Part shown: positions 1-64,000 of the stretch, piece after piece
How the letters are laid out: each line of letters opens with the position of its first letter
Position numbering within the stretch: the stretch's first letter is position 1
Source: Tsukamurella sp. 1534
Lineage (GTDB): Bacteria; Actinomycetota; Actinomycetes; Mycobacteriales; Mycobacteriaceae
Reading direction: 5' to 3'
Assembly (NCBI RefSeq): GCF_000312385.1
Contig: NZ_HE997627.1
Coordinates: 315,911 to 379,910, forward strand
Length of the DNA: 64,000 nucleotides
Translations under genes and position numbers: made by a program
Notes under the pieces: model-generated
Told to the model about the DNA's origin: nothing
Database searches by the model: none
What the model saw: only the letters and a program-made list of their open reading frames with translations

Positions 1-113
1 AGGGTCCGCTTGCGCCGCTTGCGCTCGGTGTAGACGTAGGCCGCCACGAGGCCGAGGACGACGAGGACGCCGAGCAGCCAGACCGGCGTCGCGAGCGAGG
101 TCAGTCCGCCCAT
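1..113 (-). CDS. VWA-domain membrane protein, N-terminal fragment (Rv1481-like)
   Basis: Only the first 37 codons are in the window; the gene runs off the left edge. The start ATG (113-111) directly abuts the TAG stop of the DUF58 gene, so the two are translationally coupled. The visible peptide begins MGGLTSLATPVWLLGVLVVL, a single hydrophobic helix, followed by the basic run TERKRRKR, as expected for the membrane anchor of a von Willebrand factor A protein. The VWA domain itself is not visible. The assignment rests on the MoxR-DUF58-VWA gene order known from Rv1479-Rv1481. Confidence 0.75.
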   Translation of the reverse strand, partial: MGGLTSLATPVWLLGVLVVLGLVAAYVYTERKRRKRT

Positions 114-1046
114 CTAGGAAGCACCAGCCAATCCACGTCGACGTGCGGCGGTGAACCGCACGATGTCGGCGAGCCAGTCGCGGTCGGTGCGCAGCTGCAG
201 GATCGGCGCACCGACGCCGCGGAGGGTGCGGGCCACCTGCTGCCGGTGCTCCTCGGCCGCGTCCGCGAAGCGCGCCTGCAGCTCGGGGGTCACGGTGAGC
301 TCGCGGACGGCGCCGGTCTCCGCGTCGCGCAGCGCGATCTCGCCGATATCCGGCAGCTCCAGGTCCCGCGGGTCCAGCACCTCGACGGCGAGGATCTCGT
401 GGCGCCCGCCGAGGCCGCGGAGCTCGCGGACGTAGTCGACGTCGCCGAGGAAGTCGCTGATCACGACGACGAGCCCGCGGGGTTGTTCGGGCCGCCGGAG
501 CAGGTCGAGGGCCTCGCGCAGGTCGCCCCGGGTGCCCTCGGGGGCGCGGGGCGCGGTGGCGATCGTCCGCAGGACGAGCTGCTTCTGGGCGCGTCCGGCG
601 CGCGGGGGCACGCGCAGGATGGTCTCGCCGTTGGTGACCAGGCAGCCGATCCGGTTCGCGGCGCCGGAGACCAGGTGGGCCACGGCGGCGGACGCCGCGA
701 TCGCGAGGTCGCGCTTCGTACCGCCGACGGAGCCGAAGTCCATCGACGCGGAGAGGTCGACCACGACCCACGTCTGCAGTTCCCGGTCGGCGATCATCTG
801 CCGCACGTGCGGGTGCGTGGTGCGCGCGGTGACGGACCAATCCATGAGCCGGACGTCGTCGCCGGGGTTGTACGGCCGCGACTCGCCCGGTTCGGAGCCG
901 GGTCCGGGCAGCAGCCCCTGGTGGTCGCCCTTGAGCACACCGTCGAGCCGGCGGCGCACGAGCAGCTCGAGCGTCTTGAGCGACGCCTGCATGCGGGCCT
1001 CGTCGACCTCGCCGCCGGCGAAGCTCGGGAGCGGGGTTGCGGGCAT
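114..1046 (-). CDS. DUF58 domain protein (Rv1480-like)
   Basis: A 310-residue soluble protein. It has the DUF58 hallmark PGDDVRLMDW at residues 61-70, just after a Pro/Gly-rich loop, and a degenerate VWA-like metal site DLSASMD at 97-103. It starts with ATG two bases after the stop of moxR and its stop abuts the VWA gene, so the three form a tight operon. Family knowledge: DUF58 proteins act with MoxR AAA+ ATPases and VWA proteins, probably as a chaperone-like complex for envelope or stress functions. The exact substrate is unknown. Confidence 0.88.
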   Translation of the reverse strand: MPATPLPSFAGGEVDEARMQASLKTLELLVRRRLDGVLKGDHQGLLPGPGSEPGESRPYNPGDDVRLMDWSVTARTTHPHVRQMIADRELQTWVVVDLSASMDFGSVGGTKRDLAIAASAAVAHLVSGAANRIGCLVTNGETILRVPPRAGRAQKQLVLRTIATAPRAPEGTRGDLREALDLLRRPEQPRGLVVVISDFLGDVDYVRELRGLGGRHEILAVEVLDPRDLELPDIGEIALRDAETGAVRELTVTPELQARFADAAEEHRQQVARTLRGVGAPILQLRTDRDWLADIVRFTAARRRGLAGAS

Positions 1047-1048
1047 CC

Positions 1049-2164
<1,116 letters not shown>

Positions 2165-2308
2165 GTGGGTCCCCTTCGTCTCTCGTCCCCCGGCCCGTCC
2201 GGACCACTGCTTTCAGTCCGCGCGGGCCTCTACGGTCCGGCCCTGTCCGGCCGGTGCGATGCGGCCCGTACCCCGGACCCTTCCCCGAGGGTACGCAATC
2301 GTCGTCGG

Positions 2309-3814
2309 TCAGCTGTTGATGACGCGGACCGCCTGCGAGAGGAAGGTCGAGGCGTCGAACGGCGCGATGCGCACGGCGCCGCCCGACTGCGGGGCCTCGA
2401 GGATCTGGTTGTTCCCGAGGTACATCGCGACGTGCTGGCTGCCACCGGGTCCGCGGAACACCATGTCGCCGCGCTTGAGCTGGCTGACCGGCACCTTGGT
2501 GCCCGTCGTGTACTGGTGGCCCGAGTACTTGGGCAGCGCGATCCCGATCGCGGCGTAGGCGTACGCCATCAGCCCCGAGCAGTCGAAGCCGATCTTGTTG
2601 AAGTCGCCGAAGCTGTCCGCGACGCCGCCGTCCTTGACGCCCTTGGTGGCGCCCCAGGCGGTGCCGCCGCCCCAGGCGTACTGGACGCCGATCACGGACA
2701 TGCCGCGCGCGACGACCGCCTCGATGGCCTGCGCCCCGGACATCCCGGCGGCGTTCTGCACCGCCTGCGACGCACCGGCGGCGGCCTGCGCGGCGGGTGC
2801 GGGCGCGGGGCCCTGCGCGGCGGCCGGCTGGGCGTTGAAACCGAACATCGACCCGGCCTGGTTCACCAGGTTCTGCGCGAACCCGCGGGCGGCCGACAAC
2901 GGATCCGCGGCATCGACGTTCCCCGCGGCCGGAGCCTGCGCCGCCGGAGCCTGCGCGGCCGGGGCCTGGGCCGCAGGCGCCTGGGCCGCGGGGGCCTGGG
3001 CCGCCGGGGCGGTCACCTGCTGCGTCTGCTGCTCGTCGACGACGTACTGCGCGTAGATCTTCTGCTGCGCGGCACGGTCCTGTGCCCGCTTGGCCTCGTC
3101 GAGGGCCCTCTGCGCGAGCTCACGCTGCGCGGTGAGCTTGGTCTGCTCCTGCTGCTGGGACTGCAGCGCCATGTAGGTCGCGGCGATGGAGTCCTCGGCC
3201 TGCTGCTTGCGATCGGCGGCGGAGGCGGTCGCCGCGTCGGCCTGCACCTTGGCGGCGCGGGCGGCGGACTGCGACGCCTCCGCGCGGGCCTTGGCGGCCT
3301 TGAGGTCGCCGAGCGCGGCGCGCTGCTTATCGGCGACGATGCGCAGCGTGGTGGCCCGGTCGACGGTGGAGTTGGGATCCCCGCCGCCCAGGGTGTTCAC
3401 CAGCGCGCCCGCGCTGTTGCCCTGCTGGTAGGCGGCGCGCACGACCTGGTCGAACTTGTCCTGCGCGGCCTTGATCTTCGCGTTCGACTGGTTCACCTGG
3501 TTCTCGGAGACCTTGATCGCGCCGGTCGCCGCCTTGGCGGCGTTCTGCGCGGACACGAGGTCGACGGCCGCCTTGTTGACGGACTGCCGCTTGCCCGCGA
3601 CGTCGCCCTCCAGGTCCGCGATCCGCTGCTCCGCCTGCGCCACCTTGTCGACGAGGGCGGCGACGACGTTCGCCGGGTTGGCGGGGTCGCCGCCCGGTTC
3701 GGCCGTTGCGGCTCCGGTGGCGGCGATCGTTCCCACGACCAGGGACCCCGTCGTCACGGCCGCGAACAGCGACCGGACGGCGACAGTGGTGGCCGAGTGT
3801 GCCGTACGCCTCAA
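2309..3814 (-). CDS. ripA: RipA-like secreted NlpC/P60 peptidoglycan endopeptidase
   Basis: A 501-residue exported cell-wall hydrolase. A signal peptide covers about residues 1-39 (hydrophobic core, then ATAEPGG), followed by a long Ala/Gln-rich coiled coil (about 45-265), a linker with APAAQ repeats (about 268-298) and an NlpC/P60 domain at the C-terminus. Catalytic residues are visible: Cys412 in DCSG, His461 in QHVAM and Glu473, matching the Cys-His-Glu arrangement of RipA. Start is TTG at 3814, preceded by GAGGGAG. RipA-type enzymes cleave peptide stems during septum splitting, and the coiled coil normally blocks the active site until processed. Only one paralogue is present here, whereas M. 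tuberculosis has ripA and ripB in tandem. Confidence 0.9.
   Translation of the reverse strand: MRRTAHSATTVAVRSLFAAVTTGSLVVGTIAATGAATAEPGGDPANPANVVAALVDKVAQAEQRIADLEGDVAGKRQSVNKAAVDLVSAQNAAKAATGAIKVSENQVNQSNAKIKAAQDKFDQVVRAAYQQGNSAGALVNTLGGGDPNSTVDRATTLRIVADKQRAALGDLKAAKARAEASQSAARAAKVQADAATASAADRKQQAEDSIAATYMALQSQQQEQTKLTAQRELAQRALDEAKRAQDRAAQQKIYAQYVVDEQQTQQVTAPAAQAPAAQAPAAQAPAAQAPAAQAPAAGNVDAADPLSAARGFAQNLVNQAGSMFGFNAQPAAAQGPAPAPAAQAAAGASQAVQNAAGMSGAQAIEAVVARGMSVIGVQYAWGGGTAWGATKGVKDGGVADSFGDFNKIGFDCSGLMAYAYAAIGIALPKYSGHQYTTGTKVPVSQLKRGDMVFRGPGGSQHVAMYLGNNQILEAPQSGGAVRIAPFDASTFLSQAVRVINS
2925..3010 (-). repeat. APAAQ repeat tract in the ripA linker
   Basis: Five APAAQ pentapeptides and a final APAAG are encoded by near-identical 15-base units within the ripA-like gene. 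They form a flexible linker between the coiled coil and the NlpC/P60 domain. Such GC-rich tandem units are prone to copy-number change, so linker length may vary between strains. Confidence 0.8.
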
Positions 3815-4055
3815 GGTGTCTCCCTCACTCTGACTGCGTTACGCCCGACGCTGTACGCGCGTTTGCCACACGCACAACATTGGCTACAGACGTACCGTAC
3901 GGCACTTTTACAACAATAGAAAACAGCATTCACAAATTACATAGATGTGAGTAGCGGTATTTACCACTGACCTGCGCAGACGGTTCAATTCACCGAATCA
4001 GGGAATCAGACACCACCCAGGAAATAACATCCATGGGATTTCGAATGAATGTGCG

Positions 4056-4667
4056 CTATTCCTTCGAACCGGCGCCGATTGCGCCGTTCTCTTCGACCGC
4101 CGACGGGGCCGCGTCGCTCCGTAGCCCCGCTGCCCGACGGGCCGCGTCGACCGCGCGGCTCTGCTTGCAAACGAGGACCCGGGCGACGCCGGCGAGCGCC
4201 GCGACGATCAGTACGAGCGCGATGGTGAGCGCGGCCCACGGGAACGTCGCGTCGTGCGCCACGTCGACGAAGTCCTGCGCCGCCTTGGGCGGATCGTGCA
4301 GGGCGAGCTTGCCGGTGTAGCCGTCCTGCCCCTTCTCGATCTGGTACCGGCTCAGCTGCCCGTTCGAGTAGCCCGCCACCTGCGAGGGGGACATGGTGAG
4401 GATGGTGGTCTTCTCCCCCATGTCCTTGGCGACCTGGTTGCCGAGGTCCCGCAGCGAGGTGTCGGGGTCGTAGTCGTGCGCCAGCACGATCACCTTGAAG
4501 TTCTCGATGCCCTTGGCCTGCGCGTCCTGGACCACCCCGGCCAGATCGTCCTTGGCGCCGGCGTGCGCGGGATTGAGGACGGCGACGCCGTCGTCCTTCA
4601 GATCCGACTCCAGCGCCGCGAGATCCACGTCGTCCGGCACTTCGGTGATGATCGGCAGAGGCCCCAT
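4056..4667 (-). CDS. Rv1476-like membrane protein
   Basis: A 203-residue protein with one strong transmembrane helix near residues 145-170 (WAALTIALVLIVAALAGVA) and a short charged cytoplasmic tail; the rest is a hydrophilic domain similar to the TPM-like domain of Rv1476. It lies between ripA and acn, exactly where Rv1476 lies. I chose the ATG at 4667 because TACTGT (minus strand, 4679-4674) is followed by six bases and then the ATG, the geometry of a leaderless transcript. An in-frame GTG at 4691 has no ribosome site and lies upstream of that -10 box. Function unknown; the neighbours suggest an envelope role. Confidence 0.78.
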   Translation of the reverse strand: MGPLPIITEVPDDVDLAALESDLKDDGVAVLNPAHAGAKDDLAGVVQDAQAKGIENFKVIVLAHDYDPDTSLRDLGNQVAKDMGEKTTILTMSPSQVAGYSNGQLSRYQIEKGQDGYTGKLALHDPPKAAQDFVDVAHDATFPWAALTIALVLIVAALAGVARVLVCKQSRAVDAARRAAGLRSDAAPSAVEENGAIGAGSKE

Positions 4668-4669
4668 GA

Positions 4670-7654
<2,985 letters not shown>

Positions 7655-7675
7655 TCGCAGAGTTCGACCAGTGAC

Positions 7676-7706
7676 GGCGGGTCCGGCCCCAGCGGCCGGG
7701 CCCGCC
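7676..7706 (+). terminator. GC-rich hairpin between acn and acnR
   Basis: The arms at 7676-7688 and 7694-7706 pair over 13 bases with one G-T wobble and a five-base loop. No T-run follows, so it may attenuate or process the acn-acnR transcript rather than end it fully. Confidence 0.45.
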
Positions 7707-7728
7707 GCCCCGTAATCAGGAGTCCCCC

Positions 7729-8298
7729 TTGCCCAAGGTCAGCGACGATCACCTCGCCGCCCGCCGGCGTCAGATCCTCGACGGTGCGCGGACGTGTTTC
7801 GCTGAGTTCGGTTACGACGGTGCGACGGTGCGCCGCCTGGAGGCGGCGACGGGCCTCTCGCGCGGCGCGATCTTCCACCACTTCCGGGACAAGGACGCGT
7901 TGTTCCTCGCACTCGCGCGGGAGGACGCGGAGCGCATGGCCGATATCGCGGCCACGCAGGGCCTGGTGCAGGTGATGCGGGACATGCTCGCCCACCCGGA
8001 GCGGTTCGACTGGCTCGGCACGCGGCTGGAGATCGCGCGACGCCTCAAGAACGACACCGAGTTCCGGGGCCAGTGGTCCGAGCGCAGCGCCGAGCTGACG
8101 GCTGCCACGCTGCGGCGCCTGGAGCAGCAGAAGGAGCGCGGCCGGCTGCGCGACGACCTCCCCACGTCGGTCATGCTGGCGTACCTGGACCTGGTCCTGG
8201 ACGGACTGGTCACGCACCTGGCGTCCGGCCGCTCCACCGAGGGCCTGGAGGCCGTCCTCGATCTCGTGGAGGCCTCGGTCCGGCGCGACAACGCCTGA
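7729..8298 (+). CDS. acnR: TetR-family repressor of aconitase (AcnR-like)
   Basis: A 189-residue TetR regulator. The N-terminal helix-turn-helix is clear (RRRQILDGARTCFAEFGYDG, then TGLSRGAIFHHFRDKDALF at about residues 40-58). It starts with TTG at 7729, behind CAGGAG. It lies 74 bases after acn on the same strand, the order in Corynebacterium and in mycobacteria (Rv1474c). Family knowledge: AcnR represses acn and senses citrate with Mg2+. A matching operator lies at the acn promoter, which supports the call. Confidence 0.9.
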   Translation: MPKVSDDHLAARRRQILDGARTCFAEFGYDGATVRRLEAATGLSRGAIFHHFRDKDALFLALAREDAERMADIAATQGLVQVMRDMLAHPERFDWLGTRLEIARRLKNDTEFRGQWSERSAELTAATLRRLEQQKERGRLRDDLPTSVMLAYLDLVLDGLVTHLASGRSTEGLEAVLDLVEASVRRDNA

Positions 8299-8301
8299 GC
8301 G

Positions 8302-9126
8302 CTATCTCCCGTCCGGCGGAGTCGCGAACAGGAACACCGCGCCGCCCGGGTCGGTCGCGGAGCCCATCGTCCCCCACGGCGTCGATTCGGCCGGCCGGAT
8401 GATCTGCCCGCCGGCCGCGGTGATCCGTTCGGCCGCCGCGTCGGTGTCCTCCACGGTGATGTACACCTGCCAGAACGACGGGGTCCCGTCGCCGAACACG
8501 CCCGAGTCGAAGAGCGGTGCGGCGTCCATGATCCCCGCCACCCCGTCCTTCGCCCCGTCCGCGCCCACGAGCACCTGGCTGTACCGGTCCGGGCCGAACG
8601 AGCCGGGCTTGCCGCCGCTGCCGATCTCCTCCAGCTCCCACCCGAACACGCTGCGGTAGAACGCCTTCGACGCGTCGTAGCTGCGGCTCATGCAGTCGAA
8701 CCAGTAGGGGGTCCCGGGCACGCCGCGCTCGACGAAACCGGGGTGCGCGCCAGGCTCCCAGAGTCCCACCGCGGCGCCCACCGGGTCGATGACGAAGGCG
8801 AAGCGGCCGAGGTCGCCGACGGGGACGACCGGCACCACGACGGAGGCGCCCGCCGCGGTCGCGGCCGCGAGCGAGGCCTTGGCGTCCGTGCAGCGCAGGT
8901 ACATCGACCAGACGTCGCCGGGGCCACCGCCACCGTCGGGCGGCGCCATCACGCCGGCCACGCGGTTCCCGTTCACCCGGAAGTTGCGGTATCCACCGTG
9001 CTCCTCGTCGGGCGGCTCGGCCTCCCAGCCGAACACCGCGCCGTAGAACCGTACGGCGGCGTCGACGTCGGAACTCATCAGATCGATCCAGACGGGGGCG
9101 CCGACGGGCGCCGTGTACTCGGTCAT
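8302..9126 (-). CDS. VOC-superfamily (glyoxalase/bleomycin-resistance type) protein with two domains
   Basis: A 274-residue cytoplasmic protein made of two vicinal-oxygen-chelate modules. Each begins with a PVWIDLMSSD or YWFDCMSRSY strand and contains a FYGAVFGWE or FYRSVFGWE motif. Proteins of this layout are often annotated as hydroxylase or glyoxalase-like, but substrates are mostly unknown. It is convergent with acnR, with three bases between stops. No metabolic context points to a substrate. Confidence 0.82.
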   Translation of the reverse strand: MTEYTAPVGAPVWIDLMSSDVDAAVRFYGAVFGWEAEPPDEEHGGYRNFRVNGNRVAGVMAPPDGGGGPGDVWSMYLRCTDAKASLAAATAAGASVVVPVVPVGDLGRFAFVIDPVGAAVGLWEPGAHPGFVERGVPGTPYWFDCMSRSYDASKAFYRSVFGWELEEIGSGGKPGSFGPDRYSQVLVGADGAKDGVAGIMDAAPLFDSGVFGDGTPSFWQVYITVEDTDAAAERITAAGGQIIRPAESTPWGTMGSATDPGGAVFLFATPPDGR

Positions 9127-9172
9127 GCCTCAAACCTTGCACACGGCGGGACGGAGTTCCAGGGTTCCGGGG

Positions 9173-9922
9173 TCAGATGTGCGCGACCCCGCGGGCGTCG
9201 CGGTAGACCCCCTGCACGCCACTGGTGGACATCGGGGCGGACTGCGCCTTGGCGTCCGAGGCCACCACGGCCTGCAGGGTGATGCCGGCGACGAGGAAGT
9301 CGGCCACGGACCGCCGGGTGTGGTCCGAGGAGGTCACCAGGACGGCACCGTTACCGAATCCGTTCTGGCGCATGAGCCCCGCGGTGTTGATGGCGTTCGC
9401 CTGCGTGGAACCGGCACGGTCCTCGGTGTATATGCGCGTCCCCGGGAGCCCCTGCGCCAGCAGCCATTCCTTCATCGCCGCGGCCTCGGTCTTGCCCGCC
9501 TTGGGGGCGCCTCCCGTCACCACCACCGGAAGGGCCGGGTACGCCTGCGCGACGGCGAGCCCCTTGGTGAGGCGTTCCACGAGGATCGGCCGCAGCCCGC
9601 CGTTGTCCTCCAGACCGAAGCCGAGGATGACGATGGCGCTGCCGGGGGCGATCCCGCTGGGCACCTGATCGGTCAGGGGGAACGTGAGCGCCTGGTTGAC
9701 GTTCTGCATCACGGCCACGACCTTCTGCGCCTGGTCCGTCGGCATCTGGTTGATCGCCGCCTGGGCGCCTGCGGTGTCGCCGGCCGCCTGGCGTTCGAAG
9801 GCCGTGTCCGTCAGCGACGCGGTCGACGGTGCCGCGCCCGCCGCCCCGGTCGCGAGGGTGGCCGCCGCCGCGACGGCGACCGTCAGTGACGCGATGGAAC
9901 GGATATAACCAGAGACACGCAT
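9173..9922 (-). CDS. Exported YdcF/DUF218-family protein
   Basis: A 249-residue protein with a signal peptide (residues 1-30, ending ATGAAGAAPS) and a C-terminal DUF218 (YdcF/SanA) domain: AIVILGFGLEDNG, then PVVVTGGAPKAGKTEAAAM, and finally AVLVTSSDHTRRS. DUF218 proteins are linked to envelope homeostasis and possible nucleotide or cofactor binding, but no reaction is established. The ATG at 9922 has GGAGGAC upstream. It is transcribed alone. An inverted repeat in the upstream region (9961-9984) may be a regulatory site. Confidence 0.8.
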   Translation of the reverse strand: MRVSGYIRSIASLTVAVAAAATLATGAAGAAPSTASLTDTAFERQAAGDTAGAQAAINQMPTDQAQKVVAVMQNVNQALTFPLTDQVPSGIAPGSAIVILGFGLEDNGGLRPILVERLTKGLAVAQAYPALPVVVTGGAPKAGKTEAAAMKEWLLAQGLPGTRIYTEDRAGSTQANAINTAGLMRQNGFGNGAVLVTSSDHTRRSVADFLVAGITLQAVVASDAKAQSAPMSTSGVQGVYRDARGVAHI

Positions 9923-9960
9923 GTTGTCCTCCGTGACAAATGAGTCGTTCGGTGGAAAAC

Positions 9961-9984
9961 TACACCAATGAGGTGCGTGGTGTA
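9961..9984. promoter_or_regulatory. Inverted repeat upstream of the DUF218 gene
   Basis: TACACCA (9961-9967) and TGGTGTA (9978-9984) are perfect 7-base inverted arms separated by ten bases, 40-60 bases upstream of the minus-strand start. This is the size of a dimeric repressor site. No known regulator was matched. Confidence 0.35.
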
Positions 9985-10095
9985 CACGTGACTGTTGTTA
10001 TTGTGATCATCGGCCGTTCGCGGGCATCCCGGATCTTCGGTGCATTCCTGCGGTCCGTCACCGGCGTGTCGTCGCAGAAACCCACCGGAAGTCCC

Positions 10096-10131
10096 GGCTC
10101 TCGCCCTGGTTCTCGCCCTGGTTCTCGCCCT
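10096..10131. repeat. Three 12-bp tandem repeats
   Basis: Units 10096-10107 (GGCTCTCGCCCT), 10108-10119 and 10120-10131 (both GGTTCTCGCCCT) are head to tail. The last unit overlaps the stop codon of the glycerophosphodiesterase gene (10132-10130). It looks like a small slippage repeat, not a regulatory array. Confidence 0.75.
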
Positions 10132-11158
10132 ACGACGCAGCGGGCAGCGCGATCCCCAGCTCGCTGAAGACCGCGCGGGCACGGTCCGGGTAGTCGGTGA
10201 TCAGCCCGTCCACCCCGTCGCGCAGCAACGCCCGCATGGTCGCGGGGTCGTTGACGGTCCACGGGATGACCTTCAGCCCCTGGTCGTGCGCGCGCCGGAT
10301 CACCGCCGGCGTGGTGAAGCGGACGAATCCGGGGTCGCCGACACCGCCCTCCTGAGGGTCGCCCTGCACGGGCGAGACGGCCGTGAGCCCGGGGATCGTC
10401 TCCTTCGCGGCACGCACCCAGTCGCCGCGGTGGGCATCGACGTCGAGGCCGAGCCAGGGCGACGCGCCGGGCTTCCCCGTCTGTAAGAACTGCTCGCCGT
10501 TCGTGAGCGCGATCAGCCCCACCCCCGGCAGCAGCGGGCCGATCTCGCGCAGCGCGTTCCAGTCGAAGCTCTGGATCGTGACCTGCCGGGCCAGGCCCGA
10601 CCGGGTGATCTCCCCCGCCACCGCGCGCACGAACTCGCCGCGGGGCGCGGTCTGCTCGGGCGATCCCGCCTCGACCTTGGTCTCGATGTTCATCCGCACG
10701 GGCGAGCGCCGCGACCGGACGAGGTCGAAGAGCTCACGCAACTCCGGGATCCGTGCGCCCTCCACCAGGCGCTGCGTCGCGGTCACCTTCTCGTAGCCGC
10801 AGTTCATGGTGCGGATCTGGGCGTAGGTCAGGTCGCGGACGAACTCGCCCACGTAGGGGTACTGCGGATCGCCGGGCGTCGCGGGCGCGGTGTCGGCGCA
10901 CTTCTTCGCGTCCACCTTCCGGTCGTGCGTGATCACCACGCGCCGGTCCCGGGTGACCTGGGTGTCGAGTTCGAGGGTGGTGACGCCGAGCCGCATGGCG
11001 GCGGCGAAGCCGTCCAGCGTCGACTCGGTCTGCAGGCCGAGCCCTCCCCGGTGCGCCTGCAGGTCGACGGTCCGCGGCACGGCGGCGGCCGGCACGGCCG
11101 CTGTACCCAGGGCCGTCGCAGCGCACAGCACGGGAACGAGGAGGCGGCGCAGAGACAT
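10130..11158 (-). CDS. glpQ: Secreted glycerophosphodiester phosphodiesterase
   Basis: A 342-residue GDPD that hydrolyses glycerophosphodiesters to glycerol-3-phosphate and an alcohol. A signal peptide occupies about residues 1-27 (ending VPAAAVP). The catalytic motifs are visible: AHRGG (first His), TLELDTQ (metal Glu and Asp), THDRKVD (second His) and the long loop typical of extracellular GlpQ enzymes (CADTAPATPGDPQYPY). The ATG at 11158 is unambiguous. It is a single gene divergent from the Jet operon. Probable role: release of glycerol-3-phosphate from deacylated phospholipids outside the membrane. Confidence 0.9.
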   Translation of the reverse strand: MSLRRLLVPVLCAATALGTAAVPAAAVPRTVDLQAHRGGLGLQTESTLDGFAAAMRLGVTTLELDTQVTRDRRVVITHDRKVDAKKCADTAPATPGDPQYPYVGEFVRDLTYAQIRTMNCGYEKVTATQRLVEGARIPELRELFDLVRSRRSPVRMNIETKVEAGSPEQTAPRGEFVRAVAGEITRSGLARQVTIQSFDWNALREIGPLLPGVGLIALTNGEQFLQTGKPGASPWLGLDVDAHRGDWVRAAKETIPGLTAVSPVQGDPQEGGVGDPGFVRFTTPAVIRRAHDQGLKVIPWTVNDPATMRALLRDGVDGLITDYPDRARAVFSELGIALPAAS

Positions 11159-11217
11159 GGCGTCACCGTAGGCAGCGGGGGTGAACGGCGCCTCACGTGC
11201 GGATGAAGCCCCATCGC

Positions 11218-11223
11218 TACACT
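11218..11223 (+). promoter_or_regulatory. -10 box of the jetABC operon
   Basis: TACACT lies 30 bases before the jetA ATG, giving a short leader that contains the ribosome site GGGAGG (11242-11247). The -35 is not convincing. Confidence 0.4.
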
Positions 11224-11253
11224 GGGCCGTCGGTCACGAACGGGAGGTACACG

Positions 11254-12762
11254 ATGGCGCAATCGGCCGCCGAGCTGTACGCCGCGTTCACGGACAACGC
11301 CGACAACGACGTGGCGCTGCGGCTGCTCCGCTCCCCCAACGCCGTCGCCTACCTGGCACTCATGGCCGCGCGCCTGGGGACGGGCCCCGTCGACGCGGAG
11401 GAGCTCGCGGACGCCCTTTCCGTCGACCTGCAATCCCTGCAGGCCCACTTCACGGACCGGGCGCGCCCGGTGCCCGACGGAACCGACGTCCTCGACACCT
11501 GGGTCAAGAACGGGTTCGTCTCCCGCACGCTGGACGACGAGGACCGCGAGGTGTGCCAGCTGACCCGCGGCGCAACGACCGCGCTCGGCCAGGTCCAGGC
11601 GGTGTCGCTGGACCGCAACGTGGCCACCGAGACCGCCCTGGAGCTGGTCACGGCGCGCCTGGCGGCGGTCGCGGTCACCGTCAGCTCCGACCCGGACGAT
11701 CACCTGCGGGCCCTGGACGAGCAGATCGCGGAGCTCACCCGCCGCCGCGAGGCGCTCCGTGCGGGCCTGGTGCCGGAGTACGACCAGGGCAAGGTGGTCG
11801 ACGACCTGAAGATCGTGAGCTCGCTCGCCGAGCGCATGCCGGCGGATATCCTGGGCTACGGCGAGAAGCTGCGCGAGCACACCCGCGCCCTGCTCACGCA
11901 CGGGCTGGACGCGGCGGGCGGTTCGGAGGCAGAGGCCTACGCGCGCACGCTGCAGCGACTGTTCGACGGGCACGACGAGCTCGCGAACACCCCGGAGGGC
12001 AAGGCGTTCGACGCGTTCTACACGCTGCTCTCCGACCACCGGCTGCGCCGCAGGCTCGAGGAGTCGGTGGCCGCGGTGGTCGACGCGGTGGAGCTCCCCG
12101 ATGACCTCCGGGACTCCCTCACCGGCTTCCTCGACCGGATGTGGATGCAGGTGCAGCGGGTCGACGAGATCCGCGGGCAGGTGTACCGGCGCATCAACAC
12201 CTTCGTCAAGGACGGCGACTTCCTGCAGTACCAGTCGCTGCGCGCCCGGATCACGGAGGCGCAGCGCGCCGCCGTCGAGGCGTTCGACGCGGTCCCCGCG
12301 AGCCGCGACACCGGCCTCGCCGTCCCGATGACCGCCGTCGACACCAGTTCGGTGGGCGCCCTGAAGTTCCACGACGGCGTCGTCACCCTGCCGCCCGAGG
12401 TGCGCGAGACCTCGGGCGAGTTCACGATCGACCCGGCGCGGCTGGTGGGGCGCGAGGCCATCGACTGGGAGGTGCTCGCGTCCGCCGTGAACGACGCGGT
12501 CTCCGGGTCCGACGGTGCCGACCTCGCCGCCGTCCTCGCGGGGATCGACCGGCCCCGCGCGGGCGACGTGGTCGGCGTGTGGTCGCTGGGCGCCCGGTAC
12601 GGCACCGTCGACGCCGACCGGCCGGTCACCGTCGTCGCGCACACCGCGCGCGGCCCGCGCGAGCTCACCGTGCCGCACGTGGAGTTCGCGGCCGCGCTCC
12701 CGCCCCTGACCCCCGCTTCGGCCGCGCCCGAGCCCACCACCCTGTTCGAGCAGGAGGCCTGA
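11254..12762 (+). CDS. jetA: JetA/MksF-like kleisin (DUF3375)
   Basis: A 502-residue DUF3375 protein, the kleisin subunit of Wadjet/MksBEF SMC complexes. Only an N-terminal winged-helix region (LYAAFTDNADNDVALRLLRS), a central coiled coil (LDEQIAELTRRREALRAG) and a conserved region around WMQVQRVDEIRGQVYRRINTF can be seen by eye. I start at ATG 11254, behind GGGAGG; the frame upstream overlaps the promoter. One base separates it from jetB. In Wadjet the kleisin closes the SMC ring that extrudes and tests circular DNA. Confidence 0.9.
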   Translation: MAQSAAELYAAFTDNADNDVALRLLRSPNAVAYLALMAARLGTGPVDAEELADALSVDLQSLQAHFTDRARPVPDGTDVLDTWVKNGFVSRTLDDEDREVCQLTRGATTALGQVQAVSLDRNVATETALELVTARLAAVAVTVSSDPDDHLRALDEQIAELTRRREALRAGLVPEYDQGKVVDDLKIVSSLAERMPADILGYGEKLREHTRALLTHGLDAAGGSEAEAYARTLQRLFDGHDELANTPEGKAFDAFYTLLSDHRLRRRLEESVAAVVDAVELPDDLRDSLTGFLDRMWMQVQRVDEIRGQVYRRINTFVKDGDFLQYQSLRARITEAQRAAVEAFDAVPASRDTGLAVPMTAVDTSSVGALKFHDGVVTLPPEVRETSGEFTIDPARLVGREAIDWEVLASAVNDAVSGSDGADLAAVLAGIDRPRAGDVVGVWSLGARYGTVDADRPVTVVAHTARGPRELTVPHVEFAAALPPLTPASAAPEPTTLFEQEA

Positions 12763-12763
12763 C

Positions 12764-13525
12764 ATGACCGACGAATCCTTCGAGATCGAGACCGCCGGGC
12801 TCCCCGAGATCGACCTCGCCGACTTCTCCATCGGCGACGAGGAGGCCGTGCGCTCGCTCCGCGGCGCCGACACCGCCCCGCGCTTCGACGGCGACAGCTC
12901 TCAGCTGCCGAACTCGGTCTGCTACGCGCTGCAGGAGCTGATCGCCGCCCCGCACGTCTCGTCGCGATCGAAGAACTGGGCCGTGATCGAGGCCGAGGAG
13001 ACGCTGCTCCGCAGCCGCCTGTCCGAGCTGAACCTGCTGCTGGAGATCAACCGGGAGACCAAGCACGCCTTCACCCGGCAGGTCGGCGAGAACGATCCGC
13101 GGCAGCGCAACCTGCTGCGCGCGCAGAGCCTCTCCCTCGCGGCGTCGGTACTCGCGCTGTTCCTGCGGCTGAAGTACCTGTCGAGCCCGGATGAGACGGC
13201 CGTGGTGGAACGCCAGGAGATGATCGACCACCTGCTCTCCTTCCGGCCCGCTCGCGACACCGACGAGGCGGGCTTCGTGAAGAAGGCCGACGCCGCGATC
13301 AACCAGCTGGAGACGCGGCGCCTGATCCGGCGGGTGGGCACCGGCGAGCGGTACGCCGTGCACTCGGTGATCGCCTCCCTGCTCACCCCCGAGCAGGTGG
13401 ACCTGTACACCGCCGCGTACCGGGACCTGGCCAACGCGGACCACGATCTGGGCGAGGCCGCCGCCACCGTCGAGACGGACGCCGCGGACGACGAGCCCGT
13501 GGACACCGAGGAGGGCGACGCGTGA
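12764..13525 (+). CDS. jetB: JetB/MksE-like subunit (DUF4194)
   Basis: A 253-residue DUF4194 protein, the KITE (winged-helix dimer) subunit of MksBEF/Wadjet complexes. It begins with an acidic segment, and the KITE-like part includes LLLEINRETKHAFTRQVGEND and LRLKYLSS. It starts with ATG one base after the jetA stop and overlaps jetC by four bases (GTGA), so the three proteins are coupled at translation. KITE dimers bind the kleisin and gate the ring. Confidence 0.9.
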   Translation: MTDESFEIETAGLPEIDLADFSIGDEEAVRSLRGADTAPRFDGDSSQLPNSVCYALQELIAAPHVSSRSKNWAVIEAEETLLRSRLSELNLLLEINRETKHAFTRQVGENDPRQRNLLRAQSLSLAASVLALFLRLKYLSSPDETAVVERQEMIDHLLSFRPARDTDEAGFVKKADAAINQLETRRLIRRVGTGERYAVHSVIASLLTPEQVDLYTAAYRDLANADHDLGEAAATVETDAADDEPVDTEEGDA

Positions 13526-16500
13526 CGCGCAAGCACCTGGGCCAGTACCGACTGACCCGCCTGCAGGTGGTCAACTGGGGCACCTTCGACGGCTACAAGG
13601 ACTTCCCCATCGACGAGCGGGGCGTGATACTCACCGGCCCTTCGGGTTCCGGCAAGTCGTCACTGATGGACGCGCACTCGGTGGTGCTGCTGCCGACCTA
13701 CGATCAGTCGTTCAACGCGTCGGCGGACATGTCCGCGAAGGGCGCGAAGCGGGCGGCCCGGTCGATGGCGGACTACGTGCGCGGCGCCTGGTCGGTCAAC
13801 GACGACGAGCACCAGCAGTCCAAAGTGCAGTACCTGCGCGGCGATTCGGCGACGTGGTCCGCGGTCGCCGCGACCTACGACAACGGCGCCGGGAACGTCA
13901 CCACCGCCGTCGCCGTGAAGTGGTTCCCGGGCTCGGGCACCGACGGCAGTTCGCTGAAGTCCTGGTACCAGCTGCACTCGGGCCCGTTCGACCTGCTCGA
14001 CCTGCAGGCCTGGGCCACAGCGGGATTCGACACCCGCGGCTGGCGGTCGCGGAACCCGGGCGTGGAGTCCTTCGACACCCAGGCCGCCTACCAGGAGGCG
14101 CTGCGCCGCCGCGTGGGCATCGGCACCTCCAGCGCCGCGCTCGCCCTGCTGGGCAAGGCGAAGGCCATGAAGAACGTCGGCGACCTCGACGCGTTCATCC
14201 GCACCTACATGCTGGACCGGCCGCAGACCTACGCCCGCGCCGAGCGACTGGTGGAGAACTTCACCCAGCTCGACGAGGCGTACCGGGCCGCGGCGCGCGC
14301 GGAGGCGCAGGAGAAGGTTCTGCGGCCGATGCCGGAGGCCTACGAGAAGTACCGCACCGCCACCGTCGGGACCACCCGCGCCGCGGACCTGCTGGGCGTG
14401 CCCGTGCGGTCGTACCTCCGCGGCCACCGCCTGCGGCTGCTGCAGGAGCAGATGGACAGGATCGAGGGCGAGCGCGCGGGCATGGACGCGCAGATCGCCC
14501 GATGGGAGGACAGGGCCGAGGAGCGCAAACAGCGCTACAACGAACTGCTGCACCGGCTCCGCCAGGAGCAGGGCGAGGTGGGCGTGCTGGAGGCGGAGCT
14601 GCAGTCCCGCGAGCTGCAGACCCAGGCCCGCCAGCGGGCCTACGAGCGGTTCGCGGCCGCGGTGGAGAAGCTGGGTGAACGCGCGCCGGAATCGGCCGAG
14701 GAGTTCGCCGCGCTGCGCGAGCAGGTGCCCGGCATCCGGGACCGGGCCACCGAGGCCGCCGAAGCGCTCGCCGGCCGTGTGCACGGCGCCTACACCGACG
14801 AGTCCGACGCCCGGCGCGCCGTCGAGGCGATCGACGACGAGCTGTCCGTCCTGGACCGGCGCGCGTCGCTGCTGCCGCCCGCGCTGCTCGACCAGCGCGA
14901 CGTGATCGCGCGTGCCACCGGCATCCCCGCCGACGAGTTGCCGTACGCCGCGGAGCTCATCGACGTGCGGCCGGCGGAACAGGACAGGTGGGCGGGCGCC
15001 GCCGAACGCGTGCTGCGCCCGCTCGCCACCACCCTCCTGGTGCCGGCTCGGCACCAGCGCGCGGTGGCCGATCACGTCAACGCGAACCGGGTGCAGGGCG
15101 TCCTCACGTACCAGGTGGTCGACGGTTCCGGCGGCCCGGCCGCGGAACCCGGGACGCTCGCCGCCAAGCTCACGGTGGACGATGCGACCGAGGCGGGACG
15201 CTGGCTCGTCGGGGCCGTCGCGCGGGCCGCACGGCACGCCTGTGTGGACTCCCCCGCCGAGTTGGAGGAGCACGAGCAGGCCGTGACGCCGGAAGGGCTG
15301 GTGAAGAACGCCGGCGGCCGATTCCGCAAGGACGACCGGCGGTCCGTCTCCGACCGCTCGCAGTGGGTGCTCGGCACCAACACCGGCAGCAAGCGCGAGG
15401 CTCTGCAGCGCCGCCGCGACGAGCTGGCGGCGGTGCACGCCAAGGCATCCGAGGCCTCCGCCACGCTGCGCGACGAGCTCGCCGAGTTCAAGGCCGTCGC
15501 GGACGGCGCGACCGGGGTTCTCGGATACGCCTCCTGGGCCGAGCTGGATCACTGGGCCGCCCGCGCGGAAGCCGAGGAGCTCGCGGACCGGATCGCCGAT
15601 GCGCGTTCCGGCAACGCGGACCTCAGCGAGCTGGAGATGCAGGCGGACAACGCGTACGGCGAGTTGGCCGAGTCGCAGACCCGGATCGGCGCGCTCACCG
15701 AGACCATGAACCGTGCGGGCACGGAGTTCGACGATCTGCTCGCGGAGTTCGAGCGGATCGAGGGTGAGAGCACGCCGACGCTCACCGACGAGGACCGCGA
15801 GTTCCTCGACACGGCCCTCTGGCACCTGCTCACCGACGGCGACCGCCGCCTCACCCTGGACACCTACGGCGAGGTGCGTGCGGATCTACGGGCCGAACTG
15901 GAGCGGCAGCAGGCCGCGGCGACGGCCGAGCGGGATGCGGCGGAGTCGCGGATCGTGCGGTGCGCGGAGCAGTTCCTGCGGGAGTGGCCGGATTCGTCGA
16001 CCGAGCTGTCGGCCGACGTCGCGTCGGCGACCGACTTCGTCGCGGTGCACGAGAACCTCGTGGCGCACGGGCTCGCGGCGGCCACCGAGAAGTTCCGCCG
16101 GCTCATCACCACCGACGTCAGCCATTCGGTGTCGAACCTGTTCAAGGAGGTCGACGACACCCATCGCGCGATCACCCGGGGCATCGCGGACGTCAACGCC
16201 GGCCTGCGCCGGGTCGAGTTCAACGAGGGCACCTACCTGCAGATCGCCTACGCCGCCCGGCCCACCCCCGAGGCCACCGAGTTCGCCAAGCTGGTCGACG
16301 AGATGGTGCGGGATGCGCCCGCCGCCAAGCGGGCGGAGCCCGAGGCGATGGCCGCGCAGTTCAAGCGCATCCGCGGACTGGTGCTGCGGCTCACGGGCGA
16401 CGATCCCGATTCGCGCCGCTGGACCGAGAACGTGCTCGACGTGCGGACCGGCTACTCGTTCTACGGGCGGGAGAACGCGGTGGGCGCCGCACCGGACGCG

Positions 16501-16875
16501 CCCGCGGTGGTGACGTACCGCAACACCGCCACGAACTCCGGTGGCGAGCAGGAGAAGCTGGTGGCGTTCTGCCTCGCCGCGGCGCTGAGCTTCGCGCTCG
16601 GCAGCCACGGTGTCGACGGCTCCAACGAGCCCGCCTTCGCTCCGCTCATGCTCGACGAGGCCTTCAGCAAGTCCGACGAGCGCTTCTCGGCCCAGTCGCT
16701 GCGGGCGTTCGAGCAGTTCGGGTTCCAGCTCCTCATCGCGGCCCCGATCCGCATGGTGGGCATCGTGGAGCCGTTCATCGGGCAGGTCATCCTGGTGGAC
16801 AAGCAGGTCGGGTCCGACGGGGCGCGGTCGGACGCCCGGTACGCCACGTTCGGCGAGCTCGCCACGTCGCGCTGA
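13522..16875 (+). CDS. jetC: JetC/MksB-like SMC ATPase
   Basis: A 1117-residue SMC-like ATPase of the MukB/MksB/JetC type. Walker A is GPSGSGKS at residues 39-46. The ABC signature (NSGGEQEKL, Ser near 1006) and Walker B (LMLDEAF, Asp1045-Glu1046) are at the far C-terminus, with two long coiled-coil arms between them and a hinge-like region around 430-600. All ATPase motifs are intact. Start is GTG 13522, overlapping the jetB stop. It would form an ATP-driven DNA-loop-extruding ring with JetA and JetB. A JetD (DUF3322/DUF2220) nuclease gene does not follow. Confidence 0.93.
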   Translation: MTRKHLGQYRLTRLQVVNWGTFDGYKDFPIDERGVILTGPSGSGKSSLMDAHSVVLLPTYDQSFNASADMSAKGAKRAARSMADYVRGAWSVNDDEHQQSKVQYLRGDSATWSAVAATYDNGAGNVTTAVAVKWFPGSGTDGSSLKSWYQLHSGPFDLLDLQAWATAGFDTRGWRSRNPGVESFDTQAAYQEALRRRVGIGTSSAALALLGKAKAMKNVGDLDAFIRTYMLDRPQTYARAERLVENFTQLDEAYRAAARAEAQEKVLRPMPEAYEKYRTATVGTTRAADLLGVPVRSYLRGHRLRLLQEQMDRIEGERAGMDAQIARWEDRAEERKQRYNELLHRLRQEQGEVGVLEAELQSRELQTQARQRAYERFAAAVEKLGERAPESAEEFAALREQVPGIRDRATEAAEALAGRVHGAYTDESDARRAVEAIDDELSVLDRRASLLPPALLDQRDVIARATGIPADELPYAAELIDVRPAEQDRWAGAAERVLRPLATTLLVPARHQRAVADHVNANRVQGVLTYQVVDGSGGPAAEPGTLAAKLTVDDATEAGRWLVGAVARAARHACVDSPAELEEHEQAVTPEGLVKNAGGRFRKDDRRSVSDRSQWVLGTNTGSKREALQRRRDELAAVHAKASEASATLRDELAEFKAVADGATGVLGYASWAELDHWAARAEAEELADRIADARSGNADLSELEMQADNAYGELAESQTRIGALTETMNRAGTEFDDLLAEFERIEGESTPTLTDEDREFLDTALWHLLTDGDRRLTLDTYGEVRADLRAELERQQAAATAERDAAESRIVRCAEQFLREWPDSSTELSADVASATDFVAVHENLVAHGLAAATEKFRRLITTDVSHSVSNLFKEVDDTHRAITRGIADVNAGLRRVEFNEGTYLQIAYAARPTPEATEFAKLVDEMVRDAPAAKRAEPEAMAAQFKRIRGLVLRLTGDDPDSRRWTENVLDVRTGYSFYGRENAVGAAPDAPAVVTYRNTATNSGGEQEKLVAFCLAAALSFALGSHGVDGSNEPAFAPLMLDEAFSKSDERFSAQSLRAFEQFGFQLLIAAPIRMVGIVEPFIGQVILVDKQVGSDGARSDARYATFGELATSR

Positions 16876-17124
16876 CGCTCCGGCCGTCGCGGTGTCCGGT
16901 GCACGGGTTGGGGTATCGCAACGGGCGTCGGCGGGCGATGCCGCGGCGCCGACGCGCCCTCGCTGACCTGGCGGTTCGACGGTGCGCGGCAGGCTCTTCC
17001 CGGTGCCGCGCCGGTCCGCCGGCAATAACGATCGAGTAACGCGGCTAACGGATCCCGGGACGCGGTCCGATCTTCCTCATGTCTGGCATCACTGTGATCG
17101 CCGGGCACGACCGAGGAGGACCCG

Positions 17125-18381
17125 ATGCGAAACGCGAGCCGAGACAATCGAATCCGCAGGGCGCTGCTCGTGCCGGTCGCGCTGGTGCCGCTGATCGGGC
17201 TGCTGCCGTCCGTGGCGTCCGCCGAGCCCGCGGAGCCGAAGCCGTCGCCCGCGACGACGACCACCACGACGCCGCCGCCGACCACCGCGCGGCCCACCAC
17301 CGCACCGACCACGAAACCCGCGCCCACGCAGACGCAGGAACCGACGACGCGGCCGAACACTCCCACCACACAGCCGAAGCCCACGATCACGCTCCCGACG
17401 ACGAAGCCGACGACGTCGACTCCGCAGGGGCCTCCCGGCCGGCTCACCGTGGGTGCGGTGCGGATCGTCGACCCCACCGGCGCCGGCGTCCCGGGAGCGA
17501 CCGCGTACGTGCGCGGGTGCAGCGGCGGCCCCGGCGCCACCCTCGGCGACGGCGGTGCCACCACGGTGACCGGACCGTGCGTCCAGGCCAAGATCGATCG
17601 GGTCCCCACCAACTGGCGCGTGACCGGGCCCAGCGCCATGACGCGCGTCAGCGATTCGGGGCGCGTCGAGTTCCGGTTCACGATGGAGCGCGGCGGCATC
17701 GTTCCGCCGCCCACCACGACGCCTCCCCCGCCGCACGGCGCCGTCCGGATCGATCTCGCCGCCCGCGATCAGGACGGCCGGGGCGTCGCCTCCGAATACG
17801 CCGTCTCCGAATGCGAGACGGGCCGCCCGCTCGGCGGCGCCCGCACCGACTCAAACGGCAACGGGGGCGGCGCGTTCCCGGGCCGCTGCATCACCGTGGT
17901 CCCCACCGCGTGGCCCGCGTCGTGCGTTCTGCTGGGCCCGCACGCCTACGCCCGGGTGGTCGGGAACGGCGTGAACCACTTGCGGTTCCGGTTCCGCTGC
18001 GGCGTCACCATCCCGCCCGGTGAGGTGGAGACCGAGGGCGCCCTGGTGAAGACCGACCGGCTGACCGGCGCCCCGCTTGGCGGCGCGCGGTTCGCCATCG
18101 CCCGCTGTGAATCGGGCGACGTGGTGCGGTCGGTGACCACCGGCGCCGACGGAATCGCGGCCTTCGCGCTCCCCTCGGGCTGCTACCGGGCCATCGAGAC
18201 AGTGGCGCCCGCCGGGTACATCCGCGACGGCTCCGGCACCGCGTTCCAGGTGCACCTCACGCCGCGGTTCGAGGTGCGGGTCACCAACGTCAAGATCGAC
18301 GCCGGTCCGGTGGTGCGCAACCCCGAAGTGCGCGTTCCGATCTCGTCGATCCCGTCCGGCCCCACCCTGAGGGCGTCGTGA
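17125..18381 (+). CDS. Exported Thr/Pro-rich protein with Cna-B/SpaA-like domains
   Basis: A 418-residue exported protein. The signal peptide (residues 1-33) ends VASAEPAEP. It is followed by a Thr/Pro-rich stalk with PTTRPTT-type repeats (about 40-105) and three modules that resemble prealbumin-like Cna-B/SpaA domains (about 107-190, 207-290 and 303-395). The last is clearest: ALVKTDRLTGAPLGGARFAI, with GYIRDGSGTAFQV near its end. There is no LPXTG motif, hydrophobic tail or basic anchor at the C-terminus. ATG 17125 follows GAGGAGG. It overlaps the sortase-like gene by four bases, so the two are made together. Role as a surface or secreted structural protein is inferred. Confidence 0.72.
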   Translation: MRNASRDNRIRRALLVPVALVPLIGLLPSVASAEPAEPKPSPATTTTTTPPPTTARPTTAPTTKPAPTQTQEPTTRPNTPTTQPKPTITLPTTKPTTSTPQGPPGRLTVGAVRIVDPTGAGVPGATAYVRGCSGGPGATLGDGGATTVTGPCVQAKIDRVPTNWRVTGPSAMTRVSDSGRVEFRFTMERGGIVPPPTTTPPPPHGAVRIDLAARDQDGRGVASEYAVSECETGRPLGGARTDSNGNGGGAFPGRCITVVPTAWPASCVLLGPHAYARVVGNGVNHLRFRFRCGVTIPPGEVETEGALVKTDRLTGAPLGGARFAIARCESGDVVRSVTTGADGIAAFALPSGCYRAIETVAPAGYIRDGSGTAFQVHLTPRFEVRVTNVKIDAGPVVRNPEVRVPISSIPSGPTLRAS

Positions 18382-18968
18382 TCGCCGCCCGACGGTCCGC
18401 CGCGGTCGCCGCCGCGCTGCTGCTCCTGGGCGGGTGCGGCGGCGTGGACGGGACGGCGACGCCGGCACCGTCGAATCCGAGCGCCCAGAGCGACCTGCGC
18501 CCTCCGGTGAGCGCCGTCGCCACCGAGGCGACCACCCCGGTGCGGGTGAGTACCAGCGGGGCGGACGCGCCGGTGGACGCCGTCGCGACGGACGCGCAGG
18601 GGGCGTTGTACCCGCCGCAGGCCGTCGATCGCGTGGGCTGGTGGGTGGATTCGTCCCTCCCCGGATCCGGCAAGGGATCGGTCGTCGTCACGGGGCACGT
18701 CGACGACGCCCGCCAGGGCGACGGTTTCGCCAAGCGCTTCAGCGGCCTGGCGCAGGGCGATGCCGTGACCCTGACCGGCAAGGACGGCGCGGCGGTGCGC
18801 TACCGGGTCACGCGGACGCTCTCCATCGACAAGGGCCGGCTGCCCGTGGACGACCTCAACCGGCTCGACGGCCCCGAGACGCTGATCCTGGTCACCTGCG
18901 GCGGGAAGTTCGTCGGGCCGCCGCTCGGGTACGAGAACAACGATGTCGTCTACGCGGAGCGCGCCTGA
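18378..18968 (+). CDS. Class F sortase-like lipoprotein
   Basis: A 196-residue protein with a lipobox (LLGGC, Cys20), so it is probably lipid-anchored outside the membrane. The C-terminal half matches class F sortases: TGHVDD gives the catalytic His107, and LVTCGGKF gives Cys174. The usual Arg just before the conserved Tyr of the next strand is not there: the sequence reads PPLGYENNDVVYA, and the only Arg nearby is at 195. It starts with GTG overlapping the upstream gene. It may process or anchor the Cna-B protein, or it may be a relative with altered activity. Confidence 0.75.
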   Translation: MIAARRSAAVAAALLLLGGCGGVDGTATPAPSNPSAQSDLRPPVSAVATEATTPVRVSTSGADAPVDAVATDAQGALYPPQAVDRVGWWVDSSLPGSGKGSVVVTGHVDDARQGDGFAKRFSGLAQGDAVTLTGKDGAAVRYRVTRTLSIDKGRLPVDDLNRLDGPETLILVTCGGKFVGPPLGYENNDVVYAERA

Positions 18969-18980
18969 CGGATCGGCGGT

Positions 18981-18986
18981 TAGGGT
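18981..18986 (+). promoter_or_regulatory. -10 box of the SDR gene (leaderless)
   Basis: TAGGGT is followed by CGAGCC and then the ATG at 18993, putting the predicted transcription start on the first base of the start codon. Confidence 0.45.
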
Positions 18987-18992
18987 CGAGCC

Positions 18993-19787
18993 ATGCGCAT
19001 CGATCTCACCGGCCGTACCGCTCTCGTCACCGGATCCACGCAGGGGATCGGGCTCGCCATCGCCGTCGGGCTGGCGCGCGCAGGCGCCCGGGTCGGGATC
19101 AACGGCAGGTCCGCCGACCGGGTCGACGCCGCGATCGCCGCCGTACGCGAACGGGTTCCACAGGCCGAAGCGGTTCCCGTGGTCGCCGATGTCACGGTCG
19201 AGGTGGAGGCCGAGCACGCGATCTCCGAGCTCGGCCGCGTGGACGTGCTGGTGAACAACCTCGGCGTGTTCGGGGCGGAGGATCCGCTGGAGATCACCGA
19301 CGACGAGTGGCGGCGATACTTCGAGGTGAACGTGCTCGCCGCGGTGCGCCTCACCCGCCTGGTGCTGCCCGCGATGACGGACCAGGGCTGGGGCCGGATC
19401 CTCAACGTGGCCAGCGATTCCGCGATCGTCATCCCCGCGGAGATGATCCACTACGGGGTCTCGAAGACGGCCCTGCTCGGCGTCTCGCGCGGCTTCGCGA
19501 AGGCCGCGGCAGGCACCGGCGTCACGGTGAACTCGGTGATCGCGGGCCCCACGCACACCGGCGGCGTCGAGGACTTCGTGTACCAGCTGGTGGACCGCGA
19601 CCTGCCGTGGGAGGAGGCGCAGCGCGAATTCATGCGCCGGCACCGGCCGCAGTCGCTGATCCAGCGGCTCATCGAGCCCGAGGAGATCGCCAACATGGTG
19701 GTGTACCTCAGCTCGCCGCTCGCGTCCGCCACCACGGGCGGCGCCGTTCGGGTGGACGGCGGCTACGTGGACTCCATCCTGCCCTGA
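18993..19787 (+). CDS. SDR-family oxidoreductase
   Basis: A 264-residue classical short-chain dehydrogenase. The nucleotide-binding motif TGSTQGIG is at residues 13-20, NNLG near 88-91, and the catalytic Tyr154 and Lys158 in YGVSK, with a Ser at 141 or 143. The C-terminus (ATTGGAVRVDGGYVDSI) is typical. It oxidises or reduces an alcohol or ketone with NAD(P)H; the substrate is unknown. ATG 18993 has no ribosome site but a perfectly spaced -10 box, so the mRNA is probably leaderless. It is convergent with the ABC-F gene. Confidence 0.88.
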   Translation: MRIDLTGRTALVTGSTQGIGLAIAVGLARAGARVGINGRSADRVDAAIAAVRERVPQAEAVPVVADVTVEVEAEHAISELGRVDVLVNNLGVFGAEDPLEITDDEWRRYFEVNVLAAVRLTRLVLPAMTDQGWGRILNVASDSAIVIPAEMIHYGVSKTALLGVSRGFAKAAAGTGVTVNSVIAGPTHTGGVEDFVYQLVDRDLPWEEAQREFMRRHRPQSLIQRLIEPEEIANMVVYLSSPLASATTGGAVRVDGGYVDSILP

Positions 19788-19798
19788 TCCGGGCGGGA

Positions 19799-19803
<5 letters not shown>
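19783..19803. terminator. Bidirectional hairpin between SDR and ABC-F genes
   Basis: CCTGATCC (19783-19790) pairs with GGATCAGG (19796-19803) around a five-base loop and spans both converging stop codons. There is no T-run. Confidence 0.4.
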
Positions 19804-21427
<1,624 letters not shown>

Positions 21428-21438
21428 AACGGTCCAGC

Positions 21439-22650
21439 TTACCGGTCCGACGGTCCGCTTCTCATCTCCGTTTCGCCGGTGGTGACGGGTTTCACCGCCG
21501 GCAGCGGCGCGGGCGTGCGGAGGACCAGCCGCCGGGCGGGATCGCGTTTCGCCTCGTACAGCGCCGCATCGGCCTGGGCCACGGCCTGCGCGAGATCCGA
21601 GGCACGCAGTCGCGGGAGGACGACGGCGCCGACACTGGCGTCGATCGGCGAGCGCACGGCGCGGACGCCGACCAGCCGCTCGAGCAGGGCGACGACCGCG
21701 TGCGCCTCGGGCACCGACTCCCGCACCGCGACCACGACGAACTCGTCGCCGCCCATCCGCGCGACGACGGACCGCGGCAGCCCGGAGCGCAGCAGCGCGC
21801 CGACCCCGACCAACCGTTGATCGCCCGCGAGGTGTCCGTGTGTGTCGTTGAAGAGCTTGAACCCGTCGAGGTCCAGCACCGCCACCGCGGTGGGCCCCTC
21901 CTCGCGCTCGACGACCCCGCGCAGGGTCGACTGCATCCCGAGCCGGTTGTAGAGGCCGGTGAGCGCGTCCCGGTTGCCCTCGGCGACGATCTGCCCGATC
22001 CCGCGCCGGCCGGATTCCACCACGAACTGCACCAGCATCGGCAGGGCGAACACGATCGCGAGCGCCGGCGCGAGGGTCGTGTACAGATCGCCCAGCGAGT
22101 ACCCGTCGAGCGCCATCGTCGCGACCGTCGCCCCGGCGACCGCCACGACGGAGAACACGCAGTGCAGCAGGAGGATCCGCCATCCGAGCAGGAACGCGGT
22201 CATCATCGCGAGCATGCCGAGGTAGGTCGTCCCACTGATCCTGGCGGGGCCCGCCTGGGCGAGGCATCCGGCGAACAGGCACACATCGGCCACCGCCACG
22301 AACCGGATGGCGTCCCGCGCGGCCGGCTTCCGCAGCGCGAGCCACCAGACGCCGAGCACGGCACTGGCACTGGAGGTGGCGACGAACACCGCCATCGCGG
22401 CGGGCGACTGGGGCCGGGCCGACGAGAACAGGACTCCGATGCAGAGCGGGACCATGAGCAGCGCCAGGCCGCCGACGGCGGCGCGCAGGGCCAGTCCGCC
22501 GCCCTGCACCCGCAGCCACGAGGTCGCCGCCGCGTACTCCGCCAGTCCGGCCTCGCGCCAGGCCGGCCGATCCCCGAGCCTGCGGGCGATCGCGCGGAGC
22601 ACGGCCGACACCGTCGGCTTCCGGCGGGCGCCGCCGAGGGCGCGACTCAC
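21439..22650 (-). CDS. Membrane GGDEF-domain protein (third of three)
   Basis: A 403-residue predicted diguanylate cyclase. About six hydrophobic segments cover residues 40-200, followed by a GGDEF domain beginning RDALTGLYNRLGM with an intact active site ARMGGDEF. The I-site RxxD that would sit five residues before GGDEF is absent (LPRSVVARM), so product feedback inhibition is unlikely. The start is uncertain; GTG 22650 (VSRALGG) fits the length of the two paralogues. It should make cyclic di-GMP from two GTP. The membrane half may be a sensor. No EAL or HD-GYP phosphodiesterase is encoded nearby. Confidence 0.83.
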   Translation of the reverse strand: MSRALGGARRKPTVSAVLRAIARRLGDRPAWREAGLAEYAAATSWLRVQGGGLALRAAVGGLALLMVPLCIGVLFSSARPQSPAAMAVFVATSSASAVLGVWWLALRKPAARDAIRFVAVADVCLFAGCLAQAGPARISGTTYLGMLAMMTAFLLGWRILLLHCVFSVVAVAGATVATMALDGYSLGDLYTTLAPALAIVFALPMLVQFVVESGRRGIGQIVAEGNRDALTGLYNRLGMQSTLRGVVEREEGPTAVAVLDLDGFKLFNDTHGHLAGDQRLVGVGALLRSGLPRSVVARMGGDEFVVVAVRESVPEAHAVVALLERLVGVRAVRSPIDASVGAVVLPRLRASDLAQAVAQADAALYEAKRDPARRLVLRTPAPLPAVKPVTTGETEMRSGPSDR

Positions 22651-22723
22651 CTGCCGCCGTCGAATTCGATATTCACGGTCCGGAACCCTACCGGGCGAAA
22701 GTCCCAGCCACGTCGCAACCCAC

Positions 22724-22763
22724 AGTGTGCACTTGCAACCGAATCGTGGTGTGCTACTGCAAC
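22724..22763. repeat. Pair of 15-16-bp direct repeats upstream of the third GGDEF gene
   Basis: AGTGTGCACTTGCAAC (22724-22739) and GGTGTGCTACTGCAAC (22748-22763) lie 24 bases apart in the 122-base gap between GGDEF genes two and three. They differ at a few positions and could be protein sites for an internal promoter. Confidence 0.35.
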
Positions 22764-22772
22764 AGTCGCGAC

Positions 22773-23912
22773 TCACCGCACGGCGTGCGAGCTCGCCTCC
22801 CGGACCACGATGTGCACGCGACGATCGCGCTTGGCCTCGTACAGCGCGGCGTCCGCATCGGCGACCGCCGCTTCCACGGCCGGCCGGGTCGGCTCCTCGA
22901 GGATGACCGCGCCCACGCTTCCGGTCACCTCCGGCGGCTCGTCCTCGGAGCCCGTGACGAGGCGGCGCAGGGCGCGGATCACGGTGTCCGCGCCGTACCG
23001 GGAACTGCGGAACGCGACGACGATGAATTCGTCTCCACCCAGCCGGGCGATGAGCGCACCGTCGACTCCCGCGCGGAGTCTGCGGGCGGTCTCGGCGAGC
23101 TTGTCGTCCCCCGCGAGATGCCCGTAGGCGTCGTTGAACGCCTTGAACGAGTCCAGGTCCACGATCGCCACGACGCACAGGCCCGTCCGCTGCCTGCGCA
23201 GCAGGTCCTGCTGGGCGGCGCGCAGACCCTGCCGGTTGTAGAGCCCCGTGAGCGGGTCCCGGTTCCGCTCGGTGAAGACCTTCCCCATGCCCATGCGCCC
23301 GAACTCCACGAGCACCTGCACGATGATCGGAAGCCCGACCTCCATGGTGACCGCGGGTGCGACGTACACGTAGAGGTCGAGCACCGTGACCCCGTCCTGA
23401 ACGACGGAGACCGCGACGTACGCGGTGATCACGGCGAAGGCGAACAACGCCTGCAGGACCAGGGCCCGCCACCCCAGGAGGAACGCCACCAGCATGGCGA
23501 TCATGCCCAGGTAGATGGTCCCGCAGATCCTGGACGCGGGAGCGCCGAGGACGACGGTCCCGAGCACGATCAACAGATCCGACAGGACGATGAAGGTCAC
23601 CGCCTCCCGGAACGTGTGATCGCGCTTGACCGCCCACCACACGCCGAGGAACACCGCCGCCACGATCGCGGCGACGTACAGGCCCGTCCGCAGCGGCCCG
23701 GGCGGCCCCAAGGGGTGCCAGACCATCGGCAGGCCGACGGGGAGCATGAGGATCGCGAGGCTGCCGACCACCACGTGCATGGCGATCCTGCCACCGGGAA
23801 ACATCGAGATGCCGCGCCACATGAACGCGAACTCGTGGCGGCCGGCGCGCCGCCACGCGCCCCAGTCGGTGAGCGCCCGCACCACGATCCTCGCGAGCCG
23901 GCCGGGCGTCAT
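22773..23912 (-). CDS. Membrane GGDEF-domain protein (second of three)
   Basis: A 379-residue paralogue of its neighbours. The N-terminal half contains about six membrane helices; the second half is a GGDEF domain (RDPLTGLYNRQGL, then ARLGGDEFIVV). The catalytic motif is complete and the I-site is missing. Start is ATG 23912 (MTPGRLARIV), which aligns with the N-terminus of the first paralogue (both share TDWGAWRRAG/TDRGAWRDAG). There is a 77-base gap to the upstream gene. Predicted diguanylate cyclase; sensed signal unknown. Confidence 0.84.
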   Translation of the reverse strand: MTPGRLARIVVRALTDWGAWRRAGRHEFAFMWRGISMFPGGRIAMHVVVGSLAILMLPVGLPMVWHPLGPPGPLRTGLYVAAIVAAVFLGVWWAVKRDHTFREAVTFIVLSDLLIVLGTVVLGAPASRICGTIYLGMIAMLVAFLLGWRALVLQALFAFAVITAYVAVSVVQDGVTVLDLYVYVAPAVTMEVGLPIIVQVLVEFGRMGMGKVFTERNRDPLTGLYNRQGLRAAQQDLLRRQRTGLCVVAIVDLDSFKAFNDAYGHLAGDDKLAETARRLRAGVDGALIARLGGDEFIVVAFRSSRYGADTVIRALRRLVTGSEDEPPEVTGSVGAVILEEPTRPAVEAAVADADAALYEAKRDRRVHIVVREASSHAVR

Positions 23913-23989
23913 CGGACGTCGGCGGCCGATTCGCGCGTCCGACGGGAAGCCCGCCCGTTCATCGCCCCGTTCGCCCACGAGCGGGGATT

Positions 23990-25141
23990 TTACTCGCGGA
24001 AAGCGGCTTCCCGGAGCACGACGGAGGCGATCGCGCTGCGTTTCGCCGCGTACAGCGCGCCGTCGGCGTTCATGACCCAGTCGGCGTGGTCGTCCACCCC
24101 CGCGCCTCGGGCGATCACGATGCCGAGGCTGCCGGCGATGCGCGCGTCGGCACCGGCGCCGCGGGGCGCCATCAGTGCGCACAAGCGGTCGACGGTACGG
24201 CGCGCCTCCTCGCGCCCAGGACGGACCGCGAAGACCTCGAACTCGTCGCCGCCGTTGCGCGCGACGAGTACCTCGGGCACCGTGTTCAGCCGGCGCGCGA
24301 CCTCGGTGAGCAGGGTGTCCCCCGCCGCGTGGCCGAACTCGTCGTTGAACCGCTTGAAGGCGTCGAGATCGAGGATCGCCGAGACGACGACGGAGCCCGG
24401 GCCGGCCTTCCGGGCCATCACCCTGCGCATCCCGAGCACCATGCCGCGGCGGTTGTAGACGCCGGTGAGGCTGTCGACGTACCACTCGCGGGAGATCCAT
24501 TCGACACCCCGCCGGCCCGTCTCGACGACCACCTGGATCATCACGGGCAGGCCGACGACGGTGATCAGAGCGGGCGTGGCGAACACGAACAACTCGCCCA
24601 GGCTACGGTCCTCGACCGTCACCGCGTACGCGGTGAGCGCGGTGATGACGACGAACGCGAAGGAGCAGTGCACCAGAAGGATCCGCCAGCCGAGGAAGAA
24701 GGCGGCGAACATACCCGGCATGGCGAGGAGCACGGTCCCGGCGACGCGGCCGGTCGGGCTCGCCCCCGCGGCGATGGACGCCGTCATGAGGATGTCGGAC
24801 AGGACGAGGAACCACCGGGCTCGGCGCACCGTGGGCCACGGCCCCGCGATCCATTCGACGCCGAGGACGAAGCCCCACACCGACGCCACGAACTGCACCA
24901 CCCGCGCAGGGACACCCTGCGGGCCCAGCGCGTTGAACTGCATGATCACAGCGATCGGGAGCAGCAGGATCGCGAGGGAGCCGATCGCGTACTTGAGGAA
25001 CCGGCCGGCCCGCAGCGATCGGAGGGACTCGGTGGCGAAGGAGTACTCCTCGGCACCGGCGTCGCGCCACGCCCCCCGGTCGGTCAGGCGCCGCCAAGCG
25101 CGGCGCGCGGCGACGGCACCGTTACGCGCCCCGTCGGACAC
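23990..25141 (-). CDS. Membrane GGDEF-domain protein (first of three, overlaps trpA)
   Basis: A 383-residue protein with about six membrane helices (residues 45-215) and a GGDEF domain (VDSLTGVYNRRGM, then ARNGGDEFEVF). The catalytic residues are intact, and no RxxD I-site is seen. The GTG start at 25141 lies 20 bases inside the 3' end of trpA, so translation is probably coupled to the tryptophan operon. Mycobacteria and relatives usually have lgt at this position after trpA. The trio seems to arise from tandem duplication, as all share the same layout and N-terminal motif. Confidence 0.85.
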   Translation of the reverse strand: MSDGARNGAVAARRAWRRLTDRGAWRDAGAEEYSFATESLRSLRAGRFLKYAIGSLAILLLPIAVIMQFNALGPQGVPARVVQFVASVWGFVLGVEWIAGPWPTVRRARWFLVLSDILMTASIAAGASPTGRVAGTVLLAMPGMFAAFFLGWRILLVHCSFAFVVITALTAYAVTVEDRSLGELFVFATPALITVVGLPVMIQVVVETGRRGVEWISREWYVDSLTGVYNRRGMVLGMRRVMARKAGPGSVVVSAILDLDAFKRFNDEFGHAAGDTLLTEVARRLNTVPEVLVARNGGDEFEVFAVRPGREEARRTVDRLCALMAPRGAGADARIAGSLGIVIARGAGVDDHADWVMNADGALYAAKRSAIASVVLREAAFRE

Positions 25142-25904
25142 CGGCGGCCAGCTCGGCGGTCAGGGAACGCACCGCGTCCAGCGAGTCGCCCGCCGCACTG
25201 ACCAGAGCGGAGCCGACGATGACGGCGTCGGCGTACCCGGCGATCTCCGCGGCCTGCTCCCGCGACCGGACGCCCAGCCCCACGCCGACGGGGATGTCGG
25301 ACACGTCGCGCACCCTGGCCACCAGTTCCGGTGCCACGTTGTCCACCGCGTCCCGGGCGCCGGTGACGCCCATCGTCGACGCCGCGTAGAGGAATCCCGA
25401 CGAGGCGTTCGCCGTCATGGCGAGGCGCTCCGGCGTCGAGGAGGGCGCGACGAGGAAGATCTTGTCGAGCCCGTGCCGGTCGGCCGCGTCGATCCACTCG
25501 TCCGCCTCGTCCGGGATGAGGTTGGGCGTGATCATGCCCCGGCCGCCGGCCGCGGCGAGATCGCGCGCGAACGCCTCCACGCCGTACTTGAGCACCGGGT
25601 TCCAGTAGGCCATCACGACCGGAGCGCCGCCCGCGTTCGCCACCGCCTCGGCGTAGGAGAACACGTCGCGCACCCGGATACCCCCGCGCAACGCGTCGTC
25701 CGCGGCGCGTTGGATCACCGGCCCGTCCATCACGGGATCGCTGTAGGCGACACCGATCTCGACGATGTCGGCGCCCGACTCCACCATCGCCACGACGGTG
25801 TCGATGCCGGCCTGCTTCGACGGGTAGCCGGCGGGGAGGTAGGTGACCAGCGCGGCGCGGTCCTCCGCCCGGCACTGTTCGAAGACGGGTGCCAGTGCGC
25901 TCAC
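25122..25904 (-). CDS. trpA: Tryptophan synthase alpha subunit
   Basis: A 260-residue TIM-barrel enzyme that cleaves indole-3-glycerol phosphate to indole and glyceraldehyde-3-phosphate. Catalytic Glu49 (DIVEIGV) and Asp60 (SDPVMDGP) sit at the standard positions. Start is GTG 25904 ([10 protein letters not shown]), overlapping the trpB stop by four bases, a coupling typical of trpBA. Its 3' end overlaps the first GGDEF gene by 20 bases. Works as an alpha2beta2 complex with TrpB. Confidence 0.97.
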
Positions 25905-27214
25905 TTCACGTTCCCTTCGCTGTTGCGGGTCTCGGTGTTGAGGTCCTCGCCGACCACCTTCTGGCCGACCACGTCGCCGTGGCCGTCGAGCAGCCCGAAC
26001 CACTTCCCCGCCGTATCCACGTCCTTGTCGCCGCGCCCGGACAGGTTCGCCACGATCACCGCATCCGGTCCCAGCTCGCGGCCCACCCGGAGCGCTCCCG
26101 CGACGGCGTGCGCGGACTCGATCGCGGGGATGATGCCCTCGGTGCGGCACAGCAGCGCGAACGCGTCCATCGCCTCGGCGTCGGTCACCGGGATGTACTC
26201 CGCGCGGCCGGACTCCTTGAGCTGCGCGTGCTCCGGCCCCACGCCCGGGTAGTCCAGGCCGGCGGAGATCGAGTGGGACTCGATGGTCTGGCCGTCGTCG
26301 TCCTGCAGCAGATAGGAGTACGCACCCTGGAAGGCGCCGGGCGTGCCGCCCGTGAACGTCGCGGCGTGGCGGCCGGTCTCCACGCCGTCGCCCGCGGCCT
26401 CGCAGCCCACGAGCCGCACACCCGCGTCGCCGATGAAGGGATGGAAGACGCCGATCGCGTTGGACCCGCCGCCGACGCAGGCGACCACGGCGTCGGGCAG
26501 GCGGCCCTCGGCCTCGAGGATCTGCTCGCGGGCCTCCATGCCGACGACCCGCTGCAGGTCGCGCACCATGAGCGGGAACGGGTGCGGGCCGGCGGCGGTG
26601 CCGAAGCAGTAGTACGTGGTGTCAGCGTTGCTGACCCAGTCGCGCAGCGCCTCGTTGATGGCGTCCTTGAGCGTCGCGGACCCGGAGGCCACGGCGATCA
26701 CCTCGGCGCCGAGCAGCCGCATCCGGGCGACGTTGAGCGCCTGCCGGTCGGTGTCCACCTTGCCCATGAAGATCACACAGTCGATGCCGAGCAGGGCGCA
26801 CGCGGTGGCGGTGGCGACGCCGTGCTGGCCGGCGCCGGTCTCCGCGATCACCCGCGTCTTGCCCATGCGCTTGGCGAGCAGCACCTGGCCGAGCACGTTG
26901 TTGATCTTGTGACTGCCGGTGTGGTTGAGGTCCTCCCGCTTGAGGTAGACGCTCGCGCCGCCCGCGTGCTCGTTGAGCCGCAGGCACGGGTACAGCGGCG
27001 ACGGGCGGCCCGTGTACTGGCGCTGCAGCCGGTCCAGCTCGTCGAGGAATCCGCGGTCGCTGCGCACCTTCTCGAACTCCGCTGTCACCTCGTCGATGAC
27101 CGCCATGAGCGCCTCCGGCACGTGGCGGCCGCCCCACACGCCCCAGTGCCCGCCCCCGTCGGGCTCGAAGGCCGATCGTTCGGACAGTCCACTGCTGGCG
27201 TTAGGCAAGCTCAC
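25901..27214 (-). CDS. trpB: Tryptophan synthase beta subunit
   Basis: A 437-residue PLP enzyme that condenses indole with serine to tryptophan. The PLP lysine is Lys103 in HTGSHKINN, and the phosphate-binding GGGSNAIG loop is present. It starts with GTG at 27214. In related genomes trpB follows trpC directly. Here a 4.3-kb cassette separates them, and the nearest upstream co-directional gene is the PrpF-family gene, 15 bases away. A weak AATACT sits seven bases before the GTG and could be a local -10 box. Confidence 0.97.
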
Positions 27215-27229
27215 GCCCCCAAGTATTCC

Positions 27230-28369
27230 TCACCCGGTCAACGGGGATTCAGGGCGGAGCGGCACGCTGCCCTGCATCAGTCGGCGGCACGTCCGGTACA
27301 GCGACGCGCGGACCGCGCGACCGTCGTCATCGACCTCGGCCTCCGTCGCGAAAACCCCTGAGGGGCTCCCGATCCGGAGCGCCCCGTCCCGATCCCGCGC
27401 GGTCCGCGCGACCACTGTCCCCGGAAGCGCGTCGGCGACGGCGGCGCACAGGGCGGTGGTCACGGGGATCGCGCGGTGCACCTGCCCCGAGGAGATGGTG
27501 CGGACGCTCAGGTCGTAGGCGTCCGCGCCGACGGGCGTCCCGTCCAGAGTGGAGTACGCAGACGGCGGCGCCACCACCGCCACCTTCGGCGCGGCGAACG
27601 GCGCACCGTCGGGCGTCGCGCACAGGCCCATGACCACCGCGGCGCGGCACCGCACCTCCTCCAGGCGGGACAACACCCCGGGCAGGGACTCGAGCTCGGC
27701 GACGGTCTCGTCACCGCGGATACCCGCGGCCTCGGCGGTCACGAACACCACCGGGTTGCCGGCGTCGACGAGCGATGCCTCGATCGGCCCGTGGCGGGTG
27801 TCGATCCGCTCGGCCTCGGCACCCGAGGGCAGCAGGCGGCCCGTGCGCGAACCGCCCGGGTCGAGGAAGTCGAGCCGCACCGGGGCTCCGGCCCCGCCGA
27901 CGCCCGGGATCGCGAGGTCGCCGTCCACCCGCGCCGTCCCGTCGGCGACCTCGAAGTGCGCGTCGATCGTCTTACCGGTGTTGGTGTTGTACATCCGGAC
28001 TGTCGCCGCGCCGTCCGGCCGTTCCACGACGCCCTGATCGACGGCGAACGGGCCCACAGCCGAGGCGAGGTTGCCGCAGTTGGACGAGTAGTCGACGATC
28101 GGCCGGTCGATCGCGATCTGCGCGAACGTGTAGTCGACGTCGACCCCGGCGCGCCCCGACGGGGCGACGATCACCGCTTTCGACAGCGACGACAGGCCGC
28201 CGCCCATCCCGTCGAGTTGGCGACCGTACGGGTCCGGCGATCCCATCGCCGACAGCAGGAACGCGTCGCGGCACCGCGGGTCGCCGGGAAGCTCCCGTTC
28301 CTCGAAGAAGAGGCCCTTGCTGGTGCCGCCGCGGATGAAGGCGGCCGGTATCCAACCGTCGCGGGGCAT
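27230..28369 (-). CDS. PrpF-family isomerase
   Basis: A 379-residue PrpF/DUF453 protein with a diaminopimelate-epimerase-like fold. Visible family motifs are FIRGGTSKG at the N-terminus, GGGLSSLSKAVIV, and DYSSNCGN, whose Cys is the expected proton-transfer residue. Known members isomerise aconitate-type double bonds (2-methylaconitate isomerase, 4-oxalomesaconate tautomerase). Start is ATG 28369, behind GAGGAGG; the in-frame GTG at 28384 would contain that ribosome site. It lies 33 bases after the GntR gene on the same strand. Its substrate is unclear, as nothing nearby supplies a tricarboxylate. Confidence 0.85.
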   Translation of the reverse strand: MPRDGWIPAAFIRGGTSKGLFFEERELPGDPRCRDAFLLSAMGSPDPYGRQLDGMGGGLSSLSKAVIVAPSGRAGVDVDYTFAQIAIDRPIVDYSSNCGNLASAVGPFAVDQGVVERPDGAATVRMYNTNTGKTIDAHFEVADGTARVDGDLAIPGVGGAGAPVRLDFLDPGGSRTGRLLPSGAEAERIDTRHGPIEASLVDAGNPVVFVTAEAAGIRGDETVAELESLPGVLSRLEEVRCRAAVVMGLCATPDGAPFAAPKVAVVAPPSAYSTLDGTPVGADAYDLSVRTISSGQVHRAIPVTTALCAAVADALPGTVVARTARDRDGALRIGSPSGVFATEAEVDDDGRAVRASLYRTCRRLMQGSVPLRPESPLTG

Positions 28370-28402
28370 CCGTTTCCTCCTCACCCGCCGCGCGCCGGCG
28401 GG

Positions 28403-29146
28403 TCAGCGTCCGGTGGTGGCGCGGGCGACGAACTTGAACCGGTCGCCGCGGTAGACGCTACGGGTCCACTCGAGGGCCGTCCCCTCCGGATCGCGGCCGA
28501 GCCGGTGCACCATCAGCAGGGGGTGGCCGATCGGTACGTCGAGCATGTCCGCCTCGTGCGGGGCGGCGAGGGCGGTCTCGACCGTGTCCTCGACGGCCGC
28601 GATCTCGCGGTCGTAGTGCACGCGCAGGGCCTCGTAGAGCGAGGCGTCGGCGTGCAGCCGGCCCGCCAACCCGCGCAGCGGGCCCCGCAGGTGGGCGACC
28701 TCGATCGCGAGCGGTTCGTCGTCCACGATGCGCAGCCGGGTCACCCGGTACACCCGCGCGCCGCGCGGGAGCTCGAGCGCGGCCTGGGTCTCCGAGTCCG
28801 CGGTGACGTGCTCGACCGCGATGACCCGCGAGGTGACCGATTTCCCGTCGACGCCGAAGTCCTCGCTGAGCGACGTCAGTTGCCGCACGCGCACCACCTT
28901 GGGCGGCGCGACGTAGGTGCCGCTGCCGTGCTCGCGCCGCAGCACTCCCTCGGCGGAGAGCTCCGCGAGCGCTTTGCGCAGGGTGGTGCGCGAGACACCG
29001 AGTTCGTCGGCCAGCCTCCGTTCGGCGGGCAGGGTGTCGCCGTGGCCCAGCGCCGCGATCCTCTTCTGAAGCTCCAGCTTGGCGCGGAAGTAGCGGGGCG
29101 GCTGCGTGCGGGACCGGTCTTCCAGGGTGTCCACCATGTGTTCCAC
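28403..29146 (-). CDS. GntR/HutC-type regulator with UTRA domain (DasR/NagR-like)
   Basis: A 247-residue regulator. A winged helix-turn-helix of GntR type covers about residues 30-85 (LPAERRLADELGVSRTTLRKAL, HGSGTYV), followed by a UTRA ligand domain (about 105-242; YEALRVHYDREIAAVEDTVE, GHPLLMVHRL). GTG 29146 or ATG 29137 may be the start. It is divergent from the sugar porter, and two sites resembling the DasR operator lie in the shared promoter region. The ligand is inferred to be a phosphorylated amino sugar. Confidence 0.87.
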   Translation of the reverse strand: MEHMVDTLEDRSRTQPPRYFRAKLELQKRIAALGHGDTLPAERRLADELGVSRTTLRKALAELSAEGVLRREHGSGTYVAPPKVVRVRQLTSLSEDFGVDGKSVTSRVIAVEHVTADSETQAALELPRGARVYRVTRLRIVDDEPLAIEVAHLRGPLRGLAGRLHADASLYEALRVHYDREIAAVEDTVETALAAPHEADMLDVPIGHPLLMVHRLGRDPEGTALEWTRSVYRGDRFKFVARATTGR

Positions 29147-29165
29147 ATTACCCCTTGACCGTAGA

Positions 29166-29181
29166 AGTGGTCTATGCCACT
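29166..29181. promoter_or_regulatory. dre-like GntR operator, site 1
   Basis: AGTGGTCTATGCCACT matches the DasR/NagR-type palindrome ACTGGTCTAGACCACT at 13 of 16 positions. It lies close to the start of the GntR gene, where it would overlap that gene's promoter. Confidence 0.65.
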
Positions 29182-29195
29182 CTTAGTCCACCGGA

Positions 29196-29211
29196 ATTGG
29201 TATAGACCACT
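29196..29211. promoter_or_regulatory. dre-like GntR operator, site 2
   Basis: ATTGGTATAGACCACT matches ACTGGTCTAGACCACT at 14 of 16 positions and ends 15 bases before the porter's AAGGAGA ribosome site. It is exactly 30 bases from site 1, about three helical turns, so two dimers could bind on one face. Across the two sites GAAGTGGTCTAT and ATAGACCACTTC are perfect inverted copies. Confidence 0.65.
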
Positions 29212-29236
29212 TCCGGCAGGACCCCCAAGGAGAATC

Positions 29237-30664
29237 ATGAGCACTACACCGGCTGTGAAGTCGAGTGCCGTCCTCGTCGGCGTGGCCGCCGCGAGCCTCG
29301 GCGTGATCTACGGGTACGACACGTCGAACATCGCCGCGGCGAAGGACTTCATCCGCGCCGACTTCCACCTCGGCGACACCATGACCCAGGCCCTCGTCAC
29401 CGTCGTCATCGTCGGCGAGATCCTGGGCGCGCTCGTGGGCGGCTGGTTCGCCAACAAGGTCGGGCGGAAGAAGGCGATGGTCTCCGTGGCTACCGGCTAC
29501 ACGCTGTTCGCCCTGTTCGGCGCCTTCGCGCCCACGGTGCCGCTGCTGCTCGCCGCCCGCTTCCTACTGGGCCTCACGGTCGGCGTCTCCGTGGTGGTGG
29601 TCCCGGTGTTCGTCGCCGAATCCGCCCCGGCGAAACGGCGCGGGGCGATGCTGGTGGCGTACCAGTTCGCCACCATCTTCGGCATCATCCTGGGTTACGT
29701 GCTCGGCTACCTCCTGGCCGATACGAACCACGCCTGGAAGTGGATGCTCGGGCTCGCGGCCGTGCCGGCCATCGCGGTCGGCCTGGTCCTGCTGCGGCTG
29801 CCGGACACCGCGCGCTGGTACATGACCCGCGGCCGCGAGCAGGAGGCACGCGCCGCCCTCACCTCCGTCGAACCCACCGCCTCGGCCGCCGAGATCGAGT
29901 CGGAGATGGACGAGATGCGCGCCCAGCTGTCCGACGAATCCGGCGGGAAGCTCGGCCAGCTGTTCCGCGCCCCGTACCTGCGCGCCACCTTCTTCGTGGT
30001 CGTGCTCGGCTTCTTCATCCAGATCACCGGCATCAACGCGATCATCAACTACAGCCCCGACATCTTCGCCTCGATGGGCCAGGACGGGAACTTCGGCAAG
30101 TACATGCTGCCCGCGTTCGTGCAGCTCTTCGGCCTGCTCGCGGTGATCATCTCGATCTTCACCATCGACCGGTTCGGCCGCCGCCCCATCCTGCTCGGCG
30201 GCATCGCGACCATGGTGCTCGCGTTCGCGGTGATGATCCTCGCGTACCAGATGGCCGACGGCGACTTCAAGAGCAGCGAGGCGGCCGGGATCGTGGGCTT
30301 CGCCGGACTGGTGCTGGTGACGATCGGCTTCTCGTTCGGCTTCGGCTCCCTGGTGTGGGTGTACGCGGGCGAGGCCTTCCCCGCCCGGCTGCGCGCCTAC
30401 GGCTCGTCGGCCATGCTCACCTCCGACCTGGTGGCGAACGCGGTGGTCGCCCAGATCACGCTGACCATGCTCAACGGCATCGGCGGCACCGGCACCTTCG
30501 CCTTCTTCGGCGTCATGACCGTGCTCGCCTTCGTGTTCGTGCTCAAGTTCGCCCCGGAGACCAAGGGCCGCAAGCTCGAGGACATCCAGCACTACTGGCA
30601 GAACGGCGGCAAGTGGCCCGCCGCGGGCGGGGCCGGCGAGCAGGTCGGAGTGGTCGCGCAGTGA
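29237..30664 (+). CDS. MFS sugar porter
   Basis: A 475-residue transporter of the sugar-porter family with twelve membrane segments. Visible family signatures are GYDTSNIAAAKDF in helix 1, the GRKKAM and GRRPIL loops between helices 2-3 and 8-9, and PETKGRKLEDI at the C-terminus. ATG 29237 follows AAGGAGA. It overlaps the kinase gene by four bases. Together with the GntR operators this suggests proton-coupled uptake of an amino sugar such as N-acetylglucosamine; the substrate is inferred, not visible. Confidence 0.9.
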   Translation: MSTTPAVKSSAVLVGVAAASLGVIYGYDTSNIAAAKDFIRADFHLGDTMTQALVTVVIVGEILGALVGGWFANKVGRKKAMVSVATGYTLFALFGAFAPTVPLLLAARFLLGLTVGVSVVVVPVFVAESAPAKRRGAMLVAYQFATIFGIILGYVLGYLLADTNHAWKWMLGLAAVPAIAVGLVLLRLPDTARWYMTRGREQEARAALTSVEPTASAAEIESEMDEMRAQLSDESGGKLGQLFRAPYLRATFFVVVLGFFIQITGINAIINYSPDIFASMGQDGNFGKYMLPAFVQLFGLLAVIISIFTIDRFGRRPILLGGIATMVLAFAVMILAYQMADGDFKSSEAAGIVGFAGLVLVTIGFSFGFGSLVWVYAGEAFPARLRAYGSSAMLTSDLVANAVVAQITLTMLNGIGGTGTFAFFGVMTVLAFVFVLKFAPETKGRKLEDIQHYWQNGGKWPAAGGAGEQVGVVAQ

Positions 30665-31560
30665 ACCACGCGGTGATCGGCCTCGACATCGGAGGCTCCA
30701 AGACGCAGGCGGTGCGCGCCGAGAACGGCGTGGTCGTGGCCGAGGCCCTCGCGGGCAGCGCGAACATCGCATCGGTCGGGCCCGCGGAGGCCGGTCGCCA
30801 GCTCGACATCGCGCTCGCGCGGCTCGGCGTCGACGACGTGGGGGCGGTCTGCGCCGGCGCCGCGGGCGTGGAGACGCCCGCCGGCGCGGCCACCCTCACC
30901 CGGCTGCTGGCCGACCGGATCCCGGGCGCGCGGGTCCGCGTGGTGCACGACAGTCAGCTCATCCTCGCCGCGGCGGGCGTACGCGACGGCATCGCCGTCA
31001 TCTCCGGCACGGGCGCCGTAGCGTGGGGCCGCGCCGGCGAGAGGCACGCCCGCGCCGGCGGCTGGGGGTACCTGCTCGGCGACGAGGGCAGCGGCTACTG
31101 GGTGGCCAGGGAGGCGGTGCGCCGCACCCTGATCCGCCTGGATCGCGAGGAGTCGTCGGACCACCTCGGCCAGCAGCTGGCCGCGGACTGCGGCCTGCAG
31201 TCGACCGACGAACTACTGGACCACTTCTACGCGCAGTCCGAGCGCCGCTACTGGGCCGGCCGGGCGCGCGTGGTGTTCGAGCTCGCGCAGTCGGGCGATC
31301 CGGTCAGCACGGAGATCGTGGATCAGGCCGCGATCGCGTTGACGGGCATCGCGCTGTCGGTGGCGGACCGGATCGGCTCGACGGGGCCGGTGGTCCTGGC
31401 CGGCGGCCTCGCGGTGCACCAGCCGGCACTGCAGCGGCGGGTGCGGCACCACCTCGGCCTGCGATCCATCACCGACATGCGCGTCCTCACCGTGGACCCG
31501 GTGCGGGGTGCGGTGCAGATCGCGCTGCGGGAGCTCGAGCGGCGCAACGCCAAGGCGTGA
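30661..31560 (+). CDS. BadF/BadG-family sugar kinase (N-acetylglucosamine kinase-like)
   Basis: A 299-residue ASKHA-fold kinase. The phosphate-1 motif is GLDIGGSKTQAVRAENG at the N-terminus, the phosphate-2 motif is ISGTGAVAWG, and the adenosine motif is VLAGGLAV. It belongs to the BadF/BadG/BcrA/BcrD family, which contains eukaryotic and bacterial GlcNAc kinases. GTG 30661 overlaps the porter stop, so uptake and phosphorylation are coupled. It is convergent with trpC, with one base between the two stops. No nagA or nagB lies beside it. Confidence 0.84.
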   Translation: MNHAVIGLDIGGSKTQAVRAENGVVVAEALAGSANIASVGPAEAGRQLDIALARLGVDDVGAVCAGAAGVETPAGAATLTRLLADRIPGARVRVVHDSQLILAAAGVRDGIAVISGTGAVAWGRAGERHARAGGWGYLLGDEGSGYWVAREAVRRTLIRLDREESSDHLGQQLAADCGLQSTDELLDHFYAQSERRYWAGRARVVFELAQSGDPVSTEIVDQAAIALTGIALSVADRIGSTGPVVLAGGLAVHQPALQRRVRHHLGLRSITDMRVLTVDPVRGAVQIALRELERRNAKA

Positions 31561-31561
31561 A

Positions 31562-32380
31562 TCAGCGCGCGGGGCGCGGGCAGCTCGGGTGCGAGCCGGC
31601 GGTGACCAGGTCGGCGACAGCGGAACGCGGGTCGCCGGCCGTCACCAGGCCCTCGCCCACGAGCACGGCGTCGGCGCCCTGGCCCGCGTAGGTCAAGAGG
31701 TCGTGGCTGTCCCGGACGCCGGATTCGGCCACCCGGATCACCGACGACGGCAGCCCCGGCGCGATCCGGGAGAAGCAGTCCCGGTCCACCTCGAGCGTCT
31801 TGAGGTTGCGGGCGTTCACGCCGATCACGGTGGCGCCGGCCTCCAGGGCCCGGTCCGCCTCCGCCTCGGTGTGCACCTCGACGAGGGCGGTCATCCCCAG
31901 GGACTCCACCCGGTCCAGCAGCGAGACGAGCACCGACTGCTCCAGTGCGGCGACGATCAGCAGCACCAGATCGGCACCGTGCGCGCGGGCCTCGTGGATC
32001 TGGTACGGCGACACGATGAAGTCCTTGCGCAGCACCGGGATCCGGACCTTCGCACGGACCGCGTCGAGATCCGCGAGCGAGCCCTTGAACCGCCGCTGCT
32101 CGGTGAGCACGCTGATCACGCGGGCTCCCCCGGCCTCGTACTCGGCGGCCAGGGCGGCCGGGTCCCCGATCCCCGCGAGATCGCCCTTCGAGGGGCTCGC
32201 GCGCTTGACCTCCGCGATCACCGCGATGCCCGGCTCCCGCAGAGCGGCAGCGGCGTCGATCGCGGGCCGCGCGGCCTTGGCCGCCGCCTTCACCGTGGCC
32301 AGATCCAGGACCGCCTCCCGGGCGGCGACGTCCGCGCGCACACCCTCGATGATCGAGTCGAGCACAGTGGGGGAAGTCAC
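31562..32380 (-). CDS. trpC: Indole-3-glycerol phosphate synthase
   Basis: A 272-residue TIM barrel that converts CdRP to indole-3-glycerol phosphate. Family motifs are [36 protein letters not shown] and [10 protein letters not shown], with catalytic Glu and Lys residues in them. Start is GTG 32380 (VTSPTVLDS). It lies 38 bases after the Trp-associated membrane gene and is the last of the upstream trp block before the inserted cassette. Confidence 0.96.
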
Positions 32381-32418
32381 GGGGCCGGCCTTTCGGTGGT
32401 TCTGAGCGTGTTCCAAGG

Positions 32419-33054
32419 TTAGCCCTCGCGGTCGGGGCGCTCCGCCTTGGCCCCCTCGGTCGGATCCTCGTCGGCGTCGAGGGCGTCCCAGAGGTCCCGC
32501 TCGGACGTCTGAGCTGCGGCGGCGTCGTCGAACACGCGTCGCTCGAGCTCCGCTCGGCGGGCCGCCGGGGAGGCGTACTTCGACCCCATCCCGCCCCCGC
32601 GCAGGCCCCGCAGCAGCAGCGTCGCCGCCGCCACCGCGACGACCGCGGCGAGGATCGCGACGAGCGGCCCGCCGGACTCCTCGCCCGCGACGTTGACGTA
32701 ATCCTTCGCGGCGAGGTCGAGCACCCGCTCGATGTACGCCACGTCGGGCTCCTGCGTGAGCACCTGCACCGCCGGGAAGGCCGTGCCGATCGCCGCCGCC
32801 GCGACGATCACCGCCACCACGCCGCGGGCCCAGTTCTTCAGCGCCAGCGCCGCCGCGATGGCGGCCAGGTAGACCAGCGGCAGCAGGGTGAGCGCGGGCG
32901 CCCACTGGTGGCCCGCGATCGTCATCGGCCGTTCCTGGGTCAGCCCGTCGGCGACGTTCACCTGCATCCAGGTCATCCGGCCCGCGATCCACGTCAGTCC
33001 CGCGGCGGCGGCCATCAGGACCGCCGCGATCGCGAGGTTCCGCTTGCCCTTCAT
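32419..33054 (-). CDS. Trp biosynthesis-associated membrane protein (TIGR02234 type)
   Basis: A 211-residue protein with four membrane helices: about residues 7-27, 50-72, 76-97 and 131-150. A charged C-terminal tail (ERPDREG) follows. It starts with ATG overlapping the trpE stop by four bases. Genes of this type (Rv1610) are found between trpE and trpC in many Actinobacteria, but the biochemical role is unknown. Confidence 0.88.
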
Positions 33055-34610
33055 CGCGTTCCCTCCTCCGTCACGGCACGCAGCGTGTTCGCGGCGGCCA
33101 CCGCCTTGAGCGCCGCGAGCGCCTTGTTCCGGGACTCGTTGTACTCGTACTCGCCCACCGAATCGGCGACGACGCCGCCGCCGGCCTGGACGTACGCGGC
33201 GCCGTCCTTGAGCACCGCGGTGCGGATGGCGATCGCGGTGTCCGCGTCGCCCGCGAAGTCGAGATAGCCCACGATGCCGCCGTACAGGCCGCGCCGGGTC
33301 TGTTCGGCCTCGTCGATCAGTTCCATGGCGCGCACCTTCGGCGCCCCGGTCAGGGTGCCGGCGGGGAAGCACGCGGCGACCGCGTCGAGCGCCTGCCTGC
33401 CGGGCGCGAGGTCACCGGACACCGTCGACACCAGGTGCATGACGTGGCTGTACCGCTCGATCCGGCGGTAGTCGGTGACCCGCACGGTGCCCGGCGAGCA
33501 GACCCGGCCGAGATCGTTGCGGCCCAGGTCGACGAGCATCAGGTGCTCGCTGTTCTCCTTCTCGTCGGCCTGCAGGTCCTTCTCCAGGAGCAGGTCCTCC
33601 TCGGCGGACGCGCCCCGCCACCGGGTGCCCGCGATCGGGTGGGTGGTGGCCACACCGTCGGTCACGGTGACCAGCGCCTCGGGGCTCGAGCCCACGATGG
33701 AGAAGGCCAGCGAGCCGTCGGGCGCGGGCACCTGCAGCAGGTACATGTACGGGCTGGGGTTGGAGGCGCGGAGCACGCGGTAGACGTCGATGGGATCGGC
33801 GTCGGACGGCATGGAGAACCGCTGGCTGGGCACCACCTGGAAGGCCTCGCCGGCCTCGATGTCGCCGACCAGCTTCTCCACGATCCGGGAGTACTCCTCG
33901 ACGGTGCGTTGCGCGGAGTACTCGGGCTCGGGCCGGGTGAACGAGGCCACCGAGGAATCGAGCGGGGCGGCGAGCGCGGCCTCCATCGCGTCGAGCCGCG
34001 CGACCGCGTCCTCGTAGGCCTCCCGCGCACGTTCGCTCGCGCCGTCCCAGTTGACGGCGTTCGCGATGAGCGTGATGGTGCCCTCGTGATGGTCGATCGC
34101 CGCGAGGTCCGTGGCCAGCAGCCACACCATCTCCGGCAGGTGCAGATCGTCGACGGTGGTGTCCGGCAACCGTTCCAGGCGCCGCACGGCGTCGTACGCC
34201 AAGTATCCGACCATCCCGCCGTTGAGCGGCGGCAGTCCCTCGATGGGCTCCGAGCCGAGCAGCCGCAGCACCTCGCCGAGCGCGGCGATCGGGTCGCCGC
34301 CCGACGGTGCGCCCATGGGCGCCTTCCCGATCCAGGTCGCCTCGCCGTCGACGACGGTGAGCGCCGACGGCGCGGGGGCGCCCACGAACGACCAGCGGCT
34401 CCAGGACTGGCCCGCGGCGGCGGACTCCAGCAGGAAGGTTCCGGGCCTGCCGCCCGCGAGCTTGCGGTACGCGGACAGCGGGGTCTCCGCGTCGGCGAGC
34501 ACCGTGCGGATCACCGGGACCACGCGGTGCCGGTCGGCGAGCGCGAGGAACTCGTCCAGGCTCGTCGTCGCGCCGTCGGGCTGCAGGTTCGGGGCGGGTT
34601 GATTACTCAT
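33051..34610 (-). CDS. trpE: Anthranilate synthase component I
   Basis: A 519-residue chorismate-utilising enzyme that makes anthranilate with a glutamine amidotransferase (TrpG, not in the window). The feedback motif LLES lies at residues 60-63, which implies inhibition by tryptophan. Catalytic-domain motifs are visible: [20 protein letters not shown], and [23 protein letters not shown] 34610 is preceded by GATAAT with eight bases between, so the transcript has almost no leader, leaving no room for a trp attenuator peptide. Confidence 0.97.
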
Positions 34611-34618
34611 CGCGAGCC

Positions 34619-34624
34619 ATTATC
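34619..34624 (-). promoter_or_regulatory. -10 box of trpE (near-leaderless)
   Basis: GATAAT on the minus strand is followed by eight bases and the trpE ATG, giving a predicted leader of about two bases. Confidence 0.5.
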
Positions 34625-34634
34625 CCCGTGCCGG

Positions 34635-34640
34635 TAGATT
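34635..34640 (+). promoter_or_regulatory. -10 box of the peroxiredoxin gene
   Basis: TAGATT is followed by seven bases and then the ATG at 34648, so this mRNA is also predicted to have almost no leader. It lies back to back with the trpE -10 box. Confidence 0.45.
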
Positions 34641-34647
34641 CACCGGT

Positions 34648-35106
34648 ATGCGCATCGGCCTGCAGGCGCCCGACTTCGCACTCCCCGACCAGACCGGCAC
34701 GGTCCGCACCCTGTCCGAGCTCCGCGGCGACGGCCGCGCGGCGGTGTTCTTCTACCTCACGGCGGGCCTTCCCGTGTGCGTCGCCGAGGTGGGGAGGTTC
34801 CGCGACGCGGGCACGGAGTTCGACGCCCGCGACACCGCACGGATCGGCATCAGCATGGACCCGCTGGTGCGGACGCAGGCCTTCGCCGACGTCATGACGC
34901 CGGGCTTCCCGCTGCTCACCGACGCCGACGGCGCTGTCTGCGCGGAGTACGACGTGAAGCGCGGCAAGTTCGCGGTGGCGCCGGTGCGCCGGCAGACGTT
35001 CCTCATCGACGGTGACGGGACGGTGCTGCACATCGTGGTCGGCGAACTGCGCGCGGTGGCGCACGTCGAGGAGACCCTCGCGTTCCTCCGCACGCTCACG
35101 CCCTGA
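34648..35106 (+). CDS. Peroxiredoxin-like protein (BcpB position)
   Basis: A 152-residue thioredoxin-fold protein of the AhpC/TSA (Bcp) family: APDFALPDQTGTVRTLSEL at the start and TFLIDGDGTVLHIV late in the sequence. The peroxidatic motif is odd: the expected PxxxTxxC reads YLTAGLPVC, with Cys48 kept but the usual Pro and the Thr three residues before it replaced. Activity may differ or be lost. It is transcribed against the his/trp genes between hisI and trpE, just as bcpB (Rv1608c) is in M. tuberculosis. Confidence 0.83.
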   Translation: MRIGLQAPDFALPDQTGTVRTLSELRGDGRAAVFFYLTAGLPVCVAEVGRFRDAGTEFDARDTARIGISMDPLVRTQAFADVMTPGFPLLTDADGAVCAEYDVKRGKFAVAPVRRQTFLIDGDGTVLHIVVGELRAVAHVEETLAFLRTLTP

Positions 35107-35118
35107 GGGCGGGCGCGA

Positions 35119-35472
35119 TCAGCCGCGGCCGAGCAGCAGGTCCCCGTCGAAACACGTGTGCGTGCCGGTGTGGCACGCCGGGCCGGTCTGCCGCACCGTG
35201 AGGAGCACGGTGTCGCCGTCGCAGTCGAGGCGCACGTCGAGCACCTCCTGGGTGTGACCCGACGTCTCCCCCTTGACCCACAGCCGTCCGCGGGAACGGG
35301 AGTAGTAGGTGCCCTTGCGGGTGGCCAGCGTGAGCGCGAGGGCCTCGTCGTTCATCCAGGCCTGCATGAGCACGTCGCGGGTCCCGTCCTCCTGAGCGAT
35401 CGCGGCGACGAGCCCGTCGGCGTTGCGCTTGAGCCGGGCGGCGATTTCCGGGGCCAGTTCCGCGCCGCTCAT
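35119..35472 (-). CDS. hisI: Phosphoribosyl-AMP cyclohydrolase
   Basis: A 117-residue enzyme for the third step of histidine biosynthesis, opening the adenine ring of PR-AMP. Metal-binding motifs are visible: [21 protein letters not shown], with a Cys-rich THTCF, and [11 protein letters not shown]. It is single-domain, without the HisE part. ATG 35472 overlaps the hisF stop by four bases. It is convergent with the peroxiredoxin gene, 12 bases away. Confidence 0.96.
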
Positions 35473-36245
35473 CGCCGCACCACCAGGTCGTGGGTCGCCA
35501 TCTCGTCTTTGACCTGACCGATGGTCATTTCCCCGAAGTGGAACACGCTCGCGGCCAGGACCGCGTCGGCGCCCGCTTCGACGGCCGGCGCGAAGTGTTC
35601 GACCGCGCCGGCGCCGCCCGAGGCGATGACGGGGATGTGGACCGCGGCGCGGGCGGCGGTGATCATCGCGAGGTCGAATCCGGCCTTCGTCCCGTCGGCG
35701 TCCATGGAGTTGAGCAGGATCTCGCCGACGCCGAGTTCCGCACCCCGCCTGGCCCATTCGATCGCGTCGATGCCGGTGCCGCGGCGGCCGCCGTGGGTGG
35801 TGACCTCCCAGCCCGAGGGGGTGGGCTCGTCGCCCTCGGGCACCGTGCGCGCGTCCACCGACAGCACGATGCACTGGCTGCCGAACCGGGTGGAGAGCTC
35901 CTCGAGCAACTCGGGCCGGGCGATCGCGGCGGTGTTCACCGAGACCTTGTCGGCGCCCGCGCGCAGCAGGATGTCCACGTCCTCCACGGACCGGACGCCG
36001 CCGCCCACGGTGAGCGGGATGAACACCTGCTCGGCGGTGCCGCGCACCACGTCGAGCATGGTTCCGCGCCCGGAGCTCGACGCGGTGACGTCGAGGAAGG
36101 TCAGCTCGTCGGCGCCCTGCGCGTCGTAGACCGCCGCGAGCTCCACGGGATCACCCGCGTCGCGGAGGTTCTGGAAGTTGACGCCCTTGACCACGCGTCC
36201 GTCGTCCACGTCCAGGCACGGGATCACGCGCACCGCCACCGTCAT
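35469..36245 (-). CDS. hisF: Imidazole glycerol phosphate synthase, cyclase subunit
   Basis: A 258-residue TIM barrel that uses ammonia from HisH to form imidazole glycerol phosphate and AICAR. The catalytic aspartates are in [10 protein letters not shown] (Asp11) and in VLSVDARTV, and phosphate-binding motifs GGGVRS and ASGGAGA are present. It starts with ATG 36245, 30 bases after the inositol-phosphatase-type gene, and overlaps hisI. Confidence 0.97.
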
Positions 36246-36275
36246 CGGTTCTGCCTCCTCGAGATGTTCACGGCC

Positions 36276-37124
36276 TCAACGCTTCCCCTGCGCGGGGCGG
36301 TAGTCGTCCGGCGCGCCCACGGATCGCACGATGTCCAGGAGCTCGTCGTACACGCCGGGCGCGGCGGCCAGCGCCGAGTCCGAGCCCACGTGCCATTCAC
36401 CGCCCGCGAGGTCGGTGACCACGCCGCCCGCGGCGAGCACGAGCGCCGCCCCCGCCGCATTGTCCCAGGGGTGGTGCCCGAACACGACGGCGCCGCCGAG
36501 CGCCCCGGACGCCGTGTACGCGAGATCGACCCCGGTCGATCCGAACTGCCGGACCCGGGCCACCCGGCGGGACACCTCGCCGAGGATCTCGAACCGGTAG
36601 TCGCCGGGGAACCGGCCGCGACTTCCGCGGCTGAAACTGCCGACCGCGATCATCGAATCGACCAGCGAACCCTCCCGCAAGGGCGGGAGCGCCTCGCCCC
36701 GGTTCCGCACCGGCCCCTCGACGTGGCCGGCGAAGGCGTCGCCGACCAGCGGGAACCACGCGAGCCCCGCGACCGGACGGCCGTCGTGCACCAGGCCCAG
36801 GAGGGTGCCCGTCGCCGGGTACCCGGCGGAGTAGTTGAAGGTGCCGTCGATCGGATCGAGGACCCAGACGGTGCCCTCGTCGACCGCGGGCCCGCCGTAC
36901 TCCTCGCCGTGCACCGCGACCCCCGTGGCGTCGGCGACGGCACCGGCGATCCGGCGCTCCAGTTCGAGGTCGAGGTCCGTCGCGAAATCCGCCGGCCCCT
37001 TGTCCACCGACGCGGGCGCGCCGAGCCCCTCGACGAACCGCGGGGCGGCCTCGTCGAGTGCCCTGCCCGCCGCCGCCAGCAGGGCGTCCGGATCGCCGGT
37101 GAAACCGGCCGGGAACGCGGCCAC
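36276..37124 (-). CDS. Inositol-monophosphatase-family phosphatase (histidinol-phosphatase candidate)
   Basis: A 282-residue member of the IMPase/FBPase superfamily. The metal-binding motif is DPIDGTFNY, with Glu in HGEEYGG upstream and HHPWDNAAG near the end. Start is GTG 37124, sharing its G with the hisA TAG stop. The gene takes the place of impA (Rv1604) between hisA and hisF. IMPase-like proteins act as histidinol-phosphate phosphatase (HisN) in Actinobacteria, so this is likely the missing dephosphorylation step, but inositol phosphate is another possible substrate. Confidence 0.87.
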   Translation of the reverse strand: MAAFPAGFTGDPDALLAAAGRALDEAAPRFVEGLGAPASVDKGPADFATDLDLELERRIAGAVADATGVAVHGEEYGGPAVDEGTVWVLDPIDGTFNYSAGYPATGTLLGLVHDGRPVAGLAWFPLVGDAFAGHVEGPVRNRGEALPPLREGSLVDSMIAVGSFSRGSRGRFPGDYRFEILGEVSRRVARVRQFGSTGVDLAYTASGALGGAVVFGHHPWDNAAGAALVLAAGGVVTDLAGGEWHVGSDSALAAAPGVYDELLDIVRSVGAPDDYRPAQGKR

Positions 37125-37858
37125 TAGCGCGACACCGCCGCCAGCGCCTCGGGGAGGGTGAACCGCCCGGCGTACAGCGCCTTGCCGACGATCGCCGAAT
37201 CGACACCGCGATCGACGAGGGTGGAGATCGCCGTGAGGTCCTCCAGAGCCGAGATCCCTCCCGACGCGACCACGGGCGACTCCGTGGCGTCGGCGACCGC
37301 GGCGAGGAGATCCAGGTTCGGGCCGGTCAGCGTACCGTCCTTGGACACGTCGGTGACCACGTAGCGGCTGCAGCCGTCCCCGTTCAGGCGATCGAGCACC
37401 TCCCAGAGGTCTCCCCCGTCGGTGACCCAGCCGCGGCCGCGGAGCCGCCACCGCCCGTCGATCTGCTTCACGTCCAGGCCGACGGCGATCTTGTCGCCGT
37501 GCTCGGCGATGGCCTTCGCGCACCACTGCGGATCCTCGATCGCCGCGGTGCCCAGGTTCACCCGCGCGCAGCCGGTGGCGAGGGCGGCGGCGAGGGAGTC
37601 GTCATCCCGGATGCCGCCCGACAGTTCGACTTTCACATCGAGCTCGCCGATCACACCGGCGAGGAGTTCACGGTTGCTGCCCTTGCCGAAGGCGGCGTCG
37701 AGATCCACCAGGTGCACCCATTCCGCGCCGTCGTTCTGCCAGGCGAGGGCGGCGTCGCGGGGTGAACCGTAGGCGGTCTCGCTGCCGGCCTCCCCCTGGA
37801 CCAGGCGGACGGCCCGGCCGTCGGCGACATCGACTGCGGGAAGAAGTACCAGACTCAC
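37124..37858 (-). CDS. priA: Bifunctional HisA/TrpF isomerase (PriA)
   Basis: A 244-residue (beta-alpha)8 barrel. Asp10 (LPAVDVADG) and the second Asp in [12 protein letters not shown] are the acid-base pair, and the GGIRDD and GGISA loops bind phosphate. In Mycobacteriales this protein isomerises both ProFAR (histidine path) and PRA (tryptophan path), since no trpF exists; none is seen here either. GTG 37858 lies nine bases after the small membrane gene. It links the his and trp pathways. Confidence 0.94.
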
Positions 37859-37867
37859 GCGACCAGC

Positions 37868-38113
37868 CTAGTGGGTCGCGTCATCCGCATTTCGCTCGTC
37901 CTCGCCGCGCGTGGCCTTCGCCACCATGCGCTTGGACACCACGCCCATCGCGGCGACCGCGCCGACGAGCCCGACGGCCACGATGAGGAGGCCGACGGCG
38001 GGGCCGGGCCTGAGTACGTTCACCAGGAGGGCCGCCGCGCCGAGCACCAGGACGGCGGCGCCGAGCGCGAACAGGGCCAGCCGCCCGATCGAGAGCTCCC
38101 GCTTGCCGGTCAC
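37868..38113 (-). CDS. Small membrane protein inside the his operon
   Basis: An 81-residue protein with two membrane helices (about residues 11-31 and 38-58) separated by a short turn, and a basic tail [16 protein letters not shown]. It starts with GTG overlapping the hisH stop by four bases and ends nine bases before hisA, so it is made with the his proteins. M. tuberculosis has no gene here. I do not recognise a family. Confidence 0.75.
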
Positions 38114-38739
38114 AGCGACTCCACCCAGTTCCGCAGCAGCACGGCGCCCGCGTCGCCACTCTTCTCCGGGTGGAACTGCGTGGCCCACAGCGGACCGTTC
38201 TCCACGGCGGCGATGAACCGGCCGCCGTGCTCGGCCCAGGTGACCTTCGGAGCGGCGATGCGGCCGCCGACGTCCAGTTCCCACTTCTGCGCGGCGTACG
38301 AGTGCACGAAGTAGAAGCGCGTGTCGGCGTCGATCCCCGCGAACAGGGCCGAGCCCTCCGCGGCCTCGACGGTGTTCCACCCCATGTGCGGCACGACCGG
38401 GGCCTGCAGGCGTTCGACGGTGCCCGGCCACTCGCCGCAGCCCTCGGTCTCGACGCCGAACTCGATGCCCTTCTCGAACAGGATCTGCATACCGACGCAA
38501 ATGCCCATGACGGGGCGGCCGCCGGCGAGCCGCTCGCCGATGATCCTGTCCCCGTGCACCGCCTTCAGTCCCGCCATGCACGCCGCGTAGGCGCCGACCC
38601 CGGGAACCAGCAGGCCGTCCGCGGCGACCGCCGTCCTGGGGTCGGCGGTGACGGTGACCTCGGCCCCGGCGCGCTCCATCGCGCGATGCGCGGACCGGAT
38701 GTTGCCGGAACCGTAGTCGAGGATCGTCACCTTCTTCAT
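38110..38739 (-). CDS. hisH: Imidazole glycerol phosphate synthase, glutamine amidotransferase subunit
   Basis: A 209-residue class I glutaminase that feeds ammonia to HisF. The nucleophile Cys81 is in GICVGMQ, and the His-Glu pair is in FHPEKSG. The oxyanion strand (PGVGAY) is present. I start at ATG 38739, although GTG 38745 two codons upstream is possible. In related genomes hisH directly follows hisB; here the hisB stop lies 18.3 kb away beyond the purine block. It therefore needs its own promoter or one from the inserted region. Confidence 0.96.
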
Positions 38740-38800
38740 GGTCACCAGCCTAATCGGCGCTCCTCGCGGGCACCGCCTGGCCCGTCGCCGCGGCGTGCAC

Positions 38801-39742
38801 TCACGGGACCAGGATGAACTTCCCGATCGGGTGCGGCGCCTGCAGGTCCCGGTGCGCCTGCGCCGCCCGGGCGAGCGGATAGGTGCGCGCGACCACGTTG
38901 GTGATCCGGCCCTCGGCGGCGAGATCGAGCAGCGGGCCGCGGGCCTCGTCGCGGACACGCGCGCTGTCGGGATCGCCCCCGCCGATCGCGGTGAACCCGT
39001 CGCCGCCGGCGCGGGCGAAGGCCGCGATGGTGACGATCCGGGAGCGGTCGCCGACCAGTGCGAGGGACACGTCGACGGCCTCGTCGGTGCCGACGGTGTC
39101 GATCGCCACGTCGACACCGTCCGGCGCCAGGGCCCGCACCCGCTCCAGCAGCCCGTCGCCGTAGGGCACGGGGATCGCGCCGAGCTCGCGCAGATACTCG
39201 TGGTTCGCCTCGCGGGCCGTGCCGATCACGGTGGCGCCCCGGAGCTTCGCGAGTTGCACGGCGAGCAGTCCGACACCACCGACGGCGCCGTGCACCAGCA
39301 CCGTGTCCCGCTCCGCCACACGGGTCGTGGTCACGGCGTCCCAGGCGGTGGCGCCGGTGAGCAGGAGCCCTCCGGCCTCCTCCCAGCCCAGCGCGCCGGG
39401 CTTCGGCAGCACGGCCCTCGCCGGCTCGACGGCGGCCGCGGCGTAGGTGCCGGTTCCCCGGTAGACGACCACCTCGTCGCCCACCGCGAGGGGGCCGCGC
39501 GGTCCGATCGCGTCGGTGCCCACGGCGGTGATCACCCCCGCCCCCTCGGACCCGAGGTGCAGCGGCAGATCCGCGTCGTCGGCCCCGAAGAATCCGCCGT
39601 ACTGCTTGTACTCGACGGGATTCACCCCGATCGCCCGGAACTCGACCACCACTTCCCCGGGGCCCGGCTCGGGGAGCCGCTCGTCGATCACCTCGAGGAC
39701 CTCGGGCCCTCCGAACGCCTTCGCCACCACTGTCTCGGTCAT
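38801..39742 (-). CDS. Quinone-oxidoreductase-like MDR protein
   Basis: A 313-residue zinc-independent medium-chain dehydrogenase/reductase. The GroES-like half includes [12 protein letters not shown], and the nucleotide site is [17 protein letters not shown]. No structural zinc cysteines occur. I start at ATG 39742 ([12 protein letters not shown]), although GTG 39751 is also open. It lies at the edge of the purine block next to the IclR regulator on the same strand, 57 bases downstream of it. Substrate unknown. Confidence 0.85.
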
Positions 39743-39799
39743 GCCCGGCACAACGACGGGCGGGTGTGCGCGATTCCCGTTGGAATCAGGACGATCCGA

Positions 39800-40561
39800 T
39801 CAGATCTCGCGGGCACCGATCAGCGCGTCGGAGATGATGCCCGTTGCGCGCTGCAGCGCGGGCACGGCGCGCTCGGCGAAGTCGTCCCCGACCCGGGACA
39901 CCGGACCGGAGATGCCGATGGCCATCGGGGTGGGGGCGCCGGGCACCGCCATCGCGATGCACCGCACGCCGATCTCCTGTTCCTGTTCGTCCACGGCGTA
40001 CCCCTGGGAACGCACCCGCTCGACTTCGGCGAAGACGCCCGACAGGGTGTTGACACTGTTGGGCGTCGGCGCCGGGATCCCCGCCTGGGAAACGAGTTTC
40101 ACGATCCGGGCGTCGTCCAGTTCCGCGAGCACGGCCTTGCCGACACCGGAGTTGTGCAGGTTCACCCGGCGGCCCGCCTCGTTGTTGGTGCGCATGTTGT
40201 GCGGCGAGAGCACCTGCCCCGTGTAGATCACCATGTCGCCGTCGAGCACGGCCAGGCTGGCGGTCTCCGCGAGCTCGTCGACGAGCGATTCGAGCACCGG
40301 GGCGGCGACGGCGCCCAGTTGCCGGTTCGCCACCTCACCGAGACGGATCAGGCGGGGCCCCAATGAGTAGCGGCGGTTCGGTAGTTGCCGCACGTACCCG
40401 ATGCCCACCAGGGTGCGCAGCAGGCGGTGGATGGTGGGCGGCGGGAGGGGCGTGCCGGCGGACAGTTCGCTCAGCGAACACTCCCCGCCCGCGCGGCCGA
40501 TCAGTTCGAGCAGCTCGAAGGCCCGCTCGACCGACTGCACACCCGACGTCGTCTTCGCCAC
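39800..40561 (-). CDS. IclR-family regulator, likely controller of the purine block
   Basis: A 253-residue IclR-type regulator. A winged helix-turn-helix covers about residues 8-65 (SVERAFELLELIG, LPPPTIHRLLRTLVGIGYV), followed by the effector domain with YAVDEQEQEIGVRCIAMAV. GTG 40561 is behind GAGGAGC. It is divergent from the NCS2 permease. IclR members of the AllR group control allantoin and purine use, and a repeated palindrome with IclR-like half-sites (GGAA/TTCC) is found at four promoters in the block. The link between protein and site is inferred. Confidence 0.87.
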   Translation of the reverse strand: MAKTTSGVQSVERAFELLELIGRAGGECSLSELSAGTPLPPPTIHRLLRTLVGIGYVRQLPNRRYSLGPRLIRLGEVANRQLGAVAAPVLESLVDELAETASLAVLDGDMVIYTGQVLSPHNMRTNNEAGRRVNLHNSGVGKAVLAELDDARIVKLVSQAGIPAPTPNSVNTLSGVFAEVERVRSQGYAVDEQEQEIGVRCIAMAVPGAPTPMAIGISGPVSRVGDDFAERAVPALQRATGIISDALIGAREI

Positions 40562-40588
40562 GATAGCTCCTCGGTTCGACGGTCGATG

Positions 40589-40606
40589 ACTGGTTCCACT
40601 ACCAGT
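40589..40606. promoter_or_regulatory. Palindrome upstream of the IclR gene
   Basis: ACTGGT (40589-40594) and ACCAGT (40601-40606) are perfect arms around TCCACT, 28 bases before the IclR GTG. The position suits autoregulation. TTCCACTA occurs twice here, at 40595 and 40606, as a direct repeat. Confidence 0.4.
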
Positions 40607-40848
40607 TCCACTATTGCACGCCGAAAGCGAACGCGATCTGAATTCCATGATGCGGACCGACGCGCGAACCGCTGTGCCGCGCGCCGGGCGCGCGGTGTTA
40701 CGCGACCACGGAAGCGAGTCCGTCGCGGCACGTTCCGACAGGTCCGCGGCGGCGGACAGCACCCCCGTCGGCCTCGGGAAACGCTCTTCGAAGAAGGCGC
40801 AGGACATCCTTGACAGCCCCCGGGGTGCGTGCTTCACTCATCAACACG

Positions 40849-40864
40849 CGGAATCGAGCTTCCA
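40849..40864. promoter_or_regulatory. Shared purine-block palindrome, copy 1
   Basis: CGGAA-TCGAGC-TTCCA, 149 bases before the NCS2 permease ATG. Same 16-bp layout as the copies at 42520, 48711 and 55426. Confidence 0.55.
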
Positions 40865-41012
40865 AATAGTGGAATGCACAGCGACTTTCAGCCACGGAGA
40901 TCGTTTCCAGCGGACTGCTCCGGTAGCGGCCGCCGATCCTCCCCTTCCGCGTATTCACACACCGGCAGGCGCGCTGGCGGACGAACTCCCCCGCCGGACG
41001 AGAGGACCGACA

Positions 41013-42491
41013 ATGACCACACGTTCGCAACAGGACACCGCACCGGAGGGCGTCGAACCGCCGAAGACCTCCGCCCTGGACTCGTTCTTCGACATCACCC
41101 GGCGCGGTTCCAGCGTCGCCCGTGAGCTCCGCGGCGGGCTCGTGACCTTCGTCGCGATGGCCTACATCGTGGTGCTCAACCCCCTGATCCTCAGCAGCTC
41201 GGCCGACGTGGCCAAGGGAACGCTGGGATTCGTGCAGGTCACCGCCGTCACGGGCCTGACCGCCGGGGTGATCACGATCCTGTTCGGTGTCGTCGCCAGA
41301 CTGCCGTTCGCCCTGGCCGCCGGTTTGGGCATGAACTCCTTCCTGGCGGTCGCAGTCGTGCAGGAGGTGACCTGGGCCGAGGCGATGGGACTCGTCGTCA
41401 TCAACGGCGTGATCATCGTCGTGCTCGGTGCGACGGGTATCCGGACCGCGATCTTCCAGGCGGTTCCCGCCGAGCTCAAGACCGCGATCACCGTGGGCAT
41501 CGGCCTGTTCATCGCGTTCATCGGCTTCGTCAACTCGGGTTTCGTCACGCGCACGCCTGCGGGCCCGCCCGTACAGCTCGGCCACGACGGCTCGATCGAC
41601 ACGATCCCCACCGCGATCTTCATCTTCACGTTGCTGCTCATCGCGGTGCTCGTCGCCCGGCGCATTCCCGGCGCCATCCTGATCGGGATGATCGTGGCCA
41701 CGGTGGGTGCCGTCGTCGTCCAGCACTTCGCGAAGCTCGGCACGGTCGGCGATCCGCACACCCCGGACCCGCAGGGCTGGAACCTCAGCGCCCCGGAGGT
41801 GCCGAGCCGCATCGTCGCGCTCCCCGACTTCAGCCTGATCGGCCAGTTCGACCTGTTCGGAGCCTTCGAGCGGGTCGGCACCCTGGCCGCGACCATGCTC
41901 GTGTTCACCCTGGTGTTCACCAACTTCTTCGACGCCATGGGCTCGATGACGGGGCTGGCGCGCAGTGCCGGCATCAGCAATCCGGACGGCACCTTCCCGC
42001 GGATCCGCTCCGCGTTCGTCGTGGAGGGCCTGGGCGCGGTGGCCGGCGGATCCGCCTCCGGATCGTCGAACACCGTCTTCGTCGACTCCGCCGCGGGAAT
42101 CGCCGAGGGCGCACGAACGGGGTTGGCGGCGTGCACGACCGGCGTGCTCTTCCTGGGTTCGATGTTCTTCGCACCGTTGATCGGCGTCATCCCGATGGAG
42201 GTGGGCGCGGCCGCCCTCGTGGTCGTCGGTTCGATGATGGTCGCGCAGATCCGCGAGATCGACTTCACGCACTTCACCGTCGCCCTGCCGGTGTTCCTCA
42301 CCATCGTCACGATGCCGCTGACCTACTCGATCGCCAACGGCATCGGCGTCGGGTTCATCACGTGGGCCCTGCTCAGCGTGCTCGGAGGGCGGGCCGGGAA
42401 GACGCACTGGCTGCTGTGGGTGGTGTCGATCGGTTTCGTGCTCTACTTCGTCCGCGGCCCCATAACCGCGCTCATCGGCGCCGCGGGCTGA
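41013..42491 (+). CDS. NCS2-family purine permease (AzgA-like)
   Basis: A 492-residue transporter with about twelve to fourteen membrane helices. It belongs to the NCS2 group that carries hypoxanthine, guanine and adenine: RELRGGLVTFVAMAYIVVLNP at residues 32-52, AAGLGMNSF, and FFDAMGSMTGLAR, with the SGSSNTVFVDSAAGIAEGART loop near the substrate site. ATG 41013 follows AGAGGA. It is the first plus-strand gene of the purine block and would supply substrate to guanine deaminase and xanthine dehydrogenase. Confidence 0.9.
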   Translation: MTTRSQQDTAPEGVEPPKTSALDSFFDITRRGSSVARELRGGLVTFVAMAYIVVLNPLILSSSADVAKGTLGFVQVTAVTGLTAGVITILFGVVARLPFALAAGLGMNSFLAVAVVQEVTWAEAMGLVVINGVIIVVLGATGIRTAIFQAVPAELKTAITVGIGLFIAFIGFVNSGFVTRTPAGPPVQLGHDGSIDTIPTAIFIFTLLLIAVLVARRIPGAILIGMIVATVGAVVVQHFAKLGTVGDPHTPDPQGWNLSAPEVPSRIVALPDFSLIGQFDLFGAFERVGTLAATMLVFTLVFTNFFDAMGSMTGLARSAGISNPDGTFPRIRSAFVVEGLGAVAGGSASGSSNTVFVDSAAGIAEGARTGLAACTTGVLFLGSMFFAPLIGVIPMEVGAAALVVVGSMMVAQIREIDFTHFTVALPVFLTIVTMPLTYSIANGIGVGFITWALLSVLGGRAGKTHWLLWVVSIGFVLYFVRGPITALIGAAG

Positions 42492-42519
42492 GTAACACGA
42501 CCGGAACAAGTCCGTATCA

Positions 42520-42535
42520 CGGAACAAATATTCCG
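42520..42535. promoter_or_regulatory. Shared purine-block palindrome, copy 2
   Basis: CGGAA-CAAATA-TTCCG, perfectly symmetric in its arms, 136 bases before xdhA and just after the permease stop. Its presence suggests that xdhABC has a separate regulated promoter. Confidence 0.6.
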
Positions 42536-42670
42536 AAATAGCCTTGCCCACGCCCACTCCCGGGCATAGAATCAACACCTGGATCCTGTTCGCATGGATA
42601 ACCAGCGATCCAGTTCAGCCACGAACCATGCCTGACCGAACCCCGTACGGAGTTCAGTAGGGATGCAGCG

Positions 42671-44149
42671 GTGACGGACACGCTGACCGGATGCCACGTG
42701 AGTGTCAACGGCGAATCTCGCTCGTTCTCGGGCCCACTCCACTCGAACGCCCTGGATTGGCTACGCGCCCAGGGCCTGACCGGCGCCAAGGAGGGCTGCG
42801 CCGAGGGCGAATGCGGCGCGTGCTCGATCCTCGTCGCCCGTCCCGGTGCGGCCGGCGATCCCGCGGACCGCACTCGGTGGACGGCGATCAACGCCTGCCT
42901 CACACCGGCGGCCGCGCTGGCCGGCCAGGAGGTGGTCACGGCGGAGGGCCTCGGCTCTCCCGACGATCTGCATCCGGTCCAGGACGCCATGGCGCTCCGT
43001 GGCGGATCTCAATGCGGCTACTGCACACCGGGATTCATCTGCAGTATGGCCGCCGAGTTCTACCGCCCCGGACGCTGTGAGGCCGCGGAGGGCCACCCCG
43101 GCGACGAGGAGCACGGGCCCAACGGGTTCGACCTCCACGCGCTCTCCGGCAACCTCTGCCGGTGCACCGGATACCGCCCGATCCGCGACGCCGCCTACGG
43201 CCTCCCCGCACCGGCCGCCGACGATCCGCTCGCCGCCCGGCGTGCGGCCGCGGCCCCGACACCCGAACCCACCGACCTCGCGTCCGGGGGCGCCCGGTTC
43301 CTCCGCCCGGCCGGGCTCGACGACGCCCTCCGCCTTCTCGCGGAAGAGGATTCCGCGGCCCTGGTCGCCGGATCCACGGACTGGGGCGTCGACGTCAACC
43401 TCAAGGGCCGCCGCGCCCCACTCGTGATCGCGATCGACCAGCTCCCGGAGCTGCGGGAACTGCGCTGGGACGCCGAGGCCGTCGAGATCGGCGCCGCCCT
43501 CACCCTGTCCGAGGTCGAGCGAGGGCTGGACGGGCGCGTCTCCCTGCTCGCGCAGGTGTTCCCCCAGTTCGCCTCGCGCCTCATCCGCAACGCCGCCACC
43601 CTGGGCGGCAACCTCGGCACCGGGTCCCCCATCGGCGACACCCCGCCCGCGCTGCTCGCGCTCGACGCCCGGCTCGTGCTCTCCTCGCAGAGCGGCGAGC
43701 GGACCGTGCCGGTCACGGAGTACTTCACCGGATACCGACAGTCGGTGCGGCGGCCCGACGAGCTGATCCGGGCCGTCCGGCTCCCGCTCCCCCTCGCCCC
43801 GGTCACCGCGTTCCACAAGATCGCCAAGCGCCGGTTCGACGACATCTCCAGCGTCGCAGTGGCCTTCGCGCTGACCATCGACGACGGCGTCGTCTCCCGG
43901 GCCGCGATCGGCCTCGGCGGCGTCGCCGCCACCCCGATCCGCGCCACCGCCACGGAACAGGCCCTGATCGGCCGCCCGTGGACGCCCGAGACCGTCCGCG
44001 ACGCGGCGGACGTCCTCCGCGGCGAGGGCACCCCGATGGACGACCACCGCGCGTCGAGCCGATACCGGTCGGCGATGCTCGGCCGATCCCTGGAGAAGCT
44101 GCTCGCCGAGAATCCGGCCGCCGCGCACGCCGGAGAGGAGATGTCATGA
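42671..44149 (+). CDS. xdhA: Xanthine dehydrogenase, FeS/FAD subunit
   Basis: A 492-residue fusion of [2Fe-2S] and FAD domains. The plant-type cluster is GCAEGECGACS (residues 42-52), the second cluster is QCGYCTPGF with NLCRCTGY, and the FAD domain carries GGNLGTGSPIGDTPP. The order is that of bacterial XdhA, which passes electrons from the Mo site to NAD+. Start is GTG 42671. It overlaps xdhB by three bases (ATGA type). Catalyses hypoxanthine to xanthine to urate with XdhB. Confidence 0.96.
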   Translation: MTDTLTGCHVSVNGESRSFSGPLHSNALDWLRAQGLTGAKEGCAEGECGACSILVARPGAAGDPADRTRWTAINACLTPAAALAGQEVVTAEGLGSPDDLHPVQDAMALRGGSQCGYCTPGFICSMAAEFYRPGRCEAAEGHPGDEEHGPNGFDLHALSGNLCRCTGYRPIRDAAYGLPAPAADDPLAARRAAAAPTPEPTDLASGGARFLRPAGLDDALRLLAEEDSAALVAGSTDWGVDVNLKGRRAPLVIAIDQLPELRELRWDAEAVEIGAALTLSEVERGLDGRVSLLAQVFPQFASRLIRNAATLGGNLGTGSPIGDTPPALLALDARLVLSSQSGERTVPVTEYFTGYRQSVRRPDELIRAVRLPLPLAPVTAFHKIAKRRFDDISSVAVAFALTIDDGVVSRAAIGLGGVAATPIRATATEQALIGRPWTPETVRDAADVLRGEGTPMDDHRASSRYRSAMLGRSLEKLLAENPAAAHAGEEMS

Positions 44150-46551
44150 GCCACCTGTCGGAACGCCCCGCGAACGCCGTCGTCGGCCTCGACGTCCCGC
44201 ATGAGAGCGCGGCGCTGCACGTCACCGGGCAGGCCCTCTACACGGACGACCTCATCCCGCAGACCCGCGACGCCCTGCACGCGTATCCCGTGCAATCGGA
44301 CACCGCCCACGCCAGGATCGTCTCGCTCGACACCGCCCCCGCGCTCGCCGTCCGGGGCGTGGTCCGGGTGCTGACGGCCGCGGACGTCCCCGGCGTCAAC
44401 GACGCGGGCGTCAAACACGACGAACCGCTGTTCCCCGAGGACGAGGTCATGTTCCACGGGCACGCGATCTGCTGGGTGCTCGCGGAGACGATCGAGGCCG
44501 CCCGCCTGGGAGCGGCGGCGGTGCGCGTGGAACTGGAGCCCCTCCCGTCGCTCATCACCCTCGTCGAGGCGATCGAGGCCGAGAGCTTCCACGGCGCGCG
44601 GCCCACGGTGCGGCGCGGCGACGTCGGCGCGGGATTCGCGGCGGCCGCGTCGGAGTTCAGCGGCGAGTTCGAGTTCGCCGGCCAGGAGCACTTCTACCTG
44701 GAGACCCACGCCTCCCTCGCGCGGATCGACGAGGCGGGCCAGGTGTTCGTGCAGTCCAGCACCCAGCACCCGTCGGAGACGCAGGACATCGTCGCCCACG
44801 TCCTCGGGGTGCCCAGCAGCCACGTCACCGTGCAGTGCCTGCGCATGGGTGGCGCCTTCGGCGGCAAGGAGATGCAGCCACACGGATTCGCGGCGATCGC
44901 CGCGCTCGGCGCCACCCTCACGGGGCGCCCGGTGCGGCTGCGGCTCAACCGCACCCAGGACATGACGATGTCCGGCAAACGCCACGGCTTCCGCGCCTCG
45001 TGGCGCGCCGGCTTCGATGATCAGGGCAGGTTCACCGCCCTCGAGGCCACGCTCACCGCGGACGGCGGGTGGAGCCTGGACCTGTCGGAACCCGTGCTCG
45101 CGCGGGCGCTGTGCCACATCGACAACGCGTACTGGATCCCGAACATCGTGACCCACGGCCGGATCGCGAAGTGCCACAAGACCTCGCAGACCGCCTTCCG
45201 CGGTTTCGGTGGCCCCCAGGGGATGCTGGTCATCGAGGACGTCATCGGCCGCTGCGCCCCGTTGCTGGGGATCTCGGCACGGGAGATGCGCCGCCGAAAC
45301 CTGTACGGCGACGGGCAGACCACCCCCTACGGACAGCCCGTGCGGCACGCCGACCGCGCCCGCACGGCGTGGCAGCAGGTGATCGACTCGGGCGACGTCG
45401 CCGCCCGCGAGGCGGCGATCGCCGAGTTCAACGCGCGTCATCCGCACACCAAACGTGCACTCGCGATGACTCCCGTCAAGTTCGGCATCTCGTTCAACCT
45501 CACGGCGTTCAACCAGGCCGGTGCCCTCGTCCTCGTGTACAAGGACGGCTCGGTCCTGATCAACCACGGCGGCACGGAGATGGGGCAGGGCCTGCACACC
45601 AAGATGCTGCAGGTCGCGGCGACCACCCTGGGCGTACCGCTGTCCCGGGTCCGGCTCGCGCCCACCCGGACGGACAAGGTGCCCAACACCTCCGCTACCG
45701 CGGCCAGCTCCGGGGCCGATCTCAACGGCGGCGCGGTGAAGAACGCGTGCGAGCAGATCCGGGAGCGGCTCGCCGGGGTGGCGGCGTCCCGGCTCGGGGT
45801 CAACCCGGCGGACGTCCGGTTCTCCGACGGAGTGGTCACCGGCCTCGGGGCGAACGCGCTTACGCTCACGTGGAGCGAACTGGTCCACGCCGCGTACTTC
45901 CAGCGCGTCCAGCTGTCCGCCTCCGGGTACTACCGCACCGAGGGGCTGCACTGGGACGCCAAGGCGATGCAGGGAGAGCCGTTCAAGTACTTCGCCTACG
46001 GCGTCGCCGCCAGCGAGGTCGAGGTAGACGGGTTCACCGGCGCGTACCGGCTGCTGCGCGTGGACATCGTGCACGACGTGGGCGACTCCCTGTCCCCGCT
46101 CATCGACATCGGCCAGATCGAGGGCGGCTTCGTCCAGGGCGCCGGGTGGCTGACCCTGGAGGATCTGCGCTGGGACACCAGCGACCGGCCCGGCCGCGGC
46201 AGGCTGCTCACCCAGTCCGCCAGCACCTACAAGCTGCCGAGCTTCTCCGAGATGCCGCCCGACTTCCGGGTGTCCCTGCTCGACAAGGCCCACGAGGACG
46301 GCGCCGTGTACGGCTCCAAGGCCGTCGGCGAACCCCCGCTGATGCTCGCCTTCTCGGTGCGCGAGGCACTCCGGCAGGCCGCCGCCGCGTTCGGTCCACC
46401 GGGCACCGGCCTCGAACTCGCGTCCCCCGCGACACCCGAGGCGGTGTACTGGGCGATCGAATCCGCCCGCGCGGCGGCGTCCCGGACCAACGGACACCAC
46501 CCCGGGAAACCGGTTCCGGCCGCGCCCGCGACCCCCGTCGGGCTCGGCTGA
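44146..46551 (+). CDS. xdhB: Xanthine dehydrogenase, molybdopterin subunit
   Basis: An 801-residue molybdenum-cofactor subunit. Key motifs: STQHPSETQDIVAHVLG, RMGGAFGGKE around the Mo pocket, TAFRGFGGPQG, and the Glu in VGEPPLML, the general base of the hydroxylation. Start is ATG 44146, overlapping the xdhA stop; longer open frames upstream are out of phase with real coding. The length is that of bacterial XdhB. It needs XdhC for loading of the sulfurated cofactor. Confidence 0.96.
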   Translation: MSHLSERPANAVVGLDVPHESAALHVTGQALYTDDLIPQTRDALHAYPVQSDTAHARIVSLDTAPALAVRGVVRVLTAADVPGVNDAGVKHDEPLFPEDEVMFHGHAICWVLAETIEAARLGAAAVRVELEPLPSLITLVEAIEAESFHGARPTVRRGDVGAGFAAAASEFSGEFEFAGQEHFYLETHASLARIDEAGQVFVQSSTQHPSETQDIVAHVLGVPSSHVTVQCLRMGGAFGGKEMQPHGFAAIAALGATLTGRPVRLRLNRTQDMTMSGKRHGFRASWRAGFDDQGRFTALEATLTADGGWSLDLSEPVLARALCHIDNAYWIPNIVTHGRIAKCHKTSQTAFRGFGGPQGMLVIEDVIGRCAPLLGISAREMRRRNLYGDGQTTPYGQPVRHADRARTAWQQVIDSGDVAAREAAIAEFNARHPHTKRALAMTPVKFGISFNLTAFNQAGALVLVYKDGSVLINHGGTEMGQGLHTKMLQVAATTLGVPLSRVRLAPTRTDKVPNTSATAASSGADLNGGAVKNACEQIRERLAGVAASRLGVNPADVRFSDGVVTGLGANALTLTWSELVHAAYFQRVQLSASGYYRTEGLHWDAKAMQGEPFKYFAYGVAASEVEVDGFTGAYRLLRVDIVHDVGDSLSPLIDIGQIEGGFVQGAGWLTLEDLRWDTSDRPGRGRLLTQSASTYKLPSFSEMPPDFRVSLLDKAHEDGAVYGSKAVGEPPLMLAFSVREALRQAAAAFGPPGTGLELASPATPEAVYWAIESARAAASRTNGHHPGKPVPAAPATPVGLG

Positions 46552-46558
46552 GACCGCC

Positions 46559-47368
46559 ATGACCTGGCTGGGCGACTGCGCCCGCCTCCGGCGGGAGCGC
46601 CGGCCCGCGGTCCTGATCACCCAGATCGGGGTCCGCGGCCACGCCCCGCGCGAGGCCGGCGCCAAGATGGTCGTGGCCGACGACGCGACGTACGGAACCA
46701 TCGGCGGCGGCAACCTCGAACAGACGGCGATCCACCGGGCGCGGGCGATGCTCCGCGACCACTCGACGGCACCGGACACCGCGACGGTGCGACTCAACGA
46801 CAAGGTCCGGTCGGAGTACGGCCGGCAGTGCTGCGGAGGCGAAGTCGTGATCCTCTTCGAACCCCTGCCGGTGGTCCCGGCCGTCGCGATCTTCGGGCTC
46901 GGCCACGTGGGCCTCGAGCTCGCGCGGATCCTCTCCCGGCAGGACATCGAGCTCCACCTGACCGACTCGCGGCCCGAGCACCTCGAGGCCGCCGACTCCA
47001 TCGAGTCCGGGGCCGCGACGGTGCACCGCCGGCACTCGATGCTCCCGGAGGAGGTGCTCGGCGAGCTGCCGGCGGGCACCGAGGTCCTCATCATGACGCA
47101 CGACCACGCCGAGGACTTCAGCCTGTGCGATCAGGCCTTGCGCACACCGGGTCTCGGTCGCATCGGTCTCATCGGCTCGTCGGCCAAGTGGGCCCGTTTC
47201 CGCGGGATGCTCTCCGATTCGGGACATCCCGCGAGCCTCATCGACACCATCCAATGCCCCATCGGCCTCAGCACCCTCTCCGGCAAGCACCCCGCGACCA
47301 TCGCGGTGAGTGTCGCCGCGGACGTGCTGACCCGAATCACCCCACGCCCCAAGGATTCCGAATCATGA
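46559..47368 (+). CDS. xdhC: XdhC, Mo-cofactor insertion protein
   Basis: A 269-residue protein with an N-terminal XdhC/CoxI domain (ATYGTIGGGNLEQTAIHRAR, QCCGGEV) and a C-terminal Rossmann domain (IFGLGHVGLELARIL, THDHAEDFSLC). XdhC binds sulfurated molybdopterin and delivers it to XdhB. ATG 46559 lies seven bases after xdhB, and its end overlaps the guanine deaminase start, so the xdhABC-guaD genes form one operon. Confidence 0.93.
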   Translation: MTWLGDCARLRRERRPAVLITQIGVRGHAPREAGAKMVVADDATYGTIGGGNLEQTAIHRARAMLRDHSTAPDTATVRLNDKVRSEYGRQCCGGEVVILFEPLPVVPAVAIFGLGHVGLELARILSRQDIELHLTDSRPEHLEAADSIESGAATVHRRHSMLPEEVLGELPAGTEVLIMTHDHAEDFSLCDQALRTPGLGRIGLIGSSAKWARFRGMLSDSGHPASLIDTIQCPIGLSTLSGKHPATIAVSVAADVLTRITPRPKDSES

Positions 47369-48648
47369 CCATCTACCGCTGCCGTGTCCTCGACACCCCC
47401 GACGACCCCTTCGCCGGTGGGACCCTCCGCGCGGACGACGACGCGGGACTGCTCGTCCAGGGCGGCGTCATCGCCGAACGCGGTGCGTTCGCGGACGTCG
47501 CCGCGCGCCACCCCGGCGAATCCGTGACGGATCTCCGCGCGGGCGTCCTCCTCCCCGGCCTGATCGACACGCACGTGCACTACCCCCAGGTCCGGGCCAT
47601 CGGAGGCCTCGGGATGCCGCTCCTCGACTGGCTCGATCAGTGCGCCCTGCCCGAGGAGCAGCGGCTCGCCGAGCCGGAGTACGCCCGCGCCGTCGCACGG
47701 GAGTTCCTCACCGGACTCACGTCCGCGGGCACGACCACCGCGCTGGTGTTCGGCTCGCACTACCCGGACGCCGTCGACGCCCTGTTCACGGAGGCGGACC
47801 GCGTGGGCACGCGGGTCACAGCGGGCCTCGTGGTCAGCGATCACAACCTCCCCGAACCGCTGCTGAGCACACCCGAACGGTCGTACCGGGAGGGCAGGGC
47901 GCTCGCCGAGCGGTGGCACGGCCACGGCCGCCTGAGGTACGCGGTGACGCCCCGCTTCTCGTACTCCACCACTTCGGACATGCTCGCCTCCTGTGCCGAT
48001 CTCCTCTCCGACGTCCCCGGCCTCTGGTTCACCTCGCACGTCAACGAGAACCCGGCCGAGATCGCCGCGGTCGCCGACCTCTTCCCCGGCGCCGCGAACT
48101 ACACCGACACCTACGCCAAGCACGGACTCATCCACCGCCGGTCGGTCCTCGCACACAACGCGCACCCCCGCGACGAGGAACTCCACCTGCTCGGCGAGGT
48201 GGGCGCCTCCATCGCGCACTGCCCCACGTCCAACTCCGCGCTCGCCAGCGGTTCCTTTCCGCTCCGTCGCCACCTCGACCACGGAGTGCGCGTCGCGCTC
48301 GGTACGGATGTCGGTGCGGGCAGCGGATTCTCGCTCTTCAAGGAGGGGCTGCAGGCTTACTTCATGCAGCAGCTCCTCAAAGAGGACGGGGTGCCGCTGA
48401 CGCCGGCGCACCTGCTGCACCTCGCCACCCGTGCCGGCGCCACGGCTCTCGGCCTCGACGACGTGGGCGATCTCTCGGCGGGCCGTCGGTTCGACGCGAT
48501 CCTGGTGCAGCCCTCCGCCGCTCAGCCGCTGGACGTCTGCCTGCGGCACGCTGCGTCCGCGGAGAACGCACTGGCGAAGATCTTCTCGATCGGTACCCCG
48601 GCCGATGTCGCCCGGGTGTGGATCGACGGCGACATCGTCGTCGCCTGA
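47365..48648 (+). CDS. guaD: Guanine deaminase
   Basis: A 427-residue amidohydrolase that converts guanine to xanthine, the substrate of the XDH encoded upstream. Zinc ligands are in DTHVHYPQ, HVNE and LAHNAHP, and the catalytic Asp is in GTDVGAGSGFS, the guanine-deaminase signature. ATG 47365 overlaps the xdhC stop by four bases. Length is normal for GuaD. Confidence 0.95.
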   Translation: MTIYRCRVLDTPDDPFAGGTLRADDDAGLLVQGGVIAERGAFADVAARHPGESVTDLRAGVLLPGLIDTHVHYPQVRAIGGLGMPLLDWLDQCALPEEQRLAEPEYARAVAREFLTGLTSAGTTTALVFGSHYPDAVDALFTEADRVGTRVTAGLVVSDHNLPEPLLSTPERSYREGRALAERWHGHGRLRYAVTPRFSYSTTSDMLASCADLLSDVPGLWFTSHVNENPAEIAAVADLFPGAANYTDTYAKHGLIHRRSVLAHNAHPRDEELHLLGEVGASIAHCPTSNSALASGSFPLRRHLDHGVRVALGTDVGAGSGFSLFKEGLQAYFMQQLLKEDGVPLTPAHLLHLATRAGATALGLDDVGDLSAGRRFDAILVQPSAAQPLDVCLRHAASAENALAKIFSIGTPADVARVWIDGDIVVA

Positions 48649-48710
48649 CCGCCGGCCCGGCATCCCGAAGCCCTTGTGCACCGGGCTATCGACCACTAAA
48701 CTCCATAATG

Positions 48711-48726
48711 CGGAATTACTTTTCCA
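48711..48726. promoter_or_regulatory. Shared purine-block palindrome, copy 3
   Basis: CGGAA-TTACTT-TTCCA, 22 bases before the DUF6986 GTG. It is near enough to overlap the promoter, consistent with repression. Confidence 0.55.
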
Positions 48727-48747
48727 CTTATTGACAGGAGGCTGCCC

Positions 48748-50028
48748 GTGACCCGTCGCTCGCTCCCGGACGACGCCCTGGCGGACATCGACCGCCTGCT
48801 CGCCCCCACCGATTCCGAGCTCGCGCGGCGGTACCCGGGCGACGACGGGCGGCGCCAGCCGGTGCACACGGTCTACCTCCCCGCGGACCGGTTCACCCCC
48901 GCGACGAGCCACGAATGGGGCGCGGCCGCCCTGCACGCCGCAGCGGAGGCCGCCGACGGCGTCACCCACGTGGCCGAGGCCGTCGGCCTCCAGGACGCCG
49001 ACGCGCTCGCGGAACTGGTGCGGCGCAAGATCACGACCGAGCCCATCGAGGACATCCGGCTCGACTTCGAGGACGGCTACGGCGACCGCGGCGACGAGGC
49101 CGAGGACGCGGACGCGGCCCGTGCGGCCTCCGCCGTATCGGAGGCGGTGCGGTCCGGTGGCGCGGCGCCGTTCATCGGCATCCGCTTCAAGTGCCTGGAG
49201 GCGGCGACCCGCTCCCGCGGCCTGCGCACCCTCGACCTCTTCCTCACCGGCCTGCTGGAACACGGCCCCCTGCCCGACGGGCTCACCCTCACTCTGCCCA
49301 AGGTCACGACCGTCTCCCAGGTCGAGGCGATGGTCGAGGCCTGCCGGTCGCTGGAGCAGGCGCTCGGGCTCGACGAGCGCCGGCTGCGGTTCGAGGTGCA
49401 GGTCGAGACCCCGCAGGTGATCCTCGGCGCCGACGGCAGCGCGCCGGTCGCGCGCCTGATCCACGCCGGGGACGGCCGCGTGTCGTCCCTGCACTACGGC
49501 ACCTACGACTACTCGGCGTCGCTCGGCATCGCGGCGCAGTACCAGTCGATGGAGCACCCCGCGGCCGACCACGCGAAGAACGTCATGCAGCTGGCCGTCG
49601 CCGGCACGGGCGTCCACCTGTCCGACGGCTCCACGAACATCCTGCCCGTGGGCTCGCCCACCCGGGTGATGGACGCATGGCACCTGCACGCGCGCCTGGT
49701 ACGCCGGCACCTCGAGCGGGGCGTCTACCAGGGCTGGGACCTGCATCCGGCGCAGCTCATCACCCGCTACCTCGCGACCTACGCCTTCTACCGGGCCGGA
49801 TTCGACGCGGCCGCGGTCCGGCTCCACAACTACGTCAACGAGGTCGAGTCGGGCATCCTCGACGAGCCCGCCACCGCGCGTGCGCTGGCCTCGTTCATCC
49901 GCCGCGGCCTCACCTGCGGCGCCGTCACCGCCGACGAGGTGCGGACGTCCGCCGGAGTCACCCCCGAAGCCCTGAGCGCGATCGCGCTCAACCGACCCAC
50001 CCCACTCCAGGAGGAGAACCATGGCTGA
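48748..50028 (+). CDS. DUF6986 family protein, CitE/HpcH-aldolase-like
   Basis: A 426-residue protein of the CitE-like, phosphoenolpyruvate/TIM-barrel superfamily (DUF6986). The metal and carboxylate-binding pieces are visible: DIRLDFEDGYGDRGDE (Asp/Glu cluster), GIRFKCLE (Arg), FEVQVETPQVIL (Glu) and SSLHYGTYDYSASLGI. Relatives in this fold include malyl-CoA lyase and malate synthases that act on glyoxylate. GTG 48748 has AGGAGG at a good distance. It overlaps allE by eight bases, so it is linked to ureidoglycine breakdown, the end product of which is glyoxylate. The reaction is unknown. Confidence 0.8.
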   Translation: MTRRSLPDDALADIDRLLAPTDSELARRYPGDDGRRQPVHTVYLPADRFTPATSHEWGAAALHAAAEAADGVTHVAEAVGLQDADALAELVRRKITTEPIEDIRLDFEDGYGDRGDEAEDADAARAASAVSEAVRSGGAAPFIGIRFKCLEAATRSRGLRTLDLFLTGLLEHGPLPDGLTLTLPKVTTVSQVEAMVEACRSLEQALGLDERRLRFEVQVETPQVILGADGSAPVARLIHAGDGRVSSLHYGTYDYSASLGIAAQYQSMEHPAADHAKNVMQLAVAGTGVHLSDGSTNILPVGSPTRVMDAWHLHARLVRRHLERGVYQGWDLHPAQLITRYLATYAFYRAGFDAAAVRLHNYVNEVESGILDEPATARALASFIRRGLTCGAVTADEVRTSAGVTPEALSAIALNRPTPLQEENHG

Positions 50029-50836
50029 CGCCACGTACTACGCCCCGCAGGGCGGCCTGCCGCCGCAGACCGACCTGCTCACCGACCGGGCCGTCGTCAC
50101 CGAGGCGTACACCGTGATCCCCCGCGGCGTGATGAGCGACATCGTGACGTCGGTCCTCCCCGAGTGGACGAACACCCGGGCCTGGATCATCAACCGCCCC
50201 GTGGCCGGCGGGGCGACCACCTTCGCGCAGCTCATCGTCGAGGTCGCTCCCGGCGGCGCATCCGATCACCCGGAACCCCAGGCCGAGGTCGAGGGCTTCG
50301 TGTTCGTCACCCAGGGCACGCTGACGGTGACGCTGGGGGACGACGAGCACGTCCTCACCGAGGGCGGGTTCGCCTACGCCCCCGCGGGATCGACCTGGAC
50401 CGCCCGCAACGACGCCGAGGGCAACGCGGTGTTCGTGTGGATCCGCAAGCGCTACGAGCCGCTGGCCGGCCACACCCCGAAGGCGGTCGCCGGCAACGAG
50501 CAGGACATCGAACCCGGCGCGATGCCCGGCACGGACGGCAGGTGGCGCACCACCCGCATGCTGGACCCCGAGGACCTCGCGTACGACATGCACTGCAACG
50601 TGGTCACGTTCGAGCCCGGCGCGTCCATCCCGTTCGCCGAGACCCACGTGATGGAGCACGGCCTGCTCATGCTCGAGGGCAAGGCCGTCTACCACCTCAA
50701 CGGCGACTGGGTGGAGGTGCAGGCGGGCGACTACCTCTCGCTCCGCGCGTTCTGCCCCCAGGCCTGCTACGCGGGCGGACCGTCGAACTTCCGCTACCTG
50801 CTGTACAAGGACGTCAACCGCCAGATCGCGCTGTAG
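50021..50836 (+). CDS. allE: (S)-ureidoglycine aminohydrolase
   Basis: A 271-residue bicupin that converts ureidoglycine to ureidoglycolate and ammonia, late in allantoin breakdown. The Mn-binding residues match AllE: Glu207, His209 and His213 in ETHVMEH, and Gln247 in CPQACY. The N-terminal cupin (GFVFVTQGTLTVTLG) lacks a full metal set, as is usual. ATG 50021 follows AGGAGGAG and overlaps the upstream gene. An allantoate amidohydrolase that would supply the substrate is not in the window. Confidence 0.94.
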   Translation: MADATYYAPQGGLPPQTDLLTDRAVVTEAYTVIPRGVMSDIVTSVLPEWTNTRAWIINRPVAGGATTFAQLIVEVAPGGASDHPEPQAEVEGFVFVTQGTLTVTLGDDEHVLTEGGFAYAPAGSTWTARNDAEGNAVFVWIRKRYEPLAGHTPKAVAGNEQDIEPGAMPGTDGRWRTTRMLDPEDLAYDMHCNVVTFEPGASIPFAETHVMEHGLLMLEGKAVYHLNGDWVEVQAGDYLSLRAFCPQACYAGGPSNFRYLLYKDVNRQIAL

Positions 50837-50850
50837 CCGATCCGCCGGCC

Positions 50851-50889
50851 ACGATGCCGCCGCCCGGGGTTCCCGGGCGGCGGCATCGT
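50851..50889. terminator. Strong bidirectional hairpin between allE and the phosphorylase gene
   Basis: An 18-bp perfect stem (50851-50868 with 50872-50889) around a GTT loop lies between two converging genes, 14 bases after the allE stop and 11 bases past the phosphorylase stop. There is no T-run, as is usual in GC-rich Actinobacteria. Confidence 0.8.
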
Positions 50890-50900
50890 CGTCCGCGGTG

Positions 50901-51665
50901 TCAGGACAGCGCCGCGGCGGCGCGGACCAGCGCCTCCCGCAGGCGGAGGGTGTTCGCGTCCAGCCCCGATCGCACCCGGTCCTGGCTGACGGGCCAGGGA
51001 CTGTCGGCGATCACGTCGTGGTCGGTCACGAGCGCCACGCAGGCGTACCCCATGCCGAGTTCGCGGGCGAGCACGGATTCCGGATACGGGGTGGCGGACA
51101 CCAGATCCCACCCCTGCGCCGCATACCACCGGGATTCGGCCGCCGTGGAGAACCGCGGCCCGCGGATGGCGACCACCACTCCCCCGTCCGCCACGACCCA
51201 GCGGTTCTCCCGCAGGGCGTCGATCGCCGCGGCGCGGGTGTCCCGGGAGAAGGGCTCCGCGAACGCCACTCGCACGTCCTCGTCGTCGTGGAACGTGTCG
51301 TCGGCGCGGCCGGTGCGGTCCACCAGCTGGTCCGGGACCACGACGGTGCCGACGCCGACGGCGGGGTCGAAGGCGCCGGCCGGCGTCGCGGCCAGGACGT
51401 GCCGGACACCGAGGTGGTGCAGCGCCCAGATGTTGGCGCGGTGGTTGATCCGGTGCGGCGGGATCGTGCGGTCGCGTCCGGAACGGGTCAGGTAGGCGAT
51501 GCGGCGGCCGTGCGCGGTACCGACGACCACATCGTCCGACGGTGCGCCGTACGGTGTCTCGACCTGGTGCGCTCGCGCGTCGTCGAGCAGGCCGTAGTAG
51601 CCCCAACTCCCCAGGAGCGCGACGGTGGCGCCGCCTGCGGGTGCGGCCGGTCCGGGCTCAGACAT
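50901..51665 (-). CDS. MTAP/PNP-family purine nucleoside phosphorylase
   Basis: A 254-residue trimeric-type phosphorylase of the MTAP/PNP family. Motifs: TIPPHRINHRANIWAL for phosphate and ribose contacts, RGPRFSTAAESRWY, and ALVTDHDVI with the Asp typical of purine base binding. It splits a purine nucleoside or methylthioadenosine with phosphate to the base. The context favours release of purine bases for GuaD and XDH. ATG 51665 follows AAGGAG and overlaps the dctA stop by eight bases. Confidence 0.84.
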   Translation of the reverse strand: MSEPGPAAPAGGATVALLGSWGYYGLLDDARAHQVETPYGAPSDDVVVGTAHGRRIAYLTRSGRDRTIPPHRINHRANIWALHHLGVRHVLAATPAGAFDPAVGVGTVVVPDQLVDRTGRADDTFHDDEDVRVAFAEPFSRDTRAAAIDALRENRWVVADGGVVVAIRGPRFSTAAESRWYAAQGWDLVSATPYPESVLARELGMGYACVALVTDHDVIADSPWPVSQDRVRSGLDANTLRLREALVRAAAALS

Positions 51666-53073
51666 TCTCTGCTCCTTCGGGTTCCGTGGAATCGGCGGTG
51701 TCCTTCTCCCGGCGCGGCTCACCCGGGGCACGGGGTGGGAATGCCGCGGAGCCGGGCCCGGGGTGGGTGCGCGCGTCGTCGGGGTCGTCCACGACGAGAG
51801 TCCCGTCCAGGACCGCCTTCATCTTCTCGGTGTCGAGCAGCCCCTCCCAGCGGGCGATGACGAACGTCGCGAGGCAGTTGCCGAGCAGGTTGGTGGCCAC
51901 CCGCATCGAGTCCATCAGCCGGTCCGCGCCCAGCAGCAGCGCGACCGCGGCCACGGGGAAGGCGCCCACCGCGGCCGCCGTGGCGGACAGCGCCACGAAC
52001 GCCGAGCCGGGCACGCCGGCCATGCCCTTGGAGCTGAGGATCAGGATCCCCATGATCGCGACCTGTTGTCCCACACCGAGGTCCACGCCGACGGCCTGCG
52101 CCAGGAACATCATCGACAGCGAGAGGTAGATCGCCGCCCCGTCCAGGTTGAAGGAGTATCCCGTGGGAATCACCAGGCCCACCACCGAACGGTCGCAACC
52201 GGCACCGTCGAGCTTCTTGATGATGGACGGCATCACGGCCTCGGACGATCCGGTGCCGAGGGCCAGCATGAACTCCTCGCGGCAGTACGCGAGGAACTTC
52301 CAGGTGCTGACGCCGGTGATCAGGCGCACCGCGACCGCGAGGATGAGGATGAAGACGATCGCGGCGCCGTAGCAGGCGAGCACCAGCATGCCGAACGACG
52401 CGAGCGAATCCGCGCCGTAGTTGCCGACCGTGAAGGCCATCGCGCCGAACGCACCGAGGGGCGCCAGGTACATGATGTAGCTGACGATGCGGAAGATCAC
52501 GTGCATCGCCTGGTCGAGCACCTCGAGGAGGACCGGCTGCACCTTCTCGCTGATCGCGGCGAGGGCGACACCGAACAGCACCGCGAACAGCAGGACCTGC
52601 AGCAGATTGTTCTTGGCGAAGGCGTCGACCACCGAGGTCGGGATGATGTTCATGACGAAATCGACGCCGCCCGGGAGCTTCTCGCCGTGGGTCTGCTCCT
52701 CGATGGCCCCGGCGTCGAGGGTCGCGGGGTCGATGTTCAGGCCCGCTCCCGGCTTCACGACGTTGCCCACGAGCAGGCCCAGACCGAGCGCGAACGTGGT
52801 GCAGACCGTGAACCACAGCAGCGCCTTGGCCCCGATCTTGCCCAGGGCCGCCATACTGCCGACCTTGGCGATGCCGGTGACGACCACCAGGAAGATCAGC
52901 GGCGACACCAGCATCTTGATGAGCTTGATGAAGCCCTGTCCGAGCGGCGCGAGATGATGGGAGAAGTCGGGGAAGAAGATGCCGGTGCTGATGCCCGCGG
53001 CGATGCCGATGAGCACCTGCACGAACAAGGATCGGTACCAGGGCTTCTTCTTCGGGGCCTCGGTCGTGGTCAT
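51658..53073 (-). CDS. dctA: DctA-type dicarboxylate/cation symporter
   Basis: A 471-residue DAACS transporter with about eight membrane helices and two hairpins. The family signatures GTGSSEAVMPSIIKKL and GYSFNLDGAAIYLSLSMMFLAQA are intact. ATG 53073 follows AAGGGAT. The tail (DDPDDARTHPGPG) is acidic and disordered. It is in the minus-strand operon with the racemase-family gene and the NCS1 permease. It should import C4-dicarboxylates (malate, succinate) or aspartate; its place in a purine block is unusual. Confidence 0.92.
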   Translation of the reverse strand: MTTTEAPKKKPWYRSLFVQVLIGIAAGISTGIFFPDFSHHLAPLGQGFIKLIKMLVSPLIFLVVVTGIAKVGSMAALGKIGAKALLWFTVCTTFALGLGLLVGNVVKPGAGLNIDPATLDAGAIEEQTHGEKLPGGVDFVMNIIPTSVVDAFAKNNLLQVLLFAVLFGVALAAISEKVQPVLLEVLDQAMHVIFRIVSYIMYLAPLGAFGAMAFTVGNYGADSLASFGMLVLACYGAAIVFILILAVAVRLITGVSTWKFLAYCREEFMLALGTGSSEAVMPSIIKKLDGAGCDRSVVGLVIPTGYSFNLDGAAIYLSLSMMFLAQAVGVDLGVGQQVAIMGILILSSKGMAGVPGSAFVALSATAAAVGAFPVAAVALLLGADRLMDSMRVATNLLGNCLATFVIARWEGLLDTEKMKAVLDGTLVVDDPDDARTHPGPGSAAFPPRAPGEPRREKDTADSTEPEGAENV

Positions 53074-53105
53074 GGCGATCCCTTCGTCGGGTTCGGGTGC
53101 GGAGG

Positions 53106-53828
53106 TCAGTCCGCGATCGGCCAGCCGGTCACGGCCTTCGGTCGTGGCGGGGCGTAGGTGCGGACCTTCGAGGTGGTCAGTCCCATCCGGACCAGGCCCT
53201 CGGCGATCGTCACGGCCGCGCGGACGCCGTCGACGATCGGCACGCCGGTGGCGGCCGACACCCGTTCCTCGAGTTCGGCCATGCCGCCGCAGCCCAGGCA
53301 GATCACCTCGGCGCGGTCCTGTTCCACGGCCGCGCGGGACTGCGCGACGATCGCCTCCACGGCCCGTTCCGGATCCGATTCGAGTTCCAGCACACCGAGT
53401 CCCGACGCCCGCACGGAGGCGCAACGGGAGTCGAGGCCCGCGAGCTTCAATCGATCCTCGATGAGGGGGACGGTGCGATCGAGCGTGGTCACCACGGAGT
53501 ACTTGTGCCCCAGGTACATCGCGGTCGACGCCGCGGCCTCGGTGATGTCGACCACGGGAACGTCGAGCAGCTCCTGCAGCCCCTCCCGCCCGTGCTCGCC
53601 GTACCCCGCCTGGATGACGGCGTCGTAGTGCCCCTCGTAGCGGGTGATCGCGTCCATGACGGCGATCGCCGCGAGGTAGGACTCGAAGTTGCCCTCGCAG
53701 GAGTCGGCCCCGAACCGCGGGGTGATTCCGACGATCTCGGTGCCGGGCGACGCGGCGGACCGCGCCGACTCCGCGATCGCGGCGGTCATGGACCCGGTGG
53801 TATTGACGTTGGCGACGAGGATGCGCAC
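53106..53828 (-). CDS. Asp/Glu/hydantoin racemase-family protein with a single catalytic Cys
   Basis: A 240-residue member of the racemase family that contains allantoin racemase (HpxA/HyuE). The N-terminus (VANVNTTGSMT) and the second catalytic Cys180 (LGCGGM) fit. The first Cys, usually in a DPG-containing AC(F/W) motif, is replaced: QAGYGEHG has Gly75. Two-cysteine racemisation is therefore not expected. Arylmalonate decarboxylase has the same Gly/Cys pattern. GTG 53828 follows AGGAGG. It lies between the NCS1 permease and dctA, so an allantoin or ureido-acid substrate is plausible. Confidence 0.78.
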   Translation of the reverse strand: MRILVANVNTTGSMTAAIAESARSAASPGTEIVGITPRFGADSCEGNFESYLAAIAVMDAITRYEGHYDAVIQAGYGEHGREGLQELLDVPVVDITEAAASTAMYLGHKYSVVTTLDRTVPLIEDRLKLAGLDSRCASVRASGLGVLELESDPERAVEAIVAQSRAAVEQDRAEVICLGCGGMAELEERVSAATGVPIVDGVRAAVTIAEGLVRMGLTTSKVRTYAPPRPKAVTGWPIAD

Positions 53829-53838
53829 GGCTTCCCTC

Positions 53839-55368
53839 CTAGTGCTTGCTGGGGACGGCGATGGGCTCGCCGGAGACGTCGACGAACGGGCCCTTGCGGT
53901 CGGCCACCAGGAGGTAGGCCACGGCACCGAGACCCGCGCCGATGAACCACGAGTAGTTCGAGACCACGTGGAAGACGGGGACGAACGCCATCAGCAGTGC
54001 GGCGCCGGCGGTGGGGACGAGCGCGATCACGGCGCGCGGATTGACCCCGTTGCGGTAGTAGTACGGGGCGTCCGGGAGGTCGCAGTACAGGTCGGGCACG
54101 TTGACCCGCGACTTCCGGATGAGCCAGTAGTCGGCCATGACGATGCCGAACAGGGGCCCGAGCACCGCGCCCAGTCCGCCGAGGAAGTACGTGATCACGG
54201 CGGGCGAGTTGTACAGGTTCCAGGGCAGGATGACCAGGCCGATGACACCCGAGATCAGGCCCGCGCGACGGAAGTTCAGGTGCTTCGGGAACAGGTTGTT
54301 CAGCGCGTAGATGGGGGCCACGAAGTTCGCCATGAGGTTCACCGCCACGGTGAGCACGAGCAGCGCGAGGCAGGCGAGGACCAGCAGCAGCGTGTTCGGC
54401 ACCGTCTTGACGATGTCGGCGGGCGATTCGATCACCCGGCCGTCGATCGTGAACTGCGCCCCGGCCAGCGTGATCACGATCGCGCCGAACAGGAGCATGT
54501 TGAGCGGGATGCCGAAGAAGTTGCCGCGCACGATGGACCGCTTCGAGGTGGCGTTGCGGGTGAAGTCGCAGAAGTTGAGCACGAAGGTGCCGTAGATGGC
54601 CACCCACAGGCTCGCGCCGCCCACGATCTGCAGCCACATGTCCACGCCGCTCTTCGTGTCCGGCGTGCTCCAGGCGATCGACCAGTCGGCCCGGCCGAGC
54701 ATCCAGAACGCGAGCGCCGCCATCGTGACCAGGATGACCGGCCCGGCGAAGGCCTCGTACTTGCGGATCATCTCCATTCCGTAGCTGACGATCACCAGCT
54801 GCACCGCCCAGAGCACCAGGAAGGAGATCCAGCCGAGTGTCGAGAGCCCGAGGAACCGGTTCGCGTCCAGCGAGGCCGCCCCGGGCGCCAGCGCGACGAT
54901 CATGATCCGCAGCACCACCGACGCCAGGTACGTCTGGATGCCGAACCAGGCGATCGCGACGACCCCGCGGACCAGCGCCGGGATCTGCGCGCCCCGGATC
55001 CCGAACGAGATGCGGCTCATCACCGGAAACGGCACGCCGGTCTTCTCCCCCATGAAGCCCGAGAGGTTCAGCAGGAGGAAGAGGAACACGCCGCCGAGTC
55101 CCAGCGCCAGCAGGATCTGCCAGCCGCCGAGCCCCAGCGCGAACAGGCCGATCGCGAACGCGTAGTTGCCCAGGCTGTGGACGTCGTTCGCCCAGAGGGT
55201 GAAGATGTTGTAACCGCCCCAGGTGCGCCCCCTGCGCCGGGTGGGCGCCAGGTCCTGGTTGTAGAGCCCGGCGCTGAGCCGGTTCAGGGCGTCGACGTCG
55301 GGGGCGCCGCCGAGACGGATCGGGGCGGCTTCCGTGGTAGCGCCCACGGGGCGGGGGTCGTCGGTCAT
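53839..55368 (-). CDS. NCS1-family nucleobase/allantoin permease
   Basis: A 509-residue transporter with about twelve helices. Family motifs: NIFTLWANDVHSLGNYAFAIGLFALGLGGWQ in the first helix, and SRISFGIRGAQIPAL and NFCDFTRNA later. It resembles PucI allantoin and Mhp1-type hydantoin permeases more than cytosine permease CodB. ATG 55368 follows GGAGC. It is divergent from allantoinase, which supports allantoin as substrate, but this is inferred. Confidence 0.87.
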   Translation of the reverse strand: MTDDPRPVGATTEAAPIRLGGAPDVDALNRLSAGLYNQDLAPTRRRGRTWGGYNIFTLWANDVHSLGNYAFAIGLFALGLGGWQILLALGLGGVFLFLLLNLSGFMGEKTGVPFPVMSRISFGIRGAQIPALVRGVVAIAWFGIQTYLASVVLRIMIVALAPGAASLDANRFLGLSTLGWISFLVLWAVQLVIVSYGMEMIRKYEAFAGPVILVTMAALAFWMLGRADWSIAWSTPDTKSGVDMWLQIVGGASLWVAIYGTFVLNFCDFTRNATSKRSIVRGNFFGIPLNMLLFGAIVITLAGAQFTIDGRVIESPADIVKTVPNTLLLVLACLALLVLTVAVNLMANFVAPIYALNNLFPKHLNFRRAGLISGVIGLVILPWNLYNSPAVITYFLGGLGAVLGPLFGIVMADYWLIRKSRVNVPDLYCDLPDAPYYYRNGVNPRAVIALVPTAGAALLMAFVPVFHVVSNYSWFIGAGLGAVAYLLVADRKGPFVDVSGEPIAVPSKH

Positions 55369-55425
55369 ATCTGGGCTCCGTTTCCAGCTCCTGGACCCAT
55401 CCTCGGCCGGAAATCTTCCGCCCTA

Positions 55426-55441
55426 TGGAATCGCTGTTCCA
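55426..55441. promoter_or_regulatory. Shared purine-block palindrome, copy 4
   Basis: TGGAA-TCGCTG-TTCCA sits between the divergent permease and allantoinase genes, 57 bases from the permease start. CGGAA-N3-TTCCG (55408-55420) lies beside it. The arms match the other three copies. Confidence 0.6.
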
Positions 55442-55618
55442 AAACTGTTCCATAAGTAAGGCCTATCCGGCGGCCTATGTCAAGGCTGCTATCGCAATAC
55501 GGAATACGATGTCAACGCACGGAACCTCTCCTTGACGAGTGGCGCAGGTCACACATAACCTGTCCCAGGCATCGGGATGAGATTCCACATGTCGGAATTT
55601 CCAGCGAAGGAGCACTGC

Positions 55619-56968
55619 ATGGGTACGGACACCGCCCAGTACGACCTCGTCGTGCGGGGGAGCCGCGTCGCCACCACCGCCGGCATCGGGGCCCACGAGG
55701 TGGGCATCCGGGACGGCCGCATCGAGGCGATCGAACCCCTCGGCGCCGGCCTGCAGGGCGGCGAGGTCGTCGAGCTCACCGGCGATCAGGTGATGATCCC
55801 CGGGCTCGTGGACACCCACGTCCACGTCAACGAGCCCGGGCGCACCGAGTGGGAGGGCTTCGAGTCCGCGACCAAGGCGGCCGCCGCCGGCGGCGTGACC
55901 ACGCTCGTGGACATGCCGCTCAACTCGATTCCGCCCACCGTCGACCGCGAGGCGCTGCGGATCAAGCGCGCCGCGGCGGAACCGAAAGCCCACATCGACG
56001 TCGGCTTCTGGGGCGGCGCCGTCCCCGGTAACAAGGGCGCGTTGCGCGGCCTGCACGATGACGGGGTGTTCGGGTTCAAGTGCTTCCTGCTGCACTCGGG
56101 CGTCGACGAGTTCCCCGCGCTCACCGCCGACGAGATGGGCGAGGACATGGCGGAACTCGCCGGCTTCGACTCGCTCATGATCGTGCACGCCGAGGACGCG
56201 TGCTCGATCGACCGGGCCCCCGAGCCCACGGGAGCCGACTACCGGGGATTCCTCGCCTCGCGGCCCCGCGGCGCGGAGAACAAGGCCATCGCGGACGTCA
56301 TCGACCGCGCGCGGGCCACCGGTGCCCGCGCACACGTCCTGCACCTGTCCTCCTCGGATGCGCTGCCGGCGATCGCCGCGGCGCGCGCCGAGGGCGTGCG
56401 GCTCACGGTCGAGACCTGCCCGCATTACCTCACCCTGTTGGCCGAGGAGATCCCCGACGGCGGTACCGCCTTCAAGTGCTGCCCGCCGATCCGCGAGGCC
56501 GGGAACCGCGAGCTCCTGTGGCAGGGCCTGCTGGACGGGACCATCGACTGCATCGTCTCCGACCACTCCCCGTCGACCGTCGACCTCAAGGACGTGGAGA
56601 ACGGCGACTTCGGGGTCGCCTGGGGCGGCGTCGCCTCCCTGCAGCTCGGGCTCCTGCTGATCTGGACGGAGGCCCGGAGCCGGGGCATCGCCCTCGAGCG
56701 GGTGCTCGACTGGATGTCCGCGAAGCCCGCGGACCTGGTCGGGATGACGACCAAGGGGCGCATAGCGCCCGGCGCCGACGCCGACTTCGCGATCTTCGAG
56801 CCCGAGGCCGAGCAGGTGATCGACGTGCACCGGCTGCACCACAAGAACCCGATCACGCCCTACGACGGGCGCACCGTGTCCGGCTCCGTCACGGGAACCT
56901 GGCTGCGCGGGCGCAAGGTGGACTTCGCCGCCCCGCACGGCCGCCTCCTCCGGCGCGGCGAGGCCTGA
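55619..56968 (+). CDS. allB: Allantoinase
   Basis: A 449-residue cyclic amidohydrolase that opens allantoin to allantoate. Zinc ligands are in DTHVHVNEPGRTEWEGF, the carbamylated Lys is in FGFKCFLLHSGV, and further ligands are in HAED, LHLSSSDAL and SDHSPS. ATG 55619 has GAAGGAG at a good distance. Its stop is 32 bases from the hisB stop, so the purine block ends right against the his operon. Confidence 0.95.
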   Translation: MGTDTAQYDLVVRGSRVATTAGIGAHEVGIRDGRIEAIEPLGAGLQGGEVVELTGDQVMIPGLVDTHVHVNEPGRTEWEGFESATKAAAAGGVTTLVDMPLNSIPPTVDREALRIKRAAAEPKAHIDVGFWGGAVPGNKGALRGLHDDGVFGFKCFLLHSGVDEFPALTADEMGEDMAELAGFDSLMIVHAEDACSIDRAPEPTGADYRGFLASRPRGAENKAIADVIDRARATGARAHVLHLSSSDALPAIAAARAEGVRLTVETCPHYLTLLAEEIPDGGTAFKCCPPIREAGNRELLWQGLLDGTIDCIVSDHSPSTVDLKDVENGDFGVAWGGVASLQLGLLLIWTEARSRGIALERVLDWMSAKPADLVGMTTKGRIAPGADADFAIFEPEAEQVIDVHRLHHKNPITPYDGRTVSGSVTGTWLRGRKVDFAAPHGRLLRRGEA

Positions 56969-56973
56969 CCCCG

Positions 56974-57000
56974 GCGCGCCGCCGGATCACCCGCGGCGCG

Positions 57001-57001
<1 letters not shown>
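56974..57001. terminator. Hairpin between allB and hisB
   Basis: GCGCGCCGC (56974-56982) pairs with GCGGCGCGC (56993-57001) around ten bases, and touches the hisB stop codon. It can serve both converging transcripts. Confidence 0.55.
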
Positions 57002-60079
<3,078 letters not shown>

Positions 60080-60085
60080 GGGGCC

Positions 60086-60091
60086 ATTCTA
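60086..60091 (-). promoter_or_regulatory. -10 box of hisD (leaderless)
   Basis: On the minus strand TAGAAT is followed by GGCCCC and then ATG, placing the start of transcription on the initiation codon. Confidence 0.6.
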
Positions 60092-60137
60092 TGTTTCGGC
60101 GCCAGCCGGTTTCCGCCCAGGGCAACGGCGGCGGGGC

Positions 60138-60157
60138 AACTTACGGTCCGGTAAGTT
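60138..60157. promoter_or_regulatory. Palindrome between hisD and the acyltransferase gene
   Basis: AACTTAC (60138-60144) and GTAAGTT (60151-60157) are perfect arms around GGTCCG, seven bases before the acyltransferase ATG and 60 bases from the hisD start. TTAC-N6-GTAA arms resemble a TetR-type site; the regulator is not identifiable. Confidence 0.45.
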
Positions 60158-60164
60158 TTCTGCC

Positions 60165-60878
60165 ATGGCGGAGAGCAGGCATGGGGATCAGGGACTTCTG
60201 TACTGGTTGATCAAGCACGTCTCGGTGGGCCCGGCGATCACCGTCGTGAACCGGCCGAGCGTGGACGGTCTGGAGAACGTCCCGGTGGAGGGCCCGGCGC
60301 TGCTCGCCGGCAACCACCTGTCGATCGCCGACTGGCTGTTCGTGCCGCTGGCCGTGCCGCGCCGCATCTCCTATCTGGCCAAGAGCGACTACTTCACCGC
60401 GCCCGGGATCTCGGGGATGCTGCAGAAGTTCTTCTACACCCAGACGGGCCAGGTTCCGGTCGACCGGCAGGGCGGCGACGCCGCGACCGCTGCCCTGAAG
60501 ACCGCCAAGGACCTGCTCGCCGAGGGCCGGCTCGTGGGCATGTACCCCGAGGGCACCCGCTCCCCCGACGGCCGCCTCTACCGCGGCCGCACCGGACTGG
60601 TCCGGATCGCCTTCGAGGCGAACGTGCCGATCATCCCCGTCGGCGTGGTCGGCACCGACAAGGTGTGCCCTCCCGGCCCCTTCAGCTGGCACGCCGAGCG
60701 GGTGCAGGTGAAGTTCGCCAAGCCCATCGAGCCGATCGAGTACGACGTCCCGTCGGATCCCGGCGAGCGGCACGCGCTCGAACGCTCGGTCACCGACCGC
60801 CTCATGCAGGAGATCCAGGCCCTCACCGGGCAGGAGTACGTGGACGAGTACGCCAAGCGGTGGCGCCCGGACTCCTGA
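60165..60878 (+). CDS. 1-acyl-sn-glycerol-3-phosphate acyltransferase (PlsC type)
   Basis: A 237-residue acyltransferase of the PlsC family. The catalytic NHLSIAD gives His51 and Asp56, and EGTRS is the glycerophosphate-binding motif. A hydrophobic region near residue 56-64 could associate with the membrane. ATG 60165 has no ribosome site; the palindrome just upstream may cover its promoter. It should add a second acyl chain to lysophosphatidic acid in phospholipid synthesis. Confidence 0.88.
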   Translation: MAESRHGDQGLLYWLIKHVSVGPAITVVNRPSVDGLENVPVEGPALLAGNHLSIADWLFVPLAVPRRISYLAKSDYFTAPGISGMLQKFFYTQTGQVPVDRQGGDAATAALKTAKDLLAEGRLVGMYPEGTRSPDGRLYRGRTGLVRIAFEANVPIIPVGVVGTDKVCPPGPFSWHAERVQVKFAKPIEPIEYDVPSDPGERHALERSVTDRLMQEIQALTGQEYVDEYAKRWRPDS

Positions 60879-60899
60879 GTCCCTGCGCCACCGACGGCG

Positions 60900-61946
60900 T
60901 CACAGGGTCGCGGTGTCGATGACGAAGCGGTACCGCACGTCCGAGGCGATGACGCGTTCGTACGCCTCGTTGATCTGATCGGCCGAGATCAGCTCGATCT
61001 CGGCGCCGATGCCGTGCTCCGCGCAGAAGTCCAGCATCTCCTGGGTCTGCGCGATGCCGCCGATCATCGATCCGGCGAAGCTGCGCCGGTTGCGGGTGAG
61101 GTCGAAGACGTTGACGGGCACCGGGTGCTCGGGCAGCCCGACCTCGACGAGCGTGCCGTCCACGGCCAGCATCCCGAAGTACTTGTGCATGTCGAGGTTC
61201 GCCGAGACGGTGTTGATGATGACGTCGAAGCTGTTGCGGAGCGCCTTGAAGGTGTCCGGGTCGGAGGTCGCGTAGTAGTGCTGCGCGCCCAGCCGCAGGC
61301 CGTCCTCCATCTTCTTCAGCGACTGGCTGAGCACGGTGACCTCGGCGCCCATCGCGGCGGCGAGCTTGACGCCCATGTGGCCGAGCCCGCCGAGCCCGAT
61401 GATCGCGACCCTGGTGCCGGGCCCCACGTTCCAGTGCCGCAGCGGGCTGAACAGGGTGATGCCGGCGCACAGCAGCGGCGCCGCGGCGGCGTAGTCGATG
61501 CTCTCCGGAACCCGGAGCACGTAATTCTCGTCCACCACGATGGACGTGGCGTAGCCGCCCTGAGTGGGCTCGCCGTCGCGGCCCTTGGCGTTGTAGGTGC
61601 CGACCATGCCGCGTTCGCAGTACTGCTCCTCGCCGCGCAGGCAGGCGGCGCATTCGCGACAGGAGTCCACGAAGCAGCCGACACCCACGCGGTCGCCGAC
61701 GGCGAACCCGGTGACGTCGCTGCCGACCGCGGTCACCTCGCCGGCGATCTCGTGGCCCGGGACCACGGGGTACCGGGCGGGCCCCCACTCGCTGCGAACC
61801 GTGTGGATGTCGCTGTGGCAGATGCCCGCGTAGCGCACCGCGATCTGCACGTCGTGCGGGCCGGGGTCACGCCGCTCGACGGTCATCGGCTGCAGCGGTT
61901 CGGTGGCGGACACGGCTCCGTATGCGTTGACGATCATGGGTTCCAT
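60900..61946 (-). CDS. adhC: Zinc alcohol dehydrogenase (AdhC-like, CAD type)
   Basis: A 348-residue zinc-dependent medium-chain alcohol dehydrogenase. Catalytic zinc ligands are in AGICHSDIH and GHE, the structural-zinc cysteines in [15 protein letters not shown], and the cofactor site is [13 protein letters not shown]. The sequence is close to mycobacterial AdhC (Rv3045), an NADP-dependent enzyme of the cinnamyl-alcohol-dehydrogenase group. Start may be ATG 61946 or ATG 61937. Substrates are probably aliphatic or aromatic aldehydes. Confidence 0.9.
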
Positions 61947-61975
61947 TGTGCGCTCTTCTAAGTAGCCGGGTGCGA

Positions 61976-63109
61976 TCAGCCCTCCGCCGCGGGCAGCGTC
62001 ACGTCCAGCCGGAAACCCTCGTCGGAGCTGTGCGCAGCGACGGAGCCGCCGTGGGCCTCGACGATGCCGCGCACGATCGCGAGCCCCAGGCCCGCGCCCG
62101 GCGCACCGTCGGACTCCGAGCGCGCCGCGTCCGCGCGCCACCCCACCTCGAACATCCGGCCCAGGTCCTCCGCGGCCACGCCCGGCCCCTGGTCGAGCAC
62201 GCTGAGCACCAAGCGCCCGTCGGCGAGGCCGTCCGCCCGGACCAGGACGGTGCTGTTCGGAGGCGCGTACCGCAGGCTGTTGCCGAGAAGGTTCCCCACC
62301 ACGCGGGTCAGCTCGCGCGGGTCCACGAACACCAGCCGGCCGTCGATGCCGTCCTGGTCGATGGTGATGCCGCGCCGCGCGGCCGCGTGCCGGCAGTCCG
62401 CGACCGCGTCACTCACCAGGTCCAGCAGCTCCACCGGTTCGGGCCGGATCCGGAAGGTGCCGGTCTGCAGCTTCGACAGCTCGAACAGGTCGGAGACCAT
62501 GCCGTCGAGGGTCTCGGCCTTGCCGCGCAGGGTGCGCACGTACTCGGCGCGGTCCGGCGCGGTGCCGTCGTCGAGGGCCTCGGCCATCGCGCGGACCCCC
62601 GCGAGCGGGGTGCGCAGGTCGTGCGAGATCCAGGCGAAGAACTGCCGCCGCGCCGCATCGAGCTCGGCCACCCGTGCCCGGGACTCCTCGAGCCGCCGGG
62701 ACGTCTCCGCGAGTTCGACCGAGAGGGCGTCGAGCTCGGCCATGCCGGTGCGGCTCGGCTCGACCACGTCGCCGTCGCCGACCCGCCGGGTCGCTGTCCG
62801 CAGGCTCGTGAGCGAGGCACCGACCGCGCGGCCGATCACGAGCGGTGTCGCGACCACACTGCACAGGGCGGAAGCGCCGATCACCCACAGCAGCACCGTG
62901 AAATCGTGCCGGGACAGGTACATCTGGACCGCGATCACCACCGTGGACGCCACCACCGCCACCAACGCGCCGCCGATCGCGACCGCCGTGCGTGCGGCGA
63001 TCCCGGCCCGCGGGAGCGCGCGCAGCAGCAGGAGCGTCAGCGCTGTGACGGCGACGGTGACCCCGAGCGCGATGGCGGCGATCTGCAGGAGCGCCGCGCC
63101 GGTCAGCAC
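61976..63109 (-). CDS. Sensor histidine kinase
   Basis: A 377-residue membrane kinase. Three helices cover about residues 1-30, 42-64 and 72-92, with very little outside the membrane, so it may sense something within the bilayer or at the membrane. A HAMP-like linker follows, then the phosphoacceptor His163 in [10 protein letters not shown], the N-box [12 protein letters not shown] and the G-boxes DQGPGV and [12 protein letters not shown] 63109 overlaps the response-regulator stop. Pairs with the regulator encoded upstream. Confidence 0.91.
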
Positions 63110-63795
63110 ACGTCCTCCCAGCCGAACCGGTACCCCGCGCCCCATTCCGTGCGCAGGAACACCGGATTCCGCGGGTCGTCCTCGATCTTCTCGCGGAGGC
63201 GTCGAACGTGCACCGTGACGGTGGACGGGTCCCCGAAGCCCCACCGCCACACCTCGCGCAGGATCTCGTCCCGGCTGACCACCGCGTCGGGGTGCTGCAC
63301 CAGGTACAGCAGCAGCTCGTATTCGCGTGTGGTGAGGGAGATCTCGCGGCCGCGGATCCACGCGCGGCGGTGCGCCGCGTCGATCCGGAAGGGCCCCGCG
63401 TCGATGGTGAGGTCGCCCCCGCGGGGCCCGCTGCGCCGCAGCTGCGCGTTCACCCGCAGCTGCAGCTCGCGCAGGGAGAACGGCTTGGCGAGGTAGTCGT
63501 CGGCCCCGTTCTCCAGGCCGTCGATCCGGTTGTCCACACCGTCGAGCGCGGTGAGCATGATGATCGGCACCGGCGAGACCGCCCGCACGCGCCGGCAGAT
63601 CTCGTCCCCGCTCAGCCCGGGGAGCATCCGGTCGAGGACCAGGAGATCCGGCGGATCGCGGCGGAACGCCTCCCAGGCCTCGGCGCCGTCGCGGTGCTGC
63701 GCGACCCGGCATCCGGCCAGCCGCAGGTGATCGCCCACGACGGTCCGCACCGCGGGATCGTCCTCCACGACCATGACCCGTGCGCCGTCCTTCAT
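63103..63795 (-). CDS. OmpR-family response regulator
   Basis: A 230-residue regulator. The receiver domain (1-118) has the acidic pocket EDD at 11-13, the phosphorylated Asp55 (LVLDRMLPG) and Lys near 104 (AKPFSLREL). The winged-helix output domain includes LTTREYELLLYLVQHPDAVV and VTVHVRRLREKIEDDPRNP. ATG 63795. It is the first gene of the pair; a direct repeat upstream may be its own site. Confidence 0.93.
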   Translation of the reverse strand: MKDGARVMVVEDDPAVRTVVGDHLRLAGCRVAQHRDGAEAWEAFRRDPPDLLVLDRMLPGLSGDEICRRVRAVSPVPIIMLTALDGVDNRIDGLENGADDYLAKPFSLRELQLRVNAQLRRSGPRGGDLTIDAGPFRIDAAHRRAWIRGREISLTTREYELLLYLVQHPDAVVSRDEILREVWRWGFGDPSTVTVHVRRLREKIEDDPRNPVFLRTEWGAGYRFGWEDVC

Positions 63796-63834
63796 GCGTC
63801 GAGACTATGCCGCCGGCCCGCGGGACCGGACGAC

Positions 63835-63868
63835 CCTTACGGAACTGAAATGTGCCTTACCGCACTGA
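63835..63868. promoter_or_regulatory. Direct repeat, candidate response-regulator site
   Basis: CCTTACGGAACTGA (63835-63848) and CCTTACCGCACTGA (63855-63868) are 14-base copies with two mismatches, spaced exactly 20 bases. They lie between the regulator and the divergent exported-protein gene, 40-73 bases from the regulator start. OmpR-type proteins bind such tandem sites. Confidence 0.5.
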
Positions 63869-63960
63869 CACTCTCCTTCCTCCCCGCCGGTGCCCGCTGC
63901 TTCACTCGAAGCCGAGCCGGCGCGACCGCGACCGGTCCAGTCGCAGAAGGAGATTCGACC

Positions 63961-64000
63961 ATGCGCAGCACCCGTATCACCGGAACCCTCGCCGCGGCGG
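63961..64000 (+). CDS. Exported protein, N-terminal fragment
   Basis: ATG 63961 follows AGAAGGAG and opens a frame reading MRSTRITGTLAAA to the right edge. The Arg-rich start and the Ala-rich continuation look like a signal peptide. The gene runs out of the window, so no function can be assigned. It is divergent from the two-component pair and may be its target. Confidence 0.55.
   Translation, partial: MRSTRITGTLAAA

Follow-up and report, generated by a model that had tools for sequence, protein, structure and literature searches.

The window analysed here, a stretch of 64,000 nucleotides from Tsukamurella sp. 1534, raises the question of why three genes for membrane GGDEF proteins stand in a row behind trpA, and whether their output is tied to tryptophan synthase. 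The earlier note had read them as a signalling module linked to trp operon expression. We consider it probable that an array of membrane diguanylate cyclases, variable in copy number, lies behind trpBA, and that ggd1 is carried on the trpBA transcript while ggd2 and ggd3 are transcribed from promoters of their own. Gene content, domains, motif integrity, the overlap with trpA, the spread in the genus and the losses were observed directly and form the starting point of the argument. Little has been written on cyclic di-GMP signalling in Tsukamurella, and none of the papers listed in our literature searches on the genus addresses it. The array offers a natural series of zero, one, two and three copies within one genus having few other cyclic di-GMP proteins, and its place behind trpA together with the ggd1 overlap is worth testing.

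Proteins encoded by the array

The features of the locus are collected in Table 1. The only trpA match in the whole genome ends with a TAA codon (25124-25122), and the first array gene begins inside it, as had been noted before: the overlap amounts to 20 nt, ggd1 having no other ATG, GTG or TTG start listed than the GTG at 25141. The three tandem genes were confirmed as open reading frames between 25141 and 21439. Each encodes a single PF00990 domain, with E-values of 1.2e-25, 2e-29, and 5.8e-27 and scores of 90.6, 102.9, and 94.9 bits for ggd1, ggd2, and ggd3, respectively, all above the curated cut-off of 23.8; the sole other Pfam match, to DUF1028 in ggd3 (E 0.25), is at chance level. At positions 17125-18968, the window also encodes a Thr/Pro-rich protein that looks secreted and, after it, a protein resembling sortases (E 7.1e-25 with the class F model, below that model's cut-off).

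Table 1. Genes and candidate regulatory elements of the trpBA-abcF region, in window coordinates
Feature	Position	Strand	Remark
trpB, tryptophan synthase beta	25901..27214	-	ORF; PF00291
trpA, tryptophan synthase alpha	25122..25904	-	PF00290, 3.6e-68; GTG start picked by eye in the translation
ggd1, membrane half (six helices) + GGDEF	23990..25141	-	GTG start 20 nt inside trpA
ggd2, membrane half (six helices) + GGDEF	22773..23978	-	GTG start; later starts possible
ggd3, membrane half (six helices, modelled) + GGDEF	21439..22650	-	GTG start
abcF, ABC-F family ATPase	19799..21427	-	last gene, closing the array
AATACT, -10-like box of trpB	27227-27222	-	just upstream of trpB; conserved
TAAAAT, promoter-like -10 box	23987..23992	-	ends 8 nt upstream of the ggd2 start (GTG); overlaps the stop codon of ggd1
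TAGGGT, promoter-like -10 box	22685..22690	-	precedes a 9-codon frame with GTG at 22676
TAAGCT, -10-like box of abcF	21436..21441	-	overlaps the ggd3 stop codon
GGTGA-N6-TCACC, CRP-like palindrome	21481..21496	-	inside the ggd3 3' end; centre ~61 nt before the abcF GTG

The GGDEF motif and the DxDxFKxxND segment are present in all three window proteins. Across the genus, GGDEF is intact in 27/27 full-length array proteins, a count that excludes a broken copy and another truncated at a contig end, and the signature DLD/DID-x-x-K-x-x-x-D columns are largely kept, with one N-to-Y change in the G013 protein. RxxD, the I-site expected five residues before GGDEF, occurs in none of the same 27 proteins within the nine residues preceding GGDEF. 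The intact motif and the missing I-site reported for the window proteins thus hold for the genus; the accompanying description of the three cyclases as un-inhibited is overstated, since a missing RxxD does not imply enzymes without regulation.

The AlphaFold2 model of ggd3, computed from a 27-sequence alignment (mean pLDDT 90.4), contains six membrane-length helices at residues 32-54, 63-85, 91-111, 116-135, 137-162, and 166-206, numbered from a start 20 aa downstream of the ggd3 GTG. Several membrane helices feed into the GGDEF domain, as in the MASE sensor cyclases, and the sixth runs into it unbroken; the membrane half modelled alone gave a pLDDT of 91.0. The model covers ggd3, to which ggd1 and ggd2 align over their entire length, in agreement with the previous estimate of about six helices per protein. 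Positive-charge counts favour a cytosolic location of both ends. The array genes are, by these sequence criteria, membrane diguanylate cyclases of an ordinary kind with an uncatalogued sensor half and a predicted cyclase activity.

Eight GGDEF matches and one EAL match were found in the genome (4.5 Mb, 4 contigs), the latter in a PAS-GGDEF-EAL protein encoded on the same contig as the array; domain searches of this genome gave no match to PilZ or HD_5/HD-GYP. The absence of a phosphodiesterase is therefore true of the locus and untrue of the genome. The genome G007 (contig L054) has 26 GGDEF and 11 EAL matches, vs 4-13 and 1-4, respectively, in the other genomes having any.

Distribution and evolution in Tsukamurella

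GGDEF genes lie directly behind trpA in 14 of the 16 Tsukamurella genomes, the window genome included. Three copies are present in five genomes (G000, G004, G005, G009, and G012), two in G001, G002, and G010, at least two in G007, where the contig ends, one in G006, G011, G013, and G015, and one, accompanied by a broken copy, in G003. No GGDEF gene follows trpA in G008 and G014; the latter genome is 83% complete, has broken trpA and trpB frames, and shows no GGDEF match genome-wide. The second copy of G003 (L047:7402-8346) is fragmented over different frames and lacks its middle. This survey of the genes downstream of trpA establishes that the cyclase array is a genus-level trait of variable copy number and not specific to one strain. 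The next gene after the array, or after trpA, is abcF in 15/16 genomes; in G007 the contig stops before it.

In other genera the position belongs to lgt, as the earlier note had stated: lgt directly follows trpA in all 19 loci fetched (17 from the same family, two from the same order), which are part of the 45 other-genus genomes matched with trpA. The window genome has its lgt at C3:609353, followed by pyk, on another contig than the array. Relatives of the membrane half were detected in 104 of 301 family genomes at E 1e-5; these genomes were drawn from a larger group with ten candidates scored per genome, and the weak relatives may be loosely related only. Horizontal spread of the trpA-linked array was rejected, as trpA, trpB, and lgt are absent near 10/10 relative loci outside the genus (L090, L122-L129, and L134), a small part of the whole, with 30 loci returned out of the 104 matching genomes.

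The array genes evolve faster than their neighbours and have been lost in some species. Identity to the window across the genus is ~34-70% for the array proteins, compared with 83-92% for trpA and 91-98% for abcF, and it is 69-76% for the PAS-GGDEF-EAL protein among the 12 genomes that have a clear orthologue. Within the window, identity among the paralogues is 36-39% for the membrane half, against 41-45% for the GGDEF half. On the phylogenetic tree, ggd1, ggd2, and ggd3 form separate lineages older than the species; support is 98/92 for ggd2 and 99/98 for ggd3, and just 86/95 for the ggd1 group and 85/73 for its wider clade. A recent tandem duplication in this strain was rejected, as each window gene belongs to a lineage of its own that has orthologues in other species. 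A fourth family copy in the same genome, near C1:204 kb, groups with ggd2.

Transcription and probable coupling to trpBA

The trp genes of the window are split: four genes (BadF-type, MFS, GntR, and PrpF) intervene between trpB and a group made of trpE (34610-33051), the gene for a TIGR02234 membrane protein, and trpC, which ends at 31562. The insert between trpC and trpB (27230-31560) is variable, with other genes in most relatives. A GATAAT, GATACT, or AATACT box lies 6-7 nt before the trpB GTG in 16/16 Tsukamurella genomes; a convincing -35 box was sought for trpB and none was found. Because trpBA stands apart from trpE-trpC and carries its own -10-like box, at most ggd1 would follow trpBA. 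Overlap of ggd1 with trpA occurs in six of the 16 genomes, by 20 nt in the window and by 17 nt in G003, G004, G005, G010, and G013, and in G009 and G012 ggd1 starts 1 nt past the trpA stop.

Mycobacterial promoters are reported to prefer TANNNT, with about one quarter of transcripts being leaderless (PMC6448022). Such a box precedes a GTG by 5-9 nt in front of 13/28 array genes, including ggd2 and ggd3 of the window, where the distance is 8 nt in each case; the window background for TANNNT 5-9 nt before ATG or GTG is 18 of 3642 triplets, and the same scan placed five further boxes within array genes, including one in the window. Another 11 of the 28 array genes overlap or abut the preceding gene (-20 to +1 nt), and the remaining four (G001_1, G009_2, G011_1, and G015_1) have neither a box nor an overlap with standard starts. 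In 7/13 boxed genes, the box precedes an 8-15-codon frame whose end falls on the cyclase start or close to it. In the window (22690-22648, box included) this is a 9-codon frame that begins 8 nt after the -10 box and whose TGA overlaps the ggd3 start; six other array genes are alike (8-15 codons). Taken together, these predicted promoters suggest that array genes are either coupled to a neighbour or self-promoted, rather than forming a single tryptophan-driven unit.

The abcF box reads TA(A/G)GCT or TAGACT across the genus, and a CRP-like GTGA-N6-TCAC site (at most two mismatches in 10) lies ~61 nt before the leaderless-type abcF GTG in 14/15 Tsukamurella loci, being absent in G008. The window genome carries a CRP-type HTH match (E 4.3e-18). 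CRP control of the cyclases was rejected: cyclase starts are preceded by a CRP-like site only in G002, G009, and G012, no such site lies before ggd2 or ggd3 in the window, and eight of the 25 sites detected are situated elsewhere, neither before abcF nor before cyclase starts.

The link to trp operon expression proposed earlier is thus retained in one point, the ggd1 overlap, and weakened by the split trp cluster, the box of trpB, and the boxes of ggd2 and ggd3; of the separate promoters that the earlier note had set against its own proposal, promoter-like boxes are predicted before ggd2 and ggd3, and ggd1 overlaps trpA. If all three cyclases were driven by trp expression, cyclic di-GMP would report the tryptophan supply, a reading that we regard as improbable. 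It draws on the same reading frame offset at which ggd1 overlaps or abuts trpA in several species, and on a 4-nt overlap of the second array gene with the first in G001, G002, and G010, where the row can be one operon; it is contradicted by the distance of trpBA from trpE-trpC, by the boxes of ggd2 and ggd3, by the absence of the ggd1 lineage from trpA in G006 and G015 and of any copy there in G008 and G014, and by family copies elsewhere in the same genomes. A tryptophan-linked module is only partly supported by these sequences.

The cyclase genes may instead have settled at a rearrangement breakpoint behind trpA, with the overlap being tight packing that carries no function. This would account for the synteny break, with lgt and pyk elsewhere, falling exactly here, for a copy number of 0-3 with one broken copy, and for first-gene starts ranging from -20 to about +290 nt relative to the trpA stop; however, the position is kept in 14/16 genomes with motifs intact in every full-length copy, and we judge this alternative unlikely. 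Fast divergence, the broken G003 copy, and the two array-less genomes would also fit dispensable genes. That the genes are inactive relics being lost, as divergence and the one broken copy might indicate, is scarcely credible given the GGDEF motif in 27/27 full-length copies and the largely kept signature columns.

We return to the array with one coupled and two self-promoted genes. In this mechanism, each protein would probably be dimeric, and its six-helix membrane half would read a signal from the membrane or its vicinity and thereby drive cyclic di-GMP synthesis by the cytosolic GGDEF domain, both the activity and its direction being predictions. The ggd1 gene would be read on the trpBA transcript, with probable translational coupling to trpA that likely provides a steady, biosynthesis-type supply, not control by tryptophan; ggd2 and ggd3 would probably be transcribed from their own promoters.

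Membrane inputs and comparison with known systems

Pfam covers no family for this membrane sensor half: neither MASE nor any other Pfam membrane family matched the 27 members at E 0.1 or the three window proteins at E 1, and its assignment to a known MASE family was accordingly rejected. Fifteen polar, Gly, Pro, or Trp positions, including D102, R138, Q188, E192, and R195, are kept in at least 26 of the 27 proteins, so the membrane halves likely share a common signalling core. Different inputs for the three halves, as deduced earlier from their divergence, are plausible. Relative to the variation inside them, lineages stand further apart in the membrane half (all rows; mean identity 57.8 and 62.1 within lineages, 37.6 between them) than in the GGDEF half (55.1 and 54.9 within, 42.5 between). 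The columns that are fixed but different between eight ggd1 and seven ggd3 rows, a choice that omitted G001_1, G009_1, G012_1 and G004_3, G005_3, G009_3, G012_3, number 14/207 in the membrane half vs 1/139 in the GGDEF half (Fisher p 0.006); mixed row choices gave 7/207 (p 0.15) and all rows (11 and 11) gave 3/207 vs 1/139 (p 0.65). This column test is not relied on, since its significance is lost once whole clades are included. A long shot, which we hold very unlikely, is that the halves represent an uncatalogued Mycobacteriaceae sensor family, that the three Tsukamurella lineages bind different ligands, and that the ligand of the trpA-coupled ggd1 is tryptophan, indole, or an aromatic compound related to them; the cyclic di-GMP level would then answer to tryptophan synthase output.

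Among known systems, AdrA/DgcC (MASE2) and the other MASE-type cyclases share with the array proteins an N-terminal multi-helix membrane half followed by a single GGDEF domain, and the NCBIfam AdrA model aligns to ggd2 residues 108-387, which include part of the membrane half, far below the model cut-off. Unlike the MASE-type enzymes, the array members match no MASE or Pfam membrane family and stand three in a row behind trpA. The array GGDEF domain matches solved cyclases of the PleD/WspR type (PleD 1w25 at 5.3e-25); however, the array proteins have a membrane input instead of a receiver domain and lack RxxD. The mycobacterial trpBA-lgt order is shared with Tsukamurella as far as trpB-trpA, whereas in Tsukamurella the cyclase array and abcF replace lgt and trpBA is parted from trpE-trpC.
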